Part shown: piece by piece, positions 1 to 64,000 of the stretch
Numbering within the stretch: position 1 is the first letter of the stretch
Layout: each line of letters opens with the position of its first letter
From: Microlunatus elymi
GTDB taxonomy: Bacteria > Actinomycetota > Actinomycetes > Propionibacteriales > Propionibacteriaceae
Assembly: GCF_007362775.1 (NCBI RefSeq)
Contig: NZ_CP041692.1
Span: 2,356,001 to 2,420,000, forward strand
DNA: 64,000 nucleotides
Direction: 5' to 3'
Notes under the pieces: generated by a model
Databases searched by the model: none
What the model saw: the letters and a program-made list of their open reading frames with translations, nothing else
Told to the model about the DNA's origin: nothing
Position numbers and translations under genes: made by a program

Positions 1-69
1 GCCGAAGCAGGTTGGACCACCGGCCAGATCCTGCAACTCAACGGCGGCGCCCTGCTCGGCCACGGCTGA
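1..69 (+). CDS. C-terminal end of an SDR-family oxidoreductase (partial)
   Basis: Reading frame 1 is open from the window edge to a TGA at 67-69 and gives the last 22 residues of a protein. The tail contains TGQILQLNGGALL, which matches the end of short-chain dehydrogenases/reductases, where a TGQ-x-L-x-V-D-GG strand closes the Rossmann fold near the C-terminus. The catalytic part lies outside the window, so the substrate cannot be judged. The call rests on this one motif. Confidence 0.6.
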   Translation, partial: AEAGWTTGQILQLNGGALLGHG

Positions 70-144
70 CGAGACCCGAGCGTGGCCCGCGCTGTCACGA
101 GCGCGGGCCACATGACGGCGTCGGTCGGGGACGGGCGCTGGATA

Positions 145-300
145 CTAGAAGTAGTACTTGCGCGGCCCGATCTGGCGGCCCAGCGCACCGAAGATCCAGA
201 GCACGGCTCCGATGACGATCAGGATGATGCCGATCGTCCACAGGATCGAGATGCTGAAGATCAATCCCAGCACCAACAAGATCACACCGAGAATAATCAC
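145..300 (-). CDS. Small two-helix membrane protein, DUF6131-like
   Basis: This encodes 51 residues starting at a GTG that sits 7 nt downstream of a strong ribosome binding site (GGAGGAGGA, complement of 308-316). Two hydrophobic segments, about residues 1-17 and 19-38, are followed by a short basic tail ending RKYYF. This layout, with ILGVILLVLGLI at the start and G-x-VLWI-x-GA-x-GR near the end, fits the small actinobacterial DUF6131 family, whose function is unknown. The frame stays open further upstream, but the binding site decides the start. It is probably a monocistronic membrane peptide convergent with the preceding oxidoreductase. Confidence 0.7.
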   Translation of the reverse strand: MIILGVILLVLGLIFSISILWTIGIILIVIGAVLWIFGALGRQIGPRKYYF

Positions 301-566
301 GACGATTCCTCCTCCTGCATGCCCCCGACGGCTGTCTCGATCTGGCCGGACTTGATCTGGGAAGTACCCCGTGCCCGGCATCGATAACGACCGCGATGGA
401 CCCGAACCCTGTTCGCCGCGATTCGCTCCCGACAGGTCTGCACTGGTAGTGTCGTGGCTGCCGTCAGAACGGCCGCGGAAGCCGAAGAGCCCCCGATCAC
501 ACCACGTGAGCACTGCAGACGCAGTTTCCGGGAGCGCCGCGCAACGGGAAACCGAAGGGAGAGCTA

Positions 567-836
567 GTGTCGATCGACGCTGCGGAGAAGAAGAAGATCA
601 TCGATGAGTACGCGACCAGCGAAGGTGACACGGGTTCCCCCGAGGTCCAGGTCGCGCTGCTGAGCCGCCGGATCGCCCACCTGACCGAGCATCTCAAGGA
701 GCACAAGCACGACCACCACAGTCGTCGTGGCCTGATGCTCCTGGTCGGTCAGCGCCGCCGGTTGCTCAACTACATCGCCAAGAACGACATCGAGCGCTAC
801 CGGTCGCTGATCGAGCGCCTCGGCCTGCGTCGCTGA
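567..836 (+). CDS. rpsO: 30S ribosomal protein S15
   Basis: The 89-residue product has the usual S15 length and its conserved core, including [14 protein letters not shown] and DHHSRRGL. S15 binds 16S rRNA early in assembly of the small subunit platform. The GTG start follows AAGGGAGAG at a normal distance. The gene lies directly before pnp, the order seen in most bacteria, where S15 and PNPase are often co-transcribed. A strong hairpin 6 nt after the stop probably terminates or processes the message. Confidence 0.97.
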
Positions 837-842
837 CGCACC

Positions 843-870
843 AGAGCGGTCCTCCTCGGGGGCCGCTCTT
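843..870 (+). terminator. Hairpin after rpsO
   Basis: AGAGCGG at 843-849 pairs perfectly with CCGCTCT at 863-869, with extra G/C pairs inside, followed by TTCTCAT. This is a compact stem just after the stop codon. It could be a terminator, or a processing stem in a read-through rpsO-pnp transcript. Confidence 0.7.
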
Positions 871-885
871 CTCATACCTCCGACG

Positions 886-927
886 TGTCAGTCGGTGGTT
901 TGGCCCTTGCCACACCAGCGACTGACA
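886..927 (+). other. Long dyad in the rpsO-pnp spacer
   Basis: TGTCAGTCG at 886-894 is perfectly complementary to CGACTGACA at 919-927. Inside it GTGG (895-898) can pair with CCAC (910-913). No gene overlaps it. It may be a second processing stem in the rpsO-pnp transcript, or an operator. Its role is not known. Confidence 0.5.
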
Positions 928-1161
928 ACTCGGGTAGCACAAGTGAATAATCACCACAGGATTGCATCCCACGCTGTGCTCGACTGAGCGTTCTCGGTCC
1001 TCGGTAGTGGTTTTCGGGACTCCTACGAGCCCCGCGGACCTCGATCGAAGACCGGTCTCCACGCCAGTCGCGGGCGTCGCACCGATCGGCCGTACGACCC
1101 GTCCGGGTTGGCGCCTCAGGATCAGTGCCCGATGCGCCATGAGCCCCAGCCACCGCTGTTG

Positions 1162-1252
1162 CGGCCAACGGCCGGGAGTGTGGGTGCAATCGCACCACTG
1201 CGTTTCCTCGAGCGCGAGGAAGCCACGCGACGTTCCCTCCGGACGAGGGAAC
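1162..1252 (+). promoter_or_regulatory. Row of four hairpins in the pnp leader
   Basis: Four short stems follow one another before the pnp ribosome binding site: CGGCC/GGCCG (1162-1174), GTGGGTGC/GCACCAC with one bulged G (about 1180-1198), TTCCTCG/CGAGGAA with a 4-nt loop (1204-1221), and GTTCCCTC/GAGGGAAC with a 5-nt loop (1232-1252). The last ends 9 nt before GAGGAGGGA. PNPase leaders in E. coli and Streptomyces carry RNase III-sensitive hairpins used for autoregulation, and this looks like the counterpart. The rest of the 873-1271 spacer holds only the 886-927 dyad. Confidence 0.6.
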
Positions 1253-1271
1253 AAGTAAGAGGAGGGATCCC

Positions 1272-3491
1272 GTGGAGGGACCAGGTATCAAGTCCGCAGA
1301 GGCCGTGATCGACAACGGCGCACTCGGCAAGCACGTCATTCGGTTCGAGTCCGGGCTGCTGGCTCAGCAGGCCGCCGGCTCCGCCGCCGTCTACATCGAC
1401 GACGACACCATGCTGTTGTCGGCAACCACCGCGCAGTCCAAGCCGCGCGACGCGATCGACTTCTTCCCGCTGACCGTCGACGTCGAGGAGAAGATGTACG
1501 CCGCGGGCCGGATCCCCGGCTCGTTCTTCCGTCGGGAGGGTCGCCCGTCCGAGTCGGCCATCCTGACCTGCCGGCTGATCGACCGCCCGCTGCGCCCGCT
1601 CTTCGTCAAGGGCTTGCGCAACGAGGTCCAGGTCGTCATCACCGTGCTGGCGCTCAACCCCGACAAGCTGTACGACGTGGTCGCGATCAACGCGGCCTCG
1701 ATGTCCACCCAGCTGGCCGGGCTGCCGTTCTCCGGCCCGGTGGCCGGTGTCCGCGTCGCCCTGATCGGCGATCAGTGGGTCGGCTTCCCGGACAACTCGC
1801 AGCTGGAGGACGCCTCCTTCGACATGGTCGTGGCCGGCCGGGTGTTGCCCGACGGCGACGTCGCCATCGCGATGGTCGAGGCCGAGTCCACCGAGCAGAC
1901 CTGGGAGCTGGTCCGCGGCGGCAAGACCGCGCCGACCGAGGAGATCGTGGCCGGTGGCCTGGATGCGGCCAAGCCGTTCATCAAGGCGCTCTGCGACGCC
2001 CAGGCCGAGCTGGCCGCGCAGTTCCCCAAGGAGACCGCGCAGTTCCCGATCTTCAAGGACTACGAGGACGACGTGTTCGCCGCGGTCCAGGCCGAGGCCG
2101 GCGACGAGTTGGACCGGATCACCCAGATCGCCGGCAAGCACGCCCGCAACGACGCCATCAGCCAGTACAAGGCGATCGTGAAGGACAAGCTTGCGGTGCA
2201 GTTCGAGGGCCGGGACAAGGAGATCTCCGGCGCCTTCAGCGCGCTGACCAAGAAGATCGTCCGGCAGCGGGTGCTGCGGGACAAGGTCCGCATCGACGGC
2301 CGTGGGCTGGTCGACATCCGGACGCTGTCGGCCGAGGTCGGTGTGGTTCCGCGGGTGCACGGTTCGGCGCTGTTCCAGCGCGGTGAGACCCAGATCCTGG
2401 GCATCTCCACGCTGAACATGCTGGGCATGGAGCAGAAGCTCGACAACCTCGGGCCGGAGACCACCAAGCGCTACATGCACAACTACAACATGCCGCCGTA
2501 CTCGACCGGTGAGACCGGCCGGGTCGGTTCGCCGAAGCGGCGCGAGGTCGGCCACGGTGCCCTGGCCGAGCGGGCGTTGGTGCCGGTGCTGCCGAACCGG
2601 GAGGAATTCCCGTACGCGATCCGTCAGGTGTCCGAGGCGCTCGGCTCCAACGGCTCCACCTCGATGGGCTCGGTCTGCGCCTCCACCCTGGCGCTGCTGA
2701 ACGCCGGTGTGCCGCTGCGCGCCCCGGTCGCCGGCATCGCGATGGGCCTGATGAGCGAAGAGGTCGACGGCCAGACCCACTACGTCACCTTGACCGACAT
2801 CCTCGGCGACGAGGACGCGATGGGCGACATGGACTTCAAGGTCGCTGGCACCAGCGAGTTCATCACCGCGCTGCAGCTGGACACCAAGCTCGACGGCATC
2901 CCGGCCGACGTGCTGGCCGCCGCCCTGCGGCAGGCCAAGGACGCCCGGACCACCATCCTCGAGGTGATGGCCGAGGCGATCGACCAGCCCGACGAGATGA
3001 GCCTGTACGCACCACGGATCATCACCCTGAAGATCCCGGTGGACAAGATCGGCGAGGTCATCGGCCCGAAGGGCAAGGTGATCAATCAGATCCAGGACGA
3101 CACCGGCGCCCAGATCACCATCGAGGACGACGGCACCATCTACGTCGGTGCCGAGGAGGGTTCGGCCGCCGAGGCCGCCCGTTCCATGATCAACGCGATC
3201 GCCAACCCGACCATGCCGGAGAAGGGCGAGCGTTACCTCGGTACGGTCGTCAAGATCACCAACTTCGGTGCGTTCGTTTCGTTGCTGCCCGGCAAGGACG
3301 GCCTGCTGCACATCAGCAAGCTGCGTCCGCTCGCCGGCGGCAAGCGGGTCGAGGCGGTCGAGGACGTGGTCAGCGTCGGTCAGAAGCTGCAGGTGGAGAT
3401 CTCCGAGATCGACGACCGCGGCAAGCTGTCGCTGGTGCCGGTGATCGAGGAGGCCGAGGGCGAGAAGGAAGCCGAACCGGTCGACGCCTGA
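1272..3491 (+). CDS. pnp: Polyribonucleotide nucleotidyltransferase (PNPase)
   Basis: The 739-residue protein degrades RNA 3'-to-5' by phosphorolysis and can add 3' tails. Domain order is complete: RNase PH-like domain 1, a helical linker, RNase PH-like domain 2 with the [15 protein letters not shown] core, a KH domain with IGPKGK at about residue 597, and an S1 domain from about residue 652 ([14 protein letters not shown]). The GTG start follows GAGGAGGGA. The C-terminal tail after S1 is short and acidic. The upstream leader is unusually rich in hairpins and may mediate autoregulation together with RNase III, whose gene lies 22 kb downstream. Confidence 0.98.
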
Positions 3492-3511
3492 TCACCCACG
3501 GACGCTCAGCA

Positions 3512-4822
3512 ATGCCGCGTAGCGCACGCATGACGAAGGCCGTTCGGCCGTACCTCGGTGGACAAGTCCGCCGTACGGTGCTGCCGAGCGGCCTTCGCGT
3601 CGTCACCGAACGGATGCCGCACAGCCGCACCTTCAGCGTCGGCTTCTTCGTCGACGTCGGTTCGGTCCGCGAGTCGCCGAATCTCAACGGTGCTTCGCAT
3701 TTCCTCGAACACGTGCTGTTCAAGGGCACCCGTCGACGGCGGCCGGAGGAGATCTCGGCGGCGATCGAATCGGTCGGCGGCGACATCAACGCCTACACCA
3801 CCAAGGAACACACCTGCTTCTATGCGCGGGTGTTGGGCGACGACGCCGATCTTGCCGTCGACGTGCTGTCGGACATGATCACCTCCTCGCAGATCCTCAG
3901 TCGCGAGGTGCAGGCGGAGCGGACGGTGATCTTGGACGAGATCGCCATGCACGCCGACGATCCGGTCGAGGCGGTGCAGGAGTTGGTGACCTCGGCCCTG
4001 TTGCCGCAGCCAGGATTGGGATCCCCGGTGATCGGTACCGAGCAGAGCATCGCTGCGCTGTCGCGCGCGCAGATCGTCCGACACTGGCAGCGCAACTATC
4101 ATCCGGGGTCGATCGTGGTGGCCGCCGCCGGCCAGGTCGACCACGATCATCTGGTGGACCTGCTCGACCGGCTCGGTGACTTCGGCCGTCCCGCACGTAG
4201 GCCACACGTCCCGCTTGTGAGTAGTGGGCCGGGGCTTGATCGACTGCCGTTGCTCAGCGATCGTCGGCCGTTCGAGCAGGCCACGGTGTCGTTGGCCTTT
4301 CCGGGGCCGAAGCTCTTCGACCAGGAACGGTTCCCGATCGGACTGCTCTCGGTGATCATCGGCGGCGGCATGTCGTCCCGGCTGTTCGTCGAGGTCCGCG
4401 AACGGCGGGGCCTGGCGTACGGGATCGAGGCGGGCGAGACCAGCTATTCGACCGGCGGGTTGTGGAGCGTGGACTGGCAGTCCTCACCGGACAAGGTCGA
4501 GGAGATCCTGATCTTGGTCCGTGCCGAGCTGGAACGGGTCGCCGAGCACGGAGTGACCGAGCAGGAATTGGAGCGGGCCAAGGGCCAACTGCGCGGGCAG
4601 ACCGTTCTGTCGTACGAAGGTCCGCAGAGCCGGATGGCGCGGCTGGGCACCGCCGAGCTGACCGGCGACAATCGTACGGTGTCGCAGATCCTGGACACCT
4701 ACGATCATGTGGACACGGCCGAGATCGGCCGCATCGCAGCCACCTTGCTGACCCGCCCTGCGGTCCTCGGCCTGGTCGGTCCGAAGCGCCCCACCAAGCG
4801 ACTGGAGAAGTTGATCAACTGA
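3512..4822 (+). CDS. M16-family zinc peptidase (processing-peptidase-like)
   Basis: The 436-residue protein carries the inverted zinc motif H63-F-L-E-H67 of the M16 (pitrilysin) family, with the third ligand probably E144 in ILDEI. The second half (inactive-domain type) has RGLAYGIEAG. Length and two-domain build match bacterial homologues of mitochondrial processing peptidase, which act as cytosolic dimers on short peptides. It begins 20 nt after the pnp stop, and the pnp-M16 order is conserved across Gram-positive bacteria. ATG 3512 is used; ATG 3530 is an alternative, and neither has a strong ribosome binding site. The substrate is unknown. Confidence 0.92.
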   Translation: MPRSARMTKAVRPYLGGQVRRTVLPSGLRVVTERMPHSRTFSVGFFVDVGSVRESPNLNGASHFLEHVLFKGTRRRRPEEISAAIESVGGDINAYTTKEHTCFYARVLGDDADLAVDVLSDMITSSQILSREVQAERTVILDEIAMHADDPVEAVQELVTSALLPQPGLGSPVIGTEQSIAALSRAQIVRHWQRNYHPGSIVVAAAGQVDHDHLVDLLDRLGDFGRPARRPHVPLVSSGPGLDRLPLLSDRRPFEQATVSLAFPGPKLFDQERFPIGLLSVIIGGGMSSRLFVEVRERRGLAYGIEAGETSYSTGGLWSVDWQSSPDKVEEILILVRAELERVAEHGVTEQELERAKGQLRGQTVLSYEGPQSRMARLGTAELTGDNRTVSQILDTYDHVDTAEIGRIAATLLTRPAVLGLVGPKRPTKRLEKLIN

Positions 4823-4841
4823 GATTGTCGGGCGGGCCGGA

Positions 4842-5795
4842 TCAGCGGGCGGGTGCCGGACGGCGGAGCAGGATCCGTCGCTGGGCGATCTTGATCACCG
4901 CGAGGTTGATCGCGAGGCAGAGCGCCGGCCAGACCCAAACGGTCAGGGGATTCGACTCGACCGTCACCGCACTGGCATGCAGGACGGTGACCACTTGCGC
5001 GCCGAGCATGATCAACAAGAGACCGCCGATCCGGTGGCGGCGAACCGCTGCGTACACGGCAGTTGTGATGGCGATCAGGATCACCGCTGCGATTACCGCA
5101 TAGCTCACCAGGGCCGCGGTCAGCGACAGTGTGCCCGGTAGCGGCAGCCAGCCCGGAGTGCCGGTGATCACCGCCGACAGCACCAGACCCGTCCCGCCGA
5201 GAACGATCACGATCAGTCCCGCCAGGCGACGAAACAGTCGTGCGCGGCGGTCGCCGGGATCGAGCCCGGTCAGGCCGACGATGCCGAGAACGGCCAGCAC
5301 GCCGGTGTAGGCGGCCGGCGGTTGGGGATAGGGCAGGAGACCGGTCGGCACGGTCATCCACAGCGCCAGGATCGTGGTGGCAAGCAGCGTGACCCGTGCC
5401 CACTGAATTCGACCGGAGACCAGGATCGCCATGGTCAGCATGAATCCGATGTCGATGCCGACACCGATGGTCAGGAACGGCCCGCTGATGAACATGACCT
5501 GATACGGCGGGACGGCCGGGCGGTGCAGCGCGCCCGACACCTCGCCGGCGAACATGATCATCGAGGCCGCAGTGGCGATGGTCAGGGCGATCAGGCCGGG
5601 AACCGCTCGCGCAGCGCCCGGCAGCCGACCCAGCAGTGGTGCTGCCGCCGTGTCCAGCCGCGCCATGATCGCCTGCAGCACAAGGTCTGTGCTGTCGGCC
5701 CAGCTGATTCGGCCGTCGCGGTCCCGGGCGCGCTCAACCAGGATCGCTCGGGCCTCCTCGCCGTGGCGGTTGCGCCAGGACCGCGGATACAGCAT
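4842..5795 (-). CDS. Multi-pass membrane protein paired with PadR
   Basis: The 317-residue product has a basic cytosolic N-terminus containing LYPRSWRNRHGEEA, typical of actinobacterial membrane proteins encoded next to PadR regulators, then seven or eight hydrophobic segments. No enzymatic motif is visible. It lies 82 nt downstream of the PadR gene on the same strand and is probably co-transcribed and repressed with it. The N-terminus is odd: similar proteins have several residues before LYPR, and the frame here reads TYQLLL upstream of ATG 5795, but no ATG, GTG or TTG precedes it and ATG 5795 has no ribosome binding site. A CTG start near 5831 is possible. It is convergent with the M16 peptidase. 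Confidence 0.65.
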   Translation of the reverse strand: MLYPRSWRNRHGEEARAILVERARDRDGRISWADSTDLVLQAIMARLDTAAAPLLGRLPGAARAVPGLIALTIATAASMIMFAGEVSGALHRPAVPPYQVMFISGPFLTIGVGIDIGFMLTMAILVSGRIQWARVTLLATTILALWMTVPTGLLPYPQPPAAYTGVLAVLGIVGLTGLDPGDRRARLFRRLAGLIVIVLGGTGLVLSAVITGTPGWLPLPGTLSLTAALVSYAVIAAVILIAITTAVYAAVRRHRIGGLLLIMLGAQVVTVLHASAVTVESNPLTVWVWPALCLAINLAVIKIAQRRILLRRPAPAR

Positions 5796-5877
5796 CAGCA
5801 GCAGCTGGTAGGTCGCCTCGGTCCGATCCAGCAGCGTCGTCCGCCCCCGACCTTGATCTGGCGCCGACGTGCCCGCC

Positions 5878-6219
5878 TCATGCCGACGCCTCGTTCGCGC
5901 GGAACCTGCGCAGTCCGGCCTCGGCTCGGGAGGCGTTGGCCCGCATCCGCTGCACCTCGGCCGCCAACCGCTCGACGCCGAGCGAGGTCAGCGCGTAGTA
6001 CTGGCGCGCTCGACCGTCCACGACCTCCTCGCCGGCCCCACGGATGAGCCCGGCGTCGGCCAGCCGATCCAGAGTCGCGTACAAGCTGCCCGGTCGCAGC
6101 CGGACGGCTCCGTCCGACAGATCCTCGACCGACTTCATCACCGCGTAGCCGTGCTGGCGGCCGTCGGCCAGCGCGGTCAAGATCAGGAACGACGGCTCCC
6201 GCATTCCGTAGAACACCAT
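5878..6219 (-). CDS. PadR-family transcriptional regulator
   Basis: This encodes a short winged-helix repressor of 113 residues from ATG 6219. The PadR core is clear: MREPSFLILTALADGRQHGYAVMK, then LRPGSLYATLDRLADAGLI as recognition helix and start of the wing, then a C-terminal dimerisation helix. The start is uncertain: GTG 6237, ATG 6219 and ATG 6204 are in frame without a good ribosome binding site. A perfect palindrome covers the upstream side and includes GTG 6237, favouring a start inside it and suggesting autoregulation. The target is probably the adjacent membrane protein. Confidence 0.88.
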   Translation of the reverse strand: MVFYGMREPSFLILTALADGRQHGYAVMKSVEDLSDGAVRLRPGSLYATLDRLADAGLIRGAGEEVVDGRARQYYALTSLGVERLAAEVQRMRANASRAEAGLRRFRANEASA

Positions 6220-6229
6220 GACCGGGACA

Positions 6230-6250
6230 ATACTCACCTAAGGTGAGTAT
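6230..6250. promoter_or_regulatory. PadR operator palindrome
   Basis: ATACTCACCT at 6230-6239 and AGGTGAGTAT at 6241-6250 form a perfect 10-bp inverted repeat around one central A. It lies 10 nt before the likely PadR start codon, where a bound dimer would block transcription. ACTCACC/GGTGAGT dyads of this kind are frequent before actinobacterial PadR genes. Confidence 0.75.
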
Positions 6251-6261
6251 GGGAACAGTCG

Positions 6262-6645
6262 TCAGCCGGCCATCGCGATCGGAGTGCTGACCTCGACCGT
6301 TGTCCCGGCCGGATCGCGAGTAACGAAGCGACGTTGCCCGTACGGCTCGTCGCGCAGTTCGATGATCAGCTCCAGCCCGCGTCGGCCGGCCTCGGCGTAC
6401 AGCTGGTCGACGTCGTCGACCACGACGTCGATCATCACACCCTGCGGCTGCCCGGCCAGGCCCGGCGGCACCAGGTCATGATCGGCGCGCCAGATCCCGA
6501 TCTCGAGCAACGGCTCCTCCGAGGCCTGAAGGTCGATGAACCAGTCGCTGTCGAACACCGCCACGAACCCGAGGAAGTCGACATAGAACTGCTTCACCGC
6601 TTCGAGATCGTCGGCGGCGATGATCGGAAACGTCCTCTTGATCAC
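6262..6645 (-). CDS. VOC-fold protein (glyoxalase/bleomycin-resistance type)
   Basis: The 127-residue product has two beta-alpha-beta-beta-beta modules of the vicinal-oxygen-chelate fold: FPIIAADDLEAVKQFYVDFLG at the start, and VVDDVDQLYAEAGRRG then RRFVTRDPAGTTVEV in the second half. GTG 6645 follows AAGGAGG at good spacing, so the start is firm. Single-domain VOC proteins like this act as isomerases, dioxygenases or antibiotic-binding proteins. E48 and E118 could be metal ligands, but the substrate cannot be told. It is separated from padR by the operator region and probably transcribed alone. Confidence 0.85.
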   Translation of the reverse strand: MIKRTFPIIAADDLEAVKQFYVDFLGFVAVFDSDWFIDLQASEEPLLEIGIWRADHDLVPPGLAGQPQGVMIDVVVDDVDQLYAEAGRRGLELIIELRDEPYGQRRFVTRDPAGTTVEVSTPIAMAG

Positions 6646-6904
6646 GGTTCCTCCTTATCCAGGCTTAGCCAGGCTCAGGTCGCGATTCCCTGACGACGCT
6701 AGCGGTTCACGCCCGCCGTTGGTAGCCGGTGTCGCACGCGTGGCGCAGGCGCCGGTGCGAGGCAGGTGTGGCGCGGCGGTCCGGGGCCCGACGTCGTTCG
6801 GTAACCGGCGCTGCTATCCATCGGGTCGCGCGTGGCTGCCGAGCCGCTGCGCAGCACGGGGTCGGGGAGATGGCGCCGCCGTGGGGTGGAGCGCCGTACG
6901 CTTC

Positions 6905-6976
6905 TCAACCGGAGTGGGGTTCGGCGCCGCCGTCGCGGGAAGCCGCTCACGTTTCCCAACCCTGGTTGGGAAACGT
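6905..6976. repeat. Dyad repeats of the CGTTTCCCAACC family
   Basis: ACGTTTCCCAACC at 6949-6961 and GGTTGGGAAACGT at 6964-6976 form a perfect 13-bp inverted repeat with a 2-nt spacer. A degenerate relative (TACGCTTCTCAACC) begins near 6899. Related dyads occur at 39730-39945, 40223 and about 40284-40306. The gene-free stretch 6646-7026 holds nothing else recognisable. Confidence 0.6.
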
Positions 6977-7026
6977 ACGCCCGGAGCGCGGGCCACCCGA
7001 TCAAAGACGTCCACCGAAGACCCGAG

Positions 7027-8261
7027 TCATTCCAGAGTGCGGATTTCGCGGCGGGTGGCGACGATCAGGCAGAGCAGGGACATCGCGGCACCGCAGGCGA
7101 CGGTGGCTGCCAGCACACTGCTGGCGCCGGCGACGAGACCGAACAGCGGGGTCATCATCGGGGTGATGGCCAGATCACCGAGCCGGGTCAGTGACGACAC
7201 CCGACCCAGATAGTCCGGGCTGATCTCCCGCTGGAACACGCCGGAGATCCATACCGACGCCAACCCCGCAGTCAGCCCGACCAAGATCATCCCGCCGACC
7301 AGCGACGGCAACGCCGGGACACCGACGAGGGTCAGCCCGGCGCCCTGCAGCACCAGCACCCAGAAACCGCGCCGGGCCAGATGCGTTCCCCGCCAGCGGA
7401 TCGCGATCATGCTGCCGACGATCGCGCCGATCGCCAGCGACGCCTCACTGACGCCGACCCAGGTCGCGCTCCAGCCGGAGTGCGACACCCGCAACGAGAC
7501 ACCGATCGCGGTGACCGGCGTGATGAACACGTTCAGCGAGCAGATGCCCAGCGTGAGGGTACGTTGCCGGCGGTGCCGTGCGAGGTGGCTGAAGCCGTCG
7601 CGCAGATTGCTCCAGGCCGATCCCTGCCGCTGCCGGGGCAGCCGGTAGCGGAACCGGATCACCACGATCAACACCAGCGCGATCAGCAGGAAGGTGCCGG
7701 CGTCGATCAGCATCGCCATGGTCAGACCAGCGGTGGCCACCACGATCGCGCCGGCCGGCGCGCCACCGAGCACGGCCAGTCGGCCGCCGATCTGCATCCA
7801 TCCGCTGACCTCGACCAGGTCGTCGGGCCGCACCAATTGCCGTACCAGGGTCGAACGAGCGGGCGCACTCAACCCGACCGCGATTCCGAACAGCAACTCG
7901 ACCATGATCAACAACGTCGCGGTGTGCAGCCCCGCCTGCCAGCAGATCGCCGCACCGAGCAGCACGGCGGCTCGGAAGAACTCGCCGATGATCATGATCC
8001 TTCGGGTGTCCAACCGATCGGCGATCACGCCACCGAACAACATCAACAGCGCCTGCGGCACCATGCCGATCGCCACCACCAGACCTGCCATGCCCGGGTG
8101 CAACTCACGGACCGCGGTCCAGGCCAACGCCACGCTGAAGACCGAGTCGCCGAACCCGGAGACGGTGGCGAAGATCACCCAGCACCAGGTCACCGGGTCG
8201 CGCCGAATCGGCGGCGGTTCGGCGCCGACCAGTTGCACCTCACTGGCCGATGCCGGGGCAC

Positions 8262-8265
<4 letters not shown>
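7027..8265 (-). CDS. Major facilitator superfamily exporter
   Basis: The 412-residue protein has about twelve hydrophobic segments and the motif-A-like loop FGGVIADRLDTRRIM between segments 2 and 3, typical of MFS drug exporters of the MFS_3 (MefA/enterobactin-exporter-like) type. ATG 8265 overlaps the stop codon of the upstream ArsR gene (ATGA), so the two are translationally coupled and the exporter is almost certainly ArsR-controlled. The same frame stays open far upstream through the ArsR and dapB regions, but that part is antisense to real genes. The substrate is unknown. Confidence 0.88.
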
Positions 8266-9830
<1,565 letters not shown>

Positions 9831-9831
<1 letters not shown>

Positions 9832-10760
9832 TGTCCGATCCGACCGGTCCGGAAGATTCCAGCCCCTGGCGGCCCGCCGATCCGCCGGGCGAGGGCATGG
9901 GGCAGCCGGCCGGGCCGAGCTTCCAGCACGGCCAACCCGCGGCCCCGCCGCCCGGCGGTCCGGGCATCGAGGGTCCGGCCAGCCAAGCCACCGCGCCGAT
10001 CCACTGGGCACAGCCGCCGGACGGGCCGTCCACCCCGGTCGAGCCCACCATGGTGGTGCCGATCGGGCCGCCGCCCGCGGCCAAGGTGCCGCAGCGACGC
10101 CGGCGCGGCCTGGTGATCGGCATCGTGGTGGTCGTAGTTCTCGCGGCCCTGGTGGCCGCCGACCGGATCACCCCGATCGTGCTCGGCCGTTCCGTCGGCC
10201 ACAGCCTGCAATCCGAGCTCGGCACCAGCACGGCGCCACAGGTCCGCTTCGACGGATTCCCGTTCCTGAACCAGCTGGCCACCAAGAACTTCCGCGAGGT
10301 CGAGGTCACCGCCCACGACGTGACCAGCCAGCAACTGCCCGGCGCCATCACCGTCCGTACGGTGACTGCCGACCTGCACGGCGTGACGGTGTCCGACAAC
10401 CAGATCAAGATCGACTCCGCCGACGGTTCGGCACTGCTGGACTACCAGGCCGTCTCGACCCTGGTCGGGCACACGGTCAGCTACGCCGGCGACAACAAGA
10501 TCAAGATCAACCTGCTGGCCGGGGTCGCCATCACCGCATCGGTCGGAGTTGATCAACAAGAGCAGCAGGTCGTGCTGAGCGACGTGAAGCTGGACTCCGC
10601 GAACACCCCCGGATTCGCCAACCAGCTGGTCGAACGCATCGTCAACTCGTTGCTGCCCGCGCTCAGTCTGCCGACCGGTATCAGGCTGACCGGCATCCAG
10701 GTCGGCGACGACGGAGTCCGCGTTCAGGGCACCGGCGAGAACCTCACCATGCCCCGTTGA
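9831..10760 (+). CDS. DUF2993 (LmeA-like) membrane-anchored lipid-binding protein
   Basis: The 309-residue protein has a proline/glycine-rich cytosolic N-terminus (about residues 1-92), one transmembrane helix (about 94-112, GLVIGIVVVVVLAALVA), and an extracytoplasmic domain with alternating beta strands (VRFDGFPFLNQLATKNFREV). FPFL-x-QL-x(4)-F is the signature of DUF2993, whose mycobacterial member LmeA binds phospholipid and supports lipomannan maturation. It overlaps dapB by one nucleotide. Role here is inferred from family only. Confidence 0.82.
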
Positions 10761-10767
10761 ACCGTGA

Positions 10768-11331
10768 TCAGCTCTCGGTGATGTCGGTGTGCAGCCGGAT
10801 CTGCTTGATCCGATGGCTGCCGTCCTCGGTGCCGATCTCGCGGTGGGCTCCGTCGGGTGCCCAGCCGGCCTCTTGCAGGAACCGGCGGGTGATGTCGTCG
10901 GTCGAGACAAGCCACCAGCGTGCGTGGGTGAAGCCGTCGGCGCGCAGCGTGTCGGCGCAGGCGTTGAGCAGTCGCGATCCGTGCCCCTGACGCTGCGCCG
11001 GACGGTCGATCACGAACTCGTCGATCGCACCGTCGGTCTGCGGATGCGCGTCGGTGTCCGGGCTCGGAGTGGTGGTGGCGAACCCGACCAGCTGCTCGTT
11101 GCCGATGGCCACCAGGACTCGGTAGCGCGCCTGCGGCGGCCGGCTGATGGCCTGTTCCCACAGCTCGGCCATCTGCTCCAGGTCCGCTTGGCCGAGCAAC
11201 TGCTCGCTGACGGGTTCCGGCAGCCGCTCCGGCCAGCTGCGCCGCTGGATCGCGGCGATGGCCGCCGCCTCGGCGGGTAGTGCCAGCCGTACGGAGTCGG
11301 CGATCGGATGCGGATCGGAGTGCGCGGTCAC
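10768..11331 (-). CDS. GNAT-family N-acetyltransferase
   Basis: The 187-residue protein has the GNAT fold: YRVLVAIGNEQLVGFATT (strands 2-3), AIDEFVIDRPAQRQGHGSRLLNA (strand 4 and acetyl-CoA loop, R/Q-x-x-G-H-G), and a C-terminal FLQEAGW. GTG 11331 is chosen because TAACAT lies 8 nt before it, suggesting a leaderless transcript, and because conserved sequence begins just after. A longer start at 11403 would place a perfect CRP-type site inside the coding region. It is convergent with the DUF2993 gene. The acceptor substrate is unknown. Confidence 0.85.
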   Translation of the reverse strand: MTAHSDPHPIADSVRLALPAEAAAIAAIQRRSWPERLPEPVSEQLLGQADLEQMAELWEQAISRPPQARYRVLVAIGNEQLVGFATTTPSPDTDAHPQTDGAIDEFVIDRPAQRQGHGSRLLNACADTLRADGFTHARWWLVSTDDITRRFLQEAGWAPDGAHREIGTEDGSHRIKQIRLHTDITES

Positions 11332-11358
11332 GGCAGGCGATGTTACCCGTGATGCAAT

Positions 11359-11374
11359 TGTGATCCATTTCACA
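11359..11374. promoter_or_regulatory. CRP/GlxR-type binding site
   Basis: TGTGATCCATTTCACA is a perfect TGTGA-N6-TCACA dyad, the canonical site for cAMP-responsive CRP and its actinobacterial relative GlxR. Its centre lies about 35 bp before the proposed leaderless start of the GNAT gene, a position where binding could repress. The RNase J gene lies 366 bp away on the other side. Confidence 0.65.
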
Positions 11375-11417
11375 GAGACGGGGTGGCGGTGAGTGGCCTC
11401 CATCCGCCATGATGAAC

Positions 11418-11467
11418 ACGAAGTCCGTGGTTACCTGAACCCCCGAGCAGGCAACCACGGACTTCGT
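11418..11467. repeat. Large intergenic hairpin
   Basis: ACGAAGTCCGTGGTT (11418-11432) pairs perfectly with 11453-11467, and CCTG/CAGG continues the stem inside. It sits between the divergent GNAT and RNase J genes, so a terminator role is not obvious. It may be a repeated extragenic palindrome. Confidence 0.55.
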
Positions 11468-11472
11468 TTATC

Positions 11473-11490
11473 TGGGGGCCCGAGCCCCCA
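11473..11490. repeat. Short G/C hairpin
   Basis: TGGGGGC (11473-11479) and GCCCCCA (11484-11490) form a perfect 7-bp stem with a 4-nt loop, 5 nt after the larger hairpin. Function unknown. Confidence 0.45.
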
Positions 11491-11543
11491 AGCCCCCACG
11501 TTCCTACCGTGTCGAGTTGGGCTCTCGTACGATTTTCTGGCGA

Positions 11544-11568
11544 TTTTCGGCGCCGCGGGCGCCGAAAA
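11544..11568. repeat. 11-bp perfect palindrome
   Basis: TTTTCGGCGCC (11544-11554) and GGCGCCGAAAA (11558-11568) surround GCG. The T run is on the 5' side and the A run on the 3' side, the reverse of a terminator on either strand, so it is more likely a repeated palindrome or protein-binding site. Nearby 11652-11675 contains the motif CCTGAGCTTGTCGAAGG, which recurs between genes of many GC-rich bacteria. Confidence 0.5.
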
Positions 11569-11727
11569 CCACGCTGCCGCTGCGGATAGCGAGGTCTCGG
11601 GGACCAGGGCATTTGAGCGGTGATCTGTTCGGTTGGCACTCACTCGACCGGGGTCCTGAGCTTGTCGAAGGATCGGGACGGCGGCTGGGCGAGAATGTGC
11701 AGGTCGGGGGATTCTCTGGGGCACCGA

Positions 11728-11733
11728 TAGGAT
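11728..11733 (+). promoter_or_regulatory. -10 box for a leaderless RNase J transcript
   Basis: TAGGAT matches TANNNT and ends 6 nt before GTG 11740, the spacing expected when transcription starts at the first base of the start codon. There is no convincing ribosome binding site. Confidence 0.5.
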
Positions 11734-11739
11734 CGGCGG

Positions 11740-13425
11740 GTGGCTGCCTCTCGACTGCAAACCCCGCCCAAGCTTCGGCACGGAACGTTGCGGGTGATTC
11801 CGCTCGGCGGGCTGGGGGACATCGGCCGCAACATGGCGGCGCTGGAGATCAACGGGCAGCTGCTGCTGATCGACTGCGGGGTGCTGTTTCCCGAGGACGA
11901 CCATCCCGGGGTCGACCTGATCCTGCCGGGCTTCGACGCGATCGCGGATCGACTTGACGACGTGGTGGGGCTGGTGCTCACCCACGGTCACGAGGATCAC
12001 ATCGGCGGCGTCCCGTACCTGTTGCGGCAACGGTCCGACATCCCGATCATCGGCTCCCGGCTGACCCTTGCGCTGGTCGCCGAGAAGGTCAAGGAACATC
12101 GCTTGTCCGGGGTCCAGCCACGACCCGTGGCCGAGGGCGACCGAGTCGAGCTGGGCGAATTCGATCTCGAGTTCGTCGCGGTCAACCACTCCATCCCGGA
12201 CGGGCTGGCCGTCTTCGTACGCACTGCCGGCGGGACCGTGCTGCACACCGGCGACTTCAAGATGGACCAACTGCCGCTGGACGGCCGACTGACCGACCTG
12301 CGCGCCCTGGCCCGGCTCGGTGAGGAGGGCGTCGATCTGCTGATGATCGACTCCACCAACGCCGAGGTGCCCGGCTTCACCACGCCGGAGAAAGACATCC
12401 TGCCGGCGCTGCAGCGGGTCTTCGCGACCAGCAAACAGCGGCTGATCGTGACCAGCTTCGCCTCCCACGTACACCGGGTACAGCAGGTGCTCGACACCGC
12501 CGTCGCGTACAGCAGGAAGGTCGCCTACGTCGGCCGGTCGATGGTCCGCAACATGAACATCGCCAGGGATCTCGGCTACCTGAAGGTGCCGGAGAACACC
12601 GTGATCGAGCTGCGCGAGCTGGACAACTACCGACCCGACCAGGTGGTGCTCGTCTCCACCGGTTCCCAGGGCGAGCCGCTGTCCGCCCTGGCCCGGATCG
12701 CCAACCGCGAGCATCCGGCCATCCAACTGGAGCCCGGCGACACCGTACTGCTGGCCAGTTCACTGGTCCCGGGCAACGAGAACGCGGTCTACCGGGTGAT
12801 CAACGGGCTGACCCGGTTGGGAGCTCGGGTGGTCCATCGCGGCAACGCGCTGGTGCACGTGTCCGGCCATGCCAGTGCCGGCGAGCTGCTCTACGTCTAC
12901 AACCTGCTCAAGCCGGCCAACGTGATGCCGGTACACGGCGAATCCCGGCACCTGATCGCCAACGCCGACCTGGCGGTGTCCACCGGCGTGCCGCGCGATC
13001 ACACGATCATCGCCGAGGACGGCACCGTGGTGGACCTGAAGGATCACCGGGCGAAGGCGGTCGGCCAGATCGAGTGCGACTACATCTTCGTCGACGGTTC
13101 CACCGTGGGCGACATCAGCCAGAGTTCACTGACCGACCGGCGGATCCTCGGCGAGGAGGGCTTCATCTCCGTGGTCGCGGTGGTGAACCTGCGCTCCAAG
13201 AAGGTGCTCAGCGGCCCGGACATCCACGACCGCGGATTCCTGGAGGATCCGAGCATCTACGAACCGGTACGGGAACGGATCGCCCAAGCGCTGACCGATG
13301 CGTTGGAGGACGGTGTCGACGACACTCACCGGCTGCAGCAGGTGATCCGCCGCCAGATCGGCAAGTGGGTCAGCGACACCTACCGCCGCCGCCCGATGAT
13401 CATCCCCGTCGTCGTCGCCGTCTGA
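11740..13425 (+). CDS. rnj: Ribonuclease J
   Basis: The 561-residue enzyme is a beta-lactamase-fold nuclease with 5'-3' exonuclease and endonuclease activity in mRNA decay and rRNA maturation. The metal-binding motif T81-H82-G83-H84-E85-D86-H87 is intact. The beta-CASP region contains VTSFASHVHRVQQV, VSTGSQGEP and HVSGHAS, followed by MPVHGE and the C-terminal domain. The GTG start has a leaderless-type promoter. Together with PNPase and RNase III in this window it covers much of the RNA-degradation machinery. In Actinobacteria the neighbour is often dapA; that gene is absent here. Confidence 0.96.
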   Translation: MAASRLQTPPKLRHGTLRVIPLGGLGDIGRNMAALEINGQLLLIDCGVLFPEDDHPGVDLILPGFDAIADRLDDVVGLVLTHGHEDHIGGVPYLLRQRSDIPIIGSRLTLALVAEKVKEHRLSGVQPRPVAEGDRVELGEFDLEFVAVNHSIPDGLAVFVRTAGGTVLHTGDFKMDQLPLDGRLTDLRALARLGEEGVDLLMIDSTNAEVPGFTTPEKDILPALQRVFATSKQRLIVTSFASHVHRVQQVLDTAVAYSRKVAYVGRSMVRNMNIARDLGYLKVPENTVIELRELDNYRPDQVVLVSTGSQGEPLSALARIANREHPAIQLEPGDTVLLASSLVPGNENAVYRVINGLTRLGARVVHRGNALVHVSGHASAGELLYVYNLLKPANVMPVHGESRHLIANADLAVSTGVPRDHTIIAEDGTVVDLKDHRAKAVGQIECDYIFVDGSTVGDISQSSLTDRRILGEEGFISVVAVVNLRSKKVLSGPDIHDRGFLEDPSIYEPVRERIAQALTDALEDGVDDTHRLQQVIRRQIGKWVSDTYRRRPMIIPVVVAV

Positions 13426-13661
13426 CCCATCAGCCGCACCCGAAACCTGCCGCCGCACCCGAATCCAGCCCGGAACCCATCAGCCGCACCCGAAACCTGC
13501 CGCCGCACTCGAAACCGGCCCGGGACCCATCAGCCGCACCCGAAATCTGCCGCCGCACTCGAAATTCCGGGTGCGGGAGAAGGTTTCGCGCGCGGCTGTT
13601 GCGGCTGTGGGCGGTATCGGGTGCGGGAGAGGGTTTCGCGCGCGGCTGTTGCGGCTGTGGG
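13426..13661. repeat. 50-bp tandem repeat array with inverted halves
   Basis: Three direct units begin with CCCATCAGCCGCACCCGAAA at 13426, 13476 and 13526 (period 50). Two units of the opposite orientation, beginning CGGGTGCGGGAGA at 13568 and 13618 (also period 50), follow at once. Their sequence is the reverse complement of the first type with changes, so transcripts could fold into a large stem. It lies immediately after the RNase J stop. No coding signal is seen. Confidence 0.75.
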
Positions 13662-13682
13662 AATGGCTCCGGGCATGACAAA

Positions 13683-13707
13683 GGGCCCACCCGCGCAGGA
13701 TGGGCCC
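13683..13707 (-). terminator. Terminator of rpmB
   Basis: Read on the minus strand, GGGCCCA (complement of 13701-13707) pairs with TGGGCCC (complement of 13683-13689), followed by TTTGTC. It begins 18 nt after the rpmB stop and has the form of an intrinsic terminator. Confidence 0.75.
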
Positions 13708-13724
13708 CGTCGAAAGCTGAAGGG

Positions 13725-13910
13725 TTAGCGGGAGACCTTGCCGGCCTTCAGGCAGGAGGTGCAGACATTCAGCCGCTTCGGCGAGCCGTTGACGACGGCG
13801 CGAACGCGCTGGATGTTCGGGTTCCAACGCCGCAGGGTCTTCTTCTTCGACCACGGGTTGTTGTGGCCGAAGCTCGGACGCTTGGCGCAGATATCACACA
13901 CGGCAGCCAC
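13725..13910 (-). CDS. rpmB: 50S ribosomal protein L28, zinc-binding form
   Basis: The 61-residue protein has the L28 pattern (CDICAKRPSFGHNN, KKKTLRRWNPN, RLNVCTSCLKAGKV). C5-x2-C8 and C50-x2-C53 form a complete zinc ribbon, the C+ form that many Actinobacteria exchange for a cysteine-free paralogue under zinc starvation. GTG 13910 follows AGGAG 8 nt upstream. The gene stands alone with its own terminator. A C- paralogue elsewhere cannot be excluded. Confidence 0.95.
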   Translation of the reverse strand: MAAVCDICAKRPSFGHNNPWSKKKTLRRWNPNIQRVRAVVNGSPKRLNVCTSCLKAGKVSR

Positions 13911-14064
13911 TGGAGTTACTCCTGGTTGAGGTACGTCGTACAGAATCGGGCGGGACATCCCGGCACCGAGGCGCCCGGACCCAGCCCGAGCAACCTCGAC
14001 AGAATATCCGATCCGTGGCGGCGTTGGCGAATCGGCCGCCGCGTCCCCGTCGGACCCCATCAGG

Positions 14065-14805
14065 TCAGGGCTGGGGCCAGCGCTGATCCTGCCAGGCCGC
14101 GTCCCAGAACATGTATTCGTACCGGGTCGCCCGCCGGTACGCCGCAAGCATCGCCGCGCGTTCGTCGGCACCGGCCCGAACCGCCAGCCGGTCGGCGTAC
14201 GCCTCGGCGGCACCGACCGCTGCGGCGAACGCCGGATCGGCGTAGGTGTCGATCCAGGTCCGGTACGGATGGTCCGGACGGCTGTCACCAGTGTTGGCGA
14301 CGATCCACGACCCGACCTCCGCATAGACCCGGAAGCAGGGCAGCACCGCGGCCATCCCGACACCGAGCGGTTCCAGCACCGAGGCTGCCCGCAGGCTCTC
14401 GACGTAACCGACGCAGGTCGGCGACGGCTCGGCGACAGCCTTCGGGTCCGGTGAGCTGGGCGCGTCCGGATCGATGTTGCGCGGCAGCAGAAACTGCCGA
14501 TGCATCGAACGCTCGGCCTCGATCGCCGAGGCGGCCGATGCCGCCAGCATCAACCTTGCTTCGGGGTCACCGGAGCGGGCCGACAACGACGCCAGCGCCG
14601 ATGCATAGCCCTTCAGGTAGTGCGCGTCGTCCAGCAGGTAGCGGGCGAACACCACCTCCGGCAACGATCCGTCGGCCAGTTGGCGGATGAACGGATGCTC
14701 GGTGATGGCCGCGAACCAGCCGGCCACCGCCTGCCAGGCCGTGGCCGAGAACCCGTCCGGCGTGTGCTCGTCGTCGATCAGGTCGAGCCGTGCGGAGACG
14801 CTCAT
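14065..14805 (-). CDS. tenA: TenA-family thiaminase II
   Basis: The 246-residue helical protein matches TenA, which hydrolyses amino-HMP derivatives of degraded thiamine for salvage. The active-site cysteine block is LPCFRVYAEVG, and the C-terminal acid is in ATRYEYMFWDAAW. ATG 14805 overlaps the thiD stop (ATGA). It is the last gene of the operon thiM-thiE-thiD-tenA. The group suits rescue of the pyrimidine and thiazole moieties rather than de novo synthesis, because thiC and thiG are not here. Confidence 0.93.
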   Translation of the reverse strand: MSVSARLDLIDDEHTPDGFSATAWQAVAGWFAAITEHPFIRQLADGSLPEVVFARYLLDDAHYLKGYASALASLSARSGDPEARLMLAASAASAIEAERSMHRQFLLPRNIDPDAPSSPDPKAVAEPSPTCVGYVESLRAASVLEPLGVGMAAVLPCFRVYAEVGSWIVANTGDSRPDHPYRTWIDTYADPAFAAAVGAAEAYADRLAVRAGADERAAMLAAYRRATRYEYMFWDAAWQDQRWPQP

Positions 14806-15611
14806 CGGCTCTGCTCCCGCCACAGATGGTCGACCGGTCCGGAACCCGAACCGATTCTCCGGTCGGCGCCGGCCCGCAACGCACCGGTCAGATAGTTCTT
14901 GGCCGCCTCGACCGCCGGTCGCAGCCGACGCCCGGACGCCAGCTCGGAGGCGATCGCCGAGGACAGTGTGCAGCCGGTGCCGTGGGTGTTCGCGGTCGGC
15001 ACGTACGGGCCGGAGAAGTTGATCACGCCGTCGGCGTCGGCCAGCACGTCGGTGATCGTCTCCGACCGGCCGAGATGGCCGCCCTTGACCAGAGCCGCGG
15101 CAGAGCCCTGGGTACGAAGTTCCTGTGCTGCAAGCGACATCTCGGCGACCGTGGTCGGTGGTTCATGATCAAGAAGCGTGCCGGTCTCGGGCAGATTCGG
15201 GGTGATCACGGTGGCCAGCGTCAACAACTCGTCCTTGATCACCGCAGTCACCTCGGGCGTCACCAGTCGATCACCGGAGGTGGCGATCACCACCGGATCG
15301 AGCACGATCGCCGGACCTGGACGGGCCCGCAACACCTCGGCCACCGCGGCTGCGATCTCGGCCGTCGCCAGCATGCCGATCTTGATCGCCGCCACCTCGA
15401 GATCTGTCAGCACGGCAACGATCTGGTCGGCGACGAAGCCGGCCGGCACCGGATGGATCCCGGTCACCCCGCGCGTGTTCTGCACGGTCAGTGAGGTGAT
15501 CGCTGCGGCGCCGTAGACGCCGAGGGCGGTAGCGGTCTTCAGGTCGGCCTGGATGCCTGCGCCACCGGACGGGTCGGAGCCGGCGATGCTCAACATGATC
15601 GGACGGTTCAT
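14802..15611 (-). CDS. thiD: Hydroxymethylpyrimidine/phosphomethylpyrimidine kinase
   Basis: The 269-residue ribokinase-fold enzyme phosphorylates HMP and then HMP-phosphate to HMP-PP. The N-terminal SIAGSDPSGGAGIQADLKT and the C-terminal anion-hole motif THGTGCTLSSAIA are diagnostic. ATG 15611 follows AGGAG and lies 2 nt after the thiE stop. It ends inside the tenA start. It supplies HMP-PP to ThiE, encoded immediately upstream. Confidence 0.96.
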   Translation of the reverse strand: MNRPIMLSIAGSDPSGGAGIQADLKTATALGVYGAAAITSLTVQNTRGVTGIHPVPAGFVADQIVAVLTDLEVAAIKIGMLATAEIAAAVAEVLRARPGPAIVLDPVVIATSGDRLVTPEVTAVIKDELLTLATVITPNLPETGTLLDHEPPTTVAEMSLAAQELRTQGSAAALVKGGHLGRSETITDVLADADGVINFSGPYVPTANTHGTGCTLSSAIASELASGRRLRPAVEAAKNYLTGALRAGADRRIGSGSGPVDHLWREQSR

Positions 15612-15613
15612 GA

Positions 15614-16282
15614 TCAACTCCTGGTTGCGGTGGCCGCGGCAACCACCGACAGCAGGTCGGCGGCTGCCCCCGCCGGATCGGCGGCGGCGCAGATCGCCGA
15701 CACCACCGCGACGCCGTCCGCGCCCGCCTCGATCACCGAGCCGGCGTTGCCGGCATGGATACCGCCGATGCCGACCAACGGCAGCGCCGGCGGGAGCATG
15801 GCCCGCAGGCGGCGTACACCCTCCGGACCCAACGGGGCCGTGGTGTCGATCTTGGTCGGCGTCGGCCACACCGGGCTGGCCGCGACATAGTCGCTGGCGG
15901 CCAGCGCGGACTTGTCCCGCAGTTGATCAAGGTCATGGATGGACCAGCCGATGCACACCCGATCGCCCAGCCGGCGGCGTACCTCGGCCGGGTGATCGTC
16001 ATCGGGTCCGACGTGGACGCCGACGCCCGGAACCGCAACGGCGGCAGCAAGATCGTCGTTCACCAGCAAGATCACCTCCGGAGGAAGTTGATCTTGCAGC
16101 GTACGCAGCAGGGCGACCCGCTCGGCGGTGGTGCCGTTCTTGTCCCGCAGCTGGACGACACGTACGCCACCGGACACCGCCGCCATGATCAACTCGACGG
16201 TGGAGTCGTCGGCGGGTTCGGCCGTCACCAGGTAGACGCCGAGCTTGTCCCGCAGCGATGCCGAGGAGCGGTTCATGATCAC
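15614..16282 (-). CDS. thiE: Thiamine-phosphate synthase
   Basis: The 222-residue TIM-barrel enzyme joins HMP-PP and hydroxyethylthiazole phosphate to give thiamine monophosphate. QLRDKNGT (pyrimidine-side lysine), GVHVGPDDD and the phosphate-binding GIGGIHAGNAG are present. GTG 16282 overlaps the thiM stop (GTGA); ATG 16276 two codons later is equally possible. Its substrates are the products of ThiD and ThiM in the same operon. Confidence 0.95.
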   Translation of the reverse strand: MIMNRSSASLRDKLGVYLVTAEPADDSTVELIMAAVSGGVRVVQLRDKNGTTAERVALLRTLQDQLPPEVILLVNDDLAAAVAVPGVGVHVGPDDDHPAEVRRRLGDRVCIGWSIHDLDQLRDKSALAASDYVAASPVWPTPTKIDTTAPLGPEGVRRLRAMLPPALPLVGIGGIHAGNAGSVIEAGADGVAVVSAICAAADPAGAAADLLSVVAAATATRS

Positions 16283-17109
16283 GAACGCACCGTGACCGCG
16301 GCCACCTGGTCGGCGGTCAGGGTGGACAGCTCGTCCAGCAGTCGCCAGCGCAACGAGCCCGGACCGTCGGCCCGTGCGCCGGCCCGTCCGATCCCGGCGG
16401 TGATCATGGCCAGCGCACCGGCCGCCCCGTACAGCGGATCGTCACAGGCGGCGCAACAGGCCGCGACCAACGCGGTGGCCGCACAGCCCAGCGCGGTGAT
16501 CATCGGCGCCCGCGGGTCGCCGCCGTCGATGATCAACGCTCGGGTGCCGTCGGTGACCAGATCCGACGATCCGGTGACGGCCACCACGCAGCCGAGTTCG
16601 GCGGCCAGCGCCGCCGCCCGGTCCGCCACGTCGTCCACGCCGGCCGCACTGTCCACACCGCGACTGGCGCCCGAGATCCCTGCCAGGGCAAGGATCTCGC
16701 CGGCGTTGCCGCGGATCACGGTCGGCCGATGTTCCAGTAGCCGGCCGGCCAGTTCGTGGCGGTAGCCGGTGGCGCCGACGGCCACCGGGTCCAGCACCCA
16801 GCAGCTGCCGCGGTCGTGCGCGGTCGACGCCGCCGCGAGCATGCCGTCGGCCCAACGCGGCGACGGGGTGCCGATGTTGGCCACCACGGCGTCGGCCAGC
16901 CCGGCGAACTCGGCCGCCTCCTGCGGATCGTGCACCATCGCCGGTGACGCGCCCGCTGCGTTGAGCAGATTCGCCGCCAGGTCCATCGAGACGAAGTTGG
17001 TGATGACCTGCACCAGCGGTCGCTTGGCCCGCATCGCGGTCACGACGTCAGCGACACGGGCCGAGTCGGTGGCCGTCGAGGTGGACAGGTCTGGACGCGA
17101 CGATGTCAT
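16279..17109 (-). CDS. thiM: Hydroxyethylthiazole kinase
   Basis: The 276-residue ribokinase-fold protein phosphorylates hydroxyethylthiazole for salvage. Visible motifs include PLVQVITNFVSMDLAAN, DPVAVGAT and the catalytic-cysteine region ITALGCAATALVA. ATG 17109 follows AAAGGGAG, which also forms the 3' side of the TPP riboswitch, so ligand binding could hide the ribosome binding site. It is the first gene of the thi operon. An in-frame upstream extension runs through the riboswitch and is not coding. Confidence 0.95.
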   Translation of the reverse strand: MTSSRPDLSTSTATDSARVADVVTAMRAKRPLVQVITNFVSMDLAANLLNAAGASPAMVHDPQEAAEFAGLADAVVANIGTPSPRWADGMLAAASTAHDRGSCWVLDPVAVGATGYRHELAGRLLEHRPTVIRGNAGEILALAGISGASRGVDSAAGVDDVADRAAALAAELGCVVAVTGSSDLVTDGTRALIIDGGDPRAPMITALGCAATALVAACCAACDDPLYGAAGALAMITAGIGRAGARADGPGSLRWRLLDELSTLTADQVAAVTVRS

Positions 17110-17112
17110 CGG

Positions 17113-17190
17113 GCTCCCTTTCGCCGGCATGACCCGGATCAGGTTCGGCGGGTGTGATCTCAGCGCGAACCCCTCGCGCACCCCGGCCAC
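17113..17190 (-). promoter_or_regulatory. TPP riboswitch (THI element)
   Basis: On the minus strand the leader has the conserved blocks in order: GGGGTGC, CTGAGATCACACCC, GAACCTGATCCGGGT and CATGCCGGCGAAAGGGAG. These form the P1-P5 junctions of the thiamine-pyrophosphate aptamer. The last block contains the thiM ribosome binding site, which points to translational control in which TPP switches the salvage operon off. Confidence 0.95.
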
Positions 17191-17240
17191 TGGTGTGCCA
17201 CGTCGGCACACGACGAACGCTACTCGATGGCTGGAGCCGA

Positions 17241-17282
17241 TCAGCTTCCGGCTACCGCCGTTCAGCTTCCGGCTACCGCCGT
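17241..17282. repeat. Two exact copies of a 21-bp repeat
   Basis: The unit beginning TCAGCTTCCGGCTACCG occurs at 17241-17261 and 17262-17282 without change, and a third partial copy supplies the stop codon of the NYN gene. It looks like a recent slippage duplication in the spacer before the thi operon leader. Confidence 0.6.
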
Positions 17283-18338
17283 TCAGCTCCCCGTCGCGGC
17301 CTCGCCGACCCGTTCGGACTTGGCCGCCTCGAAGGCGTCCGACTCGGCCACCTGATGCCAGAACCGCTCCCGCAACGCGAACCGGCGTGCGTCGCTCAGG
17401 TCGTACTCGCCGAGAGCGTCGGACAGGTCGATCAACAGCGCCTTGTCGATGTCGCGGGGGATCGACGGCCGTCCGGCCAGCAGGGTCCGCCGCTGGTCGG
17501 AGGTCGCACTGCTCAGCCAGGTGTGCAGCACCCGGCGGGCAACACCGTCGATCACCTCCGCCGCGTCCTTGCCGTCGTCGTCCGGATGCCGCGGATGCTC
17601 GCTGTCGGTGCGGTAGGCCAGCGTGGCGCTCGAACGTCCGCCGACCGGTGCCGACGGGGTCACCGCTGCCGTGCCGGTCGCCGGCGCGACGCCGTCGCTG
17701 CGATGGACTCCGGCCAGCAGCGCCGGCGAAGGGGCGTTGTGGTTCTTGTGCTGATTCGATTCGATCGGCACCGGCGCCGGAACGGTCGGAGCGACCGCAC
17801 GACCGATGGCCGAGGTGATCAACTCGGCGTCCAGCAGCACCAGATCGTCGGCGGCACGACGCAGGTGCCGGCTGACACCGTGCGGCAGACCGTTGCTGTC
17901 CGGCACGCCGACGATGATCACCTGGACGCCGTGCAGCTGCGCCTCCTCGACCGCCTCGCTCAGATCGTCGTCACCGGAGATCAGGAACATCACCTCCACC
18001 GCGCCGTTGCGGGCGTGGGTGATCAGATCGAGTCCGAGCCGCAGGTCGACGCCCTTCTGCTCGCCGGCATAGCCGATCCGGCCCAGCCGCAGCTTGACCC
18101 TGGGCAGCATCGCGATCCGTTCCTGCTCCGGATCGGGCAGGGCGTGGCGCGCGGAGTCGTACCAGTTGGCCCGCAGCAGCGGCAGTCCGGACTGCGTCTC
18201 CACCTGTTGGATCAGGTTGCTGATCAACTTCGGATAGTCGACGGTGATCCCCGATCTCAGCGAGGTACCGGTCAGCCGCGTGGCGGCGGCCGCCAACAGG
18301 TATCCGGCATCGACGTACAGGGCACAGCGTGATCGCAC
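17283..18338 (-). CDS. NYN-domain protein (PIN-like nuclease fold)
   Basis: The 351-residue protein starts at GTG 18338, 9 nt after GGGAGG. The first about 160 residues form an NYN/LabA-type domain: ALYVDAGYLLAAA with the first acidic residue, KGVDLRLGLDLI, then FLISGDDDLSEAVEEA with the acidic cluster. Such domains coordinate a metal and are thought to cleave RNA. A linker rich in Pro, Ala and Ser (about 190-260) leads to a helical C-terminal region (DAAEVIDGVARRVLHTWL). It is divergent from recG. The substrate is unknown. Confidence 0.82.
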   Translation of the reverse strand: MRSRCALYVDAGYLLAAAATRLTGTSLRSGITVDYPKLISNLIQQVETQSGLPLLRANWYDSARHALPDPEQERIAMLPRVKLRLGRIGYAGEQKGVDLRLGLDLITHARNGAVEVMFLISGDDDLSEAVEEAQLHGVQVIIVGVPDSNGLPHGVSRHLRRAADDLVLLDAELITSAIGRAVAPTVPAPVPIESNQHKNHNAPSPALLAGVHRSDGVAPATGTAAVTPSAPVGGRSSATLAYRTDSEHPRHPDDDGKDAAEVIDGVARRVLHTWLSSATSDQRRTLLAGRPSIPRDIDKALLIDLSDALGEYDLSDARRFALRERFWHQVAESDAFEAAKSERVGEAATGS

Positions 18339-18403
18339 GATGATCGACCTCCCGGGTCGTAGGGGGTCACCCGAACCTACCGCGAGCTGTCGGAGGCCAT
18401 CGT

Positions 18404-18409
18404 TAGGCT
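18404..18409 (+). promoter_or_regulatory. -10 box for a leaderless recG transcript
   Basis: TAGGCT fits TANNNT and ends 7 nt before GTG 18417. No ribosome binding site is visible. The same hexamer precedes ftsY at nearly the same distance. Confidence 0.5.
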
Positions 18410-18416
18410 GACGCCC

Positions 18417-20660
18417 GTGAGTGCGACCGTCACCCGCTGGCGTACCGAGGCGTACGCCCGGCTGCATGCCAGGCTGTCGGCCGTGGTGGGCGACAAGACC
18501 GCCAAGGCCTTCGGCAAGCTCGGCATCGCCACCGTCGGCGATCTGCTACAGCATGTGCCGCGTCGCTACATGGCGGGCACCGAGCTGAGTGACCTGAGTG
18601 GGCTGCGCGAGGGCGAGGAGATCGCGGTGCTGGCCGAGGTGGCCGGGACCAAGGAGCACTCGATGCCCGGCGGGCGTGGTCGGCTGGAGGCGTGGATAAC
18701 CGACGGCCGCGGCCGGCTCGGGCTGGCCTTCTTCGGTCGGGCCCCGTTGATCAAGTACTGGCAAAGTCAACTGGCGAAGGGTTCCCGCGGCATCTTCGCC
18801 GGCAAGGTCGGCGTCTTCCGGGACGAGCCGCAGCTGTCCCATCCCGACTTCGTGATGCTCGACGAGTACGGGAAGTACGCCGGCGGTTCGAAGGCCAACG
18901 AGGTGCTGGCCCAGGTGACCCAGACCTCGGACCTGATCGGCATCTATCCGGCGACGGCCAAGTTGCGCACCTGGAACATCGCCGAGTCCGCCAACCTCGC
19001 CCTGGACTACCTCGGCGAGGTCACCGACCCGCTGCCGGAGACGGTCCGAGAGCGGGCCGGCGTGCTGGGTCTGACCGAGGCGTACCGCGCGGTCCATCAG
19101 CCACGGGACCGGGCCGAGGCCGCCCGCGGGCTGGAACGGCTGAAGTTCGACGAGGCGTTCGCGATCGGGTTGGCGATGGCCCGGCGCAAGGCGATCGCCC
19201 GCAGCCATCCGGCGGTGCCGCGGACGCGTCGCCCCGGCGGCATCCTGGACGCCTTCGACGCGACCCTGCCGTTCGCGCTGACCGCCGGCCAGCAGCTGGT
19301 GTCGGAGCAGATCTTCGCCGACCTTGAGCAACAGCATCCGATGCAGCGGCTGCTGCAGGGCGAGGTCGGCTCCGGCAAGACGGTGGTCGCGGTCCGGGCC
19401 ATGCTCGACGTGGTCGACGCCGGCGGACAGGCCGCGTTCCTGGCGCCGACCGAGGTGCTGGCCACCCAGCATTTCCAGACCATCACCCGGATGCTCGGCG
19501 AGCTCGCCGCCGGCGGCACCCTGGACGCCGCCGAGCACGCGACCCAGGTGGTGCTGATCACCGGCTCGATGCCGGCCGCCCGCCGCCGCGAGGCCCTGCT
19601 GGCCGCCGCCGGCGGTGAGGCCGGGATCGTAATCGGGACCCATGCGCTGCTCAACGATCAGGTCCAGTTCGCCGACCTCGGTCTGGTGGTGGTCGACGAG
19701 CAGCACCGGTTCGGGGTGGAGCAGCGGGCCGCGCTCGGCGCCAAGGCCGAGAGCCGGCCGCACCTGTTGGTGATGACCGCGACACCGATCCCGCGGACGG
19801 TCGCGATGACCAGCTTCGGCGACCTGGAGACCTCGGTGCTGCGGGAGATTCCCGCTGGCCGGGCCGAGGTCAGCACCGTGGTGGTCGACGTGATCAAGAA
19901 TCAGAGCTGGGTGCCGCGGGCCTGGGAGCGGATCGTCGAGGAGGTCGCCGCGGGCCGGCAGGCGTACGTGGTCTGCTCGCGGATCAGCTCTGCCGACGAC
20001 TCGTCGGCCGGCGACGACGGGTTCGCGGAATCGGTCGAGGAGGGCGAGGAGCCCCGAGAGCCGGCGGTCGCGGTCGAGGACCTGTACGCCGAGCTCAGCA
20101 CCGGCCCACTGTCCCGGCTGCGGACGGCGATGCTGCACGGGCGGATGCCGCCGGAGGAGAAGGACGAGGTGATGCGCCGACTCGCCGCGGGTGAGTTGGA
20201 CGTGTTGGTCTCCACCACCGTGATCGAGGTCGGCGTCGACGTGCCGAACGCCTCCATGATGGTGATCTGCGACGCGGACCGGTTCGGCATCTCGCAGCTG
20301 CATCAGCTGCGCGGCCGGATCGGACGGGGCGCGCATCCGGGTGTCTGTCTGCTGATGAGTTCCAGCCCGACCGAGAGCGACGCGACCACCAGGCTGCACG
20401 AGGTGGCGGCCACCCGGGACGGTTTCCGGCTGGCCGAGGCCGACCTGCGGCTGCGCCGGGAGGGCGACGTGCTCGGCGCCGAGCAGTCCGGCCGCCGGTC
20501 GAGCCTGCGGCTGCTGCGGGTGCTGCGTGATCAGGAGTTGATCAGTCGGGCGCGGGAGATGGCCGACGACTGCTTGGTGGCCGATCCCGAGCTCGCCGAT
20601 CCCGGCCTGGCCGACATCGTGGACAAGATCGAAGCACCCGAATGGTTGGAGCGCGCATGA
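18417..20660 (+). CDS. recG: ATP-dependent DNA helicase RecG
   Basis: The 747-residue motor remodels stalled forks and Holliday junctions. The wedge (OB-fold) domain covers about residues 60-160. The helicase core has Walker A GEVGSGKT at about 316-323, D427-E-Q-H (motif II), TATPIPRT, and motifs V-VI (STTVIEVGVDVPNASM, QLRGRIGRG). The C-terminal RecG signature region (LAEADLRLRREGDVLGAEQSG) is present. A short acidic insert (about 520-550) interrupts the second RecA domain. The stop overlaps the rsmD start (ATGA). Confidence 0.97.
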   Translation: MSATVTRWRTEAYARLHARLSAVVGDKTAKAFGKLGIATVGDLLQHVPRRYMAGTELSDLSGLREGEEIAVLAEVAGTKEHSMPGGRGRLEAWITDGRGRLGLAFFGRAPLIKYWQSQLAKGSRGIFAGKVGVFRDEPQLSHPDFVMLDEYGKYAGGSKANEVLAQVTQTSDLIGIYPATAKLRTWNIAESANLALDYLGEVTDPLPETVRERAGVLGLTEAYRAVHQPRDRAEAARGLERLKFDEAFAIGLAMARRKAIARSHPAVPRTRRPGGILDAFDATLPFALTAGQQLVSEQIFADLEQQHPMQRLLQGEVGSGKTVVAVRAMLDVVDAGGQAAFLAPTEVLATQHFQTITRMLGELAAGGTLDAAEHATQVVLITGSMPAARRREALLAAAGGEAGIVIGTHALLNDQVQFADLGLVVVDEQHRFGVEQRAALGAKAESRPHLLVMTATPIPRTVAMTSFGDLETSVLREIPAGRAEVSTVVVDVIKNQSWVPRAWERIVEEVAAGRQAYVVCSRISSADDSSAGDDGFAESVEEGEEPREPAVAVEDLYAELSTGPLSRLRTAMLHGRMPPEEKDEVMRRLAAGELDVLVSTTVIEVGVDVPNASMMVICDADRFGISQLHQLRGRIGRGAHPGVCLLMSSSPTESDATTRLHEVAATRDGFRLAEADLRLRREGDVLGAEQSGRRSSLRLLRVLRDQELISRAREMADDCLVADPELADPGLADIVDKIEAPEWLERA

Positions 20661-21235
20661 GCCGCATCATCGCCGGCAGCAGGCGCGGCCGCCGACTGTC
20701 CACACCGCCGGGCGGCCGGACCCGGCCGACCACCGATCGGGTCCGCGAGGCCCTGTTCGCCGGCCTCGCCTCCTGGGCCGGGACGGCCGGCTCCGGGGCC
20801 GACGAATCCCTTGCCGGTTTGGCTTTTCTCGATCTGTACGCCGGTTCCGGTGCGGTCGGCCTGGAGGCCGCCAGCAGGGGAGCGGCCCGGGTGATGTTGG
20901 TCGAGTCGGATCGGCGTACGGCGCGGATCATCGGCGACAACGCCCGCGAACTTGACCTGCCGGTGCAGGTGCGGACCGGACGGGTGGAGGACGTGATCGG
21001 GGTGCCGCCACCGGGACCGTACGACGTGGTCTTCGCCGATCCTCCGTACGACGTGACCTCGGCGGTGCTCAGCCGTCAGCTCGCGGTCCTGCTGGCCCAG
21101 GGCTGGCTGACCGATGACGCGTTGGTGATCGTCGAGCGGTCGTCACGGACCGAGGAGTTGAGCTGGCCGGAGGACCCGGCCGACGTGTGGAGCAAGGACT
21201 ACGGCGAGACCGTGCTGTGGTTCTGGCAGCGGTGA
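20657..21235 (+). CDS. rsmD: 16S rRNA (guanine966-N2)-methyltransferase
   Basis: The 192-residue protein is a Rossmann methyltransferase with the SAM-binding motif FLDLYAGSGAVGLEA and the catalytic D128-P-P-Y131 typical of N2-guanine methylation. The N-terminal RIIAGSRRGRRL is characteristic of RsmD. It overlaps recG by 4 nt and is followed by coaD, a very common bacterial order. In-frame upstream codons inside recG are not conserved. Confidence 0.95.
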   Translation: MSRIIAGSRRGRRLSTPPGGRTRPTTDRVREALFAGLASWAGTAGSGADESLAGLAFLDLYAGSGAVGLEAASRGAARVMLVESDRRTARIIGDNARELDLPVQVRTGRVEDVIGVPPPGPYDVVFADPPYDVTSAVLSRQLAVLLAQGWLTDDALVIVERSSRTEELSWPEDPADVWSKDYGETVLWFWQR

Positions 21236-21241
21236 GGCTTC

Positions 21242-21286
21242 AACAAGATCTACTCGAACAAGATCAACTCGCACAAGATCAACTCG
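21242..21286. repeat. Three tandem copies of a 15-bp repeat
   Basis: Units close to AACAAGATCAACTCG occur at 21242, 21257 and 21272 between rsmD and coaD. They are A/T-rich and end 12 nt before the coaD ribosome binding site. This may be simple slippage expansion or a set of binding sites. Confidence 0.55.
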
Positions 21287-21312
21287 ACCGAGCGAGCCGA
21301 GAAGGAGGAGCG

Positions 21313-21792
21313 ATGCGGCGAGCGGCCTGTCCGGGCTCGTACGATCCGCCGACCCGCGGGCACCTGGACATCATCGCCAGGACCGCGCGCCAGTTCGACC
21401 AGGTGCAGGTGCTGGTCGGCAACAACCGGAGCAAGACCGGCCTCTTCACTCCGCCGGAGCGGGTCGAGCTGCTGGCCGAGGCCTGCGCGGACCTGCCGGG
21501 AGTCGAGGTGCAGCTCTTCGACGGACTGCTGGTCGACTACTGCCGCGAGCACTCGATCGACTGTGTGGTCAAGGGCATCCGGGTGGCCGCCGACTTCGAC
21601 TACGAGATGCAGATGGCGCAGATGAACCATCGAATGACCGGCATCGAGACCGTGTTCATGCCGGCCGCGGCGCAGTGGGCCTACGTCTCGTCCAGCCTGG
21701 TCCGCGACATCGCCCGCTTCGGCGGCGAATTCGACCAGTTCGTCACCCCCGAGATCGCGGCCCGGACCCGACAGAAGCTCACCAAGGACTGA
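21313..21792 (+). CDS. coaD: Phosphopantetheine adenylyltransferase
   Basis: The 159-residue enzyme catalyses the penultimate step of coenzyme A synthesis, joining ATP and 4'-phosphopantetheine. The nucleotidyltransferase motif T14-R-G-H17 lies in PGSYDPPTRGHLDII, and the C-terminal YVSSSLVRDIARFGG holds the second phosphate-binding loop (usually ISST; here VSSS). ATG 21313 follows AAGGAGGAG. Length fits the family. Confidence 0.96.
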   Translation: MRRAACPGSYDPPTRGHLDIIARTARQFDQVQVLVGNNRSKTGLFTPPERVELLAEACADLPGVEVQLFDGLLVDYCREHSIDCVVKGIRVAADFDYEMQMAQMNHRMTGIETVFMPAAAQWAYVSSSLVRDIARFGGEFDQFVTPEIAARTRQKLTKD

Positions 21793-21895
21793 GGACGCCG
21801 ACCGGGGGCGAGTTCTGCTGCAGGTCAAGTTTGTGTAACGGTGCGGACGGACTAGATTTCTCTCGCCGAACGACCGGGGACGAGAGGACGAAGCG

Positions 21896-22411
21896 ATGAG
21901 CCAGGAGCTGACGACCGAGGAGCGGTTGGAGCAGCTGCGAGAGCTGATCGCGTCCGCGCGGGCGATGCCGATGTCGGCCTCCTGCGTGGTCAACCGGGCG
22001 GAGGTGCTGAAGGTGATCGACGAGATCACCGCCACCCTGCCCGGCGAGCTCGCCGAGGCTCGTACGGTGATCGAGCAGCAGTCGACCAAGGTCGCCGACG
22101 GCGAGGCCGAGGCCGCCCAGATCATCGCCTCGGCTCACCAGCACGCCCTGCAGCAGGCCACGCACAGCGCCCAGGTCAAGGTTGCCGAGGAGCACGCCGC
22201 CAAGATCGTCGCCGACGCCGAGCACGAGGCCGAGGCACTGCGCCGCGAGGTCGACGTGTTCATCGATTCGCGGATGGCCGGCTTCGAGTCGGTACTGGCC
22301 AAGACCTCCAGCCAGGTCCGGACCGCTCGCAAGCGGCTGGCCGAACGCAACAGTGTTGAGCCGGACGAGCGCCGGCAGCGGGCGACCGAACTACCGACGC
22401 TGGACGACTGA
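21896..22411 (+). CDS. Coiled-coil protein, DivIVA/ATP-synthase-b-like
   Basis: The 171-residue product is almost entirely helical, with long A/E/K/Q-rich heptad-like stretches (EAEAAQIIASAHQHALQQAT, DAEHEAEALRREV) and no transmembrane segment. Proteins of this kind, sometimes annotated as cell-division initiation protein or V/F-type ATPase b-like, sit between coaD and the DUF177 gene in many Actinobacteria. The function is not established. A cytoskeletal or membrane-curvature role by analogy with DivIVA is inference only. Confidence 0.7.
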   Translation: MSQELTTEERLEQLRELIASARAMPMSASCVVNRAEVLKVIDEITATLPGELAEARTVIEQQSTKVADGEAEAAQIIASAHQHALQQATHSAQVKVAEEHAAKIVADAEHEAEALRREVDVFIDSRMAGFESVLAKTSSQVRTARKRLAERNSVEPDERRQRATELPTLDD

Positions 22412-22522
22412 GCTCCCGACGGCGGACAACAAGCAGGGCGGTTTGGCCCTGGCCTGAGGACACCGCTAGAGTTGGGCGTCGGTCATGACGATGTCTGACC
22501 GCTGCGCTGAAGGGAACTGCTT

Positions 22523-23083
22523 GTGGATACGGCAGCTCGCCCCCTGGATGCCCGTTCGGATCTGGTGATCGACACCGTGGATCTCGGCCGTGGTGCGGGG
22601 CGAATGATGCAGGTCCGCCGGACCGTGGAGGCGCCAGCGGAGCTGGGGATCGAAGTGATCGGGGTGCCTCAAGGCTCACCGGTCGAGTTGGATCTGCGAC
22701 TGGAGTCGGTGGTCGAGGGGGTGCTGCTGACCGGCACGGCGGAAGTCCGGATGGCGGGGCAGTGCGTTCGGTGCCTGGTGGACCTGACCGATGACGAGGT
22801 CGTGGACTTCCAGGAGCTGTACGTCTATCCCGACAACGCGGAGGCGGACGCCGAGACCGAGGACGAGATCAGGCACCTGCAGGGTGATCTGCTCGACCTG
22901 GAGCCGGTGCTGCGCGACGCGGTCGTGCTGGATCTGCCGTTCCAGCCGTTGTGTCGGCCGGACTGCCGAGGTCTGTGTCCCGAGTGCGGGGCGGACCTCA
23001 ACGCCGATCCGGAGCACGGCCACGACGCCCCGATCGATCCGCGGTGGTCGGGACTCACCTCATGGCCGGAAGAAGAGTCCTGA
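22523..23083 (+). CDS. DUF177 (YceD-like) protein
   Basis: The 186-residue protein has the DUF177 pattern: a beta-rich N-terminal half, GQCVRCLVDLTDDEVVDFQE, and a cysteine cluster PLCRPDCRGLCPECGADLN probably binding zinc. The family lies immediately upstream of rpmF in bacteria and plants and is linked to 23S rRNA accumulation. GTG 22523 follows AAGGGAA. rpmF starts 66 nt downstream on the same strand. Confidence 0.92.
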   Translation: MDTAARPLDARSDLVIDTVDLGRGAGRMMQVRRTVEAPAELGIEVIGVPQGSPVELDLRLESVVEGVLLTGTAEVRMAGQCVRCLVDLTDDEVVDFQELYVYPDNAEADAETEDEIRHLQGDLLDLEPVLRDAVVLDLPFQPLCRPDCRGLCPECGADLNADPEHGHDAPIDPRWSGLTSWPEEES

Positions 23084-23149
23084 GGCAACGCAGGGCGCAA
23101 GACAGTGATCCGGGTCGGACGATCCGGTGAAGAGTTCGAGGAGAGAATC

Positions 23150-23338
23150 GTGGCCGTTCCGAAGCGTCGGATGTCCCGCAGCAACACCCGGCACCGCCGG
23201 TCCCAGTGGAAGACGTCCGCTCCGACTTTGGTCGTCTGCGCCAACCCGGCCTGCCGGCAGAAGCATCTGCCGCACACCGCCTGCCCGGCCTGCGGTCAGT
23301 ACGGTCCCCGTGGAGCGCGCCGCCAGGTGACGGCCTGA
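23150..23338 (+). CDS. rpmF: 50S ribosomal protein L32, zinc-binding form
   Basis: The 62-residue protein starts [20 protein letters not shown] after the initiator and has a four-cysteine ribbon ([20 protein letters not shown]). GTG 23150 follows GAGGAGAG; upstream in-frame codons are not conserved. Like L28 here, it is the cysteine-containing version. rnc starts 6 nt after the stop. Confidence 0.95.
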
Positions 23339-23344
23339 TCCGTC

Positions 23345-24130
23345 TTGGACGATTCGGGCTTGGACGATTCAGCCTTGGATGACCCAGGGCGCTCCGGCGC
23401 GTTCGCGGTGCTGGACCAACTCGGGATCAGGATCGATCCCGAGTTGATGGAACGTGCCCTGACCCATCGTTCGTACGCCTATGAGCAGGGTGGTCTGCCC
23501 ACCAACGAACGGCTGGAATTCCTCGGCGACTCGGTGCTCGGTCTGGTGGTGACCGAGCACCTTTTCACGTCCTACCCGGACATGAGCGAGGGCCAGCTGG
23601 CCAAGCTGCGTGCAGCGGTGGTCAACTCGCGGGCACTCGCCGAGGTCGCCCGCAGTCTCGACCTCGGCGCGCTGATCAAGCTCGGCCGCGGCGAGGAGAC
23701 CACCGGCGGCCGAGACAAGTCGTCCATCCTGGCCGACACCACCGAGGCGGTCATTGGCGCGGTCTTCGTCGCCGAGGGCGTCGAGAGCGCCCGCCGCTTC
23801 GTGCATCATCTGTTCGATCCGGTGATGGCCGAGGTCGCCACCCTGGGCGCAGGACTGGACTGGAAGACCAGCCTGCAGGAGCTCTGTTCGCTGAACGGGC
23901 TGCCGGCTCCGCAGTACGCAGTCACCGAGTCCGGGCCCGACCACGCGAAGACGTTCACCGCCCAGGTCATACTGCATGATCAAGAAAACGGCGATCAGCA
24001 GTACGGGCCCGGCGTCGGCCGGAACAAGAAGGAAGCCGAACAGAAGGCCGCGGCGAGCGCGTTCAAGGCGTTGCGAGCCGAAGTGACCCGCAGCCTGGAT
24101 CCGGCCGACTCCGGTGCCGGAGCTTCCTGA
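23345..24130 (+). CDS. rnc: Ribonuclease III
   Basis: The 261-residue enzyme cleaves double-stranded RNA in rRNA maturation and mRNA control. The signature N54-E-R-L-E58-F-L-G-D62-S-V-L-G is complete, the second acidic pair is in [13 protein letters not shown], and a dsRNA-binding domain follows (about 175-250, [20 protein letters not shown]). The start is a TTG at 23345. The first codons repeat LDDS-type units, so N-terminal length may vary. It overlaps mutM by 17 nt. Confidence 0.95.
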
Positions 24131-24968
24131 GGTCGAGGTCGTCCGGCGCGGGCTGGCCGAGGCGTTGACCGGCAGGACCGTTGCCGCGGTCGAGATCCTG
24201 CACCCCCGCCCGGTGCGTCGTCACCTCGCCGGACCGGACGATTTCGCCAGCACGTTGGTCGGCCGGACGTTCGCCGAACCGCGTCGCCGGGGCAAGTATC
24301 TGTGGCTGCCGCTGGCCGACGGCGACGCGATCCTGGCTCATCTCGGCATGAGCGGTCAGTTCCTGGTCTGCGATCCGGAACTGCCGGATGCTCGCAACAC
24401 CCGGATCCGGTTCGGCTTCACCGACGGCGGCCCACAAGTCAGGTTTGTGGATCAGCGGATGTTCGGCGGGCTGTCGATGTCGTACGGCGGTGCCGAGTTG
24501 CCCGCCGAGATCGCCCACATCGCCTTGGACCCCTTCGATCCGGCGTTCTCGTTCATCGACGTCGCCACCCGGCTGCGTGGCAAGCGGACCGGGATCAAAC
24601 GCGCGCTGCTGGATCAGACGGTTGTCTCCGGCATCGGCAACATCTACGCCGACGAGGCGCTCTGGCAGGCCCGGGTGCACTACGCCAAGGCCGCCGATGC
24701 GATGACCCGCAAGCAATTGGTCGAACTGTTGCAGGCGGCCCGCGCCGTGATGGCCGCGGCTCTCGGCCAGGGCGGTACCAGTTTCGACGAGCTCTACGTC
24801 AACGTGAACGGCAACAGCGGCTACTTCGACCGCTCGCTCAACGTGTACGGGCAAGAGGATCGGCCGTGCCCGCGGTGCGGTCACGCGATCCGCCGCGAAC
24901 CCTTCATGAACCGGTCCTCGTACCGCTGTCCGTACTGCCAACGGACACCCCGCCAGCCGCGCTGGTGA
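24114..24968 (+). CDS. mutM: Formamidopyrimidine-DNA glycosylase
   Basis: The 284-residue repair enzyme removes 8-oxoguanine and formamidopyrimidines. The mature N-terminus PELPEVEVV supplies the catalytic proline and glutamate, the lysine is in RRRGKYLWL, and [11 protein letters not shown] is the helix-two-turn-helix. A C-terminal zinc finger (CPRCG, CPYCQ) completes the fold. The GTG start lies inside rnc, and the rnc-mutM order is common in Actinobacteria. Confidence 0.96.
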
Positions 24969-24971
24969 CCG

Positions 24972-25310
24972 TCAGTCCTCGCCCTCGACGATGCCCTTCA
25001 GTACGCCGGTCGCGCCGATGCCGTTGGGCCAGCCGGCGTAGAACGCCAGGTGCAGCAGGGCCTCCTTCAGCTCCTCGTCGGTGACACCGTTCTGCCGGGC
25101 GAAGCCGAGGTGGAACTTCAGCTGATCGGTCCTACCCATCGCGGTCAGCGCCGCCACGGTGACCAGGCTGCGGTCGCGCTTGGACAGGCCCTCGCGCTCC
25201 CAGACCTCGTCGAACAACACCCGATCGGTGTAATGGACCATGCCTGGGGCGAAGTCGCCCAGCGCGTTCTTCCCGCCGCTCCAGCCGCCGCTCTGCTCGT
25301 CGTTGCTCAT
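24972..25310 (-). CDS. Carboxymuconolactone decarboxylase-family protein
   Basis: The 112-residue product has the compact helical fold of the family (RSLVTVAALTAMGRTDQLKFH, VTDEELKEALLHLAFYAGWP). Members include decarboxylases and AhpD-like peroxidase partners. There is no CxxC, so an AhpD redox role is unlikely. ATG 25310 follows AGGAG. It is divergent from a cupin gene and a reductase gene that form a matched set with it, found together in many bacteria. Confidence 0.87.
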   Translation of the reverse strand: MSNDEQSGGWSGGKNALGDFAPGMVHYTDRVLFDEVWEREGLSKRDRSLVTVAALTAMGRTDQLKFHLGFARQNGVTDEELKEALLHLAFYAGWPNGIGATGVLKGIVEGED

Positions 25311-25375
25311 GATCACTCCTGTTCTGATCGCTGTCTCCCGGCCCATGCAACCCCCATGTCCGCCGCGGCGGGAGT

Positions 25376-25389
25376 CCCTCCTGGGAGGG
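25376..25389. promoter_or_regulatory. Dyad in the divergent promoter region
   Basis: CCCTCC (25376-25381) and GGAGGG (25384-25389) flank TG between the divergent decarboxylase-like and cupin genes. MerR-family regulators bind such dyads in stretched promoters of actinomycetes. No merR gene is visible here, so the regulator is unknown. Confidence 0.4.
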
Positions 25390-25469
25390 GGTACCAACGG
25401 GGCCTGGCCCGGACCCGGCAACGGGCCTAGCGTCGACGCATCAGGATCCGCAGCACGAGGAGCACGACG

Positions 25470-25904
25470 GTGAACCAGGACAACTTCGACGAGATCTTCC
25501 CGCTCGGGGACAAGAACGACGCCTACGCGCAGTACTTCATCGGCCAGAGCTACCTGGCGCCGCTCGCTGCTGGGAGCGTGCCGGTCAGCAACGTCTCCTT
25601 CGAGCCGGGCTGCCGCAACAACTGGCACATCCATCACGGCACCGACGGCGGTGGCGACCAGATCCTGCTCTGTACGGCGGGCAGCGGCTGGTTCCAGGCC
25701 GAGGGCGAGGACCCGGTCAGCCTGCAGCCGGGGTCGGTGATTCGAGTTCCGGCGGGCACGAAGCACTGGCACGGCGCGAAGGCCGACTCGTGGTTCTCCC
25801 ACCTCGCCTTCATCACGCCCGGCCCGGACGTCAGCAACGAGTGGCTCGAGCCGGTCACCGACGAGGTGTACGAGGCACTGCCGAAGAACGGAGACAACAC
25901 ATGA
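25470..25904 (+). CDS. Cupin-domain protein
   Basis: The 144-residue single cupin has motif 1 GCRNNWHIHHGTDGGGDQIL with two or three metal-binding histidines and motif 2 PGSVIRVPAGTKHWHGA with the last histidine. GTG 25470 follows GAGGAG. Cupins of this type are often fused or adjacent to carboxymuconolactone decarboxylase-like proteins, as seen here divergently. The stop overlaps the start of the aldo/keto reductase (ATGA). The reaction is unknown. Confidence 0.87.
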   Translation: MNQDNFDEIFPLGDKNDAYAQYFIGQSYLAPLAAGSVPVSNVSFEPGCRNNWHIHHGTDGGGDQILLCTAGSGWFQAEGEDPVSLQPGSVIRVPAGTKHWHGAKADSWFSHLAFITPGPDVSNEWLEPVTDEVYEALPKNGDNT

Positions 25905-26758
25905 GCATCCTGGACGAGACCTACACACTGTCGAACGGCGTGGCCATCCCCAAGCTGGGACTGGGCACCTGGTTCATCGACGACGACCAGGCCGCTGCCG
26001 CCGTCCAGGCGGCCATCGCGATCGGCTACCGCAACATCGACACTGCGCAGGCCTACGGCAACGAGCGCGGCGTCGGCGAAGGCGTACGGAGCAGCGGCGT
26101 CGCCCGCGGTGACCTGTTCGTCTCCACAAAGCTGGCCGCCGAGATCAAGGACTACGACGCCGCGGTCGCCGCGATCGACGGCTCCCTGCAGACGCTCGGC
26201 CTGGACTACATCGACCTGATGCTCATCCACAGTCCGCAGCCGTGGGACGACTTCCGCGGCGGTGATTACGCCGAGGGCAACCGGCAGGCCTGGCGCGCGC
26301 TGGAGGACGCGCACAAGGCGGGCAAGCTCCGTACCATCGGCGTCTCCAATTTCGAGCAGCAGGACCTGGAGAACATCCTGTCCGGCAGCACGGTCACGCC
26401 GCACGTGAACCAGCTGCTCGTGCACGCCGGCAACACCCCGGCCGAGTTGCTGGACTACTGCCGGAGCCGGCAGATCCTGGTCGAGGCGTACTCGCCGATC
26501 GGCCACGGCGCGATTCTGCAGAACTCCGCCGTCCAGGCGTTGGCGGGCAAGTACGGCGTGTCCGTGCCGCAGCTGTGCATCCGTTACACCCTCCAGCTCG
26601 GCACGGTGTCGTTGCCGAAGACGGCGAACCCCGAGCACCTGCGAGCCAACGCCGAGGTGGACTTCGAGATCTCGGATGCAGACATGTCTGTGTTGCGTGA
26701 CCTGCGCGACGTGGATTACGGCGAGCACAGCGCGTTCCCCGTCTACAGCGGTAAGTAG
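25901..26758 (+). CDS. Aldo/keto reductase (AKR5-like)
   Basis: The 285-residue TIM-barrel enzyme has the catalytic tetrad Asp and Tyr in GYRNIDTAQAYGNE, Lys in VSTKL, and His in LMLIHSPQP, with the C-terminal SLPKTANPEHLRAN loop for the NADPH phosphate. It starts within the cupin stop. Similarity is to 2,5-diketo-gluconate reductase-type AKRs, which reduce many aldehydes, so the natural substrate is not defined. Confidence 0.93.
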   Translation: MSILDETYTLSNGVAIPKLGLGTWFIDDDQAAAAVQAAIAIGYRNIDTAQAYGNERGVGEGVRSSGVARGDLFVSTKLAAEIKDYDAAVAAIDGSLQTLGLDYIDLMLIHSPQPWDDFRGGDYAEGNRQAWRALEDAHKAGKLRTIGVSNFEQQDLENILSGSTVTPHVNQLLVHAGNTPAELLDYCRSRQILVEAYSPIGHGAILQNSAVQALAGKYGVSVPQLCIRYTLQLGTVSLPKTANPEHLRANAEVDFEISDADMSVLRDLRDVDYGEHSAFPVYSGK

Positions 26759-26834
26759 CGGAGGCGTCGGACACCTCGGCATCCTGATCGGTGACATCCG
26801 GGCGCGGAACCTCGGAGCACCGTAACTTGGAGGC

Positions 26835-27758
26835 GTGAACGCGTTCTGGAATCGCTGGCGCAAGCAACTGGCGTGGGAATCAGTGCCGGCCGGCACTGTC
26901 GAGGGAAGGGCCGATCGTGATCCGGCCGTCGGGCCGGCGCTGACCGATGAACTGGAGCGGGTCCTCACGCCGGTGATGCGGCCCTGTGCCGGGATCGCGC
27001 TGGCCGGTGCCGCCGAATCGCCGATCCACAGCTTCCTGACCGGCCATCCCTACCTTCCTGCCGGCACAACCTGGCCGGAGGGAGCCGCCGGCCCGCAGAT
27101 CTTCGTCGGCCAGATCAACTTCGCCGAGGTGGCCTCGGTCGGTGCTTTGCCCGGCTTCCCGCGTACGGGGTTGCTGCAGTGGTTCGTCGACGCCGACGAC
27201 ACCTACGGGTTGACCTTCGACCGAAGTGCCGGCACCGCCGGCTTCAGCACGCGGTGGTACGCCGACCCGTCGACCGCTGCGGGCAGTCCGCAGCCGGACG
27301 CCCCGACCCCGACCGACACCGTGGACGATCTGCCGATGGAGTTCGTCGGTCCCACCGCGCTGCAGTTCCGACACTCGATCAGCATCCCGGACTGGTCCGG
27401 TCTGCCGGCCCAGCACCGCAGTGATCCGATCTGGGAACGGCTTGCGGCCGCGCTGGGGGAGCGCCGAGCCGATCCGGAGTTCGTCTACGAGGAGTACGTC
27501 CGCGGCGGATCGTCGTTGCTGGACCAACTTCGGACCGCTAGCAAGGTCGGCGGCTACCCGTCCTTCACCCAGGACGATCCGCGCGGCACCGGCAGCTACC
27601 CGGCCGCAGACTCCGGGCAGGCGGAGTTGATCATCGAACTCGACTCGATCGACGTCGGCGGCTGGGGCGACTCCGGTGTCGCCCACCTCTTCGGTGATCC
27701 CGCCGCGCTCGCCACCGGTGGCCTCACCTCGATCCGCTACCACTGGGACTGCCTCTGA
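26835..27758 (+). CDS. DUF1963 (YwqG-like) protein
   Basis: The 307-residue protein has the DUF1963 layout: HPYLPAGTTWPEGAAGPQIF, VGQINFAEV, LLQWFVDADDTYGL, KVGGYPSFTQDDPR and the C-terminal WGDSGVAHLF. The family is widespread with no fixed function. GTG 26835 follows TTGGAGGC, and TAACTT lies 6 nt before it, so the message may be leaderless. It precedes the first palindromic element. Confidence 0.88.
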   Translation: MNAFWNRWRKQLAWESVPAGTVEGRADRDPAVGPALTDELERVLTPVMRPCAGIALAGAAESPIHSFLTGHPYLPAGTTWPEGAAGPQIFVGQINFAEVASVGALPGFPRTGLLQWFVDADDTYGLTFDRSAGTAGFSTRWYADPSTAAGSPQPDAPTPTDTVDDLPMEFVGPTALQFRHSISIPDWSGLPAQHRSDPIWERLAAALGERRADPEFVYEEYVRGGSSLLDQLRTASKVGGYPSFTQDDPRGTGSYPAADSGQAELIIELDSIDVGGWGDSGVAHLFGDPAALATGGLTSIRYHWDCL

Positions 27759-27770
27759 AGAGACCGGAAT

Positions 27771-27845
27771 CCTGAGATTGCGGACGCAGTTGCCGAATCC
27801 GGGCTCGCCGAGGCCGAAATCACCCACTGCGTCCGCAATATCAGG
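27771..27845. repeat. Palindromic element I-a downstream of the first DUF559 gene
   Basis: The arms 27771-27790 and 27826-27845 are complementary at 19 of 20 positions, with core TGCGGACGCAGT / ACTGCGTCCGCA, around a 35-nt loop. It ends 46 bp from the stop of the DUF559 gene. A second copy lies on the other side of that gene. Confidence 0.8.
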
Positions 27846-27891
27846 ATCGTGGCGGTCGACGTCGATGGTCGGCCGCGGGGTCGTAGCTCGC

Positions 27892-28809
27892 TCACGGGCG
27901 GGCCGCCCGCTGCTGCGCGCGCCGGGCCATCGCCAACGCAGCACGGATCTGAGCTATCACGACCTGAGGATGGTCGCGGAGATCGACCCAGCTGAAGCGG
28001 AGGACGATCCAACCCGCCAGCACCAACGCATTCTGCCGCTGCCGATCGGACACGAACCGGGAAAGATCGGTCTGATGCTCCAGGCCGTCGATTTCCACAG
28101 CGACCTTCAGTGATCGAAAACAGACGTCGATGTAGTAGGTCAGTCCATTGATCAGCACCTTGCCGTTGCCGGTCCAACCTCGGATTCCGGCCCGGTGCAG
28201 AAGTTCGTGAGCATGCCGTTCCAACTCTCCCCAGGGCGAGTCGCGAGAGTCATCGAGCATTCGGCGACGGCGCGCATTCCCGGGGCGGCCGGGAGTGGCC
28301 GCGAGAGCGAGCTCGAGATCCGCCAGCGAGACCATGCGGCTGCGCAGCGCCTCGGCGATCACCTTGCCGCCGAGCTCGGGGACCAGATCGATCGCCGTCA
28401 TGGCCGGAGCGCACAGACGTAGAGTCCGCTCGCCGAAGAACGGCAGCTCGATCACCCAATCCGGATCGGGCCCACGTCGCGCGAATCTGTAACCCGACGC
28501 CATCGGTGCCCGGCCGCACCCGTGTGCCACCTCGATCTGCGGAACCGCGAGATCTGGCCAGAATGTCATCGACGCCGCCGCGCGTCCGACCACCACCGCG
28601 TCCGGTGACCAGGCCGGCACCGCCGCCAGCCGGGTTTCGAGCGACGTCGCGGCCTCGATCGGCGCATAGACCCCGGGTAGTAGCCGAGACAAGTGACCGG
28701 ATCGCATCAGGTGATCGATGCTCGAGCGCAGCCGCGGCCAATCCTGTCTGCGGATCAGGCCCCGGCGTCGGAGGATGTCGTTGACTTCGAGAGTCGCTGT
28801 AGTCGTCAC
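27892..28809 (-). CDS. AbiEi-like N-terminus with DUF559 endonuclease-like domain (copy 1)
   Basis: The 305-residue protein has a helical, winged-helix-like N-terminus (about 1-60, RSGHLSRLLPGVYAP) resembling AbiEi antitoxins, a middle region, and a DUF559 C-terminus (about 190-295) of the Vsr-like restriction fold. Candidate metal ligands are D228 (TYYIDVCF), E239 and D241 (VEIDG) and H245, with SDRQRQN and GWIVLRFSW after them. No toxin partner is adjacent. It is paralogous to the gene at 57518 (identical in stretches such as VVIAQIRAALA). Palindromic elements flank it on both sides. Nuclease activity is inferred. Confidence 0.82.
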   Translation of the reverse strand: MTTTATLEVNDILRRRGLIRRQDWPRLRSSIDHLMRSGHLSRLLPGVYAPIEAATSLETRLAAVPAWSPDAVVVGRAAASMTFWPDLAVPQIEVAHGCGRAPMASGYRFARRGPDPDWVIELPFFGERTLRLCAPAMTAIDLVPELGGKVIAEALRSRMVSLADLELALAATPGRPGNARRRRMLDDSRDSPWGELERHAHELLHRAGIRGWTGNGKVLINGLTYYIDVCFRSLKVAVEIDGLEHQTDLSRFVSDRQRQNALVLAGWIVLRFSWVDLRDHPQVVIAQIRAALAMARRAQQRAARP

Positions 28810-28861
28810 GTCCTACAATTCCGCCGTTTGCGCCGGAGTGACCGCCCCCCCACCGACACAT

Positions 28862-28902
28862 CTGTGGACAACCTCGGGCACGGATCGGGCTGTGGATAAC
28901 CG
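28862..28902 (-). promoter_or_regulatory. Paired TCCACAG motifs upstream of DUF559 copy 1
   Basis: Read toward the gene, CGGTTATCCACAG (complement of 28890-28902) is followed by GTTGTCCACAG (complement of 28862-28872). The first contains TTATCCACA, identical to a consensus DnaA box. The same pair with similar spacing precedes the paralogue at 57518. Confidence 0.55.
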
Positions 28903-28907
28903 ACAAA

Positions 28908-28984
28908 CCCTGAAACTGCGGACGCAGTCGTCGATTTTGGGGCGGTGATGGCGACCTGGCGCGACTGTGTCCGCAGAATCAGGG
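28908..28984. repeat. Palindromic element I-b upstream of the first DUF559 gene
   Basis: The arms 28908-28930 and 28962-28984 are complementary at 20 of 23 positions, with the same core TGCGGACGCAGT as the copy at 27771. It starts 98 bp before the DUF559 start codon and ends 22 bp before the -10 box of the next gene. Confidence 0.8.
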
Positions 28985-29018
28985 TTCGGTGCGGATGCCC
29001 GGCGTCTACCGTGTTCCG

Positions 29019-29543
29019 GTGGCTGATCTTGTCCCGGCGGATGTCCGGTTCCACCGGTCCTTCATCGAGGCGGCTCGGGAGGAACCCGGCGCAGCGAGTT
29101 ACCTCTTCACCGGTGATGAGAGCACCCTGGCCGATCCCGACGTCTTCGCCGACTACGTGGCCATGCTGCGGGCCGACGAGCTGGAAACCTCACCGCGACC
29201 GGACCTCTACGTCCCCGGCACGAACCTGTGGTGGGTCGAGGGCGACCGGTTCATCGGCCGGCTGGCGATCCGGCATCGGCTGAACGAGCGGCTACGGACC
29301 GGCGGCGGCCACATCGGCTACTGGATCCGGCCGTCGGAACGCCGCAGGGGCCACGCCGGCGCCGCCTTCCGCGCCGCGCTGCCGCGAGCCCACCGGCTCG
29401 GCATCGATCCGGCACTGGTCAGCTGCGACGCCGACAACGTCGGCTCCCGCAAGATCATCGAGAGCACCGGTGGAGTCTTCGAACGCCAGCTGGGCGAGCT
29501 GAGGCTCTACTGGGTGCCGACCGGGTCGGATCCGAGCCTCTGA
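29019..29543 (+). CDS. GNAT-family N-acetyltransferase
   Basis: The 174-residue protein has the acetyltransferase fold of the RimJ/L type: NLWWVEGDRFIGRLAIRH, GGHIGYWIRPSERRRGHAG (acetyl-CoA loop) and CDADNVGSRKIIESTGG near the end. GTG 29019 is chosen because TACCGT (29007-29012) lies 6 nt before it, a leaderless arrangement, and because conserved sequence begins at LVPADVRFH. GTG 28989 and ATG 28995 are in frame but would place the promoter inside the gene. Acceptor unknown. Confidence 0.82.
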   Translation: MADLVPADVRFHRSFIEAAREEPGAASYLFTGDESTLADPDVFADYVAMLRADELETSPRPDLYVPGTNLWWVEGDRFIGRLAIRHRLNERLRTGGGHIGYWIRPSERRRGHAGAAFRAALPRAHRLGIDPALVSCDADNVGSRKIIESTGGVFERQLGELRLYWVPTGSDPSL

Positions 29544-29664
29544 GCGGCAGCTGGCAGCAGTCGGAGCACAGCCTGACCCGTACGCGATTCTCCTCACACC
29601 CGCAGCGGGGCCGCCGTGTCAGCGGCGTCGGATGCCCGGTCACGACAGGTAAGCTCGGGCGATC

Positions 29665-30339
29665 GTGAGACGTCTCGGGCACTTCATCTTCGTCCGGCAT
29701 CGCCACAACTGGGCCCAGCTGATCCGGTTTGCGATTGTCGGCGGTTCCGGCGCGCTCGTGAACATGCTCGTGGTGGTGATCCTGAAGCGGGTCGGGCCGA
29801 ACTATCGAGACGTCTTCTTCGACCTGCCGTTCACCGACTTCAACGTCCGCTGGTACCACGTCATCGTCACCATCGCCTTCCTGGTGGCCAATCTGTGGAA
29901 CTTCGTCATCAACCGGCGTTGGACGTTCCGCACCACGCACCATTCGGCCTGGTACAGCGAATATCCGCCGTTCCTGGCGGTCGGTGCGATCGGCCAGGTG
30001 CTCAGCCTCGCCCTGGTCACCGCGCTGATCCATTCCGGATCGCCGATCTCGCTGCCGGACAGCGTCTTCGACGACTCCACCGGCCTGCGGACCAAGCTCT
30101 ACTGGGCGCAGCTGATCTCGATCGTGGTGGTCACTCCGGTCACCTTCCTGATCAACAAGTTCTGGACCTTCTCCGCGGCCCGGCACGGCAAGCAGTCGAA
30201 GCTGATGCCGATCGACCCGGAGATGGCCGAGGCCGAGGACAACGTCGCCGCCCTGCCGGATCGGACGGCCGCCACCGCGGCAGCCCCGTCGTCACCGGGC
30301 ACCCCGGCCGCCACCTCGGACAGCCGCGCTGCCGGCTGA
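29665..30339 (+). CDS. GtrA-like membrane protein
   Basis: The 224-residue protein has four hydrophobic segments with family motifs RFAIVGGSGALVNM, FLVANLWNFVINRRWTF and, in the last helix, TFLINKFWTF. GtrA-like proteins help flip polyprenyl-linked sugars for cell-wall polysaccharide decoration. The C-terminal about 40 residues are disordered and rich in Ala and Pro. GTG start; TAAGCT lies 9 nt before it. No glycosyltransferase is adjacent. Confidence 0.9.
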   Translation: MRRLGHFIFVRHRHNWAQLIRFAIVGGSGALVNMLVVVILKRVGPNYRDVFFDLPFTDFNVRWYHVIVTIAFLVANLWNFVINRRWTFRTTHHSAWYSEYPPFLAVGAIGQVLSLALVTALIHSGSPISLPDSVFDDSTGLRTKLYWAQLISIVVVTPVTFLINKFWTFSAARHGKQSKLMPIDPEMAEAEDNVAALPDRTAATAAAPSSPGTPAATSDSRAAG

Positions 30340-30400
30340 GGCGCCGGGACTCGCCGCGATCTCGGGGGCTTGCCTGGCCAGGAATGTCGGCGCCGCCGTT

Positions 30401-30406
30401 TAGAGT
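30401..30406 (+). promoter_or_regulatory. Possible -10 box before smc
   Basis: TAGAGT fits the TANNNT pattern about 130 nt before the smc start. No well-spaced -35 element is evident. Confidence 0.3.
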
Positions 30407-30539
30407 GAAACGACCTTCCCCACGGGACCCGACGACCATCGGGTTGCCGGCGTCATCTCGATTGCTGGCAAGCTATGGCCTCGGTCCGCAGTTGCAGGAC
30501 CCACGAGCAAAGTATTGACCAGATATGGGGAGCGTCGGC

Positions 30540-33500
30540 GTGTACCTCAAGAGCCTGACCCTCAAGGGCTTCAAGTCGTTCGCTTCGGCGACCACGCTGA
30601 ATTTCGAGCCCGGCATCACCTGTGTTGTCGGCCCGAACGGCTCCGGCAAGTCCAACGTCGTCGACGCCCTCAGCTGGGTGATGGGTGAGCAAGGCGCCAA
30701 GTCGTTGCGCGGCGGCAAGATGGAGGACGTCATCTTCGCCGGCACCTCCGGCCGGGCCCCGCTGGGACGGGCCGAGGTGGTGCTCACGATCGACAACACC
30801 GACGGCGCACTGCCGATCGACTACTCCGAGGTCACCATCAGCCGGACGATGTTCCGCAACGGCGGCTCCGAGTACGAGATCAACGGCAACAAGGCCCGGC
30901 TGCTGGACGTGCAGGAGCTGCTCAGCGATTCCGGCATCGGTCGGGAGATGCACGTCATCGTCGGCCAGGGCCAGCTGGACACCATCCTGCAGGCGACGCC
31001 GGAGATCCGCCGCGGCTTCATCGAGGAGGCCGCCGGCGTCCTGAAACACCGCAAGCGCAAGGAAAAGGCGCTGCGCAAGCTGGACGCCACCGAGACCAAC
31101 GTGAACCGGATCAACGATCTCGTCGCCGAGGTACGACGCCAGCTCAAGCCGCTCGGCCGGCAGGCCGAGGTCGCCCGCAAGGCGGCCGTGATCCAGGCCG
31201 AGGCCCGCGACGCCAAATCCCGGCTGCTGGCCGACGACCTGGTCCAGGCCACCCTGTCGTTGGAGAGCGATCTGGCCGACGAGGCGCAGTTGAAGGAGCG
31301 CCGGCAGAGCCTGGAGGAGCGGCTGGATGCCGCCCGGTCGACCGAGATCGAGGCCGAGGAGATCGTTCGCGCCCAGGTGCCGCGGCTGAATGCCGCCTCC
31401 GACGTCTGGTATTCGCTGGCCGGGCTGCGGGAGCGGGTGGCCTCCACGATCTCGATCGCGGCCGAACGGGTCCGCAACGCCGAGAATGACTCCGACGAGG
31501 AGCGCCCGGGTCGCGATCCGGAGCAGCTCGACGCCGAGGCCGAAGAGGTCCAGGCGCAGGAGGATGCACTGGAGACCGAGGTCGAGCTGAAGGCCGAAGC
31601 GCTGAGCGCGGCCACCGAGCAACGCACCGAGACCGAGGAGGCACACGCTGCCGAGGAGCAGCGGCTGGCCGCGCTGATCCGGGCCGCGGCCGACCGTCGC
31701 GAGGGTCTGGCCCGGCTCGGCGGACAGGTCAACTCGATGCGCAGCCGGGCCGAGGCTGCGGCGGACGAGATCGGCCGACTGACCGCTGCACTGGAGCAGG
31801 CCGAGCAACGTGCCGAGACCGCGGCCCGCGAGTTCACCGCGCTGGAGACCAAGGTTGCTTCGCTCGACGACGGCGAGTCCGACCTGGACGAGCAGCACGA
31901 GACGGCGAGTCGGCGACTGGACGAATTCGAGACCCAACTCGGCCGGCTGCGTACCGAGGAGGCGGCGGCCACCTCCGAGCGGGGAGCGCTGGCGGCCCGC
32001 CTCGAGGCACTCCAACTCGGGCTCAAACGCAAGGACGGTGCGGCCGCGCTGATGGCCGCCGACGAACAACTGGACGCACTGCTCGGTACGGTGGCAGCGC
32101 TGGTCAGCGTCGAACCGGGGTACGAGGCAGCAGTCTCGGCCGCCTTCGGTGCCGCCGCGGACGCGGTCGCGGTGACCGGACTGGATGCCGCCATCTCCGC
32201 CTTCGATCACCTGCGTGCCGATGACCTCGGCCGGGCCGGACTGCTGCTGGCGGGCGGGCCGCAGACCGAATCTCCGGCCGACTGGCCGACGCTGCCGGAC
32301 GGGGTCCGGTACGCCGCCGAGGTGGTGAGCTGCCGCGACGATCTGCGCCCGGCCGTCAATCGGGTGCTGCGCAAGGTCGCCGTCACCGACTCGCTGGCCC
32401 GCGCCCGCGAACTGGTCCGGGCGCTGCCCGACCTGACCGCGGTGACCCAGGACGCAGACCTATTGTCGGCCCACTTCGCGGCCGGCGGGTCGACCGCCCA
32501 GCCCAGCCTGATCGAGGTCCAGGCTGCGGTGGACGAGGCCGAGCAGAAACTCGCCGAGGTCACCCACACCTGCGAGCGGCTGAAATTCGCCCAGTCCGAG
32601 CTGACCGAGCAGTACGCCGATGCCGAGCAGCAGGTGGAGTACGCACTGGCCCGGCTGCACGAGTCCGACGCCCAGATGGCCGCGCTGGCCGAGGAGCTCG
32701 GCCAGCTCAATTCGGCTGCCCGATCCTCCCGGGACGAGGCGAATCGGCTGCAGAAGTCGATCGCCGAGGCGGAGCGGGCCCGGGAGGAGACGGCCGCCAA
32801 GCTTGAGGAGTTGGAGGCGCGGCTGGAGGCGGCCGGCGACGAGGACCTGGACGAGGAGCCCGATCCGGCAACCCGGGATCGGCTGGCCGAGGAGGCCCGG
32901 CTGGCCCGGGCCGCCGAGATGGAGGCCCGGCTCGCGCTGCGCACGGTGGAGGAGCGGGCCAGGGCGTTGTCCGGCCGGGCCGACGCCCTCCGGCGAGCCG
33001 CTGAGAACGAGCGTGCCGCCCGGGCGCGGGCGCAGGCCCGGCGCGAGCGGATGATCCGCGAGGCGAAGGTGGCGGCGGCGGTGCATCAGGCGGCGACCTA
33101 TCTGGCCGGTCGGGTGGAGAGCTCGATCGCGCTGGCCGCCGAGGAGCGGAGCGAGGCCGAGGCCGCCCGGGCCGAGGCGGAGGAGTCGCTGACCTCGGCC
33201 CGCCGGTCGGTCCGGGAGCTGGGGGCCGAGCTGGAGAAATTGGTCGACACCGTGCATCGCGACGAGATGGCCCGCGCGGAGCGGCGGATGCGGATCGAGA
33301 CGCTGGCCGAGAAGGCGATGACCGAGTTGGGGGTCGAGGCCGAGACGCTGATGCGTGACTTCGGTCCCGAGGTGCCGGTGCCGGTGCTGACCGATGCCGA
33401 CGGGAACGCGCTCGATCTGGAGAGTCTGCCCGCCGATCAGCGGCCCGAACCGGTCCCGTACGTGCGTGACGAGCAGGAGAAGCGGCTGCGCAAGGCGGGC

Positions 33501-34127
33501 CGCGCGCTCAACCAGCTGGGCAAGATCAACCCGCTGGCGTTGGAGGAGTATGCCGCGATGGAGGAGCGGCACGCGTTCCTGGCCGAGCAGGCCGAGGATC
33601 TGCGCAAGACCCGGGAGGACCTGCTGGCGATCATCGCCGACGTGGACGCCCGGGTGGAGCAGGTCTTCGCCGAGGCGTACGCCGATGTCGAGCGGGCGTT
33701 CAACCGCGTCTTCGCCCGGCTCTTCCCCGGCGGCGAGGGCAGCCTGGTGCTGACCGAGCCGGGCAACTGGCTGACCACCGGTGTCGACGTCAAGGCCCGG
33801 CCGGCCGGCAAGAAGGTCAGCCGGCTGTCGCTGCTGTCCGGCGGTGAGCGGTCGTTGGTGGCGGTCGCGTTCCTGGTGTCGTTGTTCATCGCCCGGCCGA
33901 GCCCGTTCTACATCCTGGACGAGGTCGAGGCGGCGCTGGACGACACCAACCTGGGCCGGCTGCTGGAGATCTACGAGGAGCTGCGGGAAAATTCTCAGCT
34001 GCTGGTGATCACCCACCACAAACGGACCATGGAGGTCGCCGACGCTCTCTACGGCGTGACCATGCGCGGCGACGGCGTCTCCGCGGTGATCAGTCAGCGG
34101 CTGCGTGATCAGGAGTCCGTCGCCTGA
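30540..34127 (+). CDS. smc: Chromosome segregation protein SMC
   Basis: The 1195-residue ATPase organises and segregates the chromosome as a dimer with ScpA/B. Walker A GPNGSGKS is at 31-38, a coiled coil follows, a hinge lies around 510-660 (VEPGYEAAVSAAFGAAADAV), a second coiled coil, then the signature SLLSGGERSLVAVAF near 1097 and Walker B FYILDEVEAALDD at about 1123. GTG 30540 is preferred over ATG 30525: it follows GGGGAG at 7 nt and gives the usual start VYLKSLTLKGFKSFA. It is followed by ftsY. Confidence 0.97.
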   Translation: MYLKSLTLKGFKSFASATTLNFEPGITCVVGPNGSGKSNVVDALSWVMGEQGAKSLRGGKMEDVIFAGTSGRAPLGRAEVVLTIDNTDGALPIDYSEVTISRTMFRNGGSEYEINGNKARLLDVQELLSDSGIGREMHVIVGQGQLDTILQATPEIRRGFIEEAAGVLKHRKRKEKALRKLDATETNVNRINDLVAEVRRQLKPLGRQAEVARKAAVIQAEARDAKSRLLADDLVQATLSLESDLADEAQLKERRQSLEERLDAARSTEIEAEEIVRAQVPRLNAASDVWYSLAGLRERVASTISIAAERVRNAENDSDEERPGRDPEQLDAEAEEVQAQEDALETEVELKAEALSAATEQRTETEEAHAAEEQRLAALIRAAADRREGLARLGGQVNSMRSRAEAAADEIGRLTAALEQAEQRAETAAREFTALETKVASLDDGESDLDEQHETASRRLDEFETQLGRLRTEEAAATSERGALAARLEALQLGLKRKDGAAALMAADEQLDALLGTVAALVSVEPGYEAAVSAAFGAAADAVAVTGLDAAISAFDHLRADDLGRAGLLLAGGPQTESPADWPTLPDGVRYAAEVVSCRDDLRPAVNRVLRKVAVTDSLARARELVRALPDLTAVTQDADLLSAHFAAGGSTAQPSLIEVQAAVDEAEQKLAEVTHTCERLKFAQSELTEQYADAEQQVEYALARLHESDAQMAALAEELGQLNSAARSSRDEANRLQKSIAEAERAREETAAKLEELEARLEAAGDEDLDEEPDPATRDRLAEEARLARAAEMEARLALRTVEERARALSGRADALRRAAENERAARARAQARRERMIREAKVAAAVHQAATYLAGRVESSIALAAEERSEAEAARAEAEESLTSARRSVRELGAELEKLVDTVHRDEMARAERRMRIETLAEKAMTELGVEAETLMRDFGPEVPVPVLTDADGNALDLESLPADQRPEPVPYVRDEQEKRLRKAGRALNQLGKINPLALEEYAAMEERHAFLAEQAEDLRKTREDLLAIIADVDARVEQVFAEAYADVERAFNRVFARLFPGGEGSLVLTEPGNWLTTGVDVKARPAGKKVSRLSLLSGGERSLVAVAFLVSLFIARPSPFYILDEVEAALDDTNLGRLLEIYEELRENSQLLVITHHKRTMEVADALYGVTMRGDGVSAVISQRLRDQESVA

Positions 34128-34412
34128 TCCGGCGGTCCGATCCGGGCCCCTGCTCACCGCCGAGCCGCTGAGCCGAGCCGGACCTTGCCGGTCTCGACCG
34201 GGCCGGCACTCCACCCGGCCGCCGCGACGTTCGCCCACTGTGGCCGACACGACAGCCGGTCCACGACCGAGTTCACCGTGTTCTTCGGCGACGGCTGGAA
34301 GAATCCTGACGTGCGGTCGGTGAGCGCAACGAACCGATCGCGGGCAGTACCTTCCCCCAACGCTCTGTGCTTGTCCCAACGACTCGCGTTGACTGTCTGA
34401 AAGGCCCCTGCA

Positions 34413-34643
34413 GTGATCGTTTACGTCCTCGCCATGATCGCGATTCTCGCGGTCGCCGCTGCTGTTGTCGGCCTGGTCATGGTCGGCATGGAAGGCCGCG
34501 GTCAGGATCGCGTACCACCGTGGCTCACCGCCAAACTCAACCGCGCCGCCAAGCATCTCAACGGTGAGGTCGAGCCGCCCGAAGCCTTCACTCGGGTGAT
34601 GGAGCGCCGGCACCACCGCGACCGCACTCCGGCCGGCCGCTGA
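34413..34643 (+). CDS. Small single-pass membrane protein
   Basis: The 76-residue product has one N-terminal transmembrane helix (VYVLAMIAILAVAAAVVGLV) and a basic cytosolic tail (LTAKLNRAAKHLNGEVEPP). GTG 34413 follows AAAGG. It lies between smc and ftsY, where an SRP- or membrane-related role would be plausible but is not shown. The 285-nt spacer before it holds nothing I can identify. Confidence 0.55.
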   Translation: MIVYVLAMIAILAVAAAVVGLVMVGMEGRGQDRVPPWLTAKLNRAAKHLNGEVEPPEAFTRVMERRHHRDRTPAGR

Positions 34644-34692
34644 CCCTGCCGCAACCGTCCGCCGTGATGCGTCGGCGAGCTGAGGTCGCCGT

Positions 34693-34698
34693 TAGGCT
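34693..34698 (+). promoter_or_regulatory. -10 box for a leaderless ftsY transcript
   Basis: TAGGCT ends 6 nt before GTG 34705, and there is no ribosome binding site. The same hexamer stands before recG. Confidence 0.5.
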
Positions 34699-34704
34699 GT
34701 CGCG

Positions 34705-35925
34705 GTGGATGCAACGATTCTCACCCTGCTGATCGCCGGAATCATCGTCGTCGTCGGCCTGGTCGCCGGCCTCGCGGTCGGGACCCGGCGGCGTACCCTG
34801 GGCAAGGCCCGTCGGACCGATGAACTGGATGCCGGCACCGATTCGACCGCCTCCGGTGCTGGCACGTCGGTGGTCGAGGCCGACGAGGCAGCGGCCGATG
34901 CGGGAGGCACCGCGACCCTCGAGCCGGAGGTCGCCGAGGGTGAGGTGGTCACCGAACAGGCCGTTCCGCCGGCCGAACCGGTGCCGACGATCGAGAAGCC
35001 GGAGGCGCCGGAGAGCCGGTTGGTCCGGCTGCGCCGCCGGCTCAGCGGTTCCAACAACGCGCTCAGCCGTGGTCTGCTCACCCTGTTGTCCCGGGACAAG
35101 ATCGACGAGGACACCTGGGAGGAGTTCGAGGACACCCTGCTCACCTCCGACCTCGGGGTGAAGCCGACCATGGAGTTGGTCGAGGCACTGCGCGCACGCC
35201 TCCGGGTGGAGGGGATCTCCGATCCGTCGAAGGCGCGCGGGGCGCTTCGCGAGGAGTTGATCAAGCTCGTCGATCCGAGCCTGAACCGGACGCTGGGGAC
35301 CACTCGGTCGCAGACTCCGGCGGTGGTGATGGTGGTCGGCGTGAACGGCACCGGCAAGACCACCACGGTGGGCAAGCTGGCCCGGGTGCTGGTGGCCGAG
35401 GACAAGGACGTGATGCTGGGCGCCGTCGACACCTTCCGCGCGGCGGCCGCCGATCAGCTGGAGACCTGGGGCAGCCGGGTGGGGGTGCCGACCATTCGTG
35501 GCGCCGAGGGGGCCGATCCGGCGAGTGTCGCCTTCGAGGCGGTGAAGGCCGGTATCGAGGCCGAGGCCGACGTGGTGCTGGTGGACACGGCCGGCCGGCT
35601 GCACACCAAGACCGGGCTGATGGACGAGCTGGGCAAGGTCAAGCGGGTGATCGAGCGGCAGGCTCCGGTCACCGAGGTGCTGCTGGTGCTGGACGCCACT
35701 ACCGGCCAGAACGGCATGACCCAGGCCCGGATCTTCGCCGAGGTGGTGGACATCACCGGCGTCGTGCTGACCAAGCTGGACGGTTCGGCCAAGGGCGGCA
35801 TCGTGATCCAGGTCCAGCGCGAACTCGGCGTCCCGGTCAAGCTGGTCGGGCTCGGTGAGGGCGTCGACGACCTCGCCCCGTTCGACGCCGAGCAGTTCGT
35901 GGACGCCCTGCTGTCGACCGACTGA
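34705..35925 (+). CDS. ftsY: Signal recognition particle receptor FtsY
   Basis: The 406-residue GTPase is the membrane receptor for SRP. An N-terminal hydrophobic segment (about 5-26) followed by an acidic A domain (about 40-105) fits actinobacterial FtsY. The NG domain has G1 GVNGTGKTTT at about 212-221, DTFRAAAADQL, DTAGRLHTK and TKLDGSAKGG. It pairs with Ffh, encoded 2 kb downstream. Its last codons are convergent with the antiporter gene. Confidence 0.97.
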   Translation: MDATILTLLIAGIIVVVGLVAGLAVGTRRRTLGKARRTDELDAGTDSTASGAGTSVVEADEAAADAGGTATLEPEVAEGEVVTEQAVPPAEPVPTIEKPEAPESRLVRLRRRLSGSNNALSRGLLTLLSRDKIDEDTWEEFEDTLLTSDLGVKPTMELVEALRARLRVEGISDPSKARGALREELIKLVDPSLNRTLGTTRSQTPAVVMVVGVNGTGKTTTVGKLARVLVAEDKDVMLGAVDTFRAAAADQLETWGSRVGVPTIRGAEGADPASVAFEAVKAGIEAEADVVLVDTAGRLHTKTGLMDELGKVKRVIERQAPVTEVLLVLDATTGQNGMTQARIFAEVVDITGVVLTKLDGSAKGGIVIQVQRELGVPVKLVGLGEGVDDLAPFDAEQFVDALLSTD

Positions 35926-35946
35926 GCCATGCTGCCGAGCCGGTCC

Positions 35947-37746
35947 TCACAACCGGCTGGCCATCCGGGTGCTGATCGCGGCCTCGTCGTAGTCGAGTTC
36001 CTTGATCATCTCCCGGTACGTGTCGTCGTCCAGTCGCCAGGCATCACGCTCGGCGCGCAACGCGTCCCGCTGGGCGGAGATCATGTCCAGCCTGACCTGG
36101 CTGAACTTCTGCCAGATCGCCGACCGGTCGGTGTCGCCGCGCTCGGAGTCCTCGGCCTGCTGCTGCAGCTGTTGCCGGTTCTGCTGGAATCGTTGCAGCT
36201 GACTGGTCATCGCCGACAACATCACCGGGTCGGTGCCGTCGTCGTTCTTCAGCGCGTTCTTCATCACCGACGCCGCGGCGCGCTGGGTGATCTCGTTGGC
36301 CCGCCGGTGCTGCTGACGCTCGTACTCCTCCTCGGATTCGGTCCGGATCTTCAGCGCCTTGATCAACAACGGCAGGGTCGAGCCTTGGATCAGCAGGGTG
36401 CCGACCGCGACCACGAACGCGATCACCTGCAGCACCGCCCGGCCGGGGAACGGCTGGCCCGCCGCCAGCACCGGGATACCGGCCGCCGCCGCCAGCGTGA
36501 CCATGCCGCGCATGCCGGACCAGGAGATCACCAGCTCGTGCTTGAGCGGCAGCACCGTCGCCTCACGCCGTACGACGGTGACGTCCGGCCCGTGCTGGGC
36601 CGCCCGTCGGCCGGCCGACCGGTGATCGACGTCGGCGCGGGCCGCCCGACGCTTCTGCAACCGCGCCCGGCGCAACTCGTACTGCTGTCTGCGGCGTTCC
36701 TCCCGCCGGGCGAAGCGTTCCGGATGAGCGGCGCGACGATTCCGGTAGATCGCCCGCATGCCGACCAGCCGGGCATGGTTGATCAACACGTACGCCGGCC
36801 GGATGAGCAACACCACCAGCAGCACCGCGCCGGCCGCGATCAGCACCTCCTTCAGCGAGTGACCGGTGTCGATCACCTCGGTGAAGATGAACTTCATCTG
36901 CATCCCCATGTAGGCGAAGACGAATGCCTCCAGCAGCACGTCGAGGGAATGCCAGACCTGACGTTCCTGGATCCGGGCCGCGAATCCGGCCCGGCCGGAG
37001 TTGTGCCCGATCACGAAGCCGGCGGTGACGACCGCGATCACCCCGGAGGCGCCCGCCTCCTCCGCAGCCAGATAGCCGGTGAACGGCACGATCAGACCCA
37101 GTACGGTCTCCAGTCCGGGATTGTCCAGCCGGCGTTGGATCGCCCGGACGATCGCCGCCAGGACGCCGCCGATCGCGATCCCGACCACCACCCCGTACCC
37201 GAAGAACAGCACCGGCGAAGAGATCAGGGTGTGTTCGCCGGTCACCGCGACCGTGGTGATGGTGAACAGGGTCAGCGCGGCGGCGTCGTTGATCAGACTC
37301 TCGCCGGTCAGGATCGTCATCACTCGTTTGGGCAGTCCGACTCGGCGCCCGATCGCCTCTGCGGTGACCGCATCGGACGGCGCCACCACGGCGCCGAGCA
37401 CCAGGGCCACCATCAGCGAATTGATCTCCGGCACCAGCCGCAGCGTGGTGAAGCCGGCGGCGAAGGCGGTCAGGAAGACCAGCACCACGCCCAGCCCGAC
37501 GATCGGCCACAGGTTGCGCATGAAGTGAACGAAGGAGAACTCCAGCGCGGTGGAGTAGAGCAGTGGCGGCAGCACGACGCCGAGAATGATCTCGGGCTCG
37601 ATTTCCAACCGGGGCAGGCCGGGGATGAACGAGACCGCCAGGCCGAGCGCGGTCAGGACGAGGGGAGCCTGCAGGCCGCGCTTCTGGGCCAGCGCGCTGA
37701 CCGCAATCGCGGCGATCACCACCAGCAACAGTTCGACGCCGTTCAT
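35947..37746 (-). CDS. Na+/H+ antiporter, CPA1 family
   Basis: The 599-residue protein has about 12 transmembrane segments in its first 420 residues with the CPA1 ion-site motif VAPSDAVTAEAIGR and LTGESLINDAAAL. A basic loop (about 320-375) precedes the last segments, and the final about 150 residues form a charged cytosolic tail rich in Q, R and D. ATG 37746 gives the usual start MNGVELLLVV; longer starts are not conserved. It interrupts the ftsY-ffh pair on the opposite strand. Confidence 0.9.
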   Translation of the reverse strand: MNGVELLLVVIAAIAVSALAQKRGLQAPLVLTALGLAVSFIPGLPRLEIEPEIILGVVLPPLLYSTALEFSFVHFMRNLWPIVGLGVVLVFLTAFAAGFTTLRLVPEINSLMVALVLGAVVAPSDAVTAEAIGRRVGLPKRVMTILTGESLINDAAALTLFTITTVAVTGEHTLISSPVLFFGYGVVVGIAIGGVLAAIVRAIQRRLDNPGLETVLGLIVPFTGYLAAEEAGASGVIAVVTAGFVIGHNSGRAGFAARIQERQVWHSLDVLLEAFVFAYMGMQMKFIFTEVIDTGHSLKEVLIAAGAVLLVVLLIRPAYVLINHARLVGMRAIYRNRRAAHPERFARREERRRQQYELRRARLQKRRAARADVDHRSAGRRAAQHGPDVTVVRREATVLPLKHELVISWSGMRGMVTLAAAAGIPVLAAGQPFPGRAVLQVIAFVVAVGTLLIQGSTLPLLIKALKIRTESEEEYERQQHRRANEITQRAAASVMKNALKNDDGTDPVMLSAMTSQLQRFQQNRQQLQQQAEDSERGDTDRSAIWQKFSQVRLDMISAQRDALRAERDAWRLDDDTYREMIKELDYDEAAISTRMASRL

Positions 37747-37970
37747 GGCGGTAACAATAGGGATCGCCCGCGGAGCAGACTTGGACGTCCCACCTCGACG
37801 ACCCTGCTCCACGCCGGTGCTCGAGGCCGTGCCGGCGAACTCTGGGCTGCCGAACCTCGGACGGTAGGCTTACACGACGTCCGCGGTCCCGCCGATCCTT
37901 CATCGGTGCCGGCGCTCAGTCGCAACCGGCCGCGTACGACCCGATCAAGACATGTGAGTGAAGAGGTTCG

Positions 37971-39548
37971 ATGTTCGACACCCTGCAAGACCGGCTCGCG
38001 GCGACGTTCAAGAGCCTGCGCGGCAAGGGTCGGCTCTCCGATGCCGATATCGACGCCACCGCCCGGGAGATCCGGATCGCACTCCTCGAGGCGGACGTCA
38101 ACCTGCAGGTGGTCCGGGAGTTCATCGCCGCCGTCAAGGAACGGGCCAAGGGCACCGAGCTCACCGGCGCGCTGAACCCGGCGCAGCAGGTGATCAAGAT
38201 CGTCAACGAGGAGCTGATCGGCATCCTCGGCGGCGAGACCAGGGTGCTGCGGTTCGCCAAGCGACCGCCGACGGTGATCATGCTCGCCGGTCTGCAGGGT
38301 GCAGGTAAGACCACCCTGGCCGGCAAATTGGCGCTCTGGCTGAAGGAGCAGGGCCATTCGCCGTTGCTGGTCGCGGCCGACCTGCAACGGCCGAACGCTG
38401 TCACCCAGCTGCAGATCGTCGGCGAACGCGCCGGAGTGCACACCTTCGCGCCCGAACCGGGGAACGGTGTGGGGGATCCGGTTCAGGTGGCGCGGGCCTC
38501 GATCGAGGAAGCAAACCGCAAGCTGTACGACGTGGTGATCGTCGACACCGCCGGCCGGTTGGGCATCGACGCCGAGCTGATGCAGCAGGCCGCCGACATC
38601 CGTACCGCGACCAAGCCGGACGAGGTGCTGTTCGTCGTCAACGCGATGATCGGCCAGGACGCGGTGAACACCGCGAACGCGTTCGCCGAAGGGGTCGGCT
38701 TCGACGGCGTCGTGCTGACCCAGCTGGACGGTGACGCCCGCGGTGGTGCGGCGCTGTCGATCGCCCGGGTCACCGGCAAGCCGATCATGTTCGCCTCCAA
38801 CGGCGAGAAGCTGACCGACTTCGACGTCTTCCATCCCGACCGGATGGCCAGCCGGATCCTCGGCATGGGCGACATGCTCACCCTGATCGAGCAGGCGGAG
38901 AAGACCTTCGACGCCGAACAGTCCGCCAAGGCCGCGGCCAAGCTGGCCAGCAAGGACGGCGGCGACTTCGGCCTGGCCGACTTCCTGCAGCAGATGCAGG
39001 CCGTACGCAAGATGGGTCCGCTGTCCAAGGTCTTCGGCATGCTGCCCGGAATGGGTGAACTGAAGGACCAGATCGCCGGCATCGATGAGAAGGAGATCGA
39101 TCGGATCGAGGCGATCATCCAGTCGATGACGCCGGCAGAACGCGACGATCCCAAGATCCTGAACGGATCCCGCCGGGCCCGGATCGCCAAGGGCGCCGGT
39201 GTCGAGGTGTCGGCGGTGAACAACCTGGTGAACAAGTTCTTCGACGCCCGCAAGATGATGAGCGCGATGGCCGGCGGCCGGATGCCGAACATCCCGGGGA
39301 TGCCGGCGATGCCCGGAATGGGTGGTGCCCTGCCTGGCGCCCGCAGGGCCAAGCAGCAGCAGAAGAAGAAACCCAAGAACAAGCGCGGCGTCTCCGGCAA
39401 CCCGGCCAAGCGCAACGGCCAGCAGCCGGCCCAGCCCGCCGCCGGCAGCAACGGCTCGGCCTTCGGTGCTCCCAGCCAGGAGGACCTGGCCAAGCAGATG
39501 CAGGACTTCGATCTGCCTCCTGAGCTCAAGAAGATGCTCAAGAAATAA
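37971..39548 (+). CDS. ffh: Signal recognition particle protein Ffh
   Basis: The 525-residue protein binds signal sequences and 4.5S RNA. The N domain is followed by the G domain with GLQGAGKTT at about 107-115, DLQRPNAVTQL, DTAGRLGID and TQLDGDARGGAAL, then the methionine-rich M domain (MLPGMGELKDQI and MPNIPGMPAMPGMGG) and a basic tail (RAKQQQKKKPKNKRG). No 4.5S RNA gene was recognised nearby. A long repeat-rich spacer follows. Confidence 0.97.
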   Translation: MFDTLQDRLAATFKSLRGKGRLSDADIDATAREIRIALLEADVNLQVVREFIAAVKERAKGTELTGALNPAQQVIKIVNEELIGILGGETRVLRFAKRPPTVIMLAGLQGAGKTTLAGKLALWLKEQGHSPLLVAADLQRPNAVTQLQIVGERAGVHTFAPEPGNGVGDPVQVARASIEEANRKLYDVVIVDTAGRLGIDAELMQQAADIRTATKPDEVLFVVNAMIGQDAVNTANAFAEGVGFDGVVLTQLDGDARGGAALSIARVTGKPIMFASNGEKLTDFDVFHPDRMASRILGMGDMLTLIEQAEKTFDAEQSAKAAAKLASKDGGDFGLADFLQQMQAVRKMGPLSKVFGMLPGMGELKDQIAGIDEKEIDRIEAIIQSMTPAERDDPKILNGSRRARIAKGAGVEVSAVNNLVNKFFDARKMMSAMAGGRMPNIPGMPAMPGMGGALPGARRAKQQQKKKPKNKRGVSGNPAKRNGQQPAQPAAGSNGSAFGAPSQEDLAKQMQDFDLPPELKKMLKK

Positions 39549-40487
39549 CGTCCGCTCCGGTGCCGCTGCCGCCCGGTGGGTGCTGTCGGTCGCGCTTCCG
39601 GGGAGGGCCCCGGACCCCCACCTTGGTCGGGTTGGGTGCGCGGCTTCCGTCGTCACCTCCACTTCGCTCGGTGCCGGTCTCGCGCTGGCGCGCTCGACGG
39701 GTATTCATGCAGTCTGGCTCGTGCCGGGCGTTCGTTTCCCGCCACGGTTGGGTTGTGCATCCGGATTCGTGGTCGGGGGTGTTCGTTTCCCGCCACGGTT
39801 GGGTTGTGCATCCGGATTCGTGGTCGGGGGTGTTCGTTTCCTGCCACGGTTGGGTTGTGCATCCGGATTCGTGGTCGGGGAGTTCGTTTTCCAACCGCGG
39901 TGGGGATTGGGTGGTCTGATTCCCGGCCGGGGCGTTCGTTTTGCATCCGCGGTTGGATTTCGTCCGCTTTGTCCGAGGTTTCCGCGTTTTCGCCGAGCCA
40001 GACCATCAGGATCTTCACGGATCGGCGTTGTTAGCTCGGCGAAGTTGGCGGAACCTCGGACAAACCTCGGAGCCTCGGACAGAACCGGTCCTGCTGCGGC
40101 CGTTCCGGCCTCGGACTTCAGGAGCTTCGGGTCGCTTGGGAGCGCGGCATGGGTGCCGTAGCTCCTCCGATTCAGCGATCGTGACCGGGCATCAGTGAGA
40201 AGTGGCGACCGGGAGCTCGGGGTGTTCGTTTCCAACCACGGTTGGGTTCCGCGTCCTAAATCGTGCGTGCCACCCGGCATTCTTTTTCCAACTGTGGGCG
40301 GAAAACGTACGGGCCGCAGCGTACGGTGACCAGCTTGCTGCAACCCCCTCCCCGGATTCCAGGAGGTTCTGGTCGCTCGGACGCCTCTGTGGGTGCAGTA
40401 GCTCCTTCGATTTCCGGGAACCTGTGTGAACGGGACCGGATCCGCAGGAGCCAAGCGGGGTGTCGCTGGGATTCCCGGGCGGGCAGA
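39549..40487. other. Repeat-rich intergenic spacer
   Basis: About 940 bp between ffh and the amidohydrolase contain no credible gene. It holds the 50-52 bp repeat array at 39730-39945, isolated dyads at 40223 and about 40284-40306, and two diverged copies of a longer segment beginning near 40111 and 40350 (sharing the landmarks TTCAGGAGCTTC / TCCAGGAGGTTC and GTAGCTCCT). Long open frames exist on both strands but follow the repeats. Confidence 0.65.
39730..39945. repeat. 50-52 bp tandem repeat array
   Basis: Units start with GTTCGTTT at 39730, 39781, 39832, 39882 and 39934. The first three are nearly identical, and the last two are degenerate. Each carries half of the CCAACC/GGTTGG dyad also found at 6949-6976 and 40223. 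The 51-bp period keeps all frames open on the minus strand, which explains apparent repetitive proteins. Confidence 0.75.
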
Positions 40488-41618
40488 ATGCCGAACGTGG
40501 TGATCGGCGAGCAGCGACTGCATCTGGACGGGATCGTGCTGCCGACCGGGGAGCGGCGCGAGTTGTGGATTGCCGACGGGCTGGTCCGTACCGAACCCGT
40601 ACGAGATGCGGCGGACCTGACCGGCGGCTGGATCATGCCCGGCCTGGTCGACGCCCACTGTCATGTCGGTCTGGACGCGCACGGCGCGGTGTCGGCCCAG
40701 CAGGCCGAGGATCAGGCGCTCGCCGACCGGGCGGCCGGCGCCCTGCTGTTGCGCAGCCCGGGGTCGCCGACCGATACCCGCTGGATGGACGACCGGGACG
40801 ACCTTCCGCGGCTGATCCGGGCCGGCCGCCACATCGCCAGGCCCAAGCGCTACATCCGCGGCTACGGGGACGAGGTCGGCGGGGACGAGGTCGAGCCGGC
40901 CGATCTGATTGCCGCCGTCGACACGCAACTTCCCCGTTCGGACGGCTGGATCAAGCTGGTGGGGGACTGGATCGACCGCGACCTCGGTGATCTTGCTCCG
41001 CTGTGGCCGGTCGAGGTCGCCCGAGCCGCGATCGACCATGCCCACGGGCTCGGGCTGAAGGTGACCGCACACGTCTTCGGCGAACAGGCGGCCGCCGAGC
41101 TGGTCGAAGCCGGCATCGACGGCATCGAACACGGGACCGGCATCACCGATGACATGATCGCGATGATGGCCGAGCGTCAAGTGTCGCTGGTGCCGACGAT
41201 GATCCAGCTGGAGAATTTCGAGTCCTTCGCCGCCGCCGGCGAAGCGAAGTTCCCCAGCTACGCCAGACACATGCGTTCGCTCTACGCCACCCGGCTGGAT
41301 CGCTTCACCGCCGCGTACGAGGCCGGGGTGCCGATCTATGCCGGCACCGACGCCGGTGGTTACCAGCCGCACGGCCGGATCGCCGACGAGGTGGTCGAGC
41401 TGGCCCGGCTGTTCGGCAACGAGTACGCCCTGGGCGCGGCATCCTGGCGGGCCCGCCGCTGGCTCGGCCGGCCGGATGCGCTGGCGGAGGGCAGCCCCGC
41501 CGACCTGGTGATCTACGCCGAGGACCCGCGCAAGGACCTGACCGCCCTGGCCCGGCCGCAACACGTGGTGCTGCGCGGCACCGTCGTCGAGCATCAGCAC
41601 CATCACCACCGGGCATGA
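40488..41618 (+). CDS. Amidohydrolase-family metal-dependent hydrolase
   Basis: The 376-residue enzyme has the amidohydrolase metal sites: H57-C-H59 in VDAHCHVGLDA, histidines in KVTAHVFG and GIEHGTGI, and aspartate in IYAGTDAGG. The C-terminal strand block (EGSPADLVIYAEDP) completes the beta-sandwich. It resembles imidazolonepropionase/prolidase-like subgroup members, so substrate is open. The product ends in a natural histidine run (HQHHHHRA). ATG 40488 is used; an upstream in-frame stretch belongs to the repeats. Confidence 0.88.
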   Translation: MPNVVIGEQRLHLDGIVLPTGERRELWIADGLVRTEPVRDAADLTGGWIMPGLVDAHCHVGLDAHGAVSAQQAEDQALADRAAGALLLRSPGSPTDTRWMDDRDDLPRLIRAGRHIARPKRYIRGYGDEVGGDEVEPADLIAAVDTQLPRSDGWIKLVGDWIDRDLGDLAPLWPVEVARAAIDHAHGLGLKVTAHVFGEQAAAELVEAGIDGIEHGTGITDDMIAMMAERQVSLVPTMIQLENFESFAAAGEAKFPSYARHMRSLYATRLDRFTAAYEAGVPIYAGTDAGGYQPHGRIADEVVELARLFGNEYALGAASWRARRWLGRPDALAEGSPADLVIYAEDPRKDLTALARPQHVVLRGTVVEHQHHHHRA

Positions 41619-41627
41619 ACACACAGA

Positions 41628-41660
41628 ACGGGCCGCCGATGAAGATCATCGACGGCCCGT
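41628..41660. terminator. Bidirectional terminator
   Basis: ACGGGCCGCCGATGA and TCATCGACGGCCCGT form a long stem with one mismatch and a 3-nt loop between convergent genes (amidohydrolase and the solute-binding protein). On the minus strand TTCTGTGTG follows the stem. Confidence 0.75.
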
Positions 41661-41687
41661 CCGGAATCGAGCGCTACCAGCAGAGAC

Positions 41688-43472
41688 TCACTTCGGACGC
41701 TTGTCGTACGCCTCCTGAGCCTGCTTGACGTACGCCGGCAGGCCCATCTTGTCCAACGTGGAGGTGTAGTTCTTCCAGGCGGTGTCGCTGTTGATGTCCA
41801 GTTCCGCGGTGGCGAACTTGGCCATGTTGATCGACACCTGCTTGGTCAGGTTGGCCTCGGTGTCGCCACGCTGAGCCGTGACCGACGGGTCGAAGAGCAG
41901 CGACGGCAGGAACTGGTCCTCCGGCTGGGCATGCGGCTGGTAGACCTTCTCCGCGATCAGGTCCAGGTTGGGGACCGTCGGATCGGTGACGCCGGCCGCA
42001 CGGTAGTCGGCCGAGCGGTACATGATCCCGTACTGATTCCAGGTGGTCCCCGCCGGTGCGCCCTCGGACTTGGTGCCCGGACCGTAGATCGCCTGCTTGC
42101 GGGTCTCGCCCAGTTCGCCCTTCTCGGCCCAGCGCCAGTCCCTCGGCTGATCGCCGCGGTAGGACTGCTGGATCCGCAGCAGATCGAGCTGGGCGTCGGC
42201 CCACTGGACCAGTTGCTCGGGGTTCTTGCAGTTCTTGGTGATCACCAGCGAGGTGGTGAACGGGTTGGCGCCGTAGGTCCAGCTGGCGACCTGGACGCCC
42301 TGCGGACCCTTCAACGGCGTCATCGGGATGTAGTCCTCCCACGGCTGGTTGTCGCCCGGGGTCATGGTGATCCAGGCGGCCCAGTTGAACGCGCGGCAGA
42401 CGCCGATCAGCCCGTTGTTGCCGAGCTTGGTCAGGTCGTCGCCCTTGATCGTGAAGGTCTGCTTGGTCAGCGTGCCGTCGTCGTAGAGCTGCCGCATGAA
42501 ACGCAGCCCCTCACGCCATTCGTCGGTGTTCGCCACGAACTGGACCTGGCCGTTGTTCAGCTTCAGGTAGGCCTGGCCCGCGACCGCGCCGGGGTTGTAG
42601 ATGAACGGGCCCATCATGAACAGGTCGACCGGGTCGTAGGTGACGTCGCCGCCCATGAAGGGCAGGAAGCCCGGCTTGCCGCTGGGGTTCTTCTTCTTGA
42701 ACAGCTGCAGCAGCGAACGGAATTCCTCGGTCGTGGTCGGCATGTCCGCGCCGACCTTCTCCAGGTACTTCTTGTTCACGAAGGCGCGGGCGCCGGCGCT
42801 GCGGCAGTGGAAGCAGTCGTTCACACCGCCGAAGTTGTAGATGTGGCCGTCCTGGGCCAGGTTGGCCTGCTTGATGTCGGGATTCTGCTCGTACATCTCC
42901 CGCATGCCCGGGGCGTACACCCGGATCAGGTCCTCCAGCGGGGTGAACAACCCCTGCTGGCCGTACAGCGAGATCTGATCCCGGGACAGCCCGACACTCA
43001 TGAACGCGTCCGGCAGGTCGCCCGAGGCGATCATCGCGTTGATCTTGGTCAGGTCGGAGCTGCCGTCCGGGGTGGTGACGAGCACCGCGTCGTACTGGAC
43101 CTTGACGCCGGTGGTGTCCTCCATGATCTGGGAGAACTTGTTCTTGTTCCAGTCGCCGACCACGGTCGCGTCCTGCGGTACGACGACCCGGAACGACGTG
43201 CTGCCGTCGGCGAACTTCGGCAGCGTGCGCGCCTTCGGACCCTTGTACGGCGACGGGTAGAGGATGCCCTCGGTCTCGGCGCCGAACTCGACCGGCTTGG
43301 CCTTGTCCAGGTCCTTGGGCAGATTGCTGCCGCCGGACGGGCTCTTGGTTTTGTCGCCGCCGCTGCAGGCCGTCAGCGCGGACGGCAGGGCGATCGCCGA
43401 GGCGGCGACCGCGGCGCCGGTCAGCAGGCTCCGGCGGGACAGCCGTGCCTTGGGAGTGAATGGTGATGACAT
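41688..43472 (-). CDS. Sugar ABC transporter lipoprotein (LplA-like binding protein)
   Basis: The 594-residue protein begins with R13-R14 in LSRRSLLTGAAVAASAIA and a lipobox LTAC with C36, so it is exported, possibly by Tat, and lipid-anchored. Size and VVVPQDATVVGDWN, INAMIASGDLPDAFM, WTYGANPFTTSLVITKN fit the large binding proteins of LplABC/YtcQ-type importers for oligosaccharides. ATG 43472 is 9 nt after AAGGA; ATG 43478 is too close. It is the last gene of a three-gene operon with no ATPase. Confidence 0.88.
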   Translation of the reverse strand: MSSPFTPKARLSRRSLLTGAAVAASAIALPSALTACSGGDKTKSPSGGSNLPKDLDKAKPVEFGAETEGILYPSPYKGPKARTLPKFADGSTSFRVVVPQDATVVGDWNKNKFSQIMEDTTGVKVQYDAVLVTTPDGSSDLTKINAMIASGDLPDAFMSVGLSRDQISLYGQQGLFTPLEDLIRVYAPGMREMYEQNPDIKQANLAQDGHIYNFGGVNDCFHCRSAGARAFVNKKYLEKVGADMPTTTEEFRSLLQLFKKKNPSGKPGFLPFMGGDVTYDPVDLFMMGPFIYNPGAVAGQAYLKLNNGQVQFVANTDEWREGLRFMRQLYDDGTLTKQTFTIKGDDLTKLGNNGLIGVCRAFNWAAWITMTPGDNQPWEDYIPMTPLKGPQGVQVASWTYGANPFTTSLVITKNCKNPEQLVQWADAQLDLLRIQQSYRGDQPRDWRWAEKGELGETRKQAIYGPGTKSEGAPAGTTWNQYGIMYRSADYRAAGVTDPTVPNLDLIAEKVYQPHAQPEDQFLPSLLFDPSVTAQRGDTEANLTKQVSINMAKFATAELDINSDTAWKNYTSTLDKMGLPAYVKQAQEAYDKRPK

Positions 43473-43523
43473 GATCATCCGTCCTTCGGGGAATGGATCG
43501 ATACCGATCAGGAATCAGCGGAA

Positions 43524-44543
43524 TCAGAAGAGGCTGTTGCTGCGGCTGACCCGGCGAGCCAGCCAGTTCGCCAGCAGCAGCAGGATCAGCGCGAACACCG
43601 AGCGGAACAGCCCGATCGCTGTGGCATAAGAGAATTGCGGGACCGTCGAGGCCAGACCCACCCGATAGGTGTAGGTGTCGAGCACCTCGGAGGCGGACAG
43701 GTTCAGCGGTGTCTGCATCAGCAGCACCTTCTCGAACCCGCTGGACAGCATCGAACCCATGTTCAAGATCAACAAGGTGATGGTGACCGGGATGACGGCC
43801 GGGAAGTCGATGTGCCAGATCCGGCGCAGGATGTTGGCACCGTCCATCTTCGCCGCTTCGTGCAGCTGCGGGTCGACGCCGGCCAACGCGGCCAGGTAGA
43901 TGATCGCCGACCAGCCCAGCGTCTGCCACGCGCCGGACCAGACGTACATGTTGCGGAAGATCGTCGGGCTGGCGAAGAAGTCGACCGAACTGTGGCCGAG
44001 CAGACCGATGCCCTGGTTGACGATGCCGCCGTTGGGCGAGAACAACATCACCATCATGCCGACCAGCACCACGGTGGAGATGAAGTGCGGTGCGTACGTG
44101 ATCAGCTGCACGCCGCGGCGGTACGCGGCATTGCGGACGCTGTTCAGCAGCAGCGCCAGGATGACCGGCAGCGGGAACAGCGCGAACAGCTCGTAGATGT
44201 TCAGGATCAGGGTGTTTTTCAGCACCGGCCAGAACTGGTACGAGGTGACGAACTGCTGGAGGTACTGCAGTCCGACCCACGGGCTGCCGGTGATGCCGTC
44301 GACGATGTTGTAGTTGCGGAAGGCGATCTGCAGGCCGTACAGCGGCCAGTAGAGGAAGACCACCGCGTACGCGATCGGCGGGATCAGCATCAGGTAGAGC
44401 TGCCAGTTCTCGGCGATCCGCTTCAGCGGCGAGCGGCGCCGGTGCTCCGAACCGGCGGTACGCGTCGTTGCCCGAGCCTGCTCCAATTCGACGGCGGCCC
44501 GCTGCGGCTCGGTCAGCTCGCTGCCGACGCTCTCGGCGGTCAC
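43524..44543 (-). CDS. Sugar ABC transporter permease (LplB-like)
   Basis: The 339-residue inner membrane subunit has six predicted segments starting at NWQLYLMLIPPIAYAVVFLY and the cytosolic EAA loop LHEAAKMDGANILRRIWHID that docks the ATPase. The N-terminal about 45 residues are charged. GTG 44543 overlaps the upstream permease stop (GTGA). It pairs with the second permease and the lipoprotein encoded next to it. Confidence 0.92.
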   Translation of the reverse strand: MTAESVGSELTEPQRAAVELEQARATTRTAGSEHRRRSPLKRIAENWQLYLMLIPPIAYAVVFLYWPLYGLQIAFRNYNIVDGITGSPWVGLQYLQQFVTSYQFWPVLKNTLILNIYELFALFPLPVILALLLNSVRNAAYRRGVQLITYAPHFISTVVLVGMMVMLFSPNGGIVNQGIGLLGHSSVDFFASPTIFRNMYVWSGAWQTLGWSAIIYLAALAGVDPQLHEAAKMDGANILRRIWHIDFPAVIPVTITLLILNMGSMLSSGFEKVLLMQTPLNLSASEVLDTYTYRVGLASTVPQFSYATAIGLFRSVFALILLLLANWLARRVSRSNSLF

Positions 44544-45502
44544 TTGAGGGATCCGATCAACGCGCCCTTGACGAAGTGTCGTTGGACGAACGGGTAGGCG
44601 ATCAGCGGCGGCAGCATCGCGACCACGATCAACGCGTACCGCAGCTTGTTGAAGAGGTCCTGCCGGTGGGCGAACTCGGCCGCGCTCATGCTGCCGACCT
44701 GATCGGGATTGACCGAGCCCAGGGTCAGCACCTCACGCAGCACCAACTGCAACGGGTAGAGATCGGTGTTGGTCAGGTAGATCATCGCCGAGAACCAGCT
44801 GTTCCACTGACCGACCGCGTAGAACAGCATGTTCACCGCGATGATCGGCTTGGACAACGGCAGCGCGATGCTCAGGAAGAAGCGCAGGTTGCTGGCCCCG
44901 TCGACCTTGCCCGCCTCCAACAGCTCGTCCGGGATGTTCAGCTGGTAGAAGGTCCGGGTGATGATCACGTTGAAGACCGTCATCGCCGCCGGCAACACGA
45001 TCGCCCAGCGGGTGTTGAGCAGACCGAGCTGCTGAACCACCACGTAGTTGGGGATGATGCCGGCCGAGAACAGCGTCGGGATCAGCAGGAAGAACATCAA
45101 CGGGCGGCGTCCGTAGAGGTCTTTGCGGGAGAGCGGGTAGGCCGCCAGGATGGTCAGTGCGGTGCCGATCATGGCGCCGACGACGGCGTAGAAGATCGAG
45201 TTGCCCAGCCCGATCAGGATGTGCGGAGAGCTGAAGATCGTCTTGTACGCCTCGAAGTTGAGACCTACCGGCCACAGAACGACCTTCCCGCTGGCGATCG
45301 CGTAGCCGCTGCTGACCGAACTGCTGAAGACGTAGATCAGCGGGTACAGCACGGCGACGGTGAAGAAACCGAGGACGCAGTAGTTGACGACCTGGTAGCC
45401 ACGGTCGACTGCCGGATCCTTGATCCGGCGCGCCTTCGGTATCCGAGGCGTTTTCGGCGGTCGGCGAGATCGCGTGGCCGATCTGGCAACGGTGAGAGCC
45501 AC
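44540..45502 (-). CDS. Sugar ABC transporter permease (YtcP-like)
   Basis: The 320-residue permease has segments such as YCVLGFFTVAVLYPLIYVF and the EAA loop LLEAGKVDGASNLRFFLSI. GTG 45502 follows AAGGAG at 5 nt, so it is preferred to the longer ATG 45541, which would include the operator region. It is the first gene of the operon permease-permease-lipoprotein. The missing ATPase is probably a shared MsmK/UgpC-type protein encoded elsewhere. No sugar enzyme or regulator is adjacent. Confidence 0.9.
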   Translation of the reverse strand: MALTVARSATRSRRPPKTPRIPKARRIKDPAVDRGYQVVNYCVLGFFTVAVLYPLIYVFSSSVSSGYAIASGKVVLWPVGLNFEAYKTIFSSPHILIGLGNSIFYAVVGAMIGTALTILAAYPLSRKDLYGRRPLMFFLLIPTLFSAGIIPNYVVVQQLGLLNTRWAIVLPAAMTVFNVIITRTFYQLNIPDELLEAGKVDGASNLRFFLSIALPLSKPIIAVNMLFYAVGQWNSWFSAMIYLTNTDLYPLQLVLREVLTLGSVNPDQVGSMSAAEFAHRQDLFNKLRYALIVVAMLPPLIAYPFVQRHFVKGALIGSLK

Positions 45503-45530
45503 AGGCACTCCTTCCGGAAGAGTTCGGCGC

Positions 45531-45599
45531 TGAACGTTCATCTGTGCGCGTTCATGGATGAACCGAGCAGATATGAACTTCGCGTGTCGGATCGTTCAT
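45531..45599. promoter_or_regulatory. Cluster of ATGAAC/GTTCAT operator-like sites
   Basis: TGAACGTTCA (45531-45540), GTTCATGGATGAAC (45550-45563), ATGAAC (45573-45578) and GTTCAT (45594-45599) lie just before the importer operon. The second is a perfect 14-bp palindrome. The arrangement suggests cooperative binding by a LacI-, GntR- or ROK-type repressor. Confidence 0.6.
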
Positions 45600-45704
45600 C
45601 AGAGATCCGATGATTGTCAAATTCGAGCGGCGGGTTTGCCGTCTCTTGGGGGCAACCTGGGCTAATGCCCGGCCAAAGATCGGAGCAGTACGTCGCGTAC
45701 GGGT

Positions 45705-45763
45705 GCGACTCACGGCCGAGCGCCGGCGACTCACGGCCGAGCAATGGCGGCTCACGGCCGGGC
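45705..45763. repeat. Three copies of a 17-bp motif at 21-bp period
   Basis: GCGACTCACGGCCGAGC occurs at 45705 and 45726, and a variant GCGGCTCACGGCCGGGC at 45747, in the 45603-45958 spacer. A long-range complement CCGGCGTG (45843-45850) / CACGCCGG (45881-45888) lies further on. No gene is seen. Confidence 0.55.
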
Positions 45764-45958
45764 GGCGGCTCAGTTCGCGTCCTGTCCGGGTGATCTGGCA
45801 GAATGTGGGGCGCGTCTGCGCGCGCTCGGTGCCCTCTCATCACCGGCGTGTGCCGTCCACCGACTCTCCGCCCGGTGCCCCACGCCGGAGCTGGTGATTC
45901 ACCCGTTCTCCGGCCGGGCCGTTCCCGGTCGGCTTCCAAACAGGAGTAACCACCCACC

Positions 45959-46417
45959 GTGGCTGTCAAGATTCGTCTGAAGCGTCTGGGCAAGATCCGG
46001 ACGCCGCATTACCGCATCGTCGTCGCCGATTCCCGGACCAAGCGGGACGGGCGTGCGATCGAGGAGATCGGTCAGTACCACCCGAAGAACGATCCGTCGA
46101 TCATCAAGGTCGACTCCGAGCGTGCGCAGTACTGGCTGTCCGTTGGCGCCCAGCCGACCGAGGCCGTCGTCGCGCTGCTGAAGCGGACCGGTGACTGGCA
46201 GAAGTTCTCCGGCGACACCAGCCCGTCCGGCATCGATCCGCAGCCGGAGAAGAAGGACAAGCTGGCCGCCTTCAACGCCGCGCTGGCCGAGAAGGGCAGC
46301 GAGCCGGTCTCCAAGGCGATCACCGAGGACAAGAAGTCCGACGCCGCCGACGCAAAGGCCGAGGACGCGGCCGCCGCCGATTCCTCCGCCGAGGCCGACG
46401 CCGGCAGCGAGTCCTGA
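45959..46417 (+). CDS. rpsP: 30S ribosomal protein S16
   Basis: The 152-residue protein carries the S16 core ([54 protein letters not shown]) in its first about 85 residues. An alanine/aspartate-rich tail of about 60 residues follows, an extension typical of actinobacterial S16. GTG 45959 follows GGAG at a longer than usual distance. It opens the operon rpsP-khpA-rimM-trmD. Confidence 0.95.
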
Positions 46418-46419
46418 TC

Positions 46420-46695
46420 ATGCTCGCCGACGCACTCGATCATCTGGTTCGCGGCATCGTCAGCAACCCCGACGATGTGCAGGTCCGGGACAAGGACCTG
46501 CGTCGCGGCCGCCTGCTCGAGGTCCGAGTGCACCCGTCCGACATCGGCAAGGTGATCGGCCGGAACGGGCGGACGGCGTCCGCGCTGCGGACCGTGATCG
46601 GCGCGCTGGCCGGACGCGAGCAGGTGCGGGTCGACTTCGTCGATCTCGAGCACCGTGGCGGCGGCCGGAGCGGCCGTTCGCGGGCGCGTCGCTGA
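46420..46695 (+). CDS. khpA: KH-domain RNA-binding protein KhpA
   Basis: The 91-residue protein has one KH domain with the G47-R-N-G50 loop in IGKVIGRNGRTASALR. KhpA forms RNA-binding dimers with KhpB and affects cell division in Firmicutes. It starts 2 nt after the rpsP stop, the usual position between S16 and RimM. The Arg/Gly-rich C-terminus (HRGGGRSGRSRARR) is an addition. Confidence 0.93.
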   Translation: MLADALDHLVRGIVSNPDDVQVRDKDLRRGRLLEVRVHPSDIGKVIGRNGRTASALRTVIGALAGREQVRVDFVDLEHRGGGRSGRSRARR

Positions 46696-46718
46696 CCAGA
46701 GCAACACCGAACGCAGGC

Positions 46719-47321
46719 ATGGACCTCACCGAGATCGTCGTGGGCGTGATCACTCGCGCCCACGGCGTACGCGGTGAGGTCGCTGTGTCTCTGCGTACCG
46801 ACGAACCGGAACGGCGTTTCGCCGTCGGGCAGGTGCTGCGCGCCGAGCCCGGCAGCGGTCGAACCGGAGGAGCGCCCGGCAACTTCACGCCCAACACCTT
46901 CACGCCCAACACCTTCACGGTGGTGCGGACCCGCGACCATCAGGGACGCTGGCTGGTCACGTTCGCCGAACTGACCGACCGCAACGCGGCCGAGGCCGCC
47001 CGCGGCATCCGGCTGGTTGCCGACGTCCCCGCCGACGAGCGCCCGGCCGACGACGAGGAGTACTACGACCGCCAGCTGGTCGGGCTGTCGGTCCGGCTGC
47101 AGGGGGTCGACGGACCCATCGGCACGGTGAAGTCCGTACTGCACCTGCCCGCCCAGGACGTACTGGAGATCCGTACCGATCACGGCATCCGGATGGTCCC
47201 GTTCGTCTCCGAACTGGTGCCCGAGATTGATCTTGAAACAGGCCGGGTGCTGGTCGCCGATGTGGCCGGGCTGCTCGATGATGATCTTGACGAGGCGGAC
47301 GATCAGGAGCAGCAACGATGA
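46719..47321 (+). CDS. rimM: Ribosome maturation factor RimM
   Basis: The 200-residue protein assists 30S maturation by binding S19. The N-terminal beta-barrel ([17 protein letters not shown]) and the PRC-barrel half ([41 protein letters not shown]) are present. Residues 56-67 contain a tandem duplication, FTPNT twice, encoded by a 15-bp DNA repeat. The stop overlaps trmD (ATGA). Confidence 0.95.
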
Positions 47322-48499
47322 AGATCGACGTCGTCTCGATCTTCCCTGACTACCTGCAACCGCTGCGACTTTCCCTTGTGGGCAAGGCGATCGAGAACGG
47401 CATCGTCGATCTCGACGTTCATGATCTCCGCCACTGGACGCATGATCGACATCGCACCGTCGACGACACTCCGTACGGTGGTGGCGCCGGGATGGTGATG
47501 AGACCCGAGCCGTGGGGCGAGGCGCTGGACGACCTCGCACCCGAGACCGGAGCCGGGACGCCGCGATTGTTGATCATGACCCCGGCCGGCCGGCCGTTCA
47601 GCCAGGCGATGGCCGAGGAACTCGCCGGTGAAGATCATCTGATCTTCGCCTGCGGCCGCTACGAGGGCGTCGACGCCCGGGTCGGCGTCGACGCGGGCAA
47701 GAGGATGCGTACCGACGAGATCAGCATCGGTGACTACGTCCTGAACGGTGGCGAGGTGGCCAGCCTGGTGATCATCGAAGCGGTGGTCCGGCTGCTGCCC
47801 GGAGTGATCGGCAATCCGGAGTCGCTGACCGAGGAGTCGCACGCCACCGGCCAGGATCATCTGCTCGAATACCCGATCTACACCAAGCCGCCGACCTGGC
47901 GCGGCCTGGACGTGCCCGAGATCCTGTTCTCCGGCCACCACGCCAAGATCGCCGACTGGCGACGCCAACGCGCCGAGGAGTTGACCCGGGAACGACGGCC
48001 CGACCTGCTGCCACCGGTCCCGGCCGCGAGCACGATCACCATCGAGCGCGCCACCGCCGCCGACGCCGGCCAGATCCTCACCGTGCAGCGCGCCGCATTC
48101 GTGTCCGAGGCGCTGGTCAACCAGACCCTGGCGCTGCCGGCGTTCACCCAGAGCGTCGAGGAACTGACCGAGAGCATGAGCCGCGCGGTGGTGCTGGTGG
48201 CCCGCCAGGACGCCCGGGTGATCGGCTCGGTGCTCGGCCGACCGGATGAGGACGGCAATTGGTACATCGGCCGGCTGGTGGTGGCTCCGGACCGGCAGGG
48301 CGAGGGCATCGGCAGCAGGCTGCTGCGGGAGGTCGAGGCGGCCGCGCCGTCCGGCAGCGCCCGGTTCCGCCTGGTGACCGGAGCGGCCGGCCCGAACATC
48401 GCGTTCTACGGCCGGCACGGCTATCACGTCGCCGCCCACGGCACCCATGAAGGTTCGCCGATCGTGCAGCTGGAGAAGGAGTTGGTGTCCGCCGGATAG
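47318..48499 (+). CDS. trmD: tRNA (guanine37-N1)-methyltransferase TrmD fused to a GNAT domain
   Basis: The 393-residue protein is longer than normal TrmD (about 240). Residues 1-235 contain the knotted SPOUT methyltransferase: [26 protein letters not shown] and [14 protein letters not shown], which form the trefoil-knot SAM site, so m1G37 activity is expected. From about residue 240 a GNAT acetyltransferase follows ([44 protein letters not shown]). The frame is continuous across the junction with no stop or frameshift. The acetyltransferase substrate is unknown. Confidence 0.93.
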
Positions 48500-48500
48500 G

Positions 48501-48530
48501 TTGATCCTCGGAATCGACCAGGAGGATCAA
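48501..48530 (+). promoter_or_regulatory. Inverted repeat that can sequester the ribosome binding site
   Basis: TTGATCCTC (48501-48509) and GAGGATCAA (48522-48530) are perfectly complementary with a 12-nt loop. The right arm includes the ribosome binding site GGAGG and the first base of the ATG. TAGGTT (48497-48502), overlapping the trmD stop, could be a -10 box. Confidence 0.55.
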
Positions 48531-49516
48531 TGGCGGACATCTTGTTCATCGGCGGGACCGGCATCATCAGTGCGGCCGCCGTGCGGCGCGCTTTCGGGGT
48601 CGGGCACAACGTCACCGTGCTGAATCGGGGACAGTCCTCGATCCGGCCGCTGCCGGACCAGGTCGAGCAGGTGCAGGCCGACATCCGCGAGCCGGACACC
48701 GTACGGGAGGCGCTCGGCGACCGCAGCTTCGACACCGTACTGGACTTCGTCGCGTTCGTCCCCGAGCACGTCGACACCGACGCGGAGCTCTTCGCCGGAC
48801 GCGCCGGGCAGTACGTCTTCATCAGCTCCGCCTCGGCCTATCAGACCCCGCCCGGACCGATGCCGGTGACCGAGCAGATGCCGCTGGACAACCCGTTCTG
48901 GCAGTACTCGCGGGACAAGATCGCTTGTGAGCAAAGGATCCGAGCGTTCGACGGTCTGGACTGGACGATTGTCCGCCCGTCGCACACGTACGACCGGACG
49001 GCGTTGCCGATCGAGGGCCGGTGGACAGCGATCGACCGGATGCGGCGTGGCCTGCCCGTCGTCGTCCACGGCGACGGCACCTCACTGTGGACGATCACCC
49101 ACACCGACGACTTCGCCGTCGGCCTGGTCGGCCTGCTGGGCAACTCGGGCGCGCTCGGGCAGGCGATCCACATCACCAACGAGTGGCCGATCGCCTGGAA
49201 CGAGATCTACACCCAGCTGGCGCGGGCGGCCGGTGTCGCCGAGCCCGAGCTGGTCCACGTCGCCTCCCAGACGATCGCAGCGGTGCATCCCGACTGGGGC
49301 CCGGGACTGGTCGGCGACAAGGCCCACACGATGATCTTCGACAACAGCCTGCTCCGCTCGCTGGTGCCCGAGTACGCGCCCAGGATCAACTTCGCCGAGG
49401 GCGCGGCCGAAATCATCGACTGGTACGACGCCGACCCGGCCCGGCGCCAGGTCGATCCCGAGATCGACGCCGTGATCGACAAACTCTGCGCCATCCCTGA
49501 CTCCTTCATCGGCTGA
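48530..49516 (+). CDS. NAD-dependent epimerase/dehydratase-like protein
   Basis: The 328-residue protein has an N-terminal Rossmann motif FIGGTGIISAAAVRRA and the extended-SDR body: FISSASAY, WQYSRDKIACEQ (YxxxK variant), WTIVRPSHTY. It resembles plant CSP41-like or isoflavone-reductase-like atypical SDRs rather than sugar epimerases with full catalytic sets. Start ATG 48530 follows GGAGG. Substrate is unknown. Confidence 0.85.
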   Translation: MADILFIGGTGIISAAAVRRAFGVGHNVTVLNRGQSSIRPLPDQVEQVQADIREPDTVREALGDRSFDTVLDFVAFVPEHVDTDAELFAGRAGQYVFISSASAYQTPPGPMPVTEQMPLDNPFWQYSRDKIACEQRIRAFDGLDWTIVRPSHTYDRTALPIEGRWTAIDRMRRGLPVVVHGDGTSLWTITHTDDFAVGLVGLLGNSGALGQAIHITNEWPIAWNEIYTQLARAAGVAEPELVHVASQTIAAVHPDWGPGLVGDKAHTMIFDNSLLRSLVPEYAPRINFAEGAAEIIDWYDADPARRQVDPEIDAVIDKLCAIPDSFIG

Positions 49517-49539
49517 CACGGCCGCGCACGCCGTGTCAG
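49513..49539 (+). terminator. Hairpin overlapping the epimerase stop
   Basis: CTGACACGGC (49513-49522) and GCCGTGTCAG (49530-49539) form a perfect 10-bp stem around CGCGCAC. The stem contains the TGA stop. No T tract follows, so termination is likely but not certain. Confidence 0.6.
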
Positions 49540-49623
49540 TGTCGTGTGCGGGCCGTGCCAGCGCGACCGAGCATCCTCATCGTGTCGGACCGAACAGGTC
49601 CGGCTCCGACATGAGGAGTAAGC

Positions 49624-50580
49624 ATGAGCGCAATCATCGAGGCCTCCGGACTACGGAAGCGCTTCGGCACCACCCAGGCCCTGGACGGCGTCGACCTGTC
49701 CGCCGAACAGGGCAGCGTGCTCGGTGTCCTCGGCCCGAACGGCGCCGGCAAGACGACCGCGGTCCGGATCCTGGCCACCCTGCTGCAGCCCGACCAGGGC
49801 ACCGCCCGGATCGACGGGTACGACGTCGTCAACCAACCGCAGAAGGTCCGCGAGGCGGTCGGCCTGACCGGTCAGTACGCCTCTGTGGACGAGGATCTGA
49901 CCGGCACCGAGAACCTGGTGATGATCGGTCAGCTGCTCAACCTGAGCGGTTTCCAGGCGCGGGCTCGGGCCAAGGAACTGCTGAGCTGGTTCGATCTCAG
50001 CGAGGCCGCCGGCAAACCGGCGAAGAAGTACTCCGGCGGCATGCGTCGCCGTCTCGATCTTGCCGCCAGCCTGGTCGGCCGGCCGGCGGTGATCTTCCTG
50101 GATGAACCGACCACCGGTCTCGATCCGGCCAAGCGGGAGGACATGTGGGACGTCATCCGCGACCTGGTCTCGGAAGGTTCGACGGTGCTGCTGACCACGC
50201 AGTACCTGGACGAGGCCGACGCGCTGGCCGACCGGATCTCGGTCATCGATCAGGGCCGAGTGATCGCCAACGACACCGCCGACGGTCTGAAGCGGGTGAT
50301 CGGCGGACACCGGATCAAGGTCCGGCCGTCGGATGCCGACCAGCTCGGCGCCGTACGGGAGTTGCTGGGTCGGATCGGCACCGGCGAGGTCGAAGTGACC
50401 GGACGGAACACGCTGACCGTACCGGTTGCCGACGAGTCGCTGCTGCCGGTCGTGGTCAGTCAACTGGCCGATCGCCGGATCGGCGTCACCGAACTTTCGC
50501 TGCACCTGCCGACGCTGGACGAGGTCTTCCTCACCCTGACCGGCAAGAAGGCAACCGACGATGAGGAGGAAGCAGCATGA
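49624..50580 (+). CDS. ABC transporter ATP-binding protein (DrrA-like)
   Basis: The 318-residue ATPase has Walker A GPNGAGKTT, Q-loop TGQYASVDEDLTGTENL, signature YSGGMRRRLDLAASL and Walker B VIFLDEPTTGLDP, followed by a C-terminal domain ending in LDEVFLTLTG, the DrrA type. DrrA/DrrB systems export antibiotics such as daunorubicin or complex lipids. It overlaps the permease gene by 4 nt. ATG 49624 follows GAGGAG. Confidence 0.92.
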   Translation: MSAIIEASGLRKRFGTTQALDGVDLSAEQGSVLGVLGPNGAGKTTAVRILATLLQPDQGTARIDGYDVVNQPQKVREAVGLTGQYASVDEDLTGTENLVMIGQLLNLSGFQARARAKELLSWFDLSEAAGKPAKKYSGGMRRRLDLAASLVGRPAVIFLDEPTTGLDPAKREDMWDVIRDLVSEGSTVLLTTQYLDEADALADRISVIDQGRVIANDTADGLKRVIGGHRIKVRPSDADQLGAVRELLGRIGTGEVEVTGRNTLTVPVADESLLPVVVSQLADRRIGVTELSLHLPTLDEVFLTLTGKKATDDEEEAA

Positions 50581-51410
50581 GCACCATCACCGCCACCCGA
50601 CCGAACCCCACCGACCAGCAACTGGAACCGGTCCGGGAACGATCCGCGATCGTCAGGTACCTGACACATTGTCTGGTGCTGGCCAAACGCAGCTTGATCA
50701 AGACCATGCGGACACCGGAGGCGCTGGTCGACGTGACCATCCAGCCGGTGATCTTCCTCGGCCTGTTCACCTACATCTTCGGCGGCGCGATCGCCGGCGG
50801 CTCGCAGAGTGACTATCTGCAGTTCCTGCTGCCCGGCATCCTCGGCCAGACCATCGCGATGGCCGGGATCAGCCTGGGATCGAATCTGAACAGCGACATC
50901 GAGAAGGGCGTCTTCGACCGCTTCCGGGCGTTGCCGATCGGCCGGGCGGTGCCGCTGGTCGGCGCGGTGATGGCCGACGTGGTCCGCTATCTGATCTTGG
51001 TCCTGGTGACCGTCGGGGTCGGTACGATCATGGGATTTCGCTTCCAGGGAAGCGTTGCCGGGGCCATCGGCGGGATTGCGCTGGCGATCGGCTTCGCCCT
51101 CTGCTTCGTCTGGGTGTCGGTGTTCATCGGGATGAAGGCCCGTACCTCGGGCGCTGTCACCGGCCTGAGCATGTTGATCGTGATGCCGCTGAGCTTCGGC
51201 AGCAACGTGTTCGTCCCGACCGGCACCATGCCCGGCTGGCTGCAGACCTTCGTCAAGGTCAACCCGATGACCCATCTGGTGTCGGCAATGCGGGAGCTGT
51301 TCACCGGCCAACCCTGGACCACCGACGTGCTTTGGACGCTGGCCTGGATGGCGCTGCTGCTGATCGTCTTCGTCCCGCTGGCCGTGCGCGCCTACCGGCG
51401 CCGGGTCTAG
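50577..51410 (+). CDS. ABC transporter permease (DrrB-like, ABC-2)
   Basis: The 277-residue membrane protein has six segments typical of ABC-2 permeases, with FLLPGILGQTIAMAG, DRFRALPIGRAVPLVGAVMAD and PTGTMPGWLQTFVKVNPMTH. It starts inside the ATPase stop. Its TAG stop overlaps the stop of the convergent regulator gene in a shared CTAG (51407-51410). Exported substrate unknown; the large regulator next door could be connected. Confidence 0.92.
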   Translation: MSTITATRPNPTDQQLEPVRERSAIVRYLTHCLVLAKRSLIKTMRTPEALVDVTIQPVIFLGLFTYIFGGAIAGGSQSDYLQFLLPGILGQTIAMAGISLGSNLNSDIEKGVFDRFRALPIGRAVPLVGAVMADVVRYLILVLVTVGVGTIMGFRFQGSVAGAIGGIALAIGFALCFVWVSVFIGMKARTSGAVTGLSMLIVMPLSFGSNVFVPTGTMPGWLQTFVKVNPMTHLVSAMRELFTGQPWTTDVLWTLAWMALLLIVFVPLAVRAYRRRV

Positions 51411-54400
51411 ACGAGTCGAAGGTCCTGGAGTCCGAGCTCGGTGATCAAACCGTCCGGCTCCAGGGCCTTCATCGCGTCCGGCCGAGCCAGCCGCTTGCCC
51501 GACTCGAAGTGTTCGCGGAAGGTCGCGTCGTCCAACAGGGGATTGATCACCCGCAGGACGTTGGCCCGGCGGCCCTGCTGAAAGTTGTCGACGCCGATGA
51601 AGCCCGCGCCGATTCCGAGCAGGTACGCCGCCCGCTCGGGCCGGCCCGCCGTTGCGGCCAGATCCGCCAGCACCGTACTGAATTCGCTGATCAGCGGGAT
51701 GTCCTGGGTGATCATGGTGGCGCGGAACCCGGACCGGATGTCCGCGACGGCCTGGGCGAGGTGACGAAGTCCGTCCTCGGTCCCGGTGCCGGCCAGCCTG
51801 GCCGCGCCGCACTCGGCCACGGCGATCGCACCGGTGCAGATCGCGGTGCGATGGCTGGCGAACCGGTTCGGATGATCATCATCGGCGATCTTGGCGCGCA
51901 GTTCGGCGGCCAACGCCAGCGCTCCGTCATGATCATCTTCCTGCCAGCGCAACTCCACCTCGACGGCGTCGGCGAACAGCCGCCGCTCCACCTCCATGGC
52001 GGAATGACCGGCCTCTCGCAAGGCGTCCAGATGCCGTCGCGCACTCGCGAGGTCCGAAGTCTGCATCGCCAACGCTGCCAGCCGCAGGTGGATGATCAAG
52101 GTGTCACCGTCGGCGCCCATCAGCGGCGACAGCACGAGAGCTTTCTCCAGCAGTTCGATCGCCTCCGGTATGTCACCGCGCAGGGTGAGGACCTGCGCTC
52201 GGAAGTTCATCGTCGACGACAATCCCCAGCGGTCACCGCAGACCTCGAACTCCTCCGCGGCCCGGGCCGAGTAGCGATCCATCGCGGGCAGGTCGCCGGC
52301 GTTCTCGGCGATGCTGGCCACGATCATGAAGACCAGGCCGCGCACCCACGGATCGCCCGACTGCTCGGCATCACGTACGAGGCCGGTCACCAACTCGCCG
52401 GAGACCAGCGGCGGAGCCGGCCACGGATGTCCGCCGTCGGTGCCATCCTCGAGTTGCTCGGAACCCTCGGCGAGATTCAGATAGACCGGCAGCATCAACC
52501 GGAGCGCATTCAGACTGGCGAACGGCGGTTCCGGGCTGCTCTCGAGTCGCGGCATGATGTCGGCGACCTTGCTCCGCAGCTGTGTCCATTTGACGTCCGG
52601 TGAGCCGGTGGCGTTCGCCAGCGCAGCGGCCAAACGACCGTAATCCAGCAGCGAGTCCGGTTGATCATCACCGGGCTCGCGCTCCATCGCCGCGATCGAC
52701 TGCTCCAGCCAGTAGCCCAGCTCGTTCTCATGATCACGCACCTGGAACAACCACAACATCGCCAAGATCATCAACAGTCCGTCCCGGGCTCGCTGATTGT
52801 CCAGCAGGTAACGGACTGCGGCGAAGATGTTGTCCCGCTCCAGGTCCAGCGTCCTGCGCGCTTCCAGCTGACGGCGGTCCCGCAACGCCGGCTCGAGCTG
52901 CTGGACAAGCTCAAGAAAGTAGTCGGCCAGCCGGTCCCGGGTCGCCAACAGTCCGCCCGTCTCGGTCAGCCGCTCGATCCCGTACTCGCGAATGGTCTCC
53001 AGCATCCGGTAACGGACCGGACTGGTCGCGGAGCGCTGCAGCAGTGACTTGTCGCTGAGCGTGATCAACAACTCGCTGATCGACGATGCCGGAAGTTGAT
53101 CATCGGCACAGATCGCGGTGGCGGTGTCGATGCCAACCCCGGCAGGGAAAACGGCCAGCCGCATGGCGAGCAGACGTTCGGCTTCGGTGAGCAGGTCCCA
53201 GCTCCACTCGACCACCGCGCGCAGTGTGCGGTGGCGCGGCAGGCTGGTCCGGCTGCCGCCGGTGAGCAGCCGGAATCGGTCCGACAGCAGCCGGGCGATG
53301 TCGGCCACCGGCAGGGCGCGCAGCCGGGCGGCGGCCAGTTCGATCGCCAGTGGCAGCCCGTCCAACCGACGCACGATCTCCAACACCGGCGACAGCGTCT
53401 GCTCGCCCAGCCGGAAGCCGGGATCGATCGCGGTGGCCCGATCCAGCCAGAGTCGTACGGCGGCGAAGTCGGCGGCCCGGTCCAACGGGCAGTCCAGCGG
53501 CGGCAGATTCAGCGGCGGCAGCCCGCACAGCACCTCGCCGGTGATCGCCAGCGGCTCTCGGCTCGTCGCCAGCACTCGCAGGTTCGGCACTTGGGCGAGC
53601 ACGTCCTCGGCGAACTTGGCCGCACCGTCGATCAGATGCTCGCAGTTGTCCAGCACCAGCAGGCAGGGTTGCTGGCGCAGCTGGTCGAGCAACCGCTCGG
53701 TCTCGTCGACCGACACCGCCCGTTCGTTGCGCTCCAGCAGCCGCGGATCCATCAGCCCGAGCGCGCCCAGCACGGCTCCGGGGATGTTCTCGCCGGCGCC
53801 GACCGGGGCCAGCTCGACCAGCCAGGCCGGGTGCCCGGTCCGGGCCAGCCAGCGAGTCGCCGCCTCGGTCGCGGTCCGAGTCTTGCCCGCGCCGCCCGGC
53901 CCGACCACGGTGACCAGCCGGCTGCTCGCCAGGCTCTGCGCCAGCAGCGCCATCTCCGCCTCCCGGCCGACGAAGCTGGTCAGCCCCGGCCGCAGATTGG
54001 TACGAGGTCCGGCGGCTGCCCCGGCCGGTGTCGTGGCCGGCTGCAACTCCCCGCGCAGCAGCGCCAGGTGCAACTCCTGCAACTCGGGGCCGGGGTCGCT
54101 GCCGAACTGCTCGGCCAGGTAGTTGCGGCAGCGTTCGTAGGCGGCCAGTGCCTCGCTGGTCCGCCCGGCAGCGGCCAGTGCACGCAGCTGCTGGGCGGCG
54201 AATCCCTCGCGCAGCGGATGCGCGCGGACCAGCTGCTCCAGCTCGGTGATCAGCTCCGTCGCACGGCCGAGGCCGAGCAGGATGTCGATCCGGGTACCGA
54301 ACAGGTCAAGCTGCTGATTGCGGTAGGCCGTCGCCACCGGCACCGCGTACTCGGCGTTGCCGGCATCGGCCAGCGGATCGCCCCGCCACAGCACCAACGC

Positions 54401-54775
54401 GTCGGTGCAGGCCGCCAGAGCCTCATCCAGACGCCCCTCCCGATGCAGCCGACGTGCCTGGTCGGCGAGCTGCTCGAAGCGGCGCAGATCGACCGCGTCC
54501 CGCTCGACCTGAAGCCGATAGCCGATCGGCTCGGCCCGGACGAGGTCGCCGTCACCGAGCGCGCGCCGCAGCCGGGACACCAACGACTGCAGGGCGTTCG
54601 CGGCGTCGGCCGGCGGTTCCTCGCCCCAGACCGCGTCGACCAGTTCGGCGGACGGGACCGGCTTGGGCGCATCAACGGCCAGCCGGACCAGCAGTGACCG
54701 CAACCGCGACCCGGTCACCGCGATCGGTCGGCCGGCCACGGTGATCTCGAGCGAGCCGAGGAGCGCGATCTGCAT
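51407..54775 (-). CDS. AfsR/SARP-type regulator with BTAD, NB-ARC-like ATPase and repeat domains
   Basis: The 1122-residue protein starts at ATG 54775 (MQIALLGSLEITVAG). Domains: OmpR-type DNA binding with the BTAD helical domain (to about 255), a STAND ATPase with Walker A GPGGAGKT at about 292-299 and LLVLDNCEH, a winged-helix region, and a helical TPR-like C-terminal third. Such regulators control secondary metabolism and exporters in actinomycetes. Adjacent exporter and divergent kinase are candidates for targets. ATG 54784 is an alternative start. Confidence 0.92.
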   Translation of the reverse strand: MQIALLGSLEITVAGRPIAVTGSRLRSLLVRLAVDAPKPVPSAELVDAVWGEEPPADAANALQSLVSRLRRALGDGDLVRAEPIGYRLQVERDAVDLRRFEQLADQARRLHREGRLDEALAACTDALVLWRGDPLADAGNAEYAVPVATAYRNQQLDLFGTRIDILLGLGRATELITELEQLVRAHPLREGFAAQQLRALAAAGRTSEALAAYERCRNYLAEQFGSDPGPELQELHLALLRGELQPATTPAGAAAGPRTNLRPGLTSFVGREAEMALLAQSLASSRLVTVVGPGGAGKTRTATEAATRWLARTGHPAWLVELAPVGAGENIPGAVLGALGLMDPRLLERNERAVSVDETERLLDQLRQQPCLLVLDNCEHLIDGAAKFAEDVLAQVPNLRVLATSREPLAITGEVLCGLPPLNLPPLDCPLDRAADFAAVRLWLDRATAIDPGFRLGEQTLSPVLEIVRRLDGLPLAIELAAARLRALPVADIARLLSDRFRLLTGGSRTSLPRHRTLRAVVEWSWDLLTEAERLLAMRLAVFPAGVGIDTATAICADDQLPASSISELLITLSDKSLLQRSATSPVRYRMLETIREYGIERLTETGGLLATRDRLADYFLELVQQLEPALRDRRQLEARRTLDLERDNIFAAVRYLLDNQRARDGLLMILAMLWLFQVRDHENELGYWLEQSIAAMEREPGDDQPDSLLDYGRLAAALANATGSPDVKWTQLRSKVADIMPRLESSPEPPFASLNALRLMLPVYLNLAEGSEQLEDGTDGGHPWPAPPLVSGELVTGLVRDAEQSGDPWVRGLVFMIVASIAENAGDLPAMDRYSARAAEEFEVCGDRWGLSSTMNFRAQVLTLRGDIPEAIELLEKALVLSPLMGADGDTLIIHLRLAALAMQTSDLASARRHLDALREAGHSAMEVERRLFADAVEVELRWQEDDHDGALALAAELRAKIADDDHPNRFASHRTAICTGAIAVAECGAARLAGTGTEDGLRHLAQAVADIRSGFRATMITQDIPLISEFSTVLADLAATAGRPERAAYLLGIGAGFIGVDNFQQGRRANVLRVINPLLDDATFREHFESGKRLARPDAMKALEPDGLITELGLQDLRLV

Positions 54776-54800
54776 GGGCACCATCTTCGCCGACCGGGGT

Positions 54801-54900
54801 GTTCCCGCGCAGGTCGGGCGCTCCCGCGCAGCCGCGGCGCTCCCGCGCAAGTTCGTACGTAGTTCGTACGTCCGCGGCTGCGCCAACGGTGCGCGGGAAC
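54801..54900. promoter_or_regulatory. Repeated TCCCGCGCA boxes in a divergent promoter
   Basis: TCCCGCGCA occurs at 54803, 54822 and 54841 (period 19), and its complement TGCGCGGGA at 54890-54898; GTTCCCGCGCA (54801-54811) and TGCGCGGGAAC (54890-54900) form an 11-bp long-range inverted repeat. GTTCGTACGT occurs twice in between. The boxes lie between the BTAD regulator and the histidine kinase and may bind one of the regulators encoded here. Confidence 0.55.
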
Positions 54901-54995
54901 GTTCGCGGCTGCGACGGATTCATCCGAACGCTCCTAAACTCGCCTCGGTGGGACGAGGGACCTCGGGCGCAGAGCCGGGGCCCGAAGGAGACGGC

Positions 54996-56513
54996 ATGGG
55001 GCTTCGGCGGAGTTCGGTGGTCAGCGCGGTGATCGTGGTCGGTGCCGCCCTGATCGCCGGTGGCGCGTTGCTCCTGGTGCTGCTGCAGTCGGCACTGATC
55101 AACACCACCAAGGTGGCGTTGGAGGAACGCGGCCGCGATGTCTCCCAGCTGGTGCTGCAGAGCGGCACCGACGGCATCAACCTGGAGTTGACCGCCGACC
55201 TCGAACATGGCGAACGGATCCAGTTGATCAACGCGCACGGCACCGTGCTGCAGAGTTCCGACGATCGGCTGACCACCCCGATGGCCCCGGGCTTGCTGCC
55301 CGAGCCGGGGCACAGCCAGAGCCGGCGGCTGGGCGAGGTGCCGGCGCTGGGCAGCGACGAGGACGTGCTGGTCGCGGCGTACGGGTTCACCGATCACGGG
55401 CATCGGCTGGTGGTGCAGGTCGGCCGCCCGATCCAGATCCAGTCCGACACCATCCGAACGGTCGGCTGGTTCCTGCTCGGCGGCGGTCCGTTGCTGTTGG
55501 GAGTGGTCGCGGTCTCGGTCTGGGTGCTGGTCGGCCGTTCGCTGCGTACGGTGGACCGGATCACCACCCAGGTCGGCCAGATCGGTGCCCAGAGTCTGGA
55601 CGAACGGGTCGACGTGCCGCCCACTGCGGACGAGATCGAGCATCTGGCCCGGACGATGAACTCGATGCTGGATCGCTTGCAGGCTTCGGATCGCGCCCAG
55701 CGGGCCTTCGTCTCCGATGCCAGCCACGAGTTGCGCAGCCCGCTGTCGACCCTGGTGGTGACCTCCGAGATCGCCTCCGCGGATCCGACCGGGCGGACCT
55801 GGCTGGAGATGGGGGATCTGGTCGATTCCGAGGTCCGCCGGATGCAGGGCCTGGTGGACGATCTGCTCACCCTGGCCAAGGTCGACGCCAACGGACTGAT
55901 CCTGCATCGTCAGGAAGTCGATCTGGACGACCTGTTGCAGACCGAGTTGCGGCGGCTGCGTACGGCGTCGACGGTCGAGGTGACCGCCCGAATCGAGCCG
56001 GTGCGGGTGGACGGAGATCCGGACCGGCTGGCGCAGGTGATTCGCAACATCGTCGACAACGCTCGGACCCACAGCCGGGGCCGGGTGGCGATCACGCTGG
56101 CCCGGGTGCAGGACTACGCGCAGATCATGATCGACAACGACGGCCCGGTGGTGCCGCCGCAGGACCGGCAACGGATCTTCGAACGCTTCGTACGACTGGA
56201 CGACGATCGGTCACGCGACAGCGGCGGCAGCGGGCTCGGACTGGCGATCAGCGCGGCGATCATGGCCGGGCACGGCGGCAGCATCACGGTCGGAGAAGAT
56301 GATCATGGCTGGTGCCGATTCGTGATCGAGTTGCCGGTGCAGCCGGGATCCGACCAAGATCACGAACTGCTGGAGGAACAGTCCGAGGTGGACGATGAAT
56401 CGGACGGTCAGGACGCGCCGTCGGCCGACGCGCCGGCGCTGGCCGATTCGGCCGCGTTGACGGACGCACCGACCGACGCCTCCTCGTCCGGCTGGTCGGC
56501 CATCAACCGATAG
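54996..56513 (+). CDS. Sensor histidine kinase
   Basis: The 505-residue kinase has a first transmembrane helix (about 8-32), an extracytoplasmic sensor of about 130 residues, a second helix (about 155-178), HAMP, HisKA with H244 in FVSDASHELRSPLSTL, and HATPase (NIVDNARTHS, GGSGLGLAISAAI). The final about 60 residues form a disordered acidic/alanine tail. ATG 54996 follows GAAGGAG. Its partner is the convergent response regulator, whose gene overlaps this one by 106 bp. Confidence 0.94.
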   Translation: MGLRRSSVVSAVIVVGAALIAGGALLLVLLQSALINTTKVALEERGRDVSQLVLQSGTDGINLELTADLEHGERIQLINAHGTVLQSSDDRLTTPMAPGLLPEPGHSQSRRLGEVPALGSDEDVLVAAYGFTDHGHRLVVQVGRPIQIQSDTIRTVGWFLLGGGPLLLGVVAVSVWVLVGRSLRTVDRITTQVGQIGAQSLDERVDVPPTADEIEHLARTMNSMLDRLQASDRAQRAFVSDASHELRSPLSTLVVTSEIASADPTGRTWLEMGDLVDSEVRRMQGLVDDLLTLAKVDANGLILHRQEVDLDDLLQTELRRLRTASTVEVTARIEPVRVDGDPDRLAQVIRNIVDNARTHSRGRVAITLARVQDYAQIMIDNDGPVVPPQDRQRIFERFVRLDDDRSRDSGGSGLGLAISAAIMAGHGGSITVGEDDHGWCRFVIELPVQPGSDQDHELLEEQSEVDDESDGQDAPSADAPALADSAALTDAPTDASSSGWSAINR

Positions 56514-57163
56514 CCCATTCCACGGACGGTCACCAGCGTGTGCAGGCCGAACGGGATGTCGATCTTCTTGCGCAGGTAGCTGATGTAGACCTCGACCACG
56601 TTCTCGCTGCCGTCGAAGCTGGAATCCCAGACGTTGTCCAGGATCTCGCTCTTGGTGACGATGTCGCCGGCGTGGCGCATCAGGTAGGACAACAACCCGT
56701 ACTCGCGAGCGGTGAGGGTGATCTCGTGCTCACCGCGATGCACCCGCCGCTTGGCCGGATCCAGCCGCAGGCTGCCGACCGAGACGATGTTCGGCCGCTC
56801 CGGGGTGCCGCGCCGGATCAGCGCCCGCAGTCGCGCGACCAGCACGATGAAGCTGAACGGCTTGGTCAGGTAGTCGTCGGCGCCGAGATCGAAGGCGTCG
56901 GTCTGGTCGTAGTCGCCGTCCTTGGCGGTCAGCATCAGCACCGGCGTCCAGATCTTGCGTCGGCGGATCTCCTTCAGCACGTCGTACCCGTTCAGCCGGG
57001 GCAACATGATGTCCAGCACGATCGCGTCGTAGCTGTTCTCGGTCGCCGACCACAGTCCGCTGATGCCGTCATTGCAGACATCGACGACGAAGTCCTCCTG
57101 GCGCAGCCCGACCCTGATCGACTCGGCGAGCTTCTTCTCGTCCTCGACCACGAGCACCCGCAT
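56408..57163 (-). CDS. OmpR/PhoB-type response regulator
   Basis: The 251-residue protein has a receiver domain with the phosphate acceptor D51 (IVLDIMLP) and K in TKPFSF, and a winged-helix DNA-binding domain ending in VTVRGMGYRL. About 33 residues after that form an Ala/Ser-rich tail encoded opposite the kinase tail. ATG 57163 follows AAAGGTGG. The tail-to-tail arrangement with its kinase is unusual, since most such pairs share one transcript. Confidence 0.94.
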   Translation of the reverse strand: MRVLVVEDEKKLAESIRVGLRQEDFVVDVCNDGISGLWSATENSYDAIVLDIMLPRLNGYDVLKEIRRRKIWTPVLMLTAKDGDYDQTDAFDLGADDYLTKPFSFIVLVARLRALIRRGTPERPNIVSVGSLRLDPAKRRVHRGEHEITLTAREYGLLSYLMRHAGDIVTKSEILDNVWDSSFDGSENVVEVYISYLRKKIDIPFGLHTLVTVRGMGYRLMADQPDEEASVGASVNAAESASAGASADGAS

Positions 57164-57269
57164 CGGTCCACCTTTCCCAAGCTCCACCGGTCACGGGATC
57201 TTCCACCGCGGCCCCGACCTATTCTTGCCCGCTCATCCTGAGTCTCAGCCTAGGAGCCTCCGACCAGGT

Positions 57270-57373
57270 CCGCGCCGGACGCCGGACCTCGCGAACACAA
57301 TCGCCCGCGCATTGATCGACAACGCGGGTTCGAGGCCGATATCGGCCAATCGGCGGGTGGTTCTGTTCGCGGG
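57270..57373. repeat. Palindromic element II-a upstream of the second DUF559 gene
   Basis: 104 bp, alignable without gaps to 58454-58557 (16 differences by my count). The arms CGCGAACA... at 57290 and ...TGTTCGCG ending at 57371 are complementary over 28 positions with 7 mismatches. It lies 144 bp before the gene. Confidence 0.8.
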
Positions 57374-57432
57374 AATCGTCGCCCCGGTGGCGCCCACCGT
57401 GTCCGGGGCACACTCCGGGACAGTGGCCACCT

Positions 57433-57476
57433 CGGTTATCCACAGCTGCGCGGGTGGTTCGAAGCGGCATCCACAG
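57433..57476 (+). promoter_or_regulatory. Paired TCCACAG motifs upstream of DUF559 copy 2
   Basis: CGGTTATCCACAG (57433-57445) and GCATCCACAG (57467-57476) precede the start at 57518. The first is identical over 13 bases to the motif before copy 1 and includes the DnaA-box sequence TTATCCACA. Confidence 0.55.
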
Positions 57477-57517
57477 CCCCCCGGCCGGCTTCGGCACAAA
57501 AGTCGCAATGTCGAGGT

Positions 57518-58447
57518 ATGAGAGCGAGCCACAATCAGCACCTGATCCATGAGGTTCTGCAGTGGAATGGCGTGATCGCCCGCCGAGCCCACCTGGACCT
57601 GTCCCAGACGATCGGCCGGATGCTGCGGGCCGGCGAACTCGTCGCGTTGCTCCCCGGTGTCTACACCTGGGCGCGCTGGGCGGGCGACCCGACCGTCCGC
57701 CTGCTGGCTGTCGCGGCCTGGTCCCCGGACGCCGTCGTCTGCCGGCTCGCCGCCGCCCGACTCACTTTCTGGCCCGAGGTGGATCATGGCGAGCTGGATC
57801 TGGCCGTCAGCGATCGACGCTGCTCCGCGAAGGGATTTCGGCTGCACCGCCGGCGACTTCCGCCCGAGCACATCGTCGGCTGGCCGCTGCTGGGGGAGGA
57901 CGCCGCGACCGACGGCCGAGGGATCGTACCGATCACGGGCCCGGCGCTGACGGCGGTCGATCTCTGCGCCGAGCTGGGCGGGGAACCCATCGACCGGGTC
58001 TTGCGCAGCCGTCAAGCCCGGCTCGCGGATCTGCGTGGGGCGTTGGAGTGCACGGCGCACCGGTCCGGAAACCGCGACCGCCGCCGCGTACTCGTCGAAT
58101 CCCGTGCCGAGCCATGGTCCGCCGCGGAGCGGAAGGGGCACCGGCTGCTGTTCGAGGCCGGAATCGGTGGTTGGTTCGCGAACTTCGAGGTTGCCGTCGG
58201 CGGGAAGACCTACTACCTCGACATTGCGTTTCCGCACCTCAAGTTGGCCGTCGAGATCGATGGCCGATTTCATGAGGACGATCCGGACCAGTTCCAATCC
58301 GACCGGGAACGACAGAATGCGGTGCAACTCGCCGGATGGTTCGTGCTGCGCTTCACCTGGTACGACCTGGTGGATCGCCCGAAGGTCGTGATCGCCCAGA
58401 TCCGTGCCGCCCTTGCGCGCTGCCGGAAACTGGCGGGTATTCGCTGA
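57518..58447 (+). CDS. AbiEi-like N-terminus with DUF559 endonuclease-like domain (copy 2)
   Basis: The 309-residue paralogue of the gene at 27892 shares AAWSPDAVV/PAWSPDAVV, an N-terminal winged-helix-like region (MLRAGELVALLPGVYTW) and the C-terminal DUF559 fold. Candidate catalytic residues are D235 (TYYLDIAF), E246 and D248 (VEIDG), H252 and D262-R263 (SDRERQN), followed by GWFVLRFTW. ATG 57518 has no strong ribosome binding site. Direct 104-bp palindromic repeats flank it. No toxin gene of the AbiEii type is adjacent. Confidence 0.82.
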   Translation: MRASHNQHLIHEVLQWNGVIARRAHLDLSQTIGRMLRAGELVALLPGVYTWARWAGDPTVRLLAVAAWSPDAVVCRLAAARLTFWPEVDHGELDLAVSDRRCSAKGFRLHRRRLPPEHIVGWPLLGEDAATDGRGIVPITGPALTAVDLCAELGGEPIDRVLRSRQARLADLRGALECTAHRSGNRDRRRVLVESRAEPWSAAERKGHRLLFEAGIGGWFANFEVAVGGKTYYLDIAFPHLKLAVEIDGRFHEDDPDQFQSDRERQNAVQLAGWFVLRFTWYDLVDRPKVVIAQIRAALARCRKLAGIR

Positions 58448-58453
58448 CCGATG

Positions 58454-58557
58454 CCGCGCCGGATCCCGGACCTCGCGAACACGATCGCCCGCGCATTGAT
58501 CGAAATCGGGCGTTCGGAGCCAATCTTGATCAATCAGCGGGTGATTCTGTTCGCGGG
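58454..58557. repeat. Palindromic element II-b downstream of the second DUF559 gene
   Basis: The second 104-bp copy starts 6 bp after the DUF559 stop, in the same orientation as the copy at 57270. Its arms 58474-58501 and 58528-58555 are complementary at 23 of 28 positions around a 26-nt loop. Confidence 0.8.
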
Positions 58558-58654
58558 CACCGCTGACCCGGGGACCGGTAGCCACGACACGTTCACTCCC
58601 GCCCCTGGCACCACAACAATCCCAGGTCGCTGCGTTACCGTGAGCGGCGTCGCT

Positions 58655-58668
58655 GTGACGCAGGCCAC
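58655..58668. promoter_or_regulatory. Possible CRP-type site before frdA
   Basis: GTGACGCAGGCCAC fits GTG-N6-GNCAC, the pattern reported for streptomycete Crp, and lies about 65-80 bp before the frdA start. Corynebacterial GlxR controls succinate dehydrogenase, so this is plausible, but the motif is short. Confidence 0.35.
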
Positions 58669-58733
58669 GTTCACAAACTGCGCCCGGCGGGGCAGACTCA
58701 GGACAACATCGGGCAACAGCGGAGTTGATCGAG

Positions 58734-60497
58734 GTGATACGCGTGGGCGATCAGATGGTGACCGCCGCGCACGATGTGCTGTTGATCGGCGGCGGCGCCG
58801 CGGGACTGCGGGCCGCGATCGCCATCTCGGAGTCCGATGCCGACCTTGACGTGGCGGTCATCTCCAAGGTCTATCCGATGCGCAGCCACACGGTGTCGGC
58901 CGAGGGCGGTGCGGCCGGCGCGATCGCCGAGGACGACAGCATCGAGGAGCACATCTACGACACCATCTCCGGCAGCGACTGGCTCGGCGACCAGGACGCG
59001 ATCGAGACGTTCGTCAACGATGCACCGCGGCAACTGCTGCAACTGGAGCACTGGGGCTGCCCGTGGAGCCGGCAGCCGAGCGGCAAGATCGCGGTCCGCC
59101 CGTTCGGCGGGATGAAGAAGAAACGGACCTGGTACGCCGCCGACAAGACCGGCTTCCACCTGCTGCACACCCTCTTCCAGACTTCGCTCAAGTACGGCGC
59201 GCTGACCCGCTACGACGAGTGGTTCGTGACCAAACTGCTGGTCGACGAGGGCCGGGCGTACGGGGTGGTGGCGATCGAGCTGAGCACCGGCAAGATCCAC
59301 ACCATCACCGCCAAATCGCTGGTGCTGGCCACGGGCGGCTGCGGCAAGGTGTTCCCGTTCACCACCAACGCCAACATCAACACCGGCGACGGGATGGCGC
59401 TGGCCTACCGCGCGGGCGCGCCGCTGAAGGACATGGAGTTCGTCCAGTACCACCCGACCGGTTTGCCGTTCACCGGGATCCTGATCACCGAGGCCGCCCG
59501 GGCCGAGGGCGGCTGGCTGATCAACAAGGACGGCTACCGGTTCCTGCAGGACTACGACCTCGGCAAGCCGACACCGGAGCCGCAACTGCGGAGCATGGAG
59601 CTGGGACCCAGGGACCGGGTGTCCCAGGCGATCGTCGGCGAGATCCAGAAAGGGCGGGCGATCGAGACCCCGTACGGGCAGGTCGTTCACCTGGACCTGC
59701 GTCACCTGGGGGAGAAGAAGATCGAGGAACGGATCCCGTTCGTCCGTGAACTCTGCCTGAAGTACGAACGGATCGACCCGGTCACCGAGTTGATCCCGGT
59801 CCGGCCGGTGGTGCACTACATGATGGGCGGCGTCCACACCGACCTCGACGGGCTGACCGGCATCGAGGGTCTGTACGCGGCCGGCGAGACCGCCTGCGTC
59901 AGCATCAACGGCGCGAACCGGTTGGGTTCCAATTCGCTGCCGGAGTGCCTGGTCTTCGGCGCTCGCGCCGGGCGGTCGGCGGCGCAGTTCGCCACCGCGC
60001 ACCCGGACACGACGCTGCCCGCCGCGATCAGCGCCCAGGCCGCCGACGAGACCCGCCGGCTGACCGAGCTGATCGGTCGTGACGGCAGTGAACAGGTGTC
60101 GCAGATCCGCGAGCAGATGCAGCACACGATGGAGGGCGCGGCCGGCATCTACCGCAACGCCGACGACCTGGGCAAGGGGATGGAGGTGCTGGCCGAGCTG
60201 CAGGAGCGGATGGCCAAGACCGGCGTCGCCGACGCCGGCGGCCCGTTCAACACCGAGCTGACCGCGGCGCTGGAGCTGGCCAATCTGCTGGACATCGCCC
60301 AGACCATGTTGCACTCGGCGATGGAGCGGACGGAGTCCCGCGGCGCCCATCAGCGAACCGACTTCCCGGCTCGCGACGACGATCGGTTCCTCACCCATCA
60401 GCTGGTGTATCGCGAGCCGGACGGCAGCTCTCGGCTGGAACAGCTGCCGGTGACGATCACCCGGTGGCCGCCGGGAGAACGGGTCTACGGGAGGTAG
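58734..60497 (+). CDS. frdA: Fumarate reductase/succinate dehydrogenase flavoprotein
   Basis: The 587-residue flavoprotein binds FAD covalently (histidine in [16 protein letters not shown]) after a Rossmann start [14 protein letters not shown]. Catalytic blocks EFVQYHPTG and [10 protein letters not shown] are intact. GTG 58734 is chosen because GGAG lies 9 nt before it; ATG 58755 and TTG 58725 are alternatives. It heads frdABCD. The sequence resembles the mycobacterial FrdA type. Reaction direction in vivo (fumarate reduction or succinate oxidation) is not settled by sequence. Confidence 0.94.
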
Positions 60498-60500
60498 CAG

Positions 60501-61253
60501 ATGCCCAATTCCGATCCGCACGGCTCGATCACCCTCAAGGTCTCCCGCTTCGCCGCGGGCGAGGAGGAGCCGACCTGGCAGGAGTACGAGGTCCCGCTGC
60601 GGGACGACTGGACGGTCCTGGACGGGCTGAACTACGTGAAGGACCGGCTCGATCCGACGTTGGCCTACCGGTGGTCCTGCCGGATGGGCGTCTGCGGCAG
60701 TTGCGGGATGAACATCGCTGAACAACCCCGGCTGAGCTGCGGCACCTTCTTGTCCGACTTCGCCCCCGGCCCGGTCCGGGTCGAACCCCTGGCCCACTTC
60801 CCGGTGGTCCGCGACCTGGTGGTGGACATCGGCGACTTCATGCAGAAGCTGCCCAAGGTCAAGCCGTGGATCATCCGCGACGAGGAGCCACTCGAGGACG
60901 GCGAGTATCTGCAGACGCCGGACGAGTTGGACGCGTACCGGCAGTTCAGCGGCTGCATCAACTGCATGCTCTGCTACGCCGCCTGCCCGGTGTACGGGCT
61001 GGATCCGGACTTCGCCGGTCCGGCCGCGATCGCGCTGGCCGAACGGTACGACCTGGACTCCCGCGACCGCGGCGCCCGGGAACGGCTGGACGTACTGATC
61101 GAGAAGGAGGGGGTCTGGGGCTGCACCTTCGTCGGCGAATGCACCCGGGTCTGCCCCAAGCACGTCGATCCGGCCTCGGCGATCCAGCGCTACAAGCTGA
61201 AGGCCGCCACCGAGAACCTGAAGGCCATCCTGCTGCCCCGGGGTGCCCGATGA
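60501..61253 (+). CDS. frdB: Fumarate reductase/succinate dehydrogenase iron-sulfur subunit
   Basis: The 250-residue protein carries a [2Fe-2S] site (C60, C65, C68, C80), a [4Fe-4S] and a [3Fe-4S] site (C152, C155, C158, C162; C208, C214, C218) for electron transfer between FAD and quinone. It starts 3 nt after the frdA stop. A triple 18-bp repeat begins at its last codons. Confidence 0.95.
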
Positions 61254-61296
61254 ACCGGCGGTGCCCGATGAACCGGCGGTGCCCGATGAACAGGGG
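61243..61296. repeat. Triple 18-bp repeat at the frdB-frdC junction
   Basis: GTGCCCGATGAACCGGCG is present at 61243 and 61261, and with changes at 61279, covering the frdB stop. Each unit contains CCCGATGA, like the frdC start region, so the junction may have been expanded by slippage. It would encode VPDEPA repeats if frdC began at GTG 61243. Confidence 0.75.
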
Positions 61297-61302
61297 CGCC
61301 CG

Positions 61303-61710
61303 ATGACCGTCCGTGATCCGGCCGCCCAGACCGGCTATCGGCGGCCGATGTCGACCTGGTGGTGGACCAAGAAGGGCACCTACTTCCTGTTCGTGATGCG
61401 CGAGCTGAGCAGCCTGTTCGTCGGCTGGTTCGTGCTCTATCTGCTGTTGCTGTTCACCGCGCTGGCCCGCGGCGAGTCCGCCTTCGGAAACTTCGTGGAC
61501 TGGGCCGGGCAGCCATGGGTGGTGATCATCAACGTGATCAGTTTCCTGTTCGCGGCGCTGCACACGGTCACCTGGTTCCTGCTCACCCCACGCGCCATGG
61601 TGATCAAGCTCGGCAGCGCCCGGGTCAGTGCCGCGGCCATCGTCGCCGGGCAGTACGTGGTGCTGGTCGCGGTGTCGATCTTCGTCTGGTGGTTGGTGGT
61701 CCATGACTGA
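61303..61710 (+). CDS. frdC: Fumarate reductase membrane anchor subunit C
   Basis: The 135-residue protein has three transmembrane segments and the FrdC pattern (RRPMSTWWWTKKGTYFLFVM, WVVIINVISFLFAALHTVTW). It anchors the FrdAB dimer and helps bind quinone. ATG 61303 follows AGGGGC; GTG 61243 would add repeat-encoded residues. Overlaps frdD by 8 nt. Confidence 0.9.
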   Translation: MTVRDPAAQTGYRRPMSTWWWTKKGTYFLFVMRELSSLFVGWFVLYLLLLFTALARGESAFGNFVDWAGQPWVVIINVISFLFAALHTVTWFLLTPRAMVIKLGSARVSAAAIVAGQYVVLVAVSIFVWWLVVHD

Positions 61711-62089
61711 GCTCTCGGCCCGCCGTGCGGGTCGCCCCAAGGTCCATGCCGAACCCGTTCTCTGGTTGGGATTCAGCGCCGGTGGGGTGGTGGTGTCGTT
61801 GCTGCTGCCGGTGTTGATCTTGCTCTTCGGGCTGGCGCTGCCGCTGGGTTGGGTGGACATCGACTATCGGCATCTGCTCGCGGTGGTGGGCAATCCGGTA
61901 ACTGTGGTGCTGACCGCACTGGCGCTGATCGCGATGCTCGTCCACGCCGGACACCGATTCCGCTACACCCTCTACGACGGGCTGCAGTTGAAGCACCGCG
62001 GCCTGATCGCGGTGATCTGTTACGGGTTGGCGATCATCGGTTCGATCGCCGCCGTTGTGATCTTGATCATGGTCGCGGTGGCTTCCTGA
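61703..62089 (+). CDS. frdD: Fumarate reductase membrane anchor subunit D
   Basis: The 128-residue protein has three hydrophobic segments (LWLGFSAGGVVVSLLLPVL, VTVVLTALALIAMLVHAGHR, LIAVICYGLAIIGSIAAVV) and the HAGHRFRYTLYDGLQLKH loop typical of FrdD. Together with FrdC it forms the quinone site of a haem-free, type-D enzyme. Starts within frdC. Confidence 0.9.
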   Translation: MTELSARRAGRPKVHAEPVLWLGFSAGGVVVSLLLPVLILLFGLALPLGWVDIDYRHLLAVVGNPVTVVLTALALIAMLVHAGHRFRYTLYDGLQLKHRGLIAVICYGLAIIGSIAAVVILIMVAVAS

Positions 62090-62186
62090 CCGCGGGACAA
62101 GCCGGCGGTGTGGTGCCGGTCACTCGGCCGATGAGGTGTTGGCCACACACGCCCGTACGGGTTTAATGCCACCCGCGCCAAAGGTC

Positions 62187-62192
62187 TAGTGT
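62187..62192 (+). promoter_or_regulatory. -10 box for a leaderless sdhC transcript
   Basis: TAGTGT ends 7 nt before GTG 62200, which lacks a ribosome binding site. It marks a separate promoter for the sdh operon. Confidence 0.5.
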
Positions 62193-62199
62193 TGGCCGC

Positions 62200-62949
62200 G
62201 TGGCGACGACGACACCCACTCAAAAGACAGCACCAGCGCGCAAACAGCTGACCGCCAAGCAGAAGGCCTGGCGGTCATCGGTCGCGCTCAAGGCGCTGAT
62301 GGCCGTCACCGGTCTGATCTTCGTGCTGTTCCTGCTGGCACACATGTACGGCAACCTGATGGCCTTCGGCGGCGAGAACACGTTCAACACGTACTCAAGC
62401 CACCTGCACACCCTGGGCGAGCCGATCCTTCCCTACGACGGGTTCTTCTGGATCCTGCGGGTGGTCCTGCTGGCCGCGTTGTTCGGCCACGTCTACTCCG
62501 CGATCGTGATCACCCGGCGTGACGTGAAGGCGCGGACCGGGATGAAGAAGCGCTACCAGACCAACAAGGGACGGCGCGGTGTGCAACGCACCTACGCGTC
62601 GTTCACGTTGCGCTGGGGCGGGGTGGTGATCTTCCTGTACGTGATCTTCCACATCCTGAACCTGACCACCGGAAACATCCATCCGGGCGGTGCGTCGCCG
62701 AGCCCGTACGACCGACTGCTGAACAGCATGAGCGTCTGGTGGGTGGTGGCGGTCTACACGCTGGCCATCCTGGCGGTCGGCTTCCACGTCCGGCACGGTG
62801 TCTGGAGCGGGCTGACCACGCTCGGCGCCAACACCAGCCAGGTCGTCCGCCGCCGACTCAACATCATCGCCTACGTCGTGGCCGGTCTGATCACCGTCGG
62901 CTTCCTGCTGGTGCCGTGGTCGATCGTCGCCGGCGTGATCACCCGCTGA
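62200..62949 (+). CDS. sdhC: Succinate dehydrogenase cytochrome b558 subunit
   Basis: The 249-residue membrane anchor has five predicted segments with haem-ligand-type histidines (FLLAHMYGN, LFGHVYSAI, YVIFHILNL, VGFHVRHGVWSG) of the single-subunit, di-haem b558 family found with type B enzymes. The N-terminal 25 residues are basic and polar. It precedes sdhA by 21 nt, giving order sdhC-sdhA. Confidence 0.94.
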   Translation: MATTTPTQKTAPARKQLTAKQKAWRSSVALKALMAVTGLIFVLFLLAHMYGNLMAFGGENTFNTYSSHLHTLGEPILPYDGFFWILRVVLLAALFGHVYSAIVITRRDVKARTGMKKRYQTNKGRRGVQRTYASFTLRWGGVVIFLYVIFHILNLTTGNIHPGGASPSPYDRLLNSMSVWWVVAVYTLAILAVGFHVRHGVWSGLTTLGANTSQVVRRRLNIIAYVVAGLITVGFLLVPWSIVAGVITR

Positions 62950-62970
62950 CCCCCGAGCGCGAGGAATCTC

Positions 62971-64000
<1,030 letters not shown>

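Follow-up and report, generated by a model that had tools for sequence, protein, structure and literature searches.

The DUF559 gene at 57518-58447 (+) of the Microlunatus elymi window (the whole stretch of DNA analysed here, 64,000 nucleotides) is bracketed by two copies of a long palindrome that is dispersed through the chromosome of this soil actinobacterium. We favor, with moderate confidence, the reading that this locus, gene and palindromes together, is the source of a REPIN-like replicator whose enzyme is a nuclease unrelated to RAYT. Bacterial genomes commonly contain short dispersed hairpins, and among the drivers proposed for them the RAYT transposase is the best studied; the function of the DUF559 nuclease family is, to our knowledge, mostly unknown. 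The term 'REPIN-like' is used in place of REPIN because the enzyme differs from RAYTs and because the complete genome returned no match to Y1_Tnp, for which 5 of 14 control genomes were positive. The gene and its palindromes are referred to below as unit II, and a second DUF559 locus of the window as unit I.

The unit II locus and its protein

The unit II gene encodes 309 amino acids in an intact frame with an ATG start, and lies between a left flanking repeat at 57270-57387 and a right one at 58454-58571. As originally predicted, an ungapped alignment of 57270-57373 to 58454-58557 contains 16 differences and 88 identities in 104 bp, and the likeness extends outward to 57387 and 58571, at 82% identity across 118 bp. 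The two copies are in direct orientation. Each is a long imperfect palindrome with an outer core CGCGAACA / TGTTCGCG and a stem of approximately 26-28 bp per arm, which bears out the 28-bp arms first described; the 82-nt palindrome cores (CGCG...CGCG) occupy 57290-57371 on the left and 58474-58555 on the right, the latter starting about 27 bp past the stop codon. Folded as single-stranded DNA, the two flank copies give z values of -2.3 (4 of 200 shuffles do as well) and -3.5 (0 of 200). Rfam has no match at the palindromes; above the gathering score the window contains just a TPP riboswitch (17098-17195, -) and an Actino-pnp RNA (993-1056, +). At 11418-11467, well away from either of the window's DUF559 genes, lies a strong inverted repeat of 20 bp (score 17; loop of 10 nt), which may act as a terminator or belong to a further palindrome family.

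According to fold prediction and alignment, the unit II protein joins an AbiEi-like region (residues ~1-196, 57518-58105, +), with a winged helix at residues 1-53, to a nuclease domain of the Vsr/I-Bth0305I type (residues ~199-304, 58112-58429, +). Pfam places the protein in DUF559/MTES_1575 rather than Y1, with a DUF559 score above the cut-off (32.3 versus 20.6 bits) and an MTES_1575 score below it (35.7 versus 38.2). The residues E204, D235, E246, G249 and D262 are invariant in all 57 aligned sequences, the unit II protein included, and the catalytic fold and acidic active site of the EDxHD homing endonucleases are both present by the same two lines of analysis. Candidate positions for the histidine of the EDxHD motif are residue 208, a histidine in 55 of the 57 aligned proteins, and residue 252, a histidine in 18. 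A single-sequence structure model of the protein was poor (pLDDT 36) and was set aside.

The AbiEi-like antitoxin feature of AbiE systems is found in the unit II protein through its fold and through PADLOC profiles, where AbiEi and a methyl-directed restriction enzyme were weakly matched; in Pfam terms, AbiEi_4 matches 12 and AbiEi_1 matches 5 of the 57 aligned proteins (E 0.01), with the unit II protein itself in neither set. These weak PADLOC matches are what might suggest a role in defense or toxicity, the protein being a restriction or abortive enzyme and the palindromes self-marks or decoys. The surroundings of the gene argue against such a role. It is directly flanked by genes for a response regulator and SdhA, belonging to a two-component pair (response regulator, histidine kinase) on one side and to two succinate dehydrogenase subunit genes on the other, and the four neighbors scanned include no toxin, methyltransferase or other defense gene. 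We accordingly assign the defense reading only a very slight probability. Compared with the AbiEi antitoxin of the type IV toxin-antitoxin system AbiE, the AbiEi-like region of unit II differs in being fused to a nuclease and in having no AbiEii toxin gene adjacent to it, among those same four neighbors.

Pairing and co-divergence of DUF559 genes and palindromes

Inverted repeats within 300 bp of DUF559 genes were scored by an ungapped scan at 96 family loci, that is, eight from the own genome and 89 picked, not at random, from a homologue listing, less one (L006) that had no tblastn hit. A repeat is found on at least one side of 64, 60 and 49 of the 96 loci at scores of at least 12, 13 and 14, respectively, in comparison with 16, 7 and 1 of 50 other predicted genes of the window, and the contrast is threshold-dependent, since the figures for other genes climb at the lower scores. 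Repeats on both sides are present at 20, 17 and 10 of the 96 loci at these scores, compared with none of the 50 other genes. Control windows, which overlap and derive from the same family loci, contain a repeat of score 14 or higher in 15 of 904 cases. At this score 47 of the 96 loci are without a repeat, and unit II itself falls outside the 49 positive loci, with scores of 10 upstream and 13 downstream that are low because its stems contain bulges.

The association extends beyond the family. Thirty outside loci, chosen by record title from 80 after L248 was dropped as a near-duplicate of L247 and drawn from Pseudonocardiales, Mycobacterium, Mycolicibacter, Nakamurella, Rhodococcus, Cellulomonas and others, carry a repeat of score 14 or higher in 22 cases, against 4 of 434 control windows. 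The pairing of gene and palindrome across DUF559 loci is well supported. Matching flank copies on both sides are seen at 59 of 124 loci, where the better match is direct in 32, inverted in 24 and equal in 3; the direct arrangement of the original prediction is thus correct for unit II and does not hold as a rule.

Several further observations were made in the course of these scans. DUF559 occurs in three plasmid and two phage records, all below 60% identity, and weak DUF559-like matches occur in the Rhizobium phages RHph_TM61 and RHph_TM39, where the annotation is homing endonuclease. Nine palindromes away from DUF559 genes were kept, several of which themselves resemble palindrome families. 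A palindrome with GGTAGGTTGCGGC arms and GTAG inside is common to the Microlunatus genomes G088 and G059; it lies at L080 and L088, over 1.3 kb away from the DUF559 genes, and is possibly a GTAG-type REP family.

Within the M. elymi genome there are eight DUF559 loci, with differing palindromes near most of them. In unit I, a paralogue of 305 amino acids at 27892-28809 (-) has palindrome copies upstream (28906-28986) and downstream (27769-27847), and a genome search detected no clear dispersal of this palindrome. One locus (L004, G000 1522667-1525876) has its DUF559 match in a short frame of 95 amino acids with a palindrome still near, and is probably a decayed unit, while the palindrome of another paralogue (L007) occurs as overlapping tandem copies approximately 51 bp apart at G000 2942819-2942948 and 853639-853772.

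The proposal that every paralogue is paired with a palindrome of its own, protein and site diverging together, is upheld by a comparison of 60 loci (1770 pairs), namely those of 94 with clean gene coordinates that have a palindrome score of at least 12 and a loop of 20-80. Palindrome likeness correlates with protein likeness (Mantel r 0.29, with none of 5000 permutations as high). Palindromes are alike (score of at least 10) in all 8 pairs at protein identities of 0.70 or more, in 7 of 11 at 0.65-0.70, in 9 of 23, 9 of 36 and 9 of 88 in the successively lower bands between 0.65 and 0.50, and in 59 of 1604 below 0.50. The high-identity pairs come largely from two groups of related genomes and are not independent, and genome kinship contributes to the trend because similar proteins come from related species. 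Kinship alone is nonetheless disfavored by the contrast between 35 same-genome paralogue pairs, which have a mean palindrome score of 7.1 with one at 12 or more, and 17 cross-genome pairs at identities of at least 0.65, which have a mean of 12.6 with ten at 12 or more.

This tracking of protein lineage by the palindromes also bears on the suggestion that they are ordinary MITEs or REPs, moved by some other transposase, between which DUF559 genes have come to lie by chance. Transposases are indeed thought to move short hairpins in many bacteria, as stated in the part of PMC3733652 used here. Besides the co-divergence, the far more frequent bracketing of DUF559 genes than of other genes speaks against a chance arrangement, as does the missing match to a Y1 transposase in the complete genome, Y1 being the one class covered, and we regard this explanation as highly improbable.

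Dispersal and turnover of the palindromes

A covariance model built from an alignment of 21 full unit II copies, themselves found by a DNA search of the own chromosome, recovers 26 distinct doublets in the 5.12-Mb Microlunatus chromosome (52 rows on both strands), and 24 of these copies lie away from the DUF559 gene. The doublets have a fixed architecture, with opposed half-sites spaced by 62 bp in 20 of the 24 that are measurable. All 25 exact half-sites are found inside doublets, as are 20 of 22 with one mismatch and 5 of 14 with two. In the alignment of 21 copies the arms are conserved and the loops are not, and inspection of the conserved arm ends revealed no GTAG or CGTC tag. Base-pair covariation shows no clear excess over shuffles, of which 30 to 132 in 500 attain the values observed, and as a consequence the stem rests on the conserved arms. 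Judged against home-made, codon-based gene calls, none of the 21 copies examined (of 26) lies inside a predicted gene, and 3 extend over the end of a gene for 4-25 bp; the surrounding genes are in tandem in 9 cases, divergent in 7 and convergent in 5.

The dispersal of unit II is an addition to what the original prediction had seen. In one sense it places palindromes near unrelated genes, at the 24 off-gene positions, yet the pairing is unbroken, since genes of other kinds less often have a strong repeat beside them (at score 14, 1 of 50; at score 13, 7 of 50) and since, among the palindrome matches listed, none lies outside the home genome. That last statement comes from a search of 30 DUF559-adjacent palindromes against 21 genomes, with 14 candidates scored per genome and 233 matches tabulated over both strands, so that counts are lower bounds; the count outside the home genome of the palindrome's own gene, which serves as the comparison, is zero in the listed rows. 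Among the matches listed there are at least 111 distinct places, with at least two places for 22 of the 30 palindromes, at least three for 17, and the palindrome's own place only for 8. Exact copies of a mycobacterial palindrome number 5, 2, 8, 6, 7, 11 and 0 in seven genomes, and 0 in the control. When the unit II model was applied to 19 genus mates, weak matches only were obtained, in four of them (the best in G125, E 1.2e-6), and by eye most of these resemble other palindromes. Two palindromes of G125 found with this model (L145, L150) have CGACCAGAATCGCG- and CGACCACTTTCACG-like arms and a build like that of unit II, and are possibly its distant relatives.

The loops carry a record of copying that varies between families. 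Loops of unit II are barely alike, with a mean identity of 0.60 compared with 0.56 when shuffled and 51 of 210 pairs exceeding the 95% level of shuffled loops, and either the duplication of unit II is old or recent copying is unsupported by its loops; it is for this reason that our confidence in a REPIN-like replicator is no higher. Loops of dispersed copies exceed the shuffled level in 20 of 28 pairs in G171, where duplication is evident. In two G155 families they do so in 6 of 10 and 4 of 10 pairs, and duplication there seems likely.

Also informative are two Mycolicibacter genomes (G198 and G200), which are 87-89% identical around four shared palindrome sites. At these sites the arms are identical at 96 of 96 positions (a figure that by choice covers sites exact in both genomes), in comparison with 76 of 100 in the loops and 90 of 160 in the ungapped flanks. 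A fifth site is common to both genomes with one arm altered. When the eight sites of the G200 list alone are considered, the G198 counterparts are exact in four cases, altered in one, without the element in one and without a full counterpart in two. Elements L282 and L294 are each present in one of the genomes only, in diverged intergenic DNA, and for L287 and L288 a full counterpart was not found in the second genome. On these alignments the palindrome arms look constrained or refreshed, and turnover appears slow. Neither the G155 flanks nor the Mycolicibacter sites revealed a clean empty site or a target duplication; the G155 search covered the first 7 of 10 joined flanks, amounting to 2802 of 4000 bases, in relatives that were too distant. 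At the SdhA orthologues of 5 of 19 genus mates, the response regulator and DUF559 gene are unmatched in the locus and in the 1.5 kb upstream.

The positions and loops of the copies are also what weighs upon a regulatory explanation, in which the palindromes would serve either as terminators or as operators through which the AbiEi-like protein would repress the gene encoding it, and the dispersed copies would form a regulon or act as terminators. A winged helix in the AbiEi-like region, the presence of a copy shortly before and just after many DUF559 genes, and the score-12 repeats beside 16 of 50 other genes are all in agreement with this. However, the 21 unit II copies occupy every gene arrangement and not solely upstream or downstream positions, the nuclease residues are invariant, and the loop likeness among the G171 copies points to duplication, such that regulation appears distinctly unlikely as the principal explanation.

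A free-standing homing endonuclease is the other alternative of substance, if an unlikely one. Here the palindrome would be the target, in or beside which the gene inserts, and lone palindromes would be empty targets or remnants left by recombination between the flanks, for which direct-orientation copies such as those of unit II would be suitable. The predicted nuclease domain is close in fold to the homing endonuclease I-Bth0305I, which dimerizes on a target near 60 bp according to the portion of PMC3943268 available. Set against this, inverted flanks are nearly as frequent as direct ones, and there are 26 unit II palindromes for one gene. Nor do the DUF559 genes of the own genome resemble a spreading gene, being diverged from one another with different palindromes. 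The unit II gene is single-copy and distinctive there, with a best paralogue 49% identical, yet two genes of G160 reach 69% (a comparison that is not systematic).

Relation to known systems and proposed mechanism

In returning to the replicator, we infer that the enzyme binds and cuts the palindrome, which is then copied by repair. The non-autonomous unit would be the doublet, two opposed half-sites of approximately 26 nt with a span of 82 nt in unit II, which would be copied or maintained genome-wide by the cognate enzyme encoded between two doublet copies. The AbiEi-like/winged-helix part would read the half-sites, the enzyme probably being dimeric on two half-sites or on an extruded hairpin, and the metal nuclease of the Vsr/EDxHD type would cut or nick the palindrome, whereupon repair from another copy would spread or refresh it.

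Judged from the parts of PMC3116915 and PMC3733652 used here, the REPIN/RAYT system (REPtron) is the closest analogue of unit II. The two share dispersed palindromic doublets outside genes, with matching copies beside a distinctive gene, and DUF559 systems in general resemble REPIN/RAYT in having several pairs per genome, in each of which enzyme and palindrome co-diverge (PMC3116915; PMC3733652). They differ in that the DUF559 enzyme is predicted to be an AbiEi-like/Vsr-like nuclease rather than an HUH tyrosine (Y1) transposase, and in that unit II lacks the GTAG or CGTC tag. TIRYTs and TIRtrons, as presented in the same portion of PMC3733652, are also similar, in that a gene is flanked by long inverted repeats that can form small dispersed families, with the difference that the enzyme is a tyrosine transposase.

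On the nuclease side, the unit II protein differs from the homing endonuclease I-Bth0305I (EDxHD; PMC3943268) in that its nuclease is joined to an AbiEi-like region. Vsr endonuclease and Caulobacter VsrA share the Vsr fold and DUF559 domain with unit II; the available part of PMC12907096 contains no mention of palindrome pairing. No report of DUF559-palindrome pairing was found in search listings of the open-licence PMC literature, preprints aside.

With our judgment evenly divided, actinobacterial DUF559/AbiEi-like nucleases may constitute a second, independently evolved class of REPIN-driving enzyme, with a metal-dependent Vsr/EDxHD nuclease that would recognize two opposed half-sites, a hairpin that would be spread and refreshed by cutting and repair, and several such pairs in many genomes. 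Enzyme and hairpin look like partners, and together they are perhaps a small genome parasite or tool of a kind so far little known. The DUF559 family is large and occurs in several actinobacterial groups; the pairing points to a probable substrate for it and predicts which hairpin goes with which enzyme, and the many natural enzyme-site pairs offer material for understanding how recognition changes. The pairing could also account for dispersed palindromes in bacteria that have no RAYTs.
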